A stretch of DNA of 36,273 bases from a virus. Positions 1-36,273 of the stretch are shown one piece after another. The stretch lies in the IMG/VR virus record IMGVR_UViG_3300014501_000011, positions 1-36,273 of that record; one strand, given 5' to 3'. The notes under the pieces are model-generated. The model saw only the letters and a program-made list of their open reading frames with translations, was not told the DNA's origin and made no database searches. Positions within the stretch are counted from its first letter, which is position 1. Each line of letters begins with the position of its first letter. A program made the position numbers and the translations under genes.

Positions 1-209
1 TGCCCATAAGTCAAGCAAATTTACCCCTCCTAATAAATAATTATAAAAAGTAGTAAATTTAACTTGACGGGTGTTGGGTTTTTGATTTAGATTGCAATTA
101 TTCATATATCTCCTATGTTTTGTGTTGTAACTTACTAGGAGATATTTTTTTGCCCATAAGTCAAGCAAAATCCCTCCTTATATTAAATAATTATAAAAAG
201 TTATAATTT
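1..209. repeat. 150-bp tandem repeat, left part (continues 36086-36273)
   Basis: Positions 1-97 are identical to 36177-36273. Inside the region, the block starting at 1 recurs at 151 (TGCCCATAAGTCAAGCAAA), giving a 150-bp period that continues across the window ends. Each unit has a CTTGAC near one end and GTCAAG near the other, and an inner inverted repeat with a T run. The last copy decays after about 170. The arrangement next to the replication gene suggests an origin, partition, resolution or termination locus; which one is inference. If the molecule is circular, copy number could be collapsed by short-read assembly. Confidence 0.85.
106..151 (+). terminator. Hairpin plus T run in the 150-bp repeat (left copy)
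   Basis: A perfect 10-bp inverted repeat, ATATCTCCTA at 106-115 and TAGGAGATAT at 136-145, with a 20-nt loop, is followed by a seven-T run at 145-151. The same element occurs at 36132-36177. The form matches an intrinsic terminator on the plus strand, though the AT-rich stem is weak; it could equally be a protein-binding dyad in an origin or partition site. Confidence 0.5.
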
Positions 210-243
210 CAAATCACTCTTGCAAACCAAGGTATAACCTCTA

Positions 244-271
244 TTGGTATGCAGAAAAAATCTTTTATGAT
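244..271 (+). promoter_or_regulatory. Candidate sigma70-like promoter of a small RNA
   Basis: TTGGTA at 244-249 and TATGAT at 266-271 are 16 bp apart. No plus-strand gene follows, but a strong terminator lies at 493-539. AT-rich DNA produces such matches by chance, so support comes mainly from pairing with that terminator. Confidence 0.3.
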
Positions 272-341
272 ATGGTCTGGATAATAGATGTTTATAATTA
301 TTAGTTATAAAGTATTTGAAATAATTATAAATCGTGTATAT

Positions 342-458
342 GTTAATGGTCATGATTTTTAATATGCCCTATGTATGTGTGTTAGTAGTCTCGATTTTTA
401 ATATGCCCTATGTGTATATGTTAATGGTCTCGATTTTTAATATATTGTATGTGTGTAT
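342..458. repeat. Three 39-bp direct repeats (iteron-like)
   Basis: Units at 342-380, 381-419 and 420-458 share the core TCGATTTTTAATATGCCCTA (first unit ATGATTTTT, third unit diverged after AATAT) and a GTTAATGGTC-like start. The period is exactly 39 bp. Short tandem repeats near a replication-initiator gene are typical of iterons bound by Rep proteins; here the replication gene ends the molecule at 34916-36039, immediately upstream on the circle. Confidence 0.65.
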
Positions 459-492
459 GTTATGAGTCGTAGTTTAAGGTTATTTCTACTCA

Positions 493-539
493 TAGCGTTA
501 GAAGAAGGCTTGAAACTCTGCTTCTAACGCTATTTTTTT
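493..539 (+). terminator. Strong intrinsic terminator
   Basis: A perfect 12-bp stem (TAGCGTTAGAAG at 493-504 with CTTCTAACGCTA at 521-532) and 16-nt loop are followed by seven T at 533-539. Only the plus strand has the T run. It overlaps the stop codon of the minus-strand gene 530-697, so it insulates the minus-strand recombination operon from plus-strand transcription out of the repeat region. Confidence 0.8.
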
Positions 540-697
540 ATGTCACCAGATGTCAGTAGTAACCCTTCATCATAGTTTAAAGTAAACTTAATAACCTTCC
601 CTAAGGGAACAATCGACCTTCCCTCAAAATCAGTTATAAACAGCTTTGTACTATCATCATAGTCATTTAATGCCTGTATTAAATCTTTTTTCTTCAT
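530..697 (-). CDS. Small hypothetical protein (55 aa), last gene of the recT operon
   Basis: A 55-residue frame beginning MKKKDLIQAL, preceded by a strong Shine-Dalgarno TAAGGAG eight bases upstream. Its ATG overlaps the TAA of the Gp157-like gene by one base (TAATG), which suggests translational coupling. It has no recognisable domain; the N terminus is predicted helical and the middle (LFITDFEGRSIVPLGKV) looks like a small beta sheet. No membrane segment is visible. It is the promoter-distal gene of the minus-strand recombination operon. Function unknown. Confidence 0.7.
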   Translation of the reverse strand: MKKKDLIQALNDYDDSTKLFITDFEGRSIVPLGKVIKFTLNYDEGLLLTSGDIKK

Positions 698-1227
698 TAT
701 TTTCTCCTTATAGTAATAATTTTAGTCTGCTGTAGAGAAACACCATCGATCAATACTCCATTTTTTACATCATCAAGTAAAGACTTTTTATCTACTTCAG
801 GGTCTTTAATAATACGATATTCAGGATGTTTAGCTAATAAAGCCCGTTCATCTTCAATACACAATTTCGGAGGCGATAGGCTTGTATTAACATTACCCAC
901 AGGATATTCAATCTTTTCTATATCGCATATATCCATAGCATTAAATAAGGTGGCACGTGTATTTTGAATTCTATTCTCTATTGTCTTTTTACGAGATTTA
1001 AGATTACGTAATTGTATCTTTATAGCCCCTAACATGCACCTTTCTTCGTTCTCAATTGAGATCAAGGCACTAACAACATCCTGAAATCTTTGTAGTACAT
1101 TTTGCGTTGGCGCTGCCTTTACATCTATATCATCCATAGATATAGGCTCAATTTCTAACTTATCACGCATATGATTATATAGATCGCATGCTTCAAATAC
1201 CTTGTAAATTACTAGCCTCCTATTCAT
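697..1227 (-). CDS. Gp157-like phage protein
   Basis: This 176-residue protein has the layout of the siphovirus Gp157 family (PF05565): an N-terminal helical part, a long charged helix (about residues 55-95, with LKSRKKTIENRI), then the IEYPVGNVNTSLSPPKLCIEDE segment that matches the family's conserved end, where a strand and a Pro-Pro-Lys precede an acidic turn. Gp157 genes are usually next to single-strand annealing recombinases or SSB genes. Here the gene follows recT, overlapping it by 8 bp, and has a GGAGG ribosome site. Members were first noted in Streptococcus phage resistance, but the biochemical role is unknown. Confidence 0.75.
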   Translation of the reverse strand: MNRRLVIYKVFEACDLYNHMRDKLEIEPISMDDIDVKAAPTQNVLQRFQDVVSALISIENEERCMLGAIKIQLRNLKSRKKTIENRIQNTRATLFNAMDICDIEKIEYPVGNVNTSLSPPKLCIEDERALLAKHPEYRIIKDPEVDKKSLLDDVKNGVLIDGVSLQQTKIITIRRK

Positions 1228-2224
1228 TTTCTGCCTCCACTGAAGACATATCTTTCTTCATAACAATACTCTCTATCGCTTTAAAGCTATTGGCTAAATC
1301 AAGGGCATCATCTCTATTGTTTTTAGAAAAACGCCTAAAATCCTTATCGTTAAGTTCTTTCCATTTTCTAAACTTTTCAATACCCGATTCAGTTGTGATG
1401 TTTTGTATTTTCTCACCTATATACGTTGTCACTTTATCAGCATCTTCTAGTAGAATTTTTCTACCGTCTAGCTCAATAAAGATAAATCCAGATGGATGGT
1501 CAAATACGTCACTAGGTTTAGGCTCTGTTGAAGACAGAGGTTGAGATTCAGGGGTAATGTTCTTTATTTTAGAAAATTGTATGTCTTCTAATTCATCTGT
1601 TGTATGCATTCCAAACAATATTTCAGGACAATGTGTTTTAATTAAAAAAGTAGCCGCTCTATATGTGAGCATATGTAGAGGCATTGATTCGTATTTAGGA
1701 TTTTTTGTCCATTCTTCTTTAAAAGCCATTTCCATACTTACTGTAGAAGATATAGCTTTGCCTCCTTTTCTAAGAATAGCAGTAGCAGTAACTGTTATAT
1801 CTTGTAATATTTTTTTGTCTGGAATAAGTGTTTCTGTTCGAATTTTTTTCCCAGTTTTATCTGTAATCCATTCTATTTTTTTTCTTTCTGTGAAAAATTC
1901 TTTGCTCTTCTTATCATCTACTATATAAGTCATATTATCAGAAAAAATACGACTTTGATTAGCTAAAGCGATTGCAAAAGTTGCCTTTATTCCCGGCCTA
2001 CCTTGAATAATATCAGTATTTTGCATGACTAAAAAAGGGTCAAGATTCATTCTAAAGGCTGTATTTATTGCAAGAAAGCAATTTGCAGGTTTGTTTTTAT
2101 AAATATCTGGTATTATATCGGATTTTGCTACTAGTTCAGCAAATTTATAAGCTTTATCCATTGCCTCAAACATATTGTATTGCACAGGTAATGGAGCTTG
2201 AGTTTGTATTAATTCATTTTTCAT
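1220..2224 (-). CDS. recT: RecT-family single-strand annealing protein
   Basis: A 334-residue protein; residues 15-190 match the RecT family: the N-terminal helix MFEAMDKAYKFAELVAKSD, the NCFLAINTAFRMNLDPF segment, the GRPGIKATFAIALAN turn and the later PLHMLTYRAATFLIKTHCPE helix. RecT anneals complementary single strands during phage recombination. The C-terminal third is charged and divergent. No exonuclease (RecE or lambda-type) gene is adjacent; the VRR-NUC gene at 32003 is the only other nuclease besides terminase. The first ten codons and leader lie in a 30-bp sequence repeated in reverse at 3998-4027. Confidence 0.9.
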   Translation of the reverse strand: MKNELIQTQAPLPVQYNMFEAMDKAYKFAELVAKSDIIPDIYKNKPANCFLAINTAFRMNLDPFLVMQNTDIIQGRPGIKATFAIALANQSRIFSDNMTYIVDDKKSKEFFTERKKIEWITDKTGKKIRTETLIPDKKILQDITVTATAILRKGGKAISSTVSMEMAFKEEWTKNPKYESMPLHMLTYRAATFLIKTHCPEILFGMHTTDELEDIQFSKIKNITPESQPLSSTEPKPSDVFDHPSGFIFIELDGRKILLEDADKVTTYIGEKIQNITTESGIEKFRKWKELNDKDFRRFSKNNRDDALDLANSFKAIESIVMKKDMSSVEAENE

Positions 2225-2245
2225 TTTGAAACTCTTTTTAAGGTT
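2216..2245 (-). repeat. 30-bp inverted repeat, left arm (recT leader and start)
   Basis: Read on the minus strand, this sequence (AACCTTAAAAAGAGTTTC, then the ATG and AAAAAT) is identical over 30 bases to 3998-4027 on the plus strand. It holds the ribosome site and first codons of recT. The two arms face outward and enclose the serine recombinase and four minus-strand genes, 1.75 kb. Confidence 0.9.
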
Positions 2246-2256
2246 GGTTTAGTCTA

Positions 2257-2667
2257 TTAATCTAAATAAAATTTTAATACTGCAATCATTACCCCCGTCA
2301 TTCCTGTAAAGCCAGTTATGGCACTTCCTAAAATCCATAGGATAAGCCTTTTTTCCATTTGGTACATTTCTTTCCTAACTTCCGCAAATTCCGCCCTAAC
2401 TTCCGCAAATTCCGCCCTAAATTCCGCCCTAACTTCCGCAAATTCCGCCCTAACTTCCGCAAATTCCGCCTTAACTTCCGCCTTCACAACGGCCAATTTC
2501 ATATCCAAATATTCTTTGGTAACGAAGTTACTTATATCAATATTACCTATTTTCTGTTTCTTTATTTCTTTCATGATACGTTGGGCAGCCTTAATATCTA
2601 TACCCCTACTCACAAGATATGTGATTACCTCTCTTTTACCAATATTATTGTCTTTCGGTGTTATCAT
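2257..2667 (-). CDS. Coiled-coil, C-terminal membrane-anchor protein (Bdr/DUF1640-like)
   Basis: A 136-residue protein: helical N terminus (KREVITYLVSRGIDIKAAQRIMKEI), a VTKEYLDMKL segment, seven-residue repeats of the AEVRAEF type (about residues 62-98), then MYQMEKR and a C-terminal hydrophobic segment (ILWILGSAITGFTGMTGVMIAVL). The plan resembles Borrelia Bdr proteins and the DUF1640/CCDC90 family, which are tail-anchored coiled coils of unknown role. It is a paralogue of 2906-3223, sharing NLVTKEYLD-like and ITGxTxMTG motifs. GAGG precedes its ATG, and it overlaps the upstream ribbon-helix-helix gene by 23 bp. Confidence 0.65.
   Translation of the reverse strand: MITPKDNNIGKREVITYLVSRGIDIKAAQRIMKEIKKQKIGNIDISNFVTKEYLDMKLAVVKAEVKAEFAEVRAEFAEVRAEFRAEFAEVRAEFAEVRKEMYQMEKRLILWILGSAITGFTGMTGVMIAVLKFYLD
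2376..2483. repeat. 21-bp tandem repeat inside the coiled-coil gene
   Basis: The 21-bp unit TAACTTCCGCAAATTCCGCC(C) occurs at 2376, 2397, 2430 and 2451, with a 12-bp partial unit at 2418 and another at 2472. Because 21 bp is seven codons, unit gain or loss keeps the frame and adds or removes exactly one coiled-coil heptad. It is therefore a length-variable coding repeat. Confidence 0.9.
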
Positions 2668-2821
2668 TGCAGACCTCGGTGCTTATAATTTTTTGATATT
2701 CTTTAAATGAATCTAGTAATAAAGTGATAGCCTCATCATACGTTATATCGTGATCTAATTTAAATCTTCGTAAACGTGCCGCAGTCGACTTGACGACTAT
2801 TATAGTCCTTCTTTGAATCAT
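2645..2821 (-). CDS. Small ribbon-helix-helix-like DNA-binding protein
   Basis: A 58-residue protein starting MIQRRTIIVVKSTAARLRRF with a good GAGG ribosome site. The pattern of a short strand (RTIIVV), a helix (STAARLRRFKLDH), a turn (DIT) and a second helix (YDEAITLLLDSFKEY) matches the Arc/MetJ/CopG ribbon-helix-helix fold. Such proteins usually bind palindromic operators and repress their own promoter; a 38-bp AT-rich inverted repeat lies directly upstream at 2832-2869. It is likely a regulator of this operon. The 3' end overlaps the next gene by 23 bp. Confidence 0.6.
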   Translation of the reverse strand: MIQRRTIIVVKSTAARLRRFKLDHDITYDEAITLLLDSFKEYQKIISTEVCNDNTERQ

Positions 2822-2831
2822 TGTTACCTCT

Positions 2832-2869
2832 ATATATTATATAGAGTCAATATAGTATATATAATATAT
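2832..2869. promoter_or_regulatory. AT-rich inverted repeat, likely operator
   Basis: Arms ATATATTATATA (2832-2843) and TATATAATATAT (2858-2869) are perfect complements with a 14-bp spacer. The site lies 11 bp upstream of the ribbon-helix-helix gene start, where a promoter and autoregulatory operator would be expected. Confidence 0.45.
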
Positions 2870-2905
2870 GTGGTCAATAGTTATTTTTCATTTTTTCACG
2901 ATTTT

Positions 2906-3223
2906 TTATAAAAGTTTACCTAAAAAAACTTTTAATACGGTAATTATAATTCCTGTCATGACGGTTATTCCGGTAATTTGTATGCCGATAATCCATTTAA
3001 TTATTTCAAATTTCAGTTTATATTCTAAGGATTGCAATTTTACATCTAAATACTCCTTGGTAATAAAAGGCTCTAGTTTTTTATCTAAATACTCCTTAGT
3101 AACTAAGTTGCTTGTATCCATATTCAAATTGTTGTCACGTCTAGTTTGTTTAGCCGCACCCTTTTTCGGCTCTGTTTTGTAAACTCGTTTAGGTTTTTTA
3201 TCTTGTCCTGGTTCTTGTCTCAT
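2906..3223 (-). CDS. Coiled-coil, C-terminal membrane-anchor protein, paralogue
   Basis: A 105-residue protein when started at MRQEPGQDKK, chosen because AGGA lies eight bases upstream and the start abuts the recombinase stop; a longer frame begins further up with TTG/ATG inside the recombinase gene. It has a lysine/arginine-rich N terminus, two VTKEYLD/ITKEYLD repeats, and a C-terminal membrane helix (IIGIQITGITVMTGIIITVL). It is clearly related to 2257-2667 but lacks the AEVRAEF heptads. The family resembles DUF1640/Bdr proteins. Role unknown; an inner-membrane tail-anchored protein is likely. Confidence 0.65.
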   Translation of the reverse strand: MRQEPGQDKKPKRVYKTEPKKGAAKQTRRDNNLNMDTSNLVTKEYLDKKLEPFITKEYLDVKLQSLEYKLKFEIIKWIIGIQITGITVMTGIIITVLKVFLGKLL

Positions 3224-3224
3224 A

Positions 3225-3827
3225 TTATTTTTCCTGATTTTGGTTTTTTGTTGGATAAGTGCCATCAATCTTAGCTCTATTAATATATTGGTAAACTGTA
3301 ACTGTAGTTATTTTAAACATTTTTGCAATTTCATATATGGGCGTTCCAGTAGCATGTAAAGCTAATAATGATTTCGTACTTTCTGGTGATAATTGAAAGG
3401 GTCGCCCCCCACAACGCCCCCTTGCTCTTGCCGCTGCCAATCCCGCAAGAGTACGCTCACTAATAGTTTGACGCTGTCTTTGACTAATAGACATCATTAT
3501 ATTAAATACCATCTCCCCATTTGGGTCATTAGTATCAAAAGGCTCTGTCAAACTTTTGAAATGTATTTTTTTATCTTTAAAGTCTGCAATCATTTTTGCA
3601 GCATCTAGTACTGATCGAGAGATACGGTCGCTATGTGTTACCGTTAAAATATCCCCCTCTCTTAGATAATTTAAACACTCTTGAAGAACAGGGCGATTTT
3701 TAACAGACTTACCACTAGCCTTTTCTTTGAAGATTTTTATACATCCTGCCTTTTCTAAGGCATCCACCTGATGATCTAAATTTTGTTCCGAAGTAGAAAC
3801 TCTAGCATATCCTATTAATGCCATCAT
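3225..3827 (-). CDS. Serine recombinase of the resolvase/invertase family
   Basis: A 200-residue protein with the full small serine-recombinase plan: YARVSTSEQNLDHQ near the N terminus carries the nucleophilic serine (S12 if counted from the first of two ATGs), followed by the SDRISRS motif, the long E helix with SERTLAGLAAARARGR, then GRP and a C-terminal helix-turn-helix (IYEIAKMFKITTVTVYQYI). The size fits resolvases of Tn3 type and invertases of Hin/Gin type, not large serine integrases. It could resolve multimers of a circular molecule or invert the flanked segment. Two 12-bp repeats lie upstream, at 3878-3901. Confidence 0.93.
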   Translation of the reverse strand: MMALIGYARVSTSEQNLDHQVDALEKAGCIKIFKEKASGKSVKNRPVLQECLNYLREGDILTVTHSDRISRSVLDAAKMIADFKDKKIHFKSLTEPFDTNDPNGEMVFNIMMSISQRQRQTISERTLAGLAAARARGRCGGRPFQLSPESTKSLLALHATGTPIYEIAKMFKITTVTVYQYINRAKIDGTYPTKNQNQEK

Positions 3828-3877
3828 ACCTTTTGTAATAATTTATTATAATTTACAATTTTTTCAAATTAAAGCAA

Positions 3878-3901
3878 ACGTTTTACTTGACGTTTAACTT
3901 G
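3878..3901. repeat. Two adjacent 12-bp direct repeats upstream of the recombinase
   Basis: ACGTTTTACTTG (3878-3889) and ACGTTTAACTTG (3890-3901) match at 11 of 12 positions. The junction reads ACTTGACG, a string also present in each 150-bp repeat (64-71 region). They may be recombinase subsites, operator sites for the recombinase promoter, or both. Confidence 0.5.
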
Positions 3902-3970
3902 CTTTTGATTATCTTACGAGTTAACTTACAGGGTATTCGAGTTGTTTGATTAATTTAAATTACCCCTAGA

Positions 3971-3995
3971 CCCATATGTTATATGGGCGTATAAT
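3971..3995 (+). promoter_or_regulatory. Promoter -10 with overlapping palindromic operator
   Basis: TATAAT at 3990-3995 is 24 bp upstream of the gene at 4019. The perfect dyad CCCATATGTTATATGGG at 3971-3987 occupies the spacer between -35 and -10, a classic repressor position. No good -35 is visible. The promoter lies just inside the right arm of the 30-bp inverted repeat. Confidence 0.55.
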
Positions 3996-3997
3996 AT

Positions 3998-4027
3998 AAC
4001 CTTAAAAAGAGTTTCAAAATGAAAAAT
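3998..4027 (+). repeat. 30-bp inverted repeat, right arm
   Basis: Identical over 30 bases to the minus strand of 2216-2245. It contains the leader, ATG and first three codons of the gene at 4019. Recombination between the arms would exchange which gene, recT or 4019, sits behind the promoter at 3990-3995. Confidence 0.9.
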
Positions 4028-4201
4028 ATTATAATTGCAGAAGACGAGCAACAAGACGAGCTTAACAGGGACTATGAAATTTCTTTATTAGAAGAGCAGC
4101 AAATATATTATGAGAAGCAATTAGAGCTTTTAAAAGAGCAGGCAGAGTACTTAAAGGATCTGGAATATGAAATTTGGGACTTGCAAAAAAGGCAGCTTTA
4201 A
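4019..4201 (+). CDS. Small coiled-coil protein (60 aa)
   Basis: A 60-residue, highly charged and almost wholly helical protein (ISLLEEQQIYYEKQLELLKEQAEYL) that should form a coiled coil. It has no membrane segment and no recognised domain. Its leader (AAAGAG ribosome site, ATG and first codons) is a perfect copy of the recT leader, read in the opposite direction. It is first in a rightward group with 4224-4394 and follows a palindrome-containing promoter. Function unknown; the position in front of a possible invertible segment is its main interest. Confidence 0.6.
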   Translation: MKNIIIAEDEQQDELNRDYEISLLEEQQIYYEKQLELLKEQAEYLKDLEYEIWDLQKRQL

Positions 4202-4223
4202 TCATAATAGTAGAGAAATAACC

Positions 4224-4394
4224 ATGAATATTTATTCCATAACAACTTGTTTTACTAAATTTAAGAATTTCTTCAAAGAAAGGAGATATAAATCCAGAGT
4301 CACTTATGGTGACCTTATTGTAATAGGCATTTTAATAATTTATTCCGAACTTCATCAGATTGCTTGGTGGTATATATTTTATAAAGGATGTTAG
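4224..4394 (+). CDS. Small membrane protein (56 aa)
   Basis: A 56-residue protein starting MNIYSITTCF, with a basic middle (FKERRYKSR) and one hydrophobic helix (DLIVIGILIIYSELHQIAWWYIF). A longer frame from 4167 exists, but overlaps the previous gene and has no better ribosome site. The positive-inside rule puts the N terminus in the cytoplasm. It ends exactly where the convergent ribbon-helix-helix gene ends (4395). Function unknown; small phage membrane proteins include holins and superinfection-exclusion factors, but nothing here decides this. Confidence 0.45.
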   Translation: MNIYSITTCFTKFKNFFKERRYKSRVTYGDLIVIGILIIYSELHQIAWWYIFYKGC

Positions 4395-4619
4395 TCATGG
4401 AGTATTTTTTTCATCTATCAAAGGAATATCTTTTTCATCTATCAAAGGAATATCTTGATAGTTTTGTTTATATGTTGATACCACCTCTCTCAAAAGAAAT
4501 AATATAAAATTAGAAATAGTACGGTTTCTAATACTTACTACAGTATTGAGCGTAGCAAAAAACTCTGGCTCTGCGCGAATACTGAAGGTTTTTGTAATCT
4601 TGGTGGTTCTTGTTTTCAT
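4395..4619 (-). CDS. Ribbon-helix-helix-like regulator (74 aa)
   Basis: A 74-residue protein whose first 50 residues fit a ribbon-helix-helix plan: basic strand (KITKTFSIRAE), helix (PEFFATLNTVVSIRN), turn (RTI) and helix (SNFILFLLREVVSTYKQ). The C terminus carries a direct duplication of DIPLIDEK, which follows from a duplicated stretch in the DNA near 4417-4455. It is divergent from the gene at 4767, with an AACATA dyad between them, so it may repress that unit and itself. The lysine/threonine-rich start suggests DNA contact through the strand. Confidence 0.55.
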   Translation of the reverse strand: MKTRTTKITKTFSIRAEPEFFATLNTVVSIRNRTISNFILFLLREVVSTYKQNYQDIPLIDEKDIPLIDEKNTP

Positions 4620-4712
4620 ATCGATTTAGCATTAAGGTTATATTAAAACGATATGTTACCAATTGTAATATAACAATAATTATTTTCAGTACCTGCTTAT
4701 TATTTCTATTTG

Positions 4713-4733
4713 TAACATATTAATTGTATGTTA
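4713..4733. promoter_or_regulatory. Inverted repeat between divergent genes, candidate operator
   Basis: TAACATA (4713-4719) and TATGTTA (4727-4733) form a 7-bp dyad with a 7-bp spacer. It sits between the minus-strand ribbon-helix-helix gene and the plus-strand gene at 4767, and includes a potential -10 (TATGTT or TATATA). This placing argues against the upstream ATG at 4728 as start of the next gene. Confidence 0.4.
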
Positions 4734-4766
4734 TATACAGGTGCAACATTACAGGTAATAATCAGT

Positions 4767-5027
4767 ATGCCATTTTTTATAGATATCAGAGAAAGCGAAT
4801 CCCCGAATATAGTTAAGGGCGCTCTTTTACCTAGAATATCCATAGCAAAAGTAACTTATATTTGTCTGGATGTCGATCATGGCGTGCAATTTAAAGACCT
4901 TGATATATGCGATGCAATTATTGTAGTCGAAGATTCCAAGGGTGTCTTGCATCAAGAAAAATATAACTCAAAATTGCGTTTCAATGCTAGACTTAAGGGT
5001 ATTAAGAGCCTTAAAGGAAACACCTAA
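4767..5027 (+). CDS. Hypothetical protein (86 aa)
   Basis: The protein starts MPFFIDIRESESPN when the ATG at 4767 is used; an ATG 39 bp upstream is also in frame, but lies inside a dyad and probable promoter. AGG is 11 bases upstream. The sequence looks like a compact alpha/beta protein with several strands (KVTYICLDVD, AIIVVEDSKGVLHQE) and a basic end (LRFNARLKGIKSLKG). I do not recognise the family. It precedes the beta-barrel gene by about 60 bp and could be cotranscribed with it. Confidence 0.5.
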   Translation: MPFFIDIRESESPNIVKGALLPRISIAKVTYICLDVDHGVQFKDLDICDAIIVVEDSKGVLHQEKYNSKLRFNARLKGIKSLKGNT

Positions 5028-5089
5028 AACGATTGTGTTTATATATAAACCAATATATTATATATCAATATGTTACATGGTATAATGAA

Positions 5090-5734
5090 ATGGAAATGAA
5101 ATATAAAATCCTTATCGTAGCGTTACTTAATACGTATTGTTTTTTAGCTAATGCCGATAATTATAATTCATATGTTAAGGCCGAATCGGGCGTATCAATT
5201 TTTAGTAAATTAAAAAGCCAAAATTATTCAGATAAGCCAAATTCAACTATGCACCTACATCTATCGGTAGGTAGAAAAATATCTAATTCTTTTCATGTGG
5301 AATTACACTCTTATAATAACTATTCTAAATATCAAGAGATCAAAAAGGGCACTCTATATAATCAAGATTTTGAAACACATGCGGGGTTCGTTAATGTTAC
5401 ATATGATATAGGTAAATATAATATAGCTACCCCATTTATAACAGCAGGGCTTGGGATGTCTTTTAATAAGACCTATACCTTACAAGCAATGGGTGGTAAT
5501 AACGGTATAAGAGGCGGAGAATCTAACTTTTCACCTGCTTATAGTATAGGTATTGGCACTAAAGTATCTATATCGCCAACATCCGATATGGTATTTGGCT
5601 ATAAGTATATGAATCTAGGATTAGCTACAACGGGTGCTGATCTATCCGCAATAAGTGGTAGCTCTTTTGCAACACCCATAAAAGCCAAAATAACCCATCA
5701 AACTTTATCCGTGGGAATGATCTATCGTTTTTAA
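5090..5734 (+). CDS. Outer-membrane beta-barrel protein
   Basis: The protein has an N-terminal signal peptide (MKYKILIVALLNTYCFLANA, cut before DNYNSY) and about 190 residues of alternating strands ending in SVGMIYRF, a C-terminal aromatic as needed for barrel insertion. Strand hairpins such as GVSIFSKL, THAGFVNVTYDI and FGYKYMNLGLAT suggest eight strands, as in the OmpA/OmpW-like opacity or rickettsial Adr-type families. An earlier in-frame ATG at 5033 gives a poor leader and was rejected. Cargo of this kind may alter the host surface, for example in adhesion or phage exclusion; that is inference. Confidence 0.75.
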   Translation: MEMKYKILIVALLNTYCFLANADNYNSYVKAESGVSIFSKLKSQNYSDKPNSTMHLHLSVGRKISNSFHVELHSYNNYSKYQEIKKGTLYNQDFETHAGFVNVTYDIGKYNIATPFITAGLGMSFNKTYTLQAMGGNNGIRGGESNFSPAYSIGIGTKVSISPTSDMVFGYKYMNLGLATTGADLSAISGSSFATPIKAKITHQTLSVGMIYRF

Positions 5735-5751
5735 CCTAATAAGGTATTGAT

Positions 5752-6252
5752 ATGGCTAAAGACCTGTTTGAAGAAGAAAATGACGAAAGAAGAAGAATAG
5801 AAAAACAGAAAGCTGATTCTATTGATCAAGGCATAGCAAAGTCACATTCCAGAATAGATGGCTTAACAACTGAGTTTAATATTTTTAATACCAATATCGA
5901 AATAGTGGTAAAAGAAGTAAAAAATAGCATTGCAGTACTAATAGACAAAACCAATATTGATTGTACCGCGATTGATAATCGTATTAATCTTGTTGAAAAT
6001 AGATTAGATGAATCTTTAAAAAACATACAAAGCGCTCTTAGTATAAAAGAGTTAATCCATATAAAAGACATGCATGATCTTTTTTATACTAACCCCACTC
6101 TTCAAGAAGATACTAAGAAACAAGTATTCACAAGATATGTTGATATCTATAAGAAGAATCACATTGATGATTTAAACTATAAATTCGATCATGACGGCAA
6201 TCCTGAAACCGACCAAATCACCCTTATGGATTACTTAAACGGCTACATATAA
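5752..6252 (+). CDS. Coiled-coil protein (166 aa)
   Basis: The protein is charged and helical through most of its length (NIEIVVKEVKNSIAVLIDKT; NRINLVENRLDESLKNIQSALS), with a C-terminal segment (FTRYVDIYKKNHIDDLNYKFDHDGNPETDQ) that may be a small folded domain. It has no membrane segment and no signal peptide. AAGG lies eight bases upstream of the ATG, and the gene starts 17 bp after the barrel gene, so the two are likely cotranscribed. No family was recognised. Confidence 0.6.
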   Translation: MAKDLFEEENDERRRIEKQKADSIDQGIAKSHSRIDGLTTEFNIFNTNIEIVVKEVKNSIAVLIDKTNIDCTAIDNRINLVENRLDESLKNIQSALSIKELIHIKDMHDLFYTNPTLQEDTKKQVFTRYVDIYKKNHIDDLNYKFDHDGNPETDQITLMDYLNGYI

Positions 6253-6317
6253 AAACTTGATAAAATTATAAAAGATGTGATATAATTACTAATTAATGCA
6301 ATGTAATTAGTATAACG

Positions 6318-6608
6318 ATGCTTCAAGATACACATACAATAATAAAGAAATTAATCAGCGTTGGCTTTACTGAAGAGCAAGCGGAGACTATTGTTGAATC
6401 CAATAAAGATGATATAAAACATTTATTGGAGAAATTAGCCACTAAGGCTGATTTGTCAATGGGAATATCCGCCGTTAAGGTTGAGATAGGAAATGTTAAG
6501 ACCGATGTAGGTTTATTAAGAGAACAAGTAAAAGACCTAAAATGGTATCTTGTCATATCTATGGGGCTAATGACTTTAATTCTTAGTGTTGTAACTTATA
6601 TAAAATGA
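6318..6608 (+). CDS. DUF1640-like coiled coil with C-terminal membrane anchor
   Basis: The 96-residue protein opens with the family signature DTHTIIKKLISVGFTEEQAETIVE, close to the CCDC90/DUF1640 motif (aspartate-threonine-histidine, leucine, glycine-phenylalanine-threonine, QAE). A KADLSMGISAVKVEIGNVKTDVGLLREQVKDL coiled coil and a final membrane helix (YLVISMGLMTLILSVVTYI) follow. It overlaps the next gene by four bases (ATGA), which implies coupling. At least four such proteins are encoded here (2257, 2906, 6318, 7025). Their role in phages is not established. Confidence 0.75.
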   Translation: MLQDTHTIIKKLISVGFTEEQAETIVESNKDDIKHLLEKLATKADLSMGISAVKVEIGNVKTDVGLLREQVKDLKWYLVISMGLMTLILSVVTYIK

Positions 6609-6835
6609 AACAATTAATTTGGATTAGTCCTAATAGATATTACATAATCTCGGTACAAGGTAATTTGTTTGGCGAGCCAACGGTTATAAAATCCTGGGGT
6701 GGTTTAAAAAGCAGATTGGGCAACTATGCTATAGAGACCTTTAATTCTCTTAAAGACGCATTAAAGGCTATTGATAAATTGTCAGAAGTACGCCAAAAAC
6801 GAGGCTATTGCCTTCAGGTTTTAACGAATAAATAG
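6605..6835 (+). CDS. WGR-domain protein (76 aa)
   Basis: Almost the whole protein is a WGR domain (PF05406): NRYYIISVQGNLFGEPTVIKSWGGLKSRLG aligns with the strand-rich core in which the Trp-Gly-Arg triplet is here Trp-Gly-Gly, then SLKDALKAIDKLSEVRQKRGYCLQVL matches the helix and Lys-x-x-Gly-Tyr end. WGR domains occur in PARPs and in stand-alone bacterial proteins and are thought to bind nucleic acids. The gene is coupled by ATGA overlap to the upstream gene. Its phage role is unknown; DNA binding or modification of a host function is possible. Confidence 0.75.
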   Translation: MKQLIWISPNRYYIISVQGNLFGEPTVIKSWGGLKSRLGNYAIETFNSLKDALKAIDKLSEVRQKRGYCLQVLTNK

Positions 6836-6848
6836 GTGGTATTTTACT

Positions 6849-7016
6849 ATGTTACCAATATGGCATTATATATTACAAATGTTTGCGTGTTTTATAGGGA
6901 TATTCCTAGGAATGGAATTAATGTTTTGGCGCTCTAATAAGAAAATGGATGACAATATGAAGCTCTTAATTACAAAGCACATGGAATTTTTGAAATCTGA
7001 AAAAAGGGAAAAATAG
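6849..7016 (+). CDS. Small membrane protein (55 aa)
   Basis: MLPIWHYILQMFACFIGIFLGMELMFW forms an N-terminal hydrophobic helix followed by a charged tail (RSNKKMDDNMKLLITKHMEFLKSEKREK). AGGTGG lies about ten bases upstream. Its stop codon sits 8 bp before the next ATG. The hydrophobic N terminus plus basic tail is holin- or regulator-like in shape, but there is no motif to support a lysis role. Function unknown. Confidence 0.55.
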   Translation: MLPIWHYILQMFACFIGIFLGMELMFWRSNKKMDDNMKLLITKHMEFLKSEKREK

Positions 7017-7024
7017 GGGAAATT

Positions 7025-7282
7025 ATGACAACGCTAACATTTGATACACATGCTTTGATTGAATCTTTAATAATAGCAAAGAAACAAGCCGAATCTATAG
7101 TAAGGGCTATACAAAGCGGTAGAGAAATGGATTTAAGTAACTTAGCTACTAAGACCGATATGGCCGAAATCAGAATGGAAATGGCACAATCAGAAAAAAG
7201 AATATTTATAGCATTAGGTGGCTCAGTAATAACTACATGTACTATTATATTAGGATTCTTACAGATGATGGGGAAATTATGA
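7025..7282 (+). CDS. DUF1640-like coiled coil with C-terminal membrane anchor (85 aa)
   Basis: The start MTTLTFDTHALIESLIIAKKQAESIVRAI keeps the DUF1640/CCDC90 signature (phenylalanine-aspartate-threonine-histidine, QAE). LSNLATKTDMAEIRMEMAQSEKRIF is the coiled coil, and IALGGSVITTCTIILGFLQMM the membrane anchor. It is preceded by GGGGA directly after the previous stop. Its last codons overlap, by ATGA, the start of a truncated second copy (7279-7341), so the gene has been duplicated in tandem and then cut. Confidence 0.75.
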   Translation: MTTLTFDTHALIESLIIAKKQAESIVRAIQSGREMDLSNLATKTDMAEIRMEMAQSEKRIFIALGGSVITTCTIILGFLQMMGKL

Positions 7283-7341
7283 CAACAGCAACATTTGATT
7301 CGCATACAGGGGTTCTGACCCGCAATCTCCTTTTTTTTTGA
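7279..7341 (+). pseudogene. Truncated second copy of the DUF1640-like gene
   Basis: The leader and first ten codons (MTTATFDSHT) repeat those of 7025-7282 (MTTLTFDTHA) with a few substitutions, including the GGGGAAATT before the ATG. After codon 10 the similarity stops and the frame ends at codon 21 past a nine-T run. This is a duplication broken by a later rearrangement, and marks the boundary between the plus-strand accessory genes and the minus-strand late operon. Confidence 0.7.
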
Positions 7342-7390
7342 TTTTAATTTTTAATGCTTAAAATATTGGGATTTTTGAATTAAGTCATAC

Positions 7391-7414
7391 CATATTGTCG
7401 GAACCGACAATATG
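7391..7414. promoter_or_regulatory. Perfect 24-bp palindrome
   Basis: CATATTGTCGG (7391-7401) and CCGACAATATG (7404-7414) are perfect complements separated by AA. The site lies 2 bp past the stop of the last late gene on the minus strand, and between convergent genes. No T run follows on either side, so it is either a tight terminator stem with weak U tract or a protein-binding site. It may also mark the rearrangement junction. Confidence 0.6.
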
Positions 7415-7415
7415 A

Positions 7416-7895
7416 TCATAACTCGTATACTTCCTGGGGTTGAACCAATTCAATAGTATGGGTTATCTCCTCATCCTTAAAGTAATCAACTACCGTATTT
7501 TCAATTTTATGTAATAAATTACCTACTATCATACCAGTAGCGCCCATAGAAACGGATAATACTTTATCTAAATATCCTATTTTAATAACACTTAATGACG
7601 ACTCTACTTTTAATGTCTCGCATTCTGCCGGAGCAGTTGATGCGGCTTTATAATTATGTACCCACTGCGTACCTAATTTATGACCAAAAATAACCCCTAT
7701 TGAACTATAGGTTAAGTAATATGAATCCATAATATTAAAATACTTTAATGCCAAGTCAGCCATATTAGTAGATGTGGCAATGGCTGCACATTTAGCACCG
7801 CATACATTATAACCAACTATTCCGGAAAATGGAACGCTAACAGGAATAGAAAAAACCGCTTTAGTTAGAAAGTTTTTTAATGAATTTAAAGACAT
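7416..7895 (-). CDS. Predicted membrane protein (159 aa), end of the late operon
   Basis: Hydrophobic stretches occur at about residues 14-38 (VFSIPVSVPFSGIVGYNVCG), 60-75 (TYSSIGVIFGHKLG) and 112-130 (VLSVSMGATGMIVGNLL), with an acidic C-terminal tail (DYFKDEEITHTIELVQPQE). The start has AGGGTG nearby. It is the last gene of the long leftward late transcript. Such positions often hold lysis or host-interaction genes, but it lacks recognisable holin or endolysin motifs. Function unknown. Confidence 0.6.
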   Translation of the reverse strand: MSLNSLKNFLTKAVFSIPVSVPFSGIVGYNVCGAKCAAIATSTNMADLALKYFNIMDSYYLTYSSIGVIFGHKLGTQWVHNYKAASTAPAECETLKVESSLSVIKIGYLDKVLSVSMGATGMIVGNLLHKIENTVVDYFKDEEITHTIELVQPQEVYEL

Positions 7896-7931
7896 ATCAC
7901 CCTATAAATTGGATTATACCCAACGCATTTG

Positions 7932-8168
7932 TTATTTTAACATTCCCAATGCTGATCTGTATTTATCAAGAATAGATTCTTTTTGTGCTCGCTCAGCAGA
8001 ACTTAATTTTCTTTCTTTTATAACTTGTTTAAGAGCAGGTATATTTAAATCATTAACCTTAGCTTCTTCATAGATGCATTTAAGATCACTAGTTGTAACG
8101 GCTCTATCTTGTTCTTTTGCTTCTATCCTATCTACAAATTTCTGTAGCGTTTCAGTTATAGTGCTCAT
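7932..8168 (-). CDS. gapR-like: GapR/DUF2312 family nucleoid protein
   Basis: The 78-residue protein matches GapR (PF10073) along its whole length: FVDRIEAKEQDRAVTTSDLKCIYEEAKVNDLNIPALKQVIKERK aligns with the family core (IERLEEEK, DIKEVYAEAK, GFDVKALRKIIRLRK), then SSAERAQKESILDKYRSALG. GapR is a tetrameric, alphaproteobacterial DNA clamp that prefers overtwisted AT-rich DNA ahead of replication forks and stimulates topoisomerases. A phage copy could support phage replication or transcription, or interfere with the host's. It overlaps its upstream neighbour by one base. Confidence 0.92.
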   Translation of the reverse strand: MSTITETLQKFVDRIEAKEQDRAVTTSDLKCIYEEAKVNDLNIPALKQVIKERKLSSAERAQKESILDKYRSALGMLK

Positions 8169-8389
8169 TAATCTTGCTCGTATCTAGCCATTTTACTCAT
8201 TTTGCGAGTCTCACCAGGAGTATACATATTTTTAGGTTCGGTCATTACGCCATTAAGATGATTAATCTTTATGATATTATTATCCTTTCTATAATTATAG
8301 TCGCAGTCCTGTGCTGGCGAAAAATTAAATTGATCTTTAATAGCAGCCTTTTTATTGCCTGAAAAGTTTTTAGAAGTATCATATGACAT
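8168..8389 (-). CDS. Hypothetical protein (73 aa)
   Basis: A hydrophilic protein starting MSYDTSKNFSGNKKAAIKDQ, rich in asparagine, lysine and tyrosine, with no membrane segment and no recognised fold. The C terminus (NMYTPGETRKMSKMARYEQD) is basic. It is translationally adjacent to the GapR-like gene (the ATG of one overlaps the stop of the other). The position late in the structural operon leaves both virion-associated and host-takeover roles open. Confidence 0.55.
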   Translation of the reverse strand: MSYDTSKNFSGNKKAAIKDQFNFSPAQDCDYNYRKDNNIIKINHLNGVMTEPKNMYTPGETRKMSKMARYEQD

Positions 8390-8462
8390 GACGCTAACCT
8401 ATTGAATTAGTTGTATTCTTTATACTAGCATAGCTTGTTTTGCAGGTAAACAATTTATTATA

Positions 8463-9221
8463 TTATGATCTTTGTATAAATTCGGTAACTCTCACTACGC
8501 CTTTCGCTCCTGCGCCACCAGTATTAGAAGAACCTTGATTCCACACACCCGCACCACCCCCACCGCCTCCGTAACCAGTTCCTGCTGCGCCATTATTACC
8601 TTGAGTAACTAATGCAATGCCACCAGCACCATAAATCGTGCTGCCTCCTGCACCCCCGAACCCTACTCCAATTCCTAAATTAATCCCTACCCCCCCACTT
8701 TGACCAACCCCATTAATTCCGGCTGTAGTTGTGCCAGCCCCTCCTAGACCACCAATCGCTAGATTCACAGAAGAGTTAGTAGTAGAAGCACCACCAGCGC
8801 CCCCCGTACAAGAAATCAAAGTACCAAAACTACACGTGCCACCAGAAGTTCCTGAGGCATATCCTGTCCCGCCCGTACCCCCTGCTCCGATAATAACAGA
8901 TTGCGATGCACCTACAGTTGCCGCAGTAAAAATATCAACCCCATATCCACCTGCGCCACCACCGCCACCATAACTACCCGTCGAACCACTAACAGCACCA
9001 CCACCACCACCACCAGAACCTAGAACTTCACTTATACAGTACACCATTCCTGGAGTAGGGGTATATGTGGCAGTCGAAGTAAGAGTTTGTTGGGTAATTT
9101 GATAGAAACACAAATTGACCCCTAGATTCAATCTTGAGGTTGCCGCACTTACAAGGTCACTTAAATTATTGGCCGCTAAAAGTAGAGTGCCATGAGCATT
9201 AATCGCATTATTTGTAGTCAT
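8463..9221 (-). CDS. Glycine-rich phage appendage protein
   Basis: A short N-terminal part (INAHGTLLLAANNLSDLVSAATSRLNLG) resembles the attachment start seen in neighbours. From about residue 45, TSTATYTPTPGMVYCISEVLGSG leads into a glycine-rich domain with GGGGGAGGYG runs, FTAATVGASQSVIIGAGG and the end GAGAKGVVRVTEFI. This is a known phage tail or fibre domain type. A second copy of the domain forms most of 18105-18989 (FTAAEIGASQAVVIG, GVCIITEYI). It is likely a tail fibre or host-contact protein. Confidence 0.75.
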   Translation of the reverse strand: MTTNNAINAHGTLLLAANNLSDLVSAATSRLNLGVNLCFYQITQQTLTSTATYTPTPGMVYCISEVLGSGGGGGGAVSGSTGSYGGGGGAGGYGVDIFTAATVGASQSVIIGAGGTGGTGYASGTSGGTCSFGTLISCTGGAGGASTTNSSVNLAIGGLGGAGTTTAGINGVGQSGGVGINLGIGVGFGGAGGSTIYGAGGIALVTQGNNGAAGTGYGGGGGGAGVWNQGSSNTGGAGAKGVVRVTEFIQRS

Positions 9222-9231
9222 TTTGTATTAC

Positions 9232-9828
9232 CTATACATATGTAATATTACCTTGAGCACCCCCTAAAACAGCCCAGATATTATTAGCAGTTACACAAAT
9301 TACTGTGATAGAATCCCACTGATTACTACTGGCTAAACTTCCCCCAGTTCCTGTTGTGGTTACTACATTTCCGAAGTGAATAGCCTGAGAGGCATTTTGA
9401 GCTATTGCCCAACCGCCCGCTCCCTTACCTTGCACAGAAATAACGCTTCCTATCGCAGCAGTCGCAGGAAGAGTTAAAGTAACTAAACCTGCATTATCGG
9501 CTATATAACCATTATTGATTGCCATTGCTTGAGTAGTGCCGGTTACGTCAGACCATGTAATACCGCCACCAGCGGTATTAGTGATGGTAATAGCGCCGGT
9601 CGCACTACTAATAGAAATCCCAGTCCCCGCCGTTAATGTAGCGCCCGCTGGATCACTTGAAGTAGTACCTATAGGAATTTGACCCGCACTTAAAACTAAT
9701 GAAGTTGCAGCGCTAGAACCTTCCCCTATTAAAATGCCATGAGCCGTAGGATTAGAAACACCCGTGCCACCAATAGTAGGCGATATAGGAGTACTTGCAT
9801 TAGCATTAATCGCATTTTGAATAGCCAT
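9232..9828 (-). CDS. Tail appendage protein, paralogue of 9842-10312
   Basis: A 198-residue beta-rich protein. The N terminus (QNAINANASTPISPTIGGTGVSNPTAHGILIGEG) is a repeat-like phage fibre start, with GQIPIGTTSSDPAGATLTAGTGISI following in the middle. The last 90 residues (TLPATAAIGSVISVQGKGAGGWAIAQNASQAIHFGN, TTGTGGSLASSNQWDSITVICVTANNIWAVLGG) recur in the next gene. It is probably a tail spike or fibre part. Upstream genes are 13 bp or less away, so all are in one transcript. Confidence 0.65.
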   Translation of the reverse strand: MAIQNAINANASTPISPTIGGTGVSNPTAHGILIGEGSSAATSLVLSAGQIPIGTTSSDPAGATLTAGTGISISSATGAITITNTAGGGITWSDVTGTTQAMAINNGYIADNAGLVTLTLPATAAIGSVISVQGKGAGGWAIAQNASQAIHFGNVVTTTGTGGSLASSNQWDSITVICVTANNIWAVLGGAQGNITYV

Positions 9829-9841
9829 TATTATACCTTAA

Positions 9842-10312
9842 TTAAGTTACCGTAAATTCTCCAAGCGATGTTAAGACTTGAAATCTTGTATTAGCTACAT
9901 TGCAAACAACAGAAATTGTGCCACCTGTAGAAGTTAATGTAATAGAACCGCCAATACCTGTGGTGGTCGTACTACCATTAAAAATGATTGCTTGAGATGC
10001 CCGTTGAGCAATGGTAAAAGCGCCTGAATTCATCTCAGCTATTTGATACGTATCCCCTACCGCAGAAGTTGCAGGAAGAGTGAATGTCAAAGTAGAGGCG
10101 CTATTGGCAAAATAACCATTACCATCTGCTAACGCAGTACTAGAAGTTACCACCGACCAAACAGTAGTTACTGAAGCCCCAGGAGACCATGAGCCATCTC
10201 CTAATAAAACAAAATTTTCCTGACCTGCTATCGGCTGAGGTACTAAACCTATCGAGCCATTTGTACTGGCGGTAGCCCCTAAAAACATTCCTGGCAAACT
10301 GGTGTTAGCCAT
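9842..10312 (-). CDS. Tail appendage protein (156 aa)
   Basis: Its C-terminal half (FTLPATSAVGDTYQIAEMNSGAFTIAQRASQAIIFNG, TTGIGGSITLTSTGGTISVVCNVANTRFQVL) is homologous to the end of 9232-9828, showing a gene duplication. The N-terminal half (MFLGATASTNGSIGLVPQPIAGQENFVLLGDGSW) resembles phage fibre segments with a GLVP and GDGSW motif. Beta-rich, with no signal peptide; a virion surface role is likely. It overlaps the gene upstream by eight bases. Confidence 0.65.
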   Translation of the reverse strand: MANTSLPGMFLGATASTNGSIGLVPQPIAGQENFVLLGDGSWSPGASVTTVWSVVTSSTALADGNGYFANSASTLTFTLPATSAVGDTYQIAEMNSGAFTIAQRASQAIIFNGSTTTTGIGGSITLTSTGGTISVVCNVANTRFQVLTSLGEFTVT

Positions 10313-10634
10313 TTTGTGTCGCCTGCATAGTACAATTTAAACTTGTGCTACCACCAACATCAGATAGAACTGCAACTATTTCTTCATTATTAACAATATT
10401 TTCAATCCCTACCCCCCCATCGGCCGTGAGAAATAAAGGAGTCCCGTTACCAGTTATAGTCACCGGAATGAAAGTACTAGGATCGCCTACAACCCCTGTA
10501 AAAAGCGTTACGTTCGCACCATCCCAAGTGCCCCAAACCTTAAAAGAACCAGTAGCACTAGAAAAACTATAGGGAATACTGGATATATTTTGAGTTTGAT
10601 TCGTGAAGAATATTATTGTGCTATTACTGGCCAT
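10305..10634 (-). CDS. Small tail-associated protein (109 aa)
   Basis: The protein is beta-rich with an internal FKVWGTWDGANVTLFTGVVGDPSTFIPVTITGNG segment, reminiscent of small phage structural proteins with an immunoglobulin-like or jelly-roll domain. It sits inside the appendage cluster, overlapping the next gene by eight bases. No specific family was recognised. It is likely part of the tail tip or fibre assembly. Confidence 0.5.
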   Translation of the reverse strand: MASNSTIIFFTNQTQNISSIPYSFSSATGSFKVWGTWDGANVTLFTGVVGDPSTFIPVTITGNGTPLFLTADGGVGIENIVNNEEIVAVLSDVGGSTSLNCTMQATQNG

Positions 10635-10647
10635 CCTTAACCTTTAA

Positions 10648-11340
10648 TTATATTACCAAGTAACCAATGAGTATTGTGCCGTTTAAAGCTGTAGCAGCCG
10701 TATTGTTGTATATGGTTAGTGTTGCTGTACCTGAGCTTGGAGCTACTTTTAGAGTAATATTTTCCGTGGTATTGCTACCGCCTTGTATCGATAGAAGAAC
10801 CGTATTGGTGCTACCAATAAAAGTATTTGTCCATGTAATCGCATAGCTTCCTGCTCCAGCGGTACTTAAAGAACTGGTTGTAATAACTCCCGACATACCA
10901 CTTGCTGTAACTGCATTAGAAGATTCTGTACCATTAACTTTATTAGCAACAATACTAGCACCTGCCGCCAATGTATTAGTGCCGTGATCCAATAAGAATT
11001 TAGCTGTGGCTGCGCCAGGATCAGGAATGGTTATGGTTGTAGCCTGCCCCATTGCAGCGTTGGTTATTTCAGTGAGTGTATTACCGGTACTATTTGTGGC
11101 GACTAATTTTAAAGTCCCTTTGGAAGCCGTTGCAGGAAATATAGTTAAACTTCCCGGTATACCTGAAGAACCTAAAACTAAATTAGGCTCAGCCGTACCA
11201 CCCGCTAATAGATTGGTAACGGTGATTTGCCTAGGCTCAACGATATTGTCGCTAGTATTTAGTCTTTGAAGTAGAATTGTATCACTTGAAATAGCACTCG
11301 TTACTACTGTACCTTCTGCCCTATTAATACCTGCGCGCAT
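10648..11340 (-). CDS. Phage fibre-like protein (230 aa)
   Basis: The middle, LKLVATNSTGNTLTEITNAAMGQATTITIPDPGAATAKFLL, is a recurrent element of phage tail and virion proteins (asparagine-x-threonine-glycine, NAxMGQATTITIPDPG). The rest is beta-rich and threonine/serine-rich, ending in a hydrophobic strand (ATALNGTILIGYLVI). It is the first of the appendage genes downstream of the ejection-type protein at 11408. Probable surface-exposed virion protein. Confidence 0.65.
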   Translation of the reverse strand: MRAGINRAEGTVVTSAISSDTILLQRLNTSDNIVEPRQITVTNLLAGGTAEPNLVLGSSGIPGSLTIFPATASKGTLKLVATNSTGNTLTEITNAAMGQATTITIPDPGAATAKFLLDHGTNTLAAGASIVANKVNGTESSNAVTASGMSGVITTSSLSTAGAGSYAITWTNTFIGSTNTVLLSIQGGSNTTENITLKVAPSSGTATLTIYNNTAATALNGTILIGYLVI

Positions 11341-11407
11341 TATAAACCTACTTGGTTAATTTGATAGGGTAAGTCTACATGAAAAAAAACAAAATAAAAG
11401 ATAAATA

Positions 11408-13573
11408 TCAATAGGTTAAGTCGTTATTATTATTTCCATAAAGCTTGGAATGAAGTCTTACGACTTCATCATCGGTTAAATAGCCAAACTCTTTGTCTTC
11501 GGCCTCAAATTCTTTATCTTCATCTGTTTTGGGCTTGCCATATAATCGGGTATCCAGACTTTTAAGCTCTTCAAGAGAAAGATTATCGTATTCGGGATAT
11601 TCTGAGGGTTCTTCTATGTTATCGGATTGATTGATGTTCCTATCTTGAGCGATAGCGCCTTCTATCGAGGCAACGGGAGAACCTTTTTTAACAGCCTTAA
11701 CAGAGGCTTTTGTAGCTCCAACGGCGGCTTCAGCCATTAATCGAGTAAATTGAGTGACTCTGTCATCAAGGTCGGTTATTTTTTCTACTTTTCTCATTCT
11801 TTCGTTCCACCTTGGATCAAGAATTAAATCTATAGCGGCTTTATCGAATTTCACTCCCACCTTTTCTGCTATTGCATTCAACACCTGCACTGTTTTATTG
11901 GTCGATAGATTAACTCCTTTTTCTGCTGCGGATTTAACGCTGACCGACTCTATCAAGTTACCAAAAGTCTTTTTCATTAAAGCTAGGTTTTTTTGCGCGC
12001 CCTTATTATGAGAAAGCGCCTCATGAAATTGCCTATATGTCTTATTGTCTTTTAAAATCTTCTTATAGAAATTAGAAGCACCAGATTCGGTTGTGCCTAT
12101 TTTCCTTTCCATTTCCTGACGTACTATATTTTTCCATGCTTCAGGACTCTCTTTATATATTTGATCTCGTATCTCTTTAAAGATTTTAGGATTGGTTTGC
12201 GCGTGATCGAATATATCTTTTCCTATATTCTTTATAGTAATATCTTTTCTAGTAGCTATTTTGCCTATTGTGCCGTTTTTTAACGCTTCAATTGCAGGGC
12301 TTCCTTCTTCGTATATTGATCGCGCTTTTTTGTATATGGGACTCAATTGATCCATAATGCTGGTAAGTCGCTTTTTAGATGCCGTTAACACCCTGACGGC
12401 ATCTTTATTAGGTGCGGTAATAGACTTGTTCTTTGCTATTCTTGAATCTATATCTCTTTTTGCTAAATCTAAGACTCGTATAGAGTTTTTTTTAAACCCC
12501 TCTAAATCAACATAATATTGGGGGTCATTCCACACTTTGTTTATTGATCTAATAATAGCGGGGTCTTCAGCTATAGCTTTAGGCCATTTTATTTCTTTTG
12601 TGGGTTCTAATTTAGTAGTAACAATTGGCTCTCCGTATGCATCTAAAATACTGCTAACTACCTTCACCTCCTTATCAGGAACTCTCTTGCCTACCAATTT
12701 TTTAGCTGCTTGCTCATAATAAGGGGCTGCTTCTTTTTGTAATGCCTTTTCTTTTTTCCCAATGATGTTTTTTGCTGCAACTTGTAAATCGGCATCAGGA
12801 CTTACTTTAATTGTAGAGCCGGTAGATATATTCTCAAGATTATCCTCTATCAATCGATCTAGCTTTTTGCCACGTCCTTGTTGGAATTCGTACAAATCTT
12901 TCGCACCTTCTTTAGTATATCCCTGTGCTCCTTGTTTCGCTGCTAAAAACGGCTCTCCGGAAGCTTCGGCAGGAGTCAGATGAAAACCTAGTTGTTGAGC
13001 GGCGTTTTTGGTTTCTTCGGCCTTACCCAAATCAAACGGTGTATATTTTTTAGTGGCATGCCTATCGGGAGTAGGAAACTCTTCTATGCCTTTTTTTAGT
13101 AATCTCTCTATTTCGGGGATACCTTTTGTAAATGCTGTTCCTGGCTGAAAGAGCACACTAGCTAATTCCCCTCCTAAGCGCGCTTTTCGCTCACTCTCAT
13201 TTTTAGGGCTTCCCGTAATAGAATCGGCTATATCGGTGGCCACTTCATGAGAAAAGTAAGGCAAAGAAAAAGGAAAAATACTATCTTCATCTTTTGGATG
13301 CCCAACATTTTCTTCGCCATATTTATAAGCGGCATACTTTTTAAATGGATAGGTGGCTGCATTATATCCTACGGCCGGTAGATCCAAAAGCGAAGCCAAG
13401 CCGACCGGAATCCCCGTTAGGGTTTGTTTAGGATTTTCCGCCATACTTTCTATTACACCAGGAATCGCACTTGCTATTTCACCAGGGATTTGAGCCAATC
13501 TATTAGCTTCTTTTTTTAAATAAGGAATACCCGACAAGGATTCTTTAGATTCTTTCTTTTTATCTTCCGCCAT
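11408..13573 (-). CDS. Large internal virion / DNA ejection-type protein
   Basis: A 721-residue, mostly helical and charged protein. The N-terminal 60 residues alternate hydrophobic and glycine-proline turns (IPGEIASAIPGVIESM, LTGIPVGLASLLDLPAVGYNA) suited to membrane contact, then long helices follow (KKEKALQKEAAPYYEQAAKKL; KRLTSIMDQLSPIYKKARSIYEEGSPAIEAL). The C terminus is acidic. In podoviruses, proteins of this size and place, next to the tail hub and glutamine-rich protein, are released with DNA at infection (P22 gp16/gp20-like or T7 gp15/16-like roles). The assignment is by architecture and position. Confidence 0.6.
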   Translation of the reverse strand: MAEDKKKESKESLSGIPYLKKEANRLAQIPGEIASAIPGVIESMAENPKQTLTGIPVGLASLLDLPAVGYNAATYPFKKYAAYKYGEENVGHPKDEDSIFPFSLPYFSHEVATDIADSITGSPKNESERKARLGGELASVLFQPGTAFTKGIPEIERLLKKGIEEFPTPDRHATKKYTPFDLGKAEETKNAAQQLGFHLTPAEASGEPFLAAKQGAQGYTKEGAKDLYEFQQGRGKKLDRLIEDNLENISTGSTIKVSPDADLQVAAKNIIGKKEKALQKEAAPYYEQAAKKLVGKRVPDKEVKVVSSILDAYGEPIVTTKLEPTKEIKWPKAIAEDPAIIRSINKVWNDPQYYVDLEGFKKNSIRVLDLAKRDIDSRIAKNKSITAPNKDAVRVLTASKKRLTSIMDQLSPIYKKARSIYEEGSPAIEALKNGTIGKIATRKDITIKNIGKDIFDHAQTNPKIFKEIRDQIYKESPEAWKNIVRQEMERKIGTTESGASNFYKKILKDNKTYRQFHEALSHNKGAQKNLALMKKTFGNLIESVSVKSAAEKGVNLSTNKTVQVLNAIAEKVGVKFDKAAIDLILDPRWNERMRKVEKITDLDDRVTQFTRLMAEAAVGATKASVKAVKKGSPVASIEGAIAQDRNINQSDNIEEPSEYPEYDNLSLEELKSLDTRLYGKPKTDEDKEFEAEDKEFGYLTDDEVVRLHSKLYGNNNNDLTY

Positions 13574-13574
13574 A

Positions 13575-14816
13575 TCACCTCTTGTAATTCGGATCTATCT
13601 TTCTTATTCGCTTTAATAAATACCCTTCGCTTGGGTCTCTTTTGCTAGAAACTTCGGCAGCATCACCTTTTTGTGGCTTTTCACCAAAAATTGCTTCTTT
13701 CCAGTTAGTCAGACTGTCTCTATTAACTGTTATATTATTGTTGTTATCTTGAGCAAATAGTGGATTCTGATTCACATATTTTGCCCAGGCGACTTTAAAT
13801 TCATTAGCATTTCCCCCTCGTTTAATCCATTCGTTAGCGGCATCTGAGAATTCTATATCTCGCTGAGCGGAAAGCTCCAGATTCTCTATTATTTGACGAT
13901 TGCCCTCTTCTGTATTGTCTACGTTAGGTTTGGTAGCCAATATAATCTTCATATCGTTATCACTTTGTGAGCCTTTTTGCTCTATGGCAATATCTAATGC
14001 CAATCGACTGGTAATGGCAACAAAACGCTCATAAGCTGCGGCCCTTTTTGTTTTAAAAGCTCTCTGCTGTTGATAGGATAGCGCATTAAAAGTCCCAGAA
14101 GAAAATTTAGGTATTAATAATTTTGCCTGTTGAAACTGCGGAAGCAATTTAGAGCTAGCTATACTTACATCACCCGCTTTAGTTAAAAACTCATCATTCA
14201 TCTTTCTTTTTTCTTTCCGGACTTCCTTTTCTTCTTCGGCAGTTTCACGCCTGATGTCCATCTTATCACGCGGAGTAATATAAGGATTATTGGGATTTTG
14301 TGTTTCCGGCATAGGGGCTATGCTATCAGGTATAGGATTTTCACGTTGCTGTTGTATAAGATTGGCCATTCCGCCCATTCCTTGGCCACCCTGTGCATCG
14401 GGCACTATATTTGAAAGTCCCGTCACTAACCCATTTTGCTTGCGCTGCTTGACATATTCACCCGTGACATGATTACTGATAACGTTTTCTTCAGGCTGCA
14501 TTTGCGCATACAAAGCTTGCTGGCGTTTAGCATCTTCTGCCTGTGCCATCTGTTGCTTATAAGTTATCTCTGCTGCAATAGGTAATGTATCTCCTAGGGA
14601 TTTACCGCTGCCCGCTGCAATCAGCATAGCCAATCCAAGAGTATTGTCCGGAGTAGGCATTTGCTGCTGCTGTTGCTGGGGTTGCTGCTGTTGCTGCTGT
14701 TGCTGGGGTTGCTGCTGTTGCTGCTGTTGCTGGGGTTGCTGCTGTTGCTGAAGCTGCTGTTGTTGCCCCTGCTGTCTAGGCTCTCTCAAATAACTACCCA
14801 ATAATTGACTTAACAT
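13575..14816 (-). CDS. Virion protein with a glutamine-proline repeat N terminus
   Basis: A 413-residue protein. Residues 12-50 are a near-pure glutamine tract broken by prolines (QPQQQQQQQ repeats). Next, NTLGLAMLIAAGSGKSLGDTLPIAAEITYKQQMAQAEDAK is a typical helical segment of podovirus internal proteins. The rest is helical and hydrophilic with KEVRKEKRKMNDEFLTKAGD. Located between 14819-15655 and the large 11408 protein, it is probably an ejection or internal head protein. The poly-glutamine tract is encoded by a CAG/CAA microsatellite likely to vary in length. Confidence 0.6.
   Translation of the reverse strand: MLSQLLGSYLREPRQQGQQQQLQQQQQPQQQQQQQQPQQQQQQQQPQQQQQQMPTPDNTLGLAMLIAAGSGKSLGDTLPIAAEITYKQQMAQAEDAKRQQALYAQMQPEENVISNHVTGEYVKQRKQNGLVTGLSNIVPDAQGGQGMGGMANLIQQQRENPIPDSIAPMPETQNPNNPYITPRDKMDIRRETAEEEKEVRKEKRKMNDEFLTKAGDVSIASSKLLPQFQQAKLLIPKFSSGTFNALSYQQQRAFKTKRAAAYERFVAITSRLALDIAIEQKGSQSDNDMKIILATKPNVDNTEEGNRQIIENLELSAQRDIEFSDAANEWIKRGGNANEFKVAWAKYVNQNPLFAQDNNNNITVNRDSLTNWKEAIFGEKPQKGDAAEVSSKRDPSEGYLLKRIRKIDPNYKR
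14661..14775. repeat. 27-bp-period poly-glutamine repeat
   Basis: Repeats of the plus-strand unit TGGGGTTGCTGCTGTTGCTG... recur with about 27-bp spacing, with CTGTTGCTG subrepeats. On the coding strand they give QPQQQQQQQ blocks. Unit number could change by slippage or RecT-assisted annealing without breaking the frame. Confidence 0.85.
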
Positions 14817-14818
14817 AA

Positions 14819-15655
14819 CTACCCACCGATTAGACCATTAAAATTAGTATTAAAATTATTCAAATAATTACCCAGAGTATTATTAGCAAATTTGCCTGCA
14901 TTAGGTAAAATATTGCCTTGAGCATCCTTCATCTGGGTCTCAGGTATTCCCCCTATGCCACCCAGGCCACCTACAGCATTACCGATTGTTTTAAATATAC
15001 CAGGTCGCGCTTCTACCGCTCCGGTATGAGAGGTTGTCTCGCTTTGAGGTATTAGGCTAGCTAAATTACCATATAAACCAGCTTTTCTATAAGGGGCTTC
15101 CTGCTGAAGATTGCCAGCTTGTAGCATTTGTGCCAACGTATCCGACCTGAGTCCGAGCGCTTCTTTATAACCCTGATATCCGAGATTAGCCGCACTATTT
15201 CCAAGATTTCTATTTTTAGACTCCATTAATTGCCCTAATTGAGTATTAAGTGCTGAGTTAGTGTTAGGCTTTACTTGAGAGCCTAATTGAGACGATCTAT
15301 CCATTAACCACGATCTATCGGTTTCATAACCACGATTAATTGCATCTTCGGCATGCTTTTGTATCATTTGCTGAAATGGATTTGCATATGGTGCTAGTCC
15401 TTCCATTGAATAGTTGGGATTAGCATATTGACCAATGGCATTTTGCTGTGTTTGATTTAGCTCTGGAAAATTACCACTACGTGAAGCTAGATCATTAAGC
15501 ATGTTAAAGAAATTATCCCATGCTCCCTTGCCTTGCTGGGGTAATGCATTATACCCTCTTTGAGTAGAACTCATATCAGGAGCTGCTTCTTCATCATTGC
15601 CCCCGAATAGCGAACCTGCTAAACTTCCTAGCGCTAAAACTGTAGCTGGATCCAT
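14819..15655 (-). CDS. Internal virion / injection-associated protein (278 aa)
   Basis: The start MDPATVLALGSLAGSLFGGNDE is a hydrophobic, glycine-rich N terminus common to podovirus injection or T7 gp14-like proteins. The middle is helical and glutamine/asparagine-rich (FQQMIQKHAEDAINRGYETDR; LGQLMESKNRNLGNSAANLGYQGYKEALGLR). The end is glycine- and asparagine-rich. It lies directly between tail-hub-type and glutamine-rich proteins in the late operon. It is probably released into the host envelope on infection; that is inferred from family plan and position. Confidence 0.6.
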   Translation of the reverse strand: MDPATVLALGSLAGSLFGGNDEEAAPDMSSTQRGYNALPQQGKGAWDNFFNMLNDLASRSGNFPELNQTQQNAIGQYANPNYSMEGLAPYANPFQQMIQKHAEDAINRGYETDRSWLMDRSSQLGSQVKPNTNSALNTQLGQLMESKNRNLGNSAANLGYQGYKEALGLRSDTLAQMLQAGNLQQEAPYRKAGLYGNLASLIPQSETTSHTGAVEARPGIFKTIGNAVGGLGGIGGIPETQMKDAQGNILPNAGKFANNTLGNYLNNFNTNFNGLIGG

Positions 15656-15681
15656 ATCTTTACCTTTTATTAAAACTTACT

Positions 15682-15975
15682 CTAAAATGTTGATGCACTT
15701 ATCCTTACCCATTCTAACGTACCTGAATTATTAAGCAAAATATATTCGTAAGTCGGCGTAATTACTCGGTCATAGAGTAGGTCAACGTTTTTATTTATAT
15801 CTGTGCTATTCGCGGGAGCGGTTCGATCAGTTCTAAGCCGCCCTTTGAGATAGAAAGCATTTAAAGTTTGCGTTATTGATCTGAGTTGATTTTCAAGTAA
15901 AGCAACGCGTCTCATTAATTCACTTTCTGAATTTATCAAGGGATTTGATCTATTAATTGAAGCATTATTAATCAT
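15682..15975 (-). CDS. Small coiled-coil structural protein (97 aa)
   Basis: After SNPLINSESELMRRVALLENQLRSITQTLNAFYLKGRLRTD, a helical heptad region, the C-terminal half (NVDLLYDRVITPTYEYILLNNSGTLEWVRIS) is beta-rich. The gene is tightly packed between the tail-hub-type gene (2 bp) and 15655, so it is very probably a virion component such as a small tail or connector part. No family was recognised. Confidence 0.55.
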   Translation of the reverse strand: MINNASINRSNPLINSESELMRRVALLENQLRSITQTLNAFYLKGRLRTDRTAPANSTDINKNVDLLYDRVITPTYEYILLNNSGTLEWVRISASTF

Positions 15976-15976
15976 A

Positions 15977-18103
15977 TTATCTCACTGTAGTTTGCTTAAC
16001 TTCTTCAAAGAACCTTTCAATACGAAAGCCAAATTGATTGGAGAAATTTAATACATATTGGCGTTGTCTGCCGTTAATCCGGGTTTCGATTTTTCCGGTA
16101 GTATCATAAACATTATATGCACCGAAAGAACGAAAGGATGGTTGGCCGTCATATTCTTTAGTTAAAACTGTAAAAGAATATAAAAGATTATTTTCTGGTA
16201 CTTTTCCATAAGGTAACAAAACATTGCTTGGAATGATTCTAAATATCTGCTGCATGTAATCACCTTCAGCAATAAGGGCTGAATTACTACTAAGACTTCC
16301 GGTCATATTTTCACCGTCATCGCCATACACATCAAAGATTTCTACCTGATACAAAGTTGGTGCAATACTACCGTCGCAGCTTCCTGTTAGCATATATTGG
16401 TCGCGGTTTAGATTGGGCGGCGTTTCAGAGGCGGTACGGGTTTGAGTGCCATTAGTCCAATGCCCTTCTTCCCAATTCCAAATTAAATAATTGCTGCATT
16501 CTATATTGTTACCAAAGGGTGTATAAAACCATAATTCATTGAACACGGCACTTTGATGTATAAAAGAATGATAATAGGTAGCAGTACTTGTATTAGAAAT
16601 AAACCACTGCTTCAAACTGTTATTAGGAATAGTCGAAACGATAGAGCCATTATAAATATAAAAATCCTTTTGACCCCTCCACGCCACGCAGTCATTGAAG
16701 GATACTATAGATTTGGGAGATAAAGCACCATCGGATGGTAGTAATGATGTTATTATCCATAAATCAGGTTTACCGACATAATACATCAGAGAAACAGAAT
16801 TCTGGGTAAATAAGAGATATTGATTTTTAACATATCCATGCGCTATAAAAGGCTCGGCATCAACTACTTCCCCAGCAAAAGCGTTGGTAGTTACCCCAAC
16901 ATTCCAGGCTATAGCATTGTTAGTATCGGAAGTGGCGATACTATTAGGAACGCCACCCACTCCTAGAGCAACAATTTGATTTTGTGCAACGAATAAGTAA
17001 TTAACCGCACTTGGAACATTAGCCGCACCTGATCGTGCAGATAACAAAGTAGGAGCTACGGTTACGTCCCCATTCCATATATAAATAGCCCCTTGATTAC
17101 CAGGAGTCATAATTATGGTGTCGTTAAATAATGCAAAGAACCAAATTTGCGGATAGATAACGCCACCACCAAAAGGGTATCCCTGCCCATAAATACCTTC
17201 GCCGAAATCACCGCCTCCGAATCCATCAGGAGAAAACATCGCACAAGTACCCGCGGCTATTTGACCCTGTACGGTAGCATCAGAACCCCCACCACCGGTT
17301 ACAAGAGCGCCAGCCCAATTAGTCGTATTAATTAAATAATAATCATAAGTATTGGTGGTTTTATTTCTAATCATGGTTTCTATATTAAGATCGGCAGTAG
17401 TAAAATTATCTACCTGTGCAGCGGAAGCTATCTTTACTCTATCGCCATTACTAAAGCCATGTGCCGTTTGAGTTACGGTTATTACTCTGGTTGACAAAAC
17501 TACCGAACTACCCCCCCCCGACGCGCTACCAGTAGCAACAGCGTTATTAAGCGCATTTGCAGTAATAGAGGTTGCTGAAACCGTATTAATAATTAAGTCT
17601 CCGTTTAAATCCGCATTAGGTATACCGCCTGGATTTCCGGTTATTCCACTTAATTTAATAATGTCTCCGGCTACAAAAGTACCGGAAGAATAGCCAGCAA
17701 TAGTTATAGTTACGACATTACTATTAATCACAGTAGTTATAGGATTAGCGGTAGACAGTGTTTTGAAATTTGTAGCCAGACTATTAGGAATTGCCGTAGT
17801 ATCAGCAACTAAAGGGGTGATATTATATAAATCTCCACTTTCATAACTATAAAGTCCGTAATTAGTCCCTATTAAAAGGTGTTCAAATCCACTATTATCA
17901 ATATAAGAAAAAGCCGACCTAGGACAGCCACTTATAGTTGCGGAATTATCAAAGTCAATTGAGACCCAGCCACCTATTTTTTGAGGGAAGTATCTATAGA
18001 ATCTTATTTTATCAGCGTCAGACCACAGAAAAGAAGTATAGGCATTGTCATCTTTGTTAACACCGGCTGGAATATCTATCGGGATTCTTTTGCTGGTTAA
18101 CAT
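15977..18103 (-). CDS. Podovirus tail hub / DNA stabilisation-like protein
   Basis: A 708-residue, beta-rich protein. The start RIPIDIPAGVNKDDNAYTSFLWSDADKIRFYRYFPQKIGGW resembles the common podovirus tail protein start (proline-glycine-valine, then aspartate-x-x-R-F and a GGW end). LLIGTNYGLYSYESGDLYNITP and IYIWNGDVT are propeller- or jelly-like repeats typical of P22 gp10-type hub or packaged-DNA stabilisation proteins. It is two bp from its neighbours. The function is inferred from family resemblance and gene order after portal, capsid and adaptor. Confidence 0.65.
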   Translation of the reverse strand: MLTSKRIPIDIPAGVNKDDNAYTSFLWSDADKIRFYRYFPQKIGGWVSIDFDNSATISGCPRSAFSYIDNSGFEHLLIGTNYGLYSYESGDLYNITPLVADTTAIPNSLATNFKTLSTANPITTVINSNVVTITIAGYSSGTFVAGDIIKLSGITGNPGGIPNADLNGDLIINTVSATSITANALNNAVATGSASGGGSSVVLSTRVITVTQTAHGFSNGDRVKIASAAQVDNFTTADLNIETMIRNKTTNTYDYYLINTTNWAGALVTGGGGSDATVQGQIAAGTCAMFSPDGFGGGDFGEGIYGQGYPFGGGVIYPQIWFFALFNDTIIMTPGNQGAIYIWNGDVTVAPTLLSARSGAANVPSAVNYLFVAQNQIVALGVGGVPNSIATSDTNNAIAWNVGVTTNAFAGEVVDAEPFIAHGYVKNQYLLFTQNSVSLMYYVGKPDLWIITSLLPSDGALSPKSIVSFNDCVAWRGQKDFYIYNGSIVSTIPNNSLKQWFISNTSTATYYHSFIHQSAVFNELWFYTPFGNNIECSNYLIWNWEEGHWTNGTQTRTASETPPNLNRDQYMLTGSCDGSIAPTLYQVEIFDVYGDDGENMTGSLSSNSALIAEGDYMQQIFRIIPSNVLLPYGKVPENNLLYSFTVLTKEYDGQPSFRSFGAYNVYDTTGKIETRINGRQRQYVLNFSNQFGFRIERFFEEVKQTTVR

Positions 18104-18104
18104 A

Positions 18105-18989
18105 TTAACCGCTAATATATTCAGTGATTATACAAACCCCCGCTGCGCCATTACCGGCGGTTTGGCTCATATTACATGCCCCGCCACCTGAACCGTAACC
18201 CGTCCCATTATTACCAGGACTACTACCATTAGCGACTTGCCCCCCTATACCAAGTAAACTTGAACCACCTGAACCTTGGACACCATTTAAACCACCGCCC
18301 CCTTGGCTACCACCCGAATTAATAATATTAGCTCCAGTTGCTATGCCAGCATTACCACCTGGTACATTAAAACCAGAGCCTCCCCCACCATTGCCACCAG
18401 GTGCAGTAATAAAAGAACCGAAAGTAGAAACCCCGCCATTCCCTCCGACTCCAGCACCAACCGAACCTAAACCCGCTACGCCTATAACAACAGCTTGCGA
18501 CGCACCAATTTCAGCAGCAGTGAATATGGATTTACCATAACCAGCGCCACCACCCCCGCCCCCATAAGATGTCCCGCTTCCACTCCCAGCACCGCCACCA
18601 CCGCCTGTTAATTCTGTAAAACATTGGATCATATCCAGGGTAGGGGTATAAGTACCAGAATTAGTAATTATCTGTACGTTGATTTGAAAACCCGTAAAGG
18701 GATTTATCGGTATAAATTTATGTAAAGTAGGATCGATATTGCCTATCAATACCCAATCACTACCATCCCAAACGCTATAACTCCAAGGGCTAGCCGAGGT
18801 ATTAATCCAAAATGTCCCAGCAGGTAAGGGAGAAGGTTGAATGGGAGCATCATTGCCAATAAACGCTGTTTGAATACCCTCAAGTAAAACATCTATAGAG
18901 CTTGTGTTGCCATTAATTAACTGTCCCCATACATCTCTATTACCGCCTATAATAGGTAGAGCTAAGTTATAATTAGGGGTATTGGCCAT
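18105..18989 (-). CDS. Tail protein with glycine-rich C-terminal domain
   Basis: Residues 1-105 (NYNLALPIIGGNRDVWGQLINGNTSSIDVLLEGI, then SPLPAGTFWINTSASPWSYSVWDGSDWVLIG) are a common phage tail-fibre N-terminal module that holds a virion contact plus a small carbohydrate-like beta domain. From about 105 the sequence is a glycine-rich domain (GGGGGAGSGSGTSYGGG; FTAAEIGASQAVVIG; GVCIITEYI), homologous to that of 8463-9221. It is likely a receptor-contact or spike component. The duplication of the glycine-rich domain at a distance of 9 kb is notable. Confidence 0.7.
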   Translation of the reverse strand: MANTPNYNLALPIIGGNRDVWGQLINGNTSSIDVLLEGIQTAFIGNDAPIQPSPLPAGTFWINTSASPWSYSVWDGSDWVLIGNIDPTLHKFIPINPFTGFQINVQIITNSGTYTPTLDMIQCFTELTGGGGGAGSGSGTSYGGGGGGAGYGKSIFTAAEIGASQAVVIGVAGLGSVGAGVGGNGGVSTFGSFITAPGGNGGGGSGFNVPGGNAGIATGANIINSGGSQGGGGLNGVQGSGGSSLLGIGGQVANGSSPGNNGTGYGSGGGACNMSQTAGNGAAGVCIITEYISG

Positions 18990-18990
18990 A

Positions 18991-19647
18991 TCATATACTC
19001 ATTACATTTGAAACTTGTCGGTTATTGTTTTGTCGCATTAAGCCAGCCTGAAACATTGCTATATCTTTGTCATAGGTATCGGCGATTTCGGGGGTTTGTA
19101 GCGTGTCTTTATAAAAGCGTTGCATGGCAATCATGCGTACTAAATCAACGGTCAAATCATTAAACCATATAGAGGTATCTTCAGGATTTACCGGATAAGT
19201 AACGTCCTTATAGTAGTAGGTAAGGTTAAATACCGTATTGGCAGAGCAATAAGGAAAGACATAAAAATTGTTAGCGAGAATAGAATACTTAGTCGGATAT
19301 CCTGTGCTTGAAGTATTCCAAAAAAGACTGGTTAATTCATCATAAGGCATAGGTAAGAAACCTTGCCTCTGATTATATAACCCACCATTTAAAGAGTAGC
19401 CGGCATTAATTAGCATTCCAAAATCAACAGGAAGTGCCGTAACATTCGAATTTTGAAGAATGGTAATAGTATTGAGTTTTTTAAATAACCAATAGTAATC
19501 ATATTCTAGGTATTTAATGGCGGTCACAATGGCGTTTTGGACGGCATCTTGATACGTTTGGGGATTGCCAGGGTTTAAAAAAGCCCCAGCATCCCTATTC
19601 GTATCATTTAAGATTTGTATTGCCAAACTACCAAGAGTTGTTGCCAT
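18991..19647 (-). CDS. Head-tail adaptor-like protein
   Basis: The 218-residue protein starts MATTLGSLAIQILNDTNRDAG and has a helical N-terminal part with QDAVQNAIVTAIKYLEYDYYWLFKKLNTI, then the SYPTKYSILANNFYVFPY segment of beta strands. This is the plan of podovirus adaptor or gp4-like (DUF6682-type) proteins that cap the portal. It starts right next to the 20160 gene's stop. The catalytic muramidase role of P22 gp4 is not indicated. Confidence 0.6.
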   Translation of the reverse strand: MATTLGSLAIQILNDTNRDAGAFLNPGNPQTYQDAVQNAIVTAIKYLEYDYYWLFKKLNTITILQNSNVTALPVDFGMLINAGYSLNGGLYNQRQGFLPMPYDELTSLFWNTSSTGYPTKYSILANNFYVFPYCSANTVFNLTYYYKDVTYPVNPEDTSIWFNDLTVDLVRMIAMQRFYKDTLQTPEIADTYDKDIAMFQAGLMRQNNNRQVSNVMSI

Positions 19648-20160
19648 CTACGACCCTGCATTTTCAGCCGTACAGTAGAAAGTTACTCTTAGTCTTACCA
19701 ACCCAGCAGCTGCTGCGGTCGCGATAGTTCCACCAACCGTAACAATCAACTGAGGCGTAGTACCTGCTCCATAACAATAGTAGTTACCTGACGTAACAAC
19801 ATTGCTAGTAAAGCCCTGAGCAACATTAATGGTATTGTAGACTTGATAAGTAGTGCTAGTAATCCCAGTAATGCCCATTGGAGCACCACTAATAAACCTA
19901 GTAGCCGATCCAGAATCACCAACAGCTAATGTACCCGTAGGGGTAACATTAGTATCAAGTGGTGGGGTAATAAGCTCTATATTATAGATTCTAATACCAC
20001 TAGAAGGAAGCGCACCGGAAGGAGTAGTATAGGTATCTCCCGTTACAACTGTCTGTGCTAATGTTAACTGAAATTCCGTAGTATATAGCATTCCATTTTC
20101 AAATCTCGGAGCTTGTGAGCCTTCGGGAACTAGTGAACCAAACGTAAAAGCCGTAGCCAT
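19648..20160 (-). CDS. Head-associated protein, possible decoration protein (170 aa)
   Basis: A beta-rich, alanine/glycine/threonine-rich protein (LTLAQTVVTGDTYTTPSG; IIYNIELITPPL-like strands; LIVTVGGTIATAAAAGLVRLRV). It has GGAGG ahead of its ATG and comes ten bases after the major capsid gene. The position just after the capsid gene is typical of head decoration or head-fibre proteins, but no family could be named. No signal peptide or membrane segment. Confidence 0.55.
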   Translation of the reverse strand: MATAFTFGSLVPEGSQAPRFENGMLYTTEFQLTLAQTVVTGDTYTTPSGALPSSGIRIYNIELITPPLDTNVTPTGTLAVGDSGSATRFISGAPMGITGITSTTYQVYNTINVAQGFTSNVVTSGNYYCYGAGTTPQLIVTVGGTIATAAAAGLVRLRVTFYCTAENAGS

Positions 20161-20169
20161 ATTAACCTC

Positions 20170-21288
20170 CTATATTGCACTATAATTTGTAGAGACAATC
20201 ACACCGTGATCGACTCCATTAAACGTAACTTTCTTGATTCCGAATATTCCAGAAATCGCGATACGTTGTACATTACCGATATCCCAGAAATCACTGTTAA
20301 TCCTGAATCCAGCTACTGTTTCGCGCCCATCGGTATAACCTTTACCGAATGCGATACCGCCAGCTTCACGACCTGTGAATATATTCCTACGAGTATTAGC
20401 AATTGATAAACCACTGCTAGAACCTACTCCCTGAGGTATTTTATCGGAATTGAAGACTCGAGTCTGACTAAACACAAAACTACGTTGCATCTCACCTTCG
20501 CCACGACCTGAAGTAATCAATGCTTGTTGAATGTCACGATATTGTAGTGAGCTTGAAGCATCGGTCATTAAGTCTTGATAAGATTGTGTGTGAACGTAAT
20601 AGTGATATTTTATTTCACTCATTTCAGATAATGGGCGTATATAGTGCAATGAAGTTGCAGCTATAGTCTCCATATTAAGAATGTCAGTAAGTTTTGCTGT
20701 ACAAGTTGGGTCAGCACCTACTTCATCATCTGTCGTATTGCCGTTTTGTCTAATTATACGGGTATCTCCAGTAGTAACCGAAGGAGCGGTAGGAAGATTT
20801 AAACCGGTTATACTTCCGAGCAACCCACCTGTATATGTAGTTCCTTGAAAAACGATACTAGAAGAGGTGTTACCCGCTAATTGGTTAAATGCACCTGCTA
20901 GACCATGGATTTGCATCCACTCAGAAAGTACCCTAAAGGAATCTTCTGGCAAATCATAAAGCACTCTTTGTTGATCGATAGTATAAGGCGCAGGTATTCC
21001 AACCGGATTCCTTAGCTGATCAATTAAAACATCTTCAGTAAAGTATATAAGAGATTGCTCTTCACCTGTAGCGCTTTGCATACCGATCAATCCAGGATTG
21101 GTCAGTTTTTGCAAGTAAGAAATCCTTACTCTATCGCCAGCAGTTCTTGAAGTTTGATCTTCTCTTTTAAGTACACCAGACTTCATCATCTGGCCGAGTA
21201 ATTGTGTATCTGTTTGAAAGTCGTATAACGCTCTTTCCGCCCACAGTTTTACCGTGGAGTTCGAGCTACTAGGGAATGACGTTGTCAT
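20170..21288 (-). CDS. Major capsid protein, N4-gp56 family
   Basis: The protein is 372 residues from the ATG at 21288 (MTTSFPSSSNSTVKLWAERALYDF), preceded by GAGG; an upstream TTG is less likely. It fits the N4-gp56 (DUF4043) major capsid family: GDRVRISYLQKLTNPGLIG, EEQSLIYFTEDVLIDQLRNPV, then QRVLYDLPEDSFRVLSEWM and GREAGGIAFGKGY near the end. The family forms the HK97-fold shell of N4-like and several other short-tailed phages. It is downstream of the scaffold and portal, as in related podoviruses, though interrupted by the opposite-strand toxin-antitoxin pair. Confidence 0.85.
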   Translation of the reverse strand: MTTSFPSSSNSTVKLWAERALYDFQTDTQLLGQMMKSGVLKREDQTSRTAGDRVRISYLQKLTNPGLIGMQSATGEEQSLIYFTEDVLIDQLRNPVGIPAPYTIDQQRVLYDLPEDSFRVLSEWMQIHGLAGAFNQLAGNTSSSIVFQGTTYTGGLLGSITGLNLPTAPSVTTGDTRIIRQNGNTTDDEVGADPTCTAKLTDILNMETIAATSLHYIRPLSEMSEIKYHYYVHTQSYQDLMTDASSSLQYRDIQQALITSGRGEGEMQRSFVFSQTRVFNSDKIPQGVGSSSGLSIANTRRNIFTGREAGGIAFGKGYTDGRETVAGFRINSDFWDIGNVQRIAISGIFGIKKVTFNGVDHGVIVSTNYSAI

Positions 21289-21523
21289 TGAAAACCTCGT
21301 AAGCAATTAATAAAAAATCTGATTAAATTTCTTGTTATTTACGTTACGAGGTCGTTTACGGAGATTTCCTTAGCTCCAACCTTTTATAGAGTTGCTTATC
21401 TCTGTCGGCATACGTTGCCCTAGTATAACTAGAATAGTAAATACCACCCTAACCTATTGATTTATAATGTCAACTAGAATGGTCGTGAGTACAATAGGGA
21501 TGATTTTTTTGTTTATAAATCGG

Positions 21524-21551
21524 TTGCTATCCTGGTATAAGATGGTATAAT
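21524..21551 (+). promoter_or_regulatory. Promoter and operator of the toxin-antitoxin pair
   Basis: TTGCTA (21524-21529) and TATAAT (21546-21551) are 16 bp apart. GGTATAA occurs twice (21534 and 21545), and GGTATAATACC is a palindrome over the -10. Both are good places for autorepression by the antitoxin or the complex. Confidence 0.7.
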
Positions 21552-21575
21552 ACCACTTATTATTAGAGGTAACAC

Positions 21576-21905
21576 ATGGCACATTCATTAAGTCTACCGG
21601 ATGATCTATATGAAAAGATTAAAGAAGAAGCTAGCACTGCATGCCGCTCAATCCCTATGCAAATTAAATACGCTATGAAAGTACTGCAAGCATATAAAAT
21701 GTCAGAAGCTAATGATTGGTTAGATATGCCCAATGCTTTAATGATTATAGAACGCTCTGAAATGGCGAAGAAAAATGAAAATTTAATATTAGTAGAGGAT
21801 ATAGATGCTTTTTTTTCTGAAGTTAGCAAAGAAGGAAATAAACCATTGGGAAAAAGTAGATCCCAAAAAAGCGAAAAAGATTCGCGAATTGGTACGCAGT
21901 ATTAA
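21576..21905 (+). CDS. Antitoxin of a YoeB-type pair
   Basis: The 109-residue protein begins MAHSLSLPDDLYEKIKEEASTACRSIPMQIKYAMKVLQAY, a ribbon-helix-helix start of the ParD/StbD kind (strand, LPDDLYEKI helix, then SIPMQI). RSEMAKKNENLILVEDIDAFFSEVSKEGN is the flexible toxin-binding end, and the tail is lysine/serine-rich. AGAGG precedes the ATG. Its last 100 bases overlap the toxin gene in another frame, so the tail from about residue 77 encodes both proteins. It should neutralise the toxin and repress the promoter upstream. Confidence 0.7.
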   Translation: MAHSLSLPDDLYEKIKEEASTACRSIPMQIKYAMKVLQAYKMSEANDWLDMPNALMIIERSEMAKKNENLILVEDIDAFFSEVSKEGNKPLGKSRSQKSEKDSRIGTQY

Positions 21906-22059
21906 ACTTAATCCTCGAGAAGGCATCGGAAAACCTGAACATCTTAAACACCATGAGATTGAGACTTGGTCAAGACGCATAGACCAAGAACATAGGCTAG
22001 TTTATGAAATATACGAAGATAAAATAATTATCCTATCCGCTAGAGATCATTATAAGTAA
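21805..22059 (+). CDS. yoeB-like: YoeB/Txe-type mRNA-cleaving toxin
   Basis: The 84-residue protein has the length and signatures of YoeB: INHWEKVDPKKAKKIRELVRSI, GIGKPEHLKH (the catalytic-type glutamate), SRRIDQEHRLVYEIYEDK and a C-terminal RDHYK with the conserved histidine. YoeB is a RelE-fold RNase that cuts mRNA at the ribosome. The start is set by AGAGG six bases upstream, inside the antitoxin frame; an eight-T run follows at 21809-21816. The overlap of 101 bp is unusually long. The pair may stabilise the phage-plasmid or protect against competing phages. Confidence 0.88.
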   Translation: MLFFLKLAKKEINHWEKVDPKKAKKIRELVRSIKLNPREGIGKPEHLKHHEIETWSRRIDQEHRLVYEIYEDKIIILSARDHYK

Positions 22060-22068
22060 ATATTAACA

Positions 22069-23073
22069 TCAACTAGAATATCCAGCCGCTCTTTTATTCT
22101 TCGCCATCAACGAATCCCACTTTTCTTGAACGAATCTTCCTTTTTCATCAAGCGATGCTTTAAAGTCGGTTGGAGGCGAGCCAAGGCTACCGTTAGTATT
22201 AAGATTTTGAATAGTAGCAGTACGTTCTTTGTTCCTATTAATATTATCGATATTTACGGATGGCTTGCCGGAATCATTGGCCGTAGAGTTGTTTTGATAG
22301 CCATAGGTTTTAGCCATATTGTAAAGAGTTTCAGCAGCATTTTTGCGGTTAGAAATACAACCTACTATTATTCCTCGTAGTTTTTGATCTACATAATTCT
22401 TAGCTTGGATCGGGTCAGGAATAAAACTTTCAGTAACATTCATCTCAACGCTTCTGACATGTTCTATAGCGCTACGCAAATCAGGGTGTTCTTTGGTAAA
22501 GTCTTGCTCTTGCTCAAGAGCAAGACTCATGTACAGGGATTCCCTTGCACGCTCACTACTTTCTTTAGACACGGTTTCTAATTTTCTTTCAAGCTCTTGG
22601 ATTTTTTTATTAGCATAGTTATATGTATCTACATCTAATGGTTCAAATTCAGGCTCAGCAGAAACAGCTTTAGCATTTTGCTGCTCTTGCATTTTATTGA
22701 GCATTTCCCATTGGCTTTCTACCCTTATTCTATTTTCTCTTTCTATTTGTAACTGTTCTTCAGCAACCTTTCGCTTTGCTGACTCTTCATTGAATCTTGA
22801 TTTAGGGATTAAATGGCTTTTTTCCTGTGTTTCAGCAATAGGCTCTTCTTGAGGTGCAGCAACTTCATCAGTAGCAACAAATTGCTCTGCATGGGTCTCT
22901 GGTGATGACTGAGGCACATCTTCAGTGATAGGAACACTTTCTATAGCTGCAACATCAGCGGGTCTGTTATCGCCTCCTTCTCTAGAAGATGGAAAAGGAA
23001 CTTTTTGCGCCTCTGCTAATGCAGCCTGAAAGGCTTCTGGAGATTTAAATATTTCTTGGTTAGTTGTGGTCAT
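22069..23073 (-). CDS. Scaffolding protein
   Basis: A 334-residue protein, acidic and glutamate/glutamine-rich, with the typical phage scaffold element HLIPKSRFNEESAKRKVAEEQLQIERENRIRVESQW followed by a coiled coil (KKIQELERKLETVSKESSERARE). The C-terminal part (SLDEKGRFVQEKWDSLMAK) would contact the capsid protein. The position between portal and capsid genes is the expected one. It has GAGG seven bases before the ATG. It ends 10 bp from the end of the convergent toxin gene. Confidence 0.82.
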   Translation of the reverse strand: MTTTNQEIFKSPEAFQAALAEAQKVPFPSSREGGDNRPADVAAIESVPITEDVPQSSPETHAEQFVATDEVAAPQEEPIAETQEKSHLIPKSRFNEESAKRKVAEEQLQIERENRIRVESQWEMLNKMQEQQNAKAVSAEPEFEPLDVDTYNYANKKIQELERKLETVSKESSERARESLYMSLALEQEQDFTKEHPDLRSAIEHVRSVEMNVTESFIPDPIQAKNYVDQKLRGIIVGCISNRKNAAETLYNMAKTYGYQNNSTANDSGKPSVNIDNINRNKERTATIQNLNTNGSLGSPPTDFKASLDEKGRFVQEKWDSLMAKNKRAAGYSS

Positions 23074-23081
23074 AAGTCCTC

Positions 23082-25178
23082 TTATAAACGTTGATTGAAA
23101 ATTGTATTAATACGCTTGTCGATTTGATCTGCCGTCATCTGATGAATTCTAGCAACTTCACCTGCTGCCCTTGATTCGGTCAAATTAATATCAGCAATTG
23201 CTTTAGGTTCGGCAAAGCGCATATTTTGCTCCTTCTCCATAGCTTCTACGGTCATTTTATAGGCAGAAGCTTTTTTCATTTCAGTTTCGCCAATTAGTAA
23301 ATTGATAGAGACAGGATCAGGTTCTGGGGGGGGTGCGGGTTTCATTAATTCTTTAAGTTTGTCGGTAATCTCTTTATCAAATGGTAGATACTCTAATATT
23401 ATAGGAGTAATATCCTTATTAGGCATTTGCGCTTGAAGTTCGATTAATTTAATGAAGTTATCATTCTTTTCATCAGGGGAAACAGGCATTTCATCAATAA
23501 TAATGTCGTATTCTTCAGCTATATTATTCTCTAATAAATAGACATCTTGACCATTATATTCCCCTATTACATCAGACACTAATGTGCCCTCGGAATTCTC
23601 GAGTAATACGCGTACACAATCTATATCTAGCTTGCCTTGTTCTTTCATATAAGAACGCCGCGCATCGAAATAAGTACTTAATGTAGTTAAACCTTGTCGG
23701 ATTTGCTGCCTATAAAAACCTGAATTCATCTCTTTGGATTGCATCATACCCATAAGTTCAGGAGTAACACCACAAACCGCCATTATTTGACCATCGGCAT
23801 ATTGAATCATTTCTAATATACCCTGCGGTATAGGTGGTGCTATTTTAGGTAGTACCTTACCATTTTGTAATGCTCCGGGTTCGAAAATAGTAACGAATCT
23901 CGCTTTGCTGTATGTATCTAAGAAAGCTTGGATATCATTTACTGCATCTTTTTCTATATTCACACCTCCCTTAGGAATACTTGCCAGAAAGCCCATATGA
24001 TCAGATATGGTTTGATTAAGTATTCTTTGAGGGATCTTGCAACCTCTCATTAGGCCATAATATGATTGAGTTATTTCTGAAAATTCACCGGTCATAAACT
24101 TTACCGAAAAACCCTCTTGAGAAAAGTTCTCGGCTTTGCTTATTAGTTTATTGCCCGTAATGACTGCACGAAAGTATTTATAACGCTCTTGTTTAGTATA
24201 CTTAACTTTAATGCCATAGAATTCCATTGCTTCCCTAAAACCCCTAAAGTCTCCGGATTCTGTAATACTAAATAACTGATCACGTTTTGGGTCAAAATTA
24301 AACTTTTCTCCGTAATAATCTGCTTGATCAACTAACATAGTAATAAAGGCCTGGGTAGCATCCCAACTTTGAATACCTTTTTCTTTCGCTAGATCAAGGG
24401 CTAACTTGGGGTTCTTACTTAATTCTACAAAAGGGTTTTCCACCCTATGAAATGATACTTTTTTCCGCCATTGGTGCTCGTAAATAACACCCAATTGTTT
24501 AATTGCTAATACGGAATTGAAAAACTGCAATATACGCGCATCTAATGCAAATGAGTAGTTATCCGCGAAGACTTCATCGCCATATTCTGCCTTTAACGCC
24601 TCTCTATCGACTATTTTAAGTACCGTTACATGATTAGCATCGAGTATATTCTTTTCCCTAGCGCTACAATCCCAGAAAACGAATGCAGGAAACAAACGCT
24701 TTTTACGACAAACACCATTATAAGGTGGTCTAGAATAATCAAAGAAGGTATCGGTGCACCCAATGCCACAAATAGCCATATCTTTAAAGGCTAGAGTGGT
24801 TTGTAGGTCGGCATCGGTTTGCTGGTCTATGTACTTAACCATATTACCAACAATATCAGTAAAACTATTCTGTTTTTCGGTATTGAGCCTAGGAACGTAT
24901 TTTTTATCTAGCCTATTTTGTATTTCAAAACCGACAATAGCGTCAAGTACAGGCTTTGCCCTATTAACTACTAATGTAGGCATTCCATTGGCTAATTGGC
25001 GGTTCGTATCGGCAACAGTCCATTGACTGCCATCATACATATTATAGTTTTCTGTAACTTCGGATTGTCTCCAGTCTTCTTGTACTAATAGACTTTCATT
25101 GATTCCCTTTTCCATTTGACGAATAATATCTTCATCCGTTATATCGAGACCAGGAATTGTCTTTTGATTTTCTAACAT
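23082..25178 (-). CDS. Portal protein (P22 gp1-like)
   Basis: The protein is 698 residues from ATG; an upstream TTG would add one residue. The length and content fit P22-type portals: NYNMYDGSQWT, the GMPTLVVNRAKPVLDAIVGFEIQNR element, IDQQTDADLQTTLAFKDMAICGIGCTDTFFDY, then SFHRVENPFVE and RGCKIPQRILNQ. AVCGVTPELMGM and the C-terminal ADQIDKRINTIF helix finish it. It forms the dodecameric ring at the packaging vertex. The scaffold follows within 10 bp. No Shine-Dalgarno is clear. Confidence 0.9.
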   Translation of the reverse strand: MLENQKTIPGLDITDEDIIRQMEKGINESLLVQEDWRQSEVTENYNMYDGSQWTVADTNRQLANGMPTLVVNRAKPVLDAIVGFEIQNRLDKKYVPRLNTEKQNSFTDIVGNMVKYIDQQTDADLQTTLAFKDMAICGIGCTDTFFDYSRPPYNGVCRKKRLFPAFVFWDCSAREKNILDANHVTVLKIVDREALKAEYGDEVFADNYSFALDARILQFFNSVLAIKQLGVIYEHQWRKKVSFHRVENPFVELSKNPKLALDLAKEKGIQSWDATQAFITMLVDQADYYGEKFNFDPKRDQLFSITESGDFRGFREAMEFYGIKVKYTKQERYKYFRAVITGNKLISKAENFSQEGFSVKFMTGEFSEITQSYYGLMRGCKIPQRILNQTISDHMGFLASIPKGGVNIEKDAVNDIQAFLDTYSKARFVTIFEPGALQNGKVLPKIAPPIPQGILEMIQYADGQIMAVCGVTPELMGMMQSKEMNSGFYRQQIRQGLTTLSTYFDARRSYMKEQGKLDIDCVRVLLENSEGTLVSDVIGEYNGQDVYLLENNIAEEYDIIIDEMPVSPDEKNDNFIKLIELQAQMPNKDITPIILEYLPFDKEITDKLKELMKPAPPPEPDPVSINLLIGETEMKKASAYKMTVEAMEKEQNMRFAEPKAIADINLTESRAAGEVARIHQMTADQIDKRINTIFNQRL

Positions 25179-25222
25179 CAAATAAATTGCATATAATTCA
25201 ATACGTTAGATTGTATATTGAA

Positions 25223-25238
25223 TTGATACAAGTATCAA
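25223..25238. promoter_or_regulatory. 16-bp palindrome upstream of the portal gene
   Basis: TTGATAC and GTATCAA are perfect arms about an AA centre. It lies 45 bp upstream of the portal start and about 200 bp from a helix-turn-helix gene (25443-25820), so it is a plausible binding site of that protein controlling the head genes. Confidence 0.4.
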
Positions 25239-25350
25239 ATATTAATCATTTTCTCCCCGATATATCTCTATGGGAGGGATTTTATTGCGCTAAAAAATTT
25301 AAATGGTGCGACCAGTCTAAATGAATAGAAAATTCTAATGGGATAGAAAA

Positions 25351-25422
25351 TTAATACGTTATAGGGTTAGTATCAACAATACTTCTGGTCGCTTCGATAT
25401 CATAAACAATATAAGCCGCCAT
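25351..25422 (-). CDS. Possible 23-residue peptide between the HTH gene and portal
   Basis: The frame MAAYIVYDIEATRSIVDTNPITY has a plausible residue mix, but no ribosome site and no neighbour overlap. It may be chance. The 260 bp around it are otherwise free of genes and seem to hold a promoter region. Confidence 0.2.
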   Translation of the reverse strand: MAAYIVYDIEATRSIVDTNPITY

Positions 25423-25442
25423 GACAAGTAGTTAATTAGTAG

Positions 25443-25820
25443 TTAATAGAATCTGTTATAGTCTTCCTTATTAAAATCTTCATATAACTTTTTAGGGCGA
25501 TAATTATCATCATAGTACACCCTGAGATGTGCACGTTCTCCAATTATTATATACACCTTATTAAATTGTTCTAAATGGCTTATCCTATATCTTATATATT
25601 TATCCTTAGTTTTAATTGCATATAAGGGGATGAGTTTATTTTTTGCAAAATAAGTAAGTATTCTAATCGGCACTCCTAAATAGTCAGCTGCCTTTTTAGG
25701 ACTTATGAGTCCGAGTTTTAAATGCTTGAATTCTAATTCTAATAATTGCTTTTTATTTAAAAATACCTTTTTTCTTTTTTTAATTTCCGGTTCAATCATT
25801 AGGTGGCCTACATATATCAT
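25443..25820 (-). CDS. Helix-turn-helix DNA-binding protein
   Basis: A 125-residue protein with a MerR/excisionase-type winged helix-turn-helix: LKLGLISPKKAADYLGVPIRILTYFAKNKLIPLYAIKTKDKYIRYRISHLEQF, close to the HTH_17 layout (recognition helix PIRILTYFAKNK). The N terminus is strongly basic (KKRKKVFLNKK); an internal start at 25799 (MIEPEIKK) is an alternative. The gene is divergent from the 26042 gene, with two inverted repeats in between, so it may control both that cassette and the head genes downstream. It could also have replaced an excisionase. Confidence 0.65.
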   Translation of the reverse strand: MIYVGHLMIEPEIKKRKKVFLNKKQLLELEFKHLKLGLISPKKAADYLGVPIRILTYFAKNKLIPLYAIKTKDKYIRYRISHLEQFNKVYIIIGERAHLRVYYDDNYRPKKLYEDFNKEDYNRFY

Positions 25821-25926
25821 TAATATGACATGGCATATAAACTATTGATTTGCAACACATTTATACCACCCAATTCATAACGGGGAGAGTAAATCGCTTA
25901 GCGAATTCGCCTAACAAATGCAATTT

Positions 25927-25953
25927 TTACATTAGCCGTAAACCTTAATGTAA
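25927..25953. promoter_or_regulatory. Inverted repeat in a divergent promoter region
   Basis: TTACATTA (25927-25934) and TAATGTAA (25946-25953) are perfect 8-bp arms, spacer 11. The region 25821-26041 separates the divergent helix-turn-helix gene and the 26042 cassette. It likely binds a regulator of one or both. Confidence 0.45.
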
Positions 25954-25982
25954 GAAAACGTACTTTCTTAACAAAACATTAT

Positions 25983-26009
25983 TTGTATTTGATATGCTGG
26001 CGTTATAAT
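25983..26009 (+). promoter_or_regulatory. Promoter of the 26042-27790 cassette
   Basis: TATAAT at 26004-26009 lies 32 bp before the ATG, and TTGTAT at 25983-25988 is a weak -35 at 15 bp spacing. GGAG at 26031-26034 provides the ribosome site. The cassette thus seems to have its own promoter, opposite to the late operon. Confidence 0.5.
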
Positions 26010-26041
26010 GTACGAACTCATTTTTTTGATGGAGTTATTTT

Positions 26042-27454
26042 ATGGGTTTTTTTAGTGACAATGATGATGATAATGATAATGGGTGTGGATTACAGGTAGG
26101 GGAGGCAGTACGAGTAGGTAATGATTTCTTTAACTCAGGGCAGCTTTATTTCGCAAGTAATGACGGCAATGATAATTGGGATTGGTCAGACAATGGTTGT
26201 GATGATGATAGCGGTACAGGAAGCGGGGGGGGTGTAAGTAATTATTACAGCGATACAGGAAGCGACAGAGGAAGCGATAGAGGCGGCAACAGTCATAATT
26301 CAGATAACCGAGCAAAAGATGCAGGTATACATCGTATGGGCGCAATAATTAGTAAAATGTATTATCATCAAGATAAAAGTAATACCAAAATAAACTTGCT
26401 AACTTTTGAAGAATATAGGGCAAAAACTCCTGGTACTAAAATGACAGAGCATTGGTTTATTGAGGGAACTAGCTATTTTTTAAAAAAAGATTATGAAGTA
26501 TGGAATAAACTACTTATTAATTTAGATTCTCCTTATAGACTTGATAAAACGGGTCATTTTGATACACTTGGAGCTCAAACATGGGGTGAGCACTATGCGC
26601 ATATGCCTGATTCTATCCCGCCTGGTACAAAAGATGATTTTTCTTATAATGGTTATATGACCAACCTTAAACAAACAGCAAATTTCGCTGGGATAAGTGA
26701 ATTACGAAAAGCGATGTCATGGCATGATATGAGCCTAACACAAAGAGCCGAAGACGCAGTAGCAGTAACCAATGCAGCTACTGCGCATTTCAATTCAAAA
26801 GATGCAGAAAGAATAGCATTGATTAAGGCTTTTGAAAATCAACCTGAAAAGTATCCTGGTGGTAGTGAGCACAAACATAGAGTAAAAATGCTAGAAAAGC
26901 GTGAACAAAAAGTAGCAACTGCTAAAGCAGCTATGGATACAGCGATGCAACACTCAGAGAAGGCTAGGATAGCTAAGGAAGCAGAAGATGATCGAATTAA
27001 TGAAGCATTGAAGACTGCTCAGGAAGAGGTAATGAGGGATAAGGCGGTGCAAGATGTTAAAGGGAGCGCAGAACAGAAGGCAATGTGGCATCATAATAAA
27101 CTTGTTCACGAAGAATCAGTAAGGGAGCAAGAAAAGGGCTTTGAAGACAAGAAAAATAGCTTAGCCACCAATTTTATAAAAGATTTTGCTAAGGATGGAG
27201 TTATATCTATGTCAGCAGCATTACTTAGTAAGATATCCTTTCTACATCCTGTTCTTAAGCTTTTAGGTGTGGCTGTTACAATGCGCGAACTACAGACAAT
27301 AGGGGAAAATGAATTAGATATGATAAGAGAGAATGAAAATATAGAAAAAGAAATAAAAACTTACTGTGACTCAATACGAGAATTGAATAAAGAGTATAAA
27401 ACAGATTGTGAGTTATGCTCTATTCAACCGTCCTATATACATGATGAGTTATGA
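26042..27454 (+). CDS. Large glycine/aspartate-rich coiled-coil protein of unknown function
   Basis: A 470-residue protein. Residues 1-95 are low-complexity and rich in aspartate, glycine, serine and asparagine (SDNDDDNDNG, SGTGSGGG, RGSDRGGN). Residues 95-220 look folded. Residues 225-350 form long charged helices (HKHRVKMLEKREQKVATAKAAMDTAMQHSEKARIAKEAEDD), probably a coiled-coil hairpin. A hydrophobic segment follows (VISMSAALLSKISFLHPVLKLLGVAV), then a charged tail. The order of disordered glycine-rich N terminus, coiled coil and hydrophobic end recalls colicins. I see no nuclease motif or TonB box, so the comparison is only architectural. It is opposite to the late operon and is followed by two coupled membrane proteins. 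Confidence 0.65.
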   Translation: MGFFSDNDDDNDNGCGLQVGEAVRVGNDFFNSGQLYFASNDGNDNWDWSDNGCDDDSGTGSGGGVSNYYSDTGSDRGSDRGGNSHNSDNRAKDAGIHRMGAIISKMYYHQDKSNTKINLLTFEEYRAKTPGTKMTEHWFIEGTSYFLKKDYEVWNKLLINLDSPYRLDKTGHFDTLGAQTWGEHYAHMPDSIPPGTKDDFSYNGYMTNLKQTANFAGISELRKAMSWHDMSLTQRAEDAVAVTNAATAHFNSKDAERIALIKAFENQPEKYPGGSEHKHRVKMLEKREQKVATAKAAMDTAMQHSEKARIAKEAEDDRINEALKTAQEEVMRDKAVQDVKGSAEQKAMWHHNKLVHEESVREQEKGFEDKKNSLATNFIKDFAKDGVISMSAALLSKISFLHPVLKLLGVAVTMRELQTIGENELDMIRENENIEKEIKTYCDSIRELNKEYKTDCELCSIQPSYIHDEL

Positions 27455-27633
27455 ATTTTAGGAATCCACTCAAAAAAGAGCATGTTTTAGTCATAGTAGC
27501 TATTGGTTTTCTTATACTGGGTTTGTTAATGAAAATTGATTCGACTATGGGAAAGATAGACAGAGCTAAAGATTATGATAATGTGAAAAATAATATGAAA
27601 AAATTAAAGGAGACTAATCATGAAATTCCTTAG
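27451..27633 (+). CDS. Small membrane protein coupled to the 26042 gene (60 aa)
   Basis: Its ATG overlaps the TGA of the large gene (ATGA). A basic N terminus (MNFRNPLKKEH) precedes one membrane helix (VLVIVAIGFLILGLLMKI), then a charged tail (KIDRAKDYDNVKNNMKKLKETN). In bacteriocin loci such a partner could be an immunity or release protein, but no family match is seen. The C-terminal coding region overlaps the next gene by 14 bases. Confidence 0.55.
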   Translation: MNFRNPLKKEHVLVIVAIGFLILGLLMKIDSTMGKIDRAKDYDNVKNNMKKLKETNHEIP

Positions 27634-27790
27634 ATATATTAACGCTGCTTTGACTAGCAAATGGACTTTAAAGACCGGTATTATATACCTAGTAATAGTA
27701 CTAATTTGCGGTGTATGGTACACCGAATATAAAATACGTAGGGCAAAAGAGACTATGATAGAGATGAGGCAAGTAGAATGCAAAAAATAA
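27620..27790 (+). CDS. Second small membrane protein of the cassette (56 aa)
   Basis: The protein MKFLRYINAALTSKWTLKTGIIYLVIVLICGVWYTEYKIRRAK has a basic, amphipathic N terminus, a membrane helix and a charged tail ending VECKK. The ATG lies inside the end of 27451-27633 (14-bp overlap), so translation is probably coupled. With 27451-27633 it forms a pair of single-span proteins following the large coiled-coil gene. Confidence 0.55.
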   Translation: MKFLRYINAALTSKWTLKTGIIYLVIVLICGVWYTEYKIRRAKETMIEMRQVECKK

Positions 27791-27824
27791 TTACAGTGAT
27801 TTTTATAGAAAAACATAGGGTGCT

Positions 27825-28001
27825 CTAGAATAATCCTACTTCAATAATACGTATTGTTTTACTATCACCCATCTCATCTACCACATATTGTTTTGCATCA
27901 GAAACATTATAAAATGCATCATATACATTTATATGATGGCCTGTGAGGCTTACTGATAATACAACATAAACTCTTCTGCCCCCAATTTTAGAGATATTCA
28001 T
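27825..28001 (-). CDS. Small hypothetical protein (58 aa)
   Basis: The frame MNISKIGGRRVYVVLSVSLTGHHINVYDAFYNVSDAKQYVVDEM is alpha/beta in appearance (strand, strand, helix), without membrane segment. Its start codon overlaps the stop of 27998-28450 (ATGA), which supports translation. It is the last minus-strand gene before the opposite-strand cassette. Function unknown. Confidence 0.6.
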   Translation of the reverse strand: MNISKIGGRRVYVVLSVSLTGHHINVYDAFYNVSDAKQYVVDEMGDSKTIRIIEVGLF

Positions 28002-28450
28002 AATTTCCCCAACTGTTTTTCTAACGTCTCACCTATGAATGACATTAATTTTTCAGTCTCATTCATAGGAAATAATTTAGTTGCAAAATCCCCATCTTTC
28101 TCATCAACAGGATACACTTCCCAATTTGGATCGGTTTTTGGTGGTTTGTATATATTCAATATATCTAGGAATACACTTAATTCTGTATGCATAAAATTAT
28201 CTATTGAGACCAAAAAGTGGCAATAACCGCCTTGGTGGGGAAATAATATTTTTATTTGAAAATGAGCAGGAAATTGTAGCATTGGGGGGTCTATATCTTC
28301 CCATGCATTGCTTATAAAAAGAGAAGCTCTTAGAATCAATGTTTCTCTGCGAAGTTCTTCTGTGTCTTTTATAGGCAGCAAATCGTTAACTAAGGCTGTC
28401 ATTATTTCTTCTAATAGTTTGTGGGCCTCAGTTTGACCATTTGTTGTCAT
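27998..28450 (-). CDS. Hypothetical protein (150 aa)
   Basis: The start is the ATG at 28450, with AAGGAG upstream; a GTG one codon earlier is possible. The N-terminal half is helical (HKLLEEIMTALVNDLLPIKDTEELRRETLILRASLFI), the rest mixed strands (FPAHFQIKILFPHQGGYCHFLVSID). It has no membrane segment or recognisable catalytic motif. It follows the tRNA-like gene and terminase on the same strand and is coupled to 27825-28001. Virion or late-phase role not established. Confidence 0.55.
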   Translation of the reverse strand: MTTNGQTEAHKLLEEIMTALVNDLLPIKDTEELRRETLILRASLFISNAWEDIDPPMLQFPAHFQIKILFPHQGGYCHFLVSIDNFMHTELSVFLDILNIYKPPKTDPNWEVYPVDEKDGDFATKLFPMNETEKLMSFIGETLEKQLGKL

Positions 28451-28476
28451 CACGTTTATTGCTCCTTAATATTTGA

Positions 28477-28546
28477 TGGCCTACCATGGAATTGAACCAT
28501 AGAACTAGAGTTTAGCGACTCTTGTTTTTCCGTTAAACTATAGGCC
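28477..28546 (-). tRNA. tRNA-like gene, anticodon uncertain
   Basis: The 70-nt minus-strand sequence folds with an acceptor stem GGCCTAT/GTAGGCC (last pair G-U), D stem GTTT/AAAC with a GG-containing loop, anticodon stem AGAGT/ACTCT, 5-nt variable loop and T arm TATGG/CCATG with a canonical TTCAATT loop, plus an A discriminator. CCA is not encoded. The anticodon loop reads CGCTAA, six bases, as if one base (possibly U33) were missing; anticodon GCU (serine) or CUA (amber) are both possible readings. One base is also missing between acceptor and D stem. It is a degenerate or unusual tRNA. Confidence 0.65.
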
Positions 28547-28550
28547 TTAA

Positions 28551-29996
28551 TCATTTATATAACGCATAGTAATCTATTGTATTATTACCAGGATATTGAA
28601 TATTCTTTATATCACATATCATTGCTAATGAATCCAACATATCATCATGTAATCCTACTGGAAAGGCTATGTATTCTTGTACTATAAACTCTTCTACAAT
28701 GTCAAAAACTTTATTTAAATAGTTGTTTTTAAACAGAGTCTTAGGAAACCATATTCTACCATCAAAAAACCAAGGTATTAATCGCTCTATTCTACTAGTT
28801 TTTGATAATCTACTACTGACGCTCTCAATATGAAAATGGTAATTGCGCCTTCCCATTTCATACTTAATATTTTCCACATCTGATTCTATGCCGTATTGCT
28901 GATATAGAACGCCTATAGGCTTATATTTAGTGTGCAGATCAAACAACGTGTCTACACGCTCCTTAGGATTCAACTTATCGCGTATAATATCTACTACATA
29001 GCAATTCTTATCTCCCCCAAAACCTAATACCCACATAGCTGTATAATCACTCTGTCTTGTCTTGGTGTTAGCTGGATCTATAACTATATATTTATTTAAA
29101 TTATCAACTCCTATTGATTCATAATATTTAACCCATTCCCTGCGAAACTCTCCCCCTCCTTCGGGTGAAGGTCTTTGCTGATATTGCCCTGAGAATGCAT
29201 AAGAACCGAGCGCTAATTTCTCACTCTCTAATTCTTTATCACCCATGCGTTCTTTATGGAGATATTCTCCAGTTGTACGACAAACTCGTATAACTCCTTT
29301 TTCAAGCACTTCATCCTTTTCAGCAATCATCGGTAAGCAGAGATGATCCCAACCCCCTTTCTTTAATAGATATCCTGTAAGATCATCTTGGTGCAGCCTT
29401 TGCATTATAATAATTATAACGCCCTTTTTCTTATCATTTAGCCTGCTACTAAAAGTTTGCTCAAACCAACTATTTGCAGTACTGCGCATTACATCGGATT
29501 GACCTTGCATTGCACTTAGTGGATCATCAACGATAAGGAAGTTAGCTCCCTCACCTGTTGCAGTCCCTCCCACAGATGTTGCTATTCTATGGCCGCGTTG
29601 AGTAGTAACAAACTTTCTTTTAGTATTTTGATCAGAAACAATAACAGATTCAGGAAAGGTATCCTTATACCATTGCGACTCGACTACAAGGCGACAGTCT
29701 AAAGAGTGTTTATAAGACAATTCTTGACTATAAGAGGCACACATTATCTTTTCGCTAGGATTATGCCCTAATAACCATGCAGGGAAGCTAACAGCTACCG
29801 ATATGCTCTTTAAATGCCTAGGTGGTATATTAATGATAAGCCGCGTTATATCTCCGCATTGACATGCCTTTAGATATTCAGCGATAAGGTCTATATGCCA
29901 ATTATGCAGATAGATAGCTGAGGGATCAACTGTTTTGAATACCTTATGAGTAAAAAAAGATAGATCAGTCCTTAAAAGCGCTTCTAATGATTCCAA
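28551..29996 (-). CDS. terL: Terminase large subunit
   Basis: A 481-residue protein. The ATPase part has a Walker A-like IINIPPRHLKSISVAV, a B motif FLIVDDPLS and C-loop region MQRLHQDDLTGYLL; the nuclease part has YIVIDPANTKTRQSDYTAMW and the C-terminal HDDMLDSLAMI aspartates. This is the two-domain headful-type packaging motor. The only in-frame start is TTG, with no clear ribosome site. It is followed by the tRNA-like gene and preceded by two small membrane genes. Confidence 0.95.
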   Translation of the reverse strand: MESLEALLRTDLSFFTHKVFKTVDPSAIYLHNWHIDLIAEYLKACQCGDITRLIINIPPRHLKSISVAVSFPAWLLGHNPSEKIMCASYSQELSYKHSLDCRLVVESQWYKDTFPESVIVSDQNTKRKFVTTQRGHRIATSVGGTATGEGANFLIVDDPLSAMQGQSDVMRSTANSWFEQTFSSRLNDKKKGVIIIIMQRLHQDDLTGYLLKKGGWDHLCLPMIAEKDEVLEKGVIRVCRTTGEYLHKERMGDKELESEKLALGSYAFSGQYQQRPSPEGGGEFRREWVKYYESIGVDNLNKYIVIDPANTKTRQSDYTAMWVLGFGGDKNCYVVDIIRDKLNPKERVDTLFDLHTKYKPIGVLYQQYGIESDVENIKYEMGRRNYHFHIESVSSRLSKTSRIERLIPWFFDGRIWFPKTLFKNNYLNKVFDIVEEFIVQEYIAFPVGLHDDMLDSLAMICDIKNIQYPGNNTIDYYALYK

Positions 29997-30069
29997 TTTA
30001 ACCCAATAAACTACATGTCTATTAGGTTAATATATTAGATAACCATTTGATAATCAATGCATTAGCCAA

Positions 30070-30198
30070 TTATCTCCAACTTAGATTAAATATACTCGCT
30101 ACTACGTACGCTACTAAGCAGCAAGCTAATACTATTATAGAAGCTCCAAGCATTCCTAATATAACGCCTTGTATAAAATCTCTTTTATGTTTATCCAT
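30070..30198 (-). CDS. Small membrane protein (42 aa)
   Basis: The frame MDKHKRDFIQGVILGMLGASIIVLACCLVAYVVASIF is a charged start plus one long membrane helix. The start codon lies in the end of 30191-30340 (8-bp overlap), which supports translation. It sits just upstream of terminase on the same strand. It could be a holin, antiholin or packaging-linked membrane protein; nothing decides between them. Confidence 0.5.
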   Translation of the reverse strand: MDKHKRDFIQGVILGMLGASIIVLACCLVAYVVASIFNLSWR

Positions 30199-30340
30199 TA
30201 ATTAAACCTATGATTACATGATACACCAGATATAATAAAGCACCTAAGAGCACTGGCATGACTATACATGCTATTATTGCGAATATAAATATAGCAAAAT
30301 CCACTAAATAATCTGTGATTGATTTCTTATCAATTGACAT
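30191..30340 (-). CDS. Small membrane protein (49 aa)
   Basis: MSIDKKSITDYLVDFAIFIFAIIACIVMPVLLGALLYLVYHVIIGLING has one or two membrane helices (about residues 12-28 and 28-46). It overlaps both neighbours (the end of 30330-30566 and the start of 30070-30198), making a coupled run of short genes from the small terminase onward. The shape fits a holin; no endolysin could be identified nearby to back this. Confidence 0.5.
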   Translation of the reverse strand: MSIDKKSITDYLVDFAIFIFAIIACIVMPVLLGALLYLVYHVIIGLING

Positions 30341-30566
30341 TATTATCTTCCTCCATAGAATTATACAGTATCTCTAAAAGATCAATAAATTGTCTTGCTT
30401 GTTGCCTATTTAAATGGGCAGTACGTTGTCCATTAATACATTCTGTAAACTGTAAATATCTTTTATCATCATGCTCCACTTCAAAAGTACCTAAGATAAA
30501 TTCTCCTGCCATGATATCAATTTCAAGCCTAACAGGAGTGCATTCTTCAGGTGGATAATCACTCAT
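30330..30566 (-). CDS. Hypothetical protein (78 aa)
   Basis: The protein (MSDYPPEECTPVRLEIDIMAGEFILGTFEVEHDDKRYLQFTECING) has a strand-rich N-terminal half and a helical end (LNRQQARQFIDLLEILYNSM). A very strong ribosome site AAGGAGGAGG lies upstream inside the terminase small-subunit gene, which it overlaps by eight bases. It is probably a packaging-stage or small structural protein. Family not recognised. Confidence 0.55.
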   Translation of the reverse strand: MSDYPPEECTPVRLEIDIMAGEFILGTFEVEHDDKRYLQFTECINGQRTAHLNRQQARQFIDLLEILYNSMEEDNNVN

Positions 30567-30990
30567 TTGCCTCCTCCTTTTTACGCTGCATATAATACCT
30601 ATCTAGTATTTCTTGATCTGTTGGGTCGACTTGCTTAGTCTCAGTTTTAATAGCCCCGCCATTAGCCCCTGTTTGCTCTATACGCTCAACATAGCCTCTA
30701 TGCTTCAATTTAGTCTTACAATAGAATATTATCGCTGTAGTGTCTTCCTTATCAATGCGAGTGATTAATTTGTTTTCTACAAAGTCACCTACATCATTCA
30801 TTACCTCATCACATTGCTTAGCAAAGCTTTCATCTTGTTCGCGCCATCTGTAATAGGTTTGATTAGCAATATTAGCCTTCTTGCATGCTATAGTCACTAG
30901 GCCGTGGCAGTCCTTTAAAACCTCATGGAATCCCTCTTTAACGGTCTGTTTATATGGGCTTGGTGCTACTGTATAATCTATATCTCTCAT
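30559..30990 (-). CDS. terS: Terminase small subunit-like protein
   Basis: The 143-residue protein has a helix-turn-helix near the N terminus (TIACKKANIANQTYYRWREQDESFAKQCDEVM) and the family's later segment NKLITRIDKEDTTAIIFYCKTKLKHRGYVERIEQTG. This is the layout of DNA-recognising small terminases that feed terminase large. It is upstream of TerL by about 560 bp, with three small genes between. The glutamate/lysine-rich C terminus would contact TerL. Confidence 0.8.
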   Translation of the reverse strand: MRDIDYTVAPSPYKQTVKEGFHEVLKDCHGLVTIACKKANIANQTYYRWREQDESFAKQCDEVMNDVGDFVENKLITRIDKEDTTAIIFYCKTKLKHRGYVERIEQTGANGGAIKTETKQVDPTDQEILDRYYMQRKKEEANE

Positions 30991-31013
30991 ATCATTGCAT
31001 CAATAAGTTATTA

Positions 31014-31283
31014 TTAATTCTTTCTAATTATAGTAATTATTTCAACACCTGTGGTTTCATTAATGAAGTTGGCGATTTTTTTATGATATTCCGACTTCTT
31101 TTCTGGGTCGTTATAATCAACATCGGGTGTATGTGGATCTAAAAAGTGCCGATATATCAACGACGAAAGTTTCTCTGCGTGTTCATATTGACCAGACTCA
31201 ATAAGCTTATTCATTTCACATAATAGAAATCCTATAGCTTCTAGTATTTGTATATAATTTTTAGGTTGTAGCTCTTTAATCAT
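31014..31283 (-). CDS. Hypothetical protein (89 aa)
   Basis: The protein MIKELQPKNYIQILEAIGFLLCEMNKLIESGQYEHAEKLSSLIYRHFLDP is mainly helical and ends in KKIANFINETTGVEIITIIRKN. It has no membrane segment and no family match. It is 23 bp upstream of the small terminase gene on the same strand, hence likely in the late transcript. Confidence 0.5.
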   Translation of the reverse strand: MIKELQPKNYIQILEAIGFLLCEMNKLIESGQYEHAEKLSSLIYRHFLDPHTPDVDYNDPEKKSEYHKKIANFINETTGVEIITIIRKN

Positions 31284-31294
31284 TATTATCCCTA

Positions 31295-31654
31295 TTAAGC
31301 GGTTTCATTAAATCTCCTTATTACCTCAACTCTCCGTAAGAAAAAATGCGGCTCACCTAATTTACTATTCACACGTATTATTTTATTTATCATACCATCA
31401 ATAGTATTAAAGTCTTCGTCATGATGACCATCAATATAGGAAAATTCATTGTTTACACACTTAATACATAGAGTATCAAAGCTACATCGATATATTTCTT
31501 CTAATCCATCGCTATTTCTAATTTTATTTGCAATCATTGCTTCAAATGATATTAATCGAGCTTCTGATATTAATCGAGCTTCGGTTAAATTATTCAGCGA
31601 CCTAGATTCCTCAAAATCCTCTTTGCTGATGGAGATTTCTTTATATTTTGTCAT
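31295..31654 (-). CDS. Hypothetical protein with a duplicated heptad-like motif (119 aa)
   Basis: The start EISISKEDFEESRSLNNL is followed by the duplicated ARLISEARLISF, caused by a directly repeated 15-18 bp stretch at 31549-31583. A C-terminal part (RCSFDTLCIKCVNNEFSYIDGHHDEDF) contains paired cysteines and histidines, CxxC-like, possibly a small metal site. It is unassigned; same strand and spacing as 31014-31283 suggest co-transcription. Confidence 0.5.
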   Translation of the reverse strand: MTKYKEISISKEDFEESRSLNNLTEARLISEARLISFEAMIANKIRNSDGLEEIYRCSFDTLCIKCVNNEFSYIDGHHDEDFNTIDGMINKIIRVNSKLGEPHFFLRRVEVIRRFNETA

Positions 31655-31661
31655 AACTTCT

Positions 31662-31850
31662 TTATCCTATTGAAGCCTTTTCCTTTTTAGTATTCTCATT
31701 ATCCTTTTTTTCAACAAATCTGCGTTTAATATACTTACATCCTTGTCGACTAATAAAATCCTCTTCCATAATAGATATTTTATAAAATAATAACGCAACA
31801 ATTACAATACCCAATACTAATATTATAACTAATATTTCATATACATTCAT
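31662..31850 (-). CDS. Small membrane protein (62 aa)
   Basis: The protein MNVYEILVIILVLGIVIVALLFYKISIMEEDFISRQGCKYIKRRF has an N-terminal membrane helix and a basic tail with KKDNENTKKEKAS. It is the first gene of the leftward late transcript, which faces the rightward genes from 32003. The intergenic region 31851-32002 should hold divergent promoters, but I see no strong -35/-10 pair. Function unknown. Confidence 0.5.
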   Translation of the reverse strand: MNVYEILVIILVLGIVIVALLFYKISIMEEDFISRQGCKYIKRRFVEKKDNENTKKEKASIG

Positions 31851-32002
31851 TTACTTATTCCGATTATTAACCGGCAATATATCTTTTTTATAAAATATAC
31901 TCCTATAGTTATAAAAGATTTGATCATTACATTTCCTAATATATAATTTCAATTAGTAATAACTTACTGTAAAGTAACGAATATATCCTAGTAGTGTATT
32001 AA

Positions 32003-32374
32003 TTGAAAATCAAGCCCCCAAAGGAAAAAGATATTTGCAAAGCTTTTTATAAGCAATATAAGGAATTGAAAGCTTATAACCAGTTTAAGAACAATGCTTT
32101 TGTATTTCACATTGCTAATGAGCAGAATTGCAACCGTAGTTATACTATAATGCTTAAGGGAATGGGATTGACTGCGGGAGTTGCTGACTATTGCGTAATA
32201 ACTAATGATGGTAGGGTTGCATTTATAGAGTTTAAACGTGATGCTAAGTGCAAGCTAAGCCCTAAGCAATTAGAGTTTAAAGCTGAGTGCGAGCAGCGTG
32301 ACATTGTTTATAAGGTAGTTTGGAATGTTGACGAGGCTATTAAGTTTTTAAGTGGTAACACAATCTTAACATAA
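32003..32374 (+). CDS. VRR-NUC domain nuclease
   Basis: The 123-residue protein carries the VRR-NUC core: NCNRSYTIMLKGMGLTAGVADYCVI has the glycine-x-aspartate catalytic site, FIEFKRDAKCKLSPKQLEFKAECEQRDIVYKVV the E-x-K plus Q motif. This fold is found in phage and host endonucleases (FAN1 type) that resolve branched DNA. The start is TTG, as no in-frame ATG fits before the domain; no ribosome site is seen. In this phage it could process recombination intermediates made by RecT. Confidence 0.88.
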   Translation: MKIKPPKEKDICKAFYKQYKELKAYNQFKNNAFVFHIANEQNCNRSYTIMLKGMGLTAGVADYCVITNDGRVAFIEFKRDAKCKLSPKQLEFKAECEQRDIVYKVVWNVDEAIKFLSGNTILT

Positions 32375-32390
32375 TTCCTTAGATTCTCTA

Positions 32391-32419
32391 TTGACACTGT
32401 CAGGGCTAATGGATATACT
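32391..32419 (+). promoter_or_regulatory. Strong sigma70-type promoter
   Basis: TTGACA (32391-32396) and TATACT (32414-32419) are 17 bp apart. It drives the plus-strand group from 32462, including the DUF6948-like and Gly-X genes. AAGGAG follows at about 32451, ahead of the ATG at 32462. Confidence 0.85.
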
Positions 32420-32461
32420 AATGAATATCCCAAGGGGTTAACAGTAATAAGGAGTAGTAAA

Positions 32462-32896
32462 ATGAGTACAAGAGCAGTTTATACATTTATAGATAAAGAT
32501 AGCACATTTCATGTATACAAACATCATGATGGCTATCCGTATGGAGCATTAAGGTTTATAGAAAAGGCAAAAGATTATGCTTTCCCTTTACCTAGATTTG
32601 AAGCTGATGAATTTGCAGCGGCTTTTATAGCTGCGAATAAAGTATCGAAAGTATCGAAACAGTCGGTTTTAGAAAAGAAAGGGGACATTGAAGCAAATCA
32701 AGGGGGCGGCATTCGGTTAACCAACAGCTATGAAGGCCATCGTGACTTAGAGTTTAGGTATGAAATATCACTAGTTGAAAACAAGCTTTATGTGACAATT
32801 TTTGATATTAATATTAGTGATTCTGGTTGTAGCTTTGATGGCGCATTTGACGCGGGGAGTCTTGAAGACTTGTTAATAAAATATGTTAAGGAGTAA
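32462..32896 (+). CDS. Conserved phage protein (144 aa)
   Basis: The start MSTRAVYTFIDKDSTFHVYKHHDGYPYGALRFIEKA is a motif I have seen in phage and bacterial hypothetical proteins (tyrosine-threonine-phenylalanine, then VYKHxDGYP). The rest is alpha/beta (RYEISLVENKLYVTIFDINI). It follows a strong promoter and an AAGGAG site. There is no catalytic motif. Likely an early cytoplasmic phage protein of unknown function. Confidence 0.7.
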   Translation: MSTRAVYTFIDKDSTFHVYKHHDGYPYGALRFIEKAKDYAFPLPRFEADEFAAAFIAANKVSKVSKQSVLEKKGDIEANQGGGIRLTNSYEGHRDLEFRYEISLVENKLYVTIFDINISDSGCSFDGAFDAGSLEDLLIKYVKE

Positions 32897-32900
32897 AGCC

Positions 32901-32951
32901 ATGTGGTATTTAATCTTAGGAATAATAATAGGAATAATATTAAGTAATTAA
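32901..32951 (+). CDS. Very small hydrophobic peptide (16 aa)
   Basis: The frame MWYLILGIIIGIILSN is almost pure hydrophobic helix, with AAGGAG eight bases upstream and a stop followed by another AAGGAG for the next gene. Such peptides can be membrane-acting, for instance type I toxins or regulators of a larger protein. It may also be a translated leader. The AAGGAG and tight spacing make chance less likely. Confidence 0.4.
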   Translation: MWYLILGIIIGIILSN

Positions 32952-32963
32952 GGAGTAATAAAA

Positions 32964-33158
32964 ATGACTGAAACAATAAACGCAATGAAAATAATAGTAG
33001 AGGTAACTACCTCATATGGCCAAGAAAGGATTTACCCTAAATGTGAGAAAGGTCACTTATTGGCTCAGCTAGCAGGACACAAATCATTGACACGACAAGA
33101 TCTAGCGATTATCAAAGAGTTAGGCTATAAAGTTGTGGTTGAAACACCTGAATTATAG
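32964..33158 (+). CDS. Hypothetical protein (64 aa)
   Basis: The protein MTETINAMKIIVEVTTSYGQERIYPKCEKGHLLAQLAGHKSLTRQDLAIIKELGYKVVVET alternates strands and a helix, with a YPKCEKG stretch. AAGGAG precedes the ATG. It sits in the early rightward group between the 16-residue peptide and the DUF6948-like gene. It is soluble, of unknown function, and resembles small phage DNA metabolism accessory proteins only in size. Confidence 0.55.
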   Translation: MTETINAMKIIVEVTTSYGQERIYPKCEKGHLLAQLAGHKSLTRQDLAIIKELGYKVVVETPEL

Positions 33159-33198
33159 CATATTTAATAAGTTATAAAAATAAAATGGAGAGTAAATA

Positions 33199-33492
33199 AT
33201 GAGTAATATATTTGAATGTTTTGTCGGTAAACATTGTATAATTAGAACATATTCGGCAGGTGTTCACATGGGAGTTGTTAAAGCAGTAGGTGAAAAATCT
33301 GTAATATTGCAGAATGTAAAAAGACTTTGGTTTTGGAAGGGTGCTTTTACACTTAATGAGGTAGCGACTATTGGGATTGGATCAGGAAGCAGGGTATCAA
33401 TTGAAGTCGAAGAAATTGGTTTGACGGAAGTTATAGAATATCTACCGACTACTGAGAAAGCTAGAGGGACTTATGAAAAGTATATCGAATAA
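33199..33492 (+). CDS. DUF6948-like phage protein (97 aa)
   Basis: ECFVGKHCIIRTYSAGVHMGVVKAVGEKSVILQNVKRLWFWKGAFTLNEVA matches the DUF6948 core (RTYSAGVHxG, the RxWxWKGA motif) found in many phages. Its end, SIEVEEIGLTEVIEYLPTTEKA, is typical too. In several phages this domain is followed in the same frame by a glycine-X tail; here the tail is split off into overlapping genes in other frames, beginning with ATG at 33473 inside this gene's last 20 bases. GGAG precedes the start. Confidence 0.75.
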   Translation: MSNIFECFVGKHCIIRTYSAGVHMGVVKAVGEKSVILQNVKRLWFWKGAFTLNEVATIGIGSGSRVSIEVEEIGLTEVIEYLPTTEKARGTYEKYIE

Positions 33493-33766
33493 TATGAGTA
33501 TTGACGATGGCAATGGCTCTGGCGATGGTTCTGGCTATGGCCATGGCGATGGCGATGGCTATGGCAAGGGCTATGGCTATGGCAAGGGCTATGGTTGTGG
33601 CAATGGCTATGGCAATGGCTATGGTTCTGGCTCTGGTTCTAGCTATGGCTCAGGTTCTAGCTCTGGTTCTGGCGATGGTTCTGGCTCTGGCCATGGCTCT
33701 GGCGATGGCTCTGGCCATGGCGATGGCGCTGGCGCTGGCGATGGCGATGGCGAGGGATCTGGATGA
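33473..33766 (+). CDS. Gly-X repeat protein 1 (97 aa)
   Basis: After a start shared with two later genes (MKSISNNMSI), the protein is about 80 residues of Gly-X pairs, with X being aspartate, serine, tyrosine, asparagine, histidine or lysine (GDGSGYGHGDGDGYGKGYG). It would be disordered and acidic to neutral. It overlaps the preceding gene by 20 bases and the next by ATGA. Comparable tails follow DUF6948 domains in other phages. It may bind ions or form a fibrous coat, but no function is known. Confidence 0.6.
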   Translation: MKSISNNMSIDDGNGSGDGSGYGHGDGDGYGKGYGYGKGYGCGNGYGNGYGSGSGSSYGSGSSSGSGDGSGSGHGSGDGSGHGDGAGAGDGDGEGSG

Positions 33767-34392
33767 AAAGTATATTGAATAATATTATTATTGGCTATAG
33801 CTATGGAGATGGCGGTAGCTATCGCTATCGCTATGGCTATGGCTATGGCGATGGTTCTAGCTCTGGCGATGGCAATGGCAATGGCTCTGGCGATGGTGAT
33901 GGTGCCGGCTATGGCGATGGATCAGGTGATGGTGCCGGCGATGGCTATGGTTATGGCTATGGCCATGGCGAGGGATCTGGTTCTGGCGAGGGCGATGGCG
34001 AGGGTTGTGGCTATGGCCATGGCGAGGGATCTGGTTCTGGCGAGGGCGATGGCGAGGGCTATGGCCATGGCGAGGGTTGTGGCTCTGGCAATGGTGATGG
34101 ATCAGGTTCTGGATGAAAAGTATATCGAATAATATGAGTATTGGCGATGGCTATGGTTCTGGCTATGGCTATGGCTATGGCGATGGCCATGGCGATGGCT
34201 ATGGTTATGGAGATGGCACCGGCTATGGCTATGGTTATGGCTATGGTTATGGCGAGGGCAATGGCTCTGGCTCTGGCTCTGGCGATGGTGATGGTGCCGG
34301 CTCTGGCGATGGATCAGGTTCTGGCTCTGGCTCTGGCAATGGTTATGGTTCTGGCTCTGGTTATGGCTATGGCACTGGCTCTGGAGATGGCT
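33507..34392. repeat. Hexamer-type GGC-NNT low-complexity repeat array
   Basis: The DNA is a degenerate GGCNNT array (GGCTAT, GGCTCT, GGCGAT, GGCAAT and similar), three blocks of about 270, 310 and 260 bp. The blocks are separated by near-identical joints at 33463-33502, 33757-33792 and 34107-34142 holding a TGAAAAGTATATCGAATAA string. Each block is open in several frames on both strands because the repeat has no stop. Length and composition are expected to be unstable. Confidence 0.9.
33763..34116 (+). CDS. Gly-X repeat protein 2 (117 aa)
   Basis: The start MKSILNNIIIGYSYGDGGSYRYRYGYGYG follows the ATGA joint with gene 1. The rest alternates glycine with aspartate, serine, tyrosine, histidine or glutamate (GEGSGSGEGDGEG), somewhat more acidic than protein 1. 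A 60-bp internal duplication (GHGEGSGSGEGDGEG twice) is clear. It ends GSGSGSG with TGA overlapping the next ATG. It is most likely expressed through coupled translation. Confidence 0.6.
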   Translation: MKSILNNIIIGYSYGDGGSYRYRYGYGYGDGSSSGDGNGNGSGDGDGAGYGDGSGDGAGDGYGYGYGHGEGSGSGEGDGEGCGYGHGEGSGSGEGDGEGYGHGEGCGSGNGDGSGSG

Positions 34393-34394
34393 AA
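34113..34394 (+). CDS. Gly-X repeat protein 3 (93 aa)
   Basis: A third copy beginning MKSISNNMSIGDGYGSGYGYGYGDG, with the same dipeptide grammar and a higher tyrosine content in its first half (GYGYGYGYGEG), then serine-rich (GSGSGSGDGDGAG). It ends with TAA and overlaps the next gene by eight bases. All three proteins therefore come from duplication of one cassette of start joint plus repeat. Confidence 0.6.
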   Translation: MKSISNNMSIGDGYGSGYGYGYGDGHGDGYGYGDGTGYGYGYGYGYGEGNGSGSGSGDGDGAGSGDGSGSGSGSGNGYGSGSGYGYGTGSGDG

Positions 34395-34692
34395 ATATCA
34401 AAGCAGAGAGTTTTATATGCCTATATTATCAAGCAACGAACGCAAAGTACTTAATTTTCTTAAGGAAATAAGTAATGATGGGAAAAAGCCTATAACGGTA
34501 ACATCTCATACTCTATCAAGGGAAGAGTTTTTAAAATCTATTATGAGGGGGGCTAAAGTTCCATTACAGGAAGTTAGGCTCTCTGCAAGATCATTACTTG
34601 GGAATGAACTTATTACAGAGTCTATTGAAATGATTTCGCTAGCTGCGCCTAGACGGTATAAATCTATTACTTGGCATTTGAATATTAGTTGA
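34387..34692 (+). CDS. Small possibly winged-helix protein (101 aa)
   Basis: From ATG at 34387 (MAKYQSREFYMPILSSNERKVLNFLKEIS) the protein is helical and then has RLSARSLLGNELITESIEMISLAAPRRYKSITWHLNIS, a helix plus strand pattern like a winged helix. An internal ATG at 34417 (MPILSS) has a better AGAGAG ribosome site and is a fair alternative. The frame is open for another 82 codons upstream in the repeat, but only as a low-complexity MAMAM stretch that I reject as coding. It closes the rightward transcript. Confidence 0.55.
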   Translation: MAKYQSREFYMPILSSNERKVLNFLKEISNDGKKPITVTSHTLSREEFLKSIMRGAKVPLQEVRLSARSLLGNELITESIEMISLAAPRRYKSITWHLNIS

Positions 34693-34694
34693 GG

Positions 34695-34925
34695 TCAGGA
34701 TTTTCTTTTTTTAATCTTTTCTGTTAACTCAAGTACTTTATCGTAGTCAGCTCTTAACCTGATTACTGAATTCGCCGTTGCCTCTGATAATTCCGCTAGT
34801 GCATCCATACCTCGATCCTGGAGTATAACCCTTCTACCAATATCGTTTATTAACTGCCTCATAAAAACAAAAATAATCATAACAAGCAACTGTATTACTA
34901 CTAATGCACCTATTACTAACTCCAC
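34695..34925 (-). CDS. Small membrane-anchored coiled coil (76 aa)
   Basis: GTG is the only start, inside the end of the replication gene, with GAGG five bases upstream. A membrane helix (LVIGALVVIQLLVMIIFVFM) is followed by a cytoplasmic helical tail (AELSEATANSVIRLRADYDKVLELTEKIKKRKS). Coupling to the replication gene suggests a partner that holds it to the membrane or a spanin-like small protein. It is only two bp from the end of the convergent 34387 gene. Confidence 0.55.
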   Translation of the reverse strand: MELVIGALVVIQLLVMIIFVFMRQLINDIGRRVILQDRGMDALAELSEATANSVIRLRADYDKVLELTEKIKKRKS

Positions 34926-35905
34926 GATAACCTCACGTCTATATTATGGATATTCGGGTTAACACTTTTTATTATATTCTCAATGACTTGTAAATAATTA
35001 TCTATAACCCAAGTGCGTATAAACTTAGTGGGCACACTGATTATTAAAGTTGCCCCCTCTATGCACTGGAATTTTAAATGAGATATCCAGCTAGTCATTA
35101 CTTCCTCGTCAAATTGCTTTTTAAACTCTTCAATGATTAAAGGCTCAATGCTTTTAGTAACAGAATCCTGTTTCCTGGGCTTAGGAGCGATTCCTAGAGG
35201 GGGAAATGATGTTTTGGATGGTATTATAGGTTCAGGCCAACTCTTACGATTGCAGCACCAGTTTTCAAAGGCTTTGTCCCAATCTACTTTTTCCTGCTTA
35301 TTAGCCATGTAAAACTTGATAAAGTCCTTTAAGGCCACTTTTAGGGCTGCATCACTGCAGGCATGCTTCTTTTTTATATTTAGATTGGTTCTAGGTGTTG
35401 GCATCCAACCTTCAAACATAAATAAATTTTCTTCTTCTTTTTTTTCTTCGCAAGAAGAAGAAGTCTCTGTGCTAGTCTCTGTAATACTTATATATGATTT
35501 GGACTCTTTGACTAAACCCATTTGGTCAATTTGTCCAAATGGATTTGGCGGAATTAAGCTATTGAATTTGTTATAATCTATCGCGTACCATTTGGTTCTA
35601 TCAAACTTATTCTTATTATGATTTGCGCTAATTAGAATGCCCGATTTTTCAAGAGAATCTAAAGTTCTTGTTATTGTCTTAGGCGACCAAAACTTAAATT
35701 GCTTTTGCCATTCTAGTACTGAATTATAAGTCCAATACTTACCGTCAATATAATTACGCCCATCATCTTCGTTCTTGCTTAGCCAATATTCTATCTGTTG
35801 TAAAACTATGGCCTCATTAATGCCTATAAGACACGCAAGGTCGGGGTCTAAAAGTAAAGGTTGGCGTTTGTGTAAATACCTAAGGTTATTAGTTGTATTA
35901 GTCAT
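34916..35905 (-). CDS. Replication protein with winged helix and DnaA N-terminal-like domain
   Basis: The 329-residue protein has two parts. Residues 10-110 (RQPLLLDPDLACLIGINEAIVLQQIEYWL, KYWTYNSVLEWQKQF, FWSPKTITRTLDSLEKSGIL) form a winged helix common to phage replication initiators. Residues 262-329 (EEFKKQFDEEVMTSWISHLKFQ, TLIISVPTKFIRTWVIDNYLQVIENII) match the DnaA domain I type that binds DnaB helicase. The middle is acidic and poorly conserved. A helicase-recruiting initiator is the likely role. GGAGGG precedes the start. The combination is known from Rickettsiales plasmids. Confidence 0.85.
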   Translation of the reverse strand: MTNTTNNLRYLHKRQPLLLDPDLACLIGINEAIVLQQIEYWLSKNEDDGRNYIDGKYWTYNSVLEWQKQFKFWSPKTITRTLDSLEKSGILISANHNKNKFDRTKWYAIDYNKFNSLIPPNPFGQIDQMGLVKESKSYISITETSTETSSSCEEKKEEENLFMFEGWMPTPRTNLNIKKKHACSDAALKVALKDFIKFYMANKQEKVDWDKAFENWCCNRKSWPEPIIPSKTSFPPLGIAPKPRKQDSVTKSIEPLIIEEFKKQFDEEVMTSWISHLKFQCIEGATLIISVPTKFIRTWVIDNYLQVIENIIKSVNPNIHNIDVRLSWS

Positions 35906-35907
35906 TA

Positions 35908-36039
35908 CTAGCCCTCCATTCTGGATGTGTATTCAAAAATGCATAACGCTCCCATTACCAATAAATCATATTTATGAGTTATTCGCTTATCCCAGTAGAA
36001 ACGTGACGGAACTATTGAAAATCTCGATGATTTGCTCAT
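35908..36039 (-). CDS. Truncated replication-initiator-like small protein (43 aa)
   Basis: The frame MSKSSRFSIVPSRFYWDKRITHKYDLLVMGALCIFEYTSRMEG has a GGGAGGG ribosome site and is two bp upstream of the replication gene. Its RFSIVPSRFYWDKRITHKYDLLVMGALC resembles the start of helix-turn-helix (HTH_36-type) replication proteins, but the recognition helix is absent. It is either a remnant of a second initiator or a small regulator. The TAG precedes the next ATG by two bases. Confidence 0.55.
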   Translation of the reverse strand: MSKSSRFSIVPSRFYWDKRITHKYDLLVMGALCIFEYTSRMEG

Positions 36040-36085
36040 TACTTAACCCTCCCTTGAAATAAAAGGCTTGGAAAAGTAATAGATT

Positions 36086-36273
36086 TAACTTGACGGGTGT
36101 TGGGTTTTTGATTTAGATTGCAATTATTCATATATCTCCTATGTTTTGTGTTGCAGCTTACTAGGAGATATTTTTTTGCCCATAAGTCAAGCAAATTTAC
36201 CCCTCCTAATAAATAATTATAAAAAGTAGTAAATTTAACTTGACGGGTGTTGGGTTTTTGATTTAGATTGCAA
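36086..36273. repeat. 150-bp tandem repeat, right part and terminal overlap
   Basis: The unit from 36086 recurs at 36236 (150 bp), and its last 97 bases equal the first 97 of the window. Only two single-base differences (GCAG for GTAA near 36153) separate this copy from that at 60-120. It includes the 10-bp hairpin plus T run at 36132-36177. It lies between the replication gene and the iteron-like repeats once the ends are joined. Confidence 0.85.

Follow-up and report, generated by a model that had tools for sequence, protein, structure and literature searches.

Proteins of the Sm/LSm/Hfq superfamily, among them the archaeal SmAP proteins and the marine LSm-like structure 3by7, combine a helix with a five-stranded small barrel. 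Low-complexity tails are frequent on Sm-family proteins, and Hfq and LSm4 carry disordered tails of this kind, fused to the chain that forms the barrel. A second described entity is the Pfam family PF22253 (DUF6948). Its entry covers the domain alone, and neither an overlapping partner gene nor an Sm-like fold is part of it. In the literature searched, the DUF6948 domain and the Gly-X repeat strings were not mentioned. The DNA analysed here, called the window, is a 36,273-bp virus record. It contains a DUF6948 gene, a clear member of PF22253, followed by three genes encoding (Gly-X)n proteins. As with the Hfq and LSm4 tails, a low-complexity segment is tied to a protein of predicted Sm fold; here, however, it is a separate protein with Gly strictly at every second position. 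The general pair (predicted Sm-like protein and separate Gly-X protein) is more interesting than its multiplication in the window: it is widespread in phages, and almost every DUF6948 stretch examined with sufficient sequence has a Gly-X array.

Locus layout

The features of the locus are listed in Table 1. The window DUF6948 protein matched PF22253 with E = 1.9e-22 (79.6 bits against a gathering score of 27) and ends in ...TYEKYIE*. Gly-X gene 1 overlaps its gene by 20 nt, and Gly-X genes 1 and 2 and genes 2 and 3 overlap by 4 nt each (ATGA). The ORF coordinates were checked, and the three Gly-X ORFs occupy three different frames. These overlaps agree exactly with those given in an earlier note on this DNA. 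Its fourth overlap, 8 nt between Gly-X gene 3 and the next ORF, requires ATG 34387 as the start, and ATG 34417 is equally plausible. A family search with this last ORF gave no match. Gly-X gene 2 contains a tandem duplication of about 60 bp inside its array. Neighbours in the window are an endonuclease-like ORF (32003-32374) and a replication initiator (34916-35905).

Table 1. Coordinates of the DUF6948 gene, the Gly-X genes and the joints in the window
Feature	Position	Strand	Remarks
DUF6948 gene, 97 aa, predicted Sm/LSm-like fold	33199..33492	+	PF22253 match, structure model
Joint 1	33473..33505	+	DUF6948 end (EKYIE*) and Gly-X 1 start (MKSISNN)
Gly-X gene 1, 97 aa	33473..33766	+	N-terminus MKSISNNMSID; +1 frame, begins within the DUF6948 3' end
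Joint 2	33763..33795	+	Duplicated, diverged (MKSILNN)
Gly-X gene 2, 117 aa	33763..34116	+	N-terminus MKSILNNIIIG; more diverged copy
Joint 3	34113..34145	+	Duplicated
Gly-X gene 3, 93 aa	34113..34394	+	N-terminus MKSISNNMSIG; joint near-identical to joint 1
Next ORF, 101 aa (91 aa if ATG 34417)	34387..34692	+	

The start of Gly-X gene 1 is preceded by agaggga, which resembles a ribosome-binding site, and that of Gly-X gene 2 by gaggga, supplied by the end of array 1. The region upstream of Gly-X gene 3 was checked and holds no good ribosome-binding motif, so that translation of this gene would depend on coupling alone. Overlapping stops and starts are compatible with the coupled translation proposed in the note, as far as the sequence can tell.

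The three Gly-X genes start at copies of one duplicated joint, as had been proposed. The 24-nt joint ATGAAAAGTATATCGAATAATATG has perfect copies at 33473 and 34113 and one with no more than two mismatches at 33763. It was absent from the rest of the 36 kb on both strands with up to three mismatches allowed. Because it is restricted to the three Gly-X starts, it is not a chance similarity. Joint 3 is nearly the same as joint 1, and joint 2 has diverged. The EKYIE peptide also terminates readings in other frames (33501-33782 and 33791-34132), which bears out the claim that it ends a preceding frame at the joints. Ala-Met frames were rejected as genes, being an automatic result of the GGCNNT array, which is stop-free in every frame.

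On the 5' side of the ATG, TCTGG is common to joints 2 and 3, and joint 1 has the DUF6948 context. The simplest history suggested by the sequence would be one illegitimate join, in which short-homology recombination linked an array end (...TCTGG) to the joint ATG and so duplicated the unit of joint and array. Further recombination between arrays would then have produced three genes, each start overlapping the prior stop as ATGA. The EKYIE/MKSISNN joint of the window matches the TYxKFIE/MSNLSKIK type of five other loci (L030, L044, L060, L079 and L084).

Predicted fold of the DUF6948 protein

An AlphaFold2 model of DUF6948 built from 63 sequences (pLDDT 96.3) consists of a helix and a five-stranded small bent barrel. 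Among the best 50 PDB matches listed by Foldseek and by VIA-align, almost all were Sm/LSm chains. The best Foldseek E-value was 1.5e-3, so that none reached 0.001; the best VIA-align match was yeast SmF (Z 9.1, rmsd 1.8 over 68 residues, about 10% identity). DUF6948 is thus predicted to have an Sm/LSm fold by similarity of the model, which would not in itself prove homology or RNA binding. Unlike the superfamily, it has a helix inserted between strands 3 and 4 and a motif of its own, RTYSxGV. This motif and W46 are conserved in DUF6948. Comparison with the Sm1/Sm2 sequence motifs gave an SM-ATX match below threshold (E=0.093), and a profile search against PDB chains gave none at E<=1. PADLOC made no assignment for DUF6948 or Gly-X, and PHROGs gave no match for DUF6948. 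A scan with the single DUF6948 sequence matched only a contig near-identical to the window.

The pair in other loci

The viral collection contains 563 DUF6948-encoding stretches. Using seven DUF6948 proteins, 80 viral and 37 genome loci were found and fetched; a contig near-identical to the window (L010) was excluded from the counts. The loci include near-duplicates and hold 98 distinct DUF6948 sequences. A Gly-X array was present in 116 of the 122 loci formed by the fetched loci and the phage records. Five of the six others have less than 75 bp downstream, and the sixth (L123) has a short DUF6948 frame. The array lay 5' of DUF6948 in 2/116 loci (L008 and L020).

In the 115 readable loci, window included, the Gly-X frame relative to DUF6948 was +1 in 56 and +2 in 54; in the remaining five it was the same frame with an intervening stop. 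A fused DUF6948-Gly-X reading frame was found in none of the 115. The Gly-X start lay inside the DUF6948 end in 97/112 loci, with overlaps mostly of 13, 23 or 29 nt, and 0-6 nt past it in 12/112. The same arrangement is found in the window, where the Gly-X ORF is directly downstream and starts within the DUF6948 end. GenBank annotation already has the separate second ORF in Pectobacterium phage Koroua and in ct8d5349; Iodobacter phage PhiPLPE is another phage with the pair.

Since none of the 115 loci is fused, the separate, overlapping and mostly out-of-frame Gly-X ORF is the ancestral rule and the normal state, and only tandem multiplication is special. The note had taken Gly-X tails fused to DUF6948 to be frequent in phages, the tail having become detached in the window. 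Neither part is supported: Gly-X gene 1 is the ancestral partner gene of DUF6948, and the proposed comparison with fused DUF6948 proteins found no such protein. Sequencing error is an unlikely cause of the frame breaks, since the family as a whole has conserved this out-of-frame layout.

Most neighbours of the loci that have a named family serve DNA metabolism and regulation (RecT/Erf/Sak4, exonucleases, helicases, HNH nucleases, methyltransferases and repressors). L025 and L036 have Gly-X arrays on both sides of DUF6948, apparently the whole pair in tandem. Many phage contigs terminate exactly at Gly-X arrays: among 79 viral contigs (L011-L089), the end lies at most 1 kb downstream of DUF6948 in 26 and at most 1 kb upstream in 6. 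Gly-X arrays break assemblies.

A reciprocal DNA-pattern scan for the Gly-X array gave 144 arrays in 120 stretches. DUF6948 was directly upstream of 95 arrays, and for 21 the upstream sequence was too short. A further 17, for the most part additional tandem copies, stand in a locus that has DUF6948; 11 are without it. Two of these 11 lie on contigs cut near the array; the other nine (L137, L203 and L221) belong to loci of a second family that is not in Pfam and has the motif DRGFVYVG...NIRxWGT. A scan for this second family found Gly-X in 16/16 loci (L247-L262). Its model (pLDDT 81.5) matched Sm/LSm structures including 3by7, and hhalign related it to DUF6948 with a probability of 87%. The Gly-X gene thus comes after a gene of predicted Sm-like fold, of either family.

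Multiplication of the Gly-X gene

Tandem Gly-X copies were also found in L078 (about 8, diverged), L137 (7), L129 (5), L174/L223 (5), L131 (3) and L126 (2). The tripling in the window is, from these sequences, probably one of several independent multiplications. The way of multiplying that the note called unusual is therefore special within the family and is not unique to the window. As in the window, L129, L137, L174 and L078 have a copied start peptide and repeats behind a predicted Sm-like gene, and L129 re-copies the preceding gene's end with every Gly-X copy. They differ from it in their joints, in having 5-8 copies, and in the gaps or different overlaps that take the place of ATGA; the Sm-like partner in L137, moreover, is of the second family.

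The joint DNA pattern was matched in viral contigs only by the near-identical contig L009 (= L002). L002 equals the window over 4505 bp with zero mismatches and then jumps from array 1 (33703) to array 3 (34166), in frame and with a 4 bp overlap. This sequence suggests a one-copy (one-module) allele. The contig stops 46 nt after the junction, which may be a chimera of assembly or PCR.

Gly-X genes 2 and 3 may be non-functional by-products of slippage, with DUF6948 and Gly-X gene 1 alone mattering here; we regard this as possible but rather unlikely. The near-identical contig may have another copy number, Gly-X gene 3 has no clear ribosome-binding motif, and most loci have a single array. Against these points, Gly-X gene 2 is clearly diverged from genes 1 and 3 and has nevertheless stayed stop-free with its frame intact, and multiplication with retained N-termini recurs in unrelated contigs.

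It is improbable that the three copies arose in assembly from an array present only once. Short-read assembly of repeats would favour such an artefact, and contigs often end in the array as counted above. The three joints and the arrays nevertheless differ in sequence, which argues against both a collapsed and a re-expanded repeat, and the record is otherwise complete, with its terminal repeat.

Translation of the Gly-X genes

In 101 arrays, X was mostly Ser, Tyr or Asp. Array Ser codons are of both the TCN and the AGY type, and all four Gly codons are used. In L078 (GGA60/GGT50/GGG22/GGC12), third positions of Gly codons are nearly free and the Gly-X alternation is kept, which would be a protein-level constraint. 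The Gly-X start codon was ATG in 95/109 cases. SD-like 4-mers preceded 53/94 Gly-X starts; for shifted control positions within the upstream gene the figure was 45/376. Both the ribosome-binding motifs and the codon use point, at the level of sequence, to real translation of Gly-X. Gly-X matches to TrAA12 (Pfam, below cut-off), NF033849 and four PDB chains were dismissed as low-complexity.

Programmed frameshifting at the joint could append Gly-X to some DUF6948 chains, the functional product then being a fusion in fixed ratio. The array is always near the DUF6948 end and mostly out of frame, and such tails are common on Sm-family proteins elsewhere. This explanation is nonetheless highly improbable. 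The occurrence of +1, +2 and stopped same-frame loci argues for independent coupled initiation instead, as do the own ATG and the enriched SD-like motifs. By eye, no common slippery sequence was seen, and copies 2 and 3 of the window are unreachable from DUF6948.

It is equally hard to believe that the array works as DNA or RNA (its G-rich hexamer being a recombination hotspot, a G-quadruplex/R-loop or a decoy) with an incidental reading frame: the GGNNNN periodicity, the three open frames and the ready recombination of arrays (L002; internal duplications) would fit, but the kept alternation of L078, both Ser codon blocks, the conserved start codons and N-terminal peptides, and a strand and position that nearly always follow the Sm-like gene speak against it.

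Proposed explanation

We favour as probable a module of two phage genes, likely to act in early nucleic-acid metabolism: one for an Sm-like protein, the other for a low-complexity partner that is translated along with it and can expand by recombination. This explanation builds on the architecture, the conservation of the overlap, the duplicated joint and the recurrent multiplication, and on the Sm-like fold as predicted; the molecular function is what we infer. DUF6948 would encode the small protein of predicted Sm/LSm fold. The (Gly-X)n protein would initiate on its own, coupled to DUF6948 termination and mostly in another frame. The Sm-like protein, if the model holds, may form a ring that binds nucleic acids. 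The Gly-X protein may be the detached, multivalent low-complexity tail of this ring, by analogy with Hfq and LSm4 and their disordered tails. Ring and tail might act during early replication or recombination, and additional Gly-X copies might increase dosage or diversity.

A more speculative version is that, in phages of bacteria (perhaps archaea), the Sm-like ring and a silk-like Gly-X protein, translated separately and expanding fast, make up an assembly or condensate of the ribonucleoprotein or ssDNA kind, tuned by recombination of Gly-X length and number; we consider this conceivable and no better than doubtful. If DUF6948 is Sm-like, a phage protein with a detached tail would offer simple natural material for studying the use of tails by the Sm fold, with the tandem Gly-X copies as a natural dosage series.

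Other features of the window

A 97-bp direct terminal repeat (1-97 and 36177-36273), with a related further copy near each end, suggests a complete genome. The terminal 20-mer is also found at 36104. A ParD/RHH-like antitoxin and a YoeB-type toxin (PF06769, E=1.2e-25) lie at 21576-22059, within the structural gene region. A serine resolvase/invertase with HTH (PF00239, E=5e-41) is encoded at 3225-3827 on the minus strand, and its start peptide MMALI is found again at the adjacent ORF 2906-3268. The ORF 5033-5734 encodes an OMP beta-barrel-like phage protein (PF13505, E=4e-5, slightly below cut-off). Two further repeats were seen: a tandem repeat of 21/33/54 bp at 2374-2482, giving AEVRAEF repeats in a coiled-coil-like ORF, and a 27-bp tandem repeat at 14665-14775 (minus strand), giving a poly-Gln run in the N-terminal part of ORF 13575-14816.
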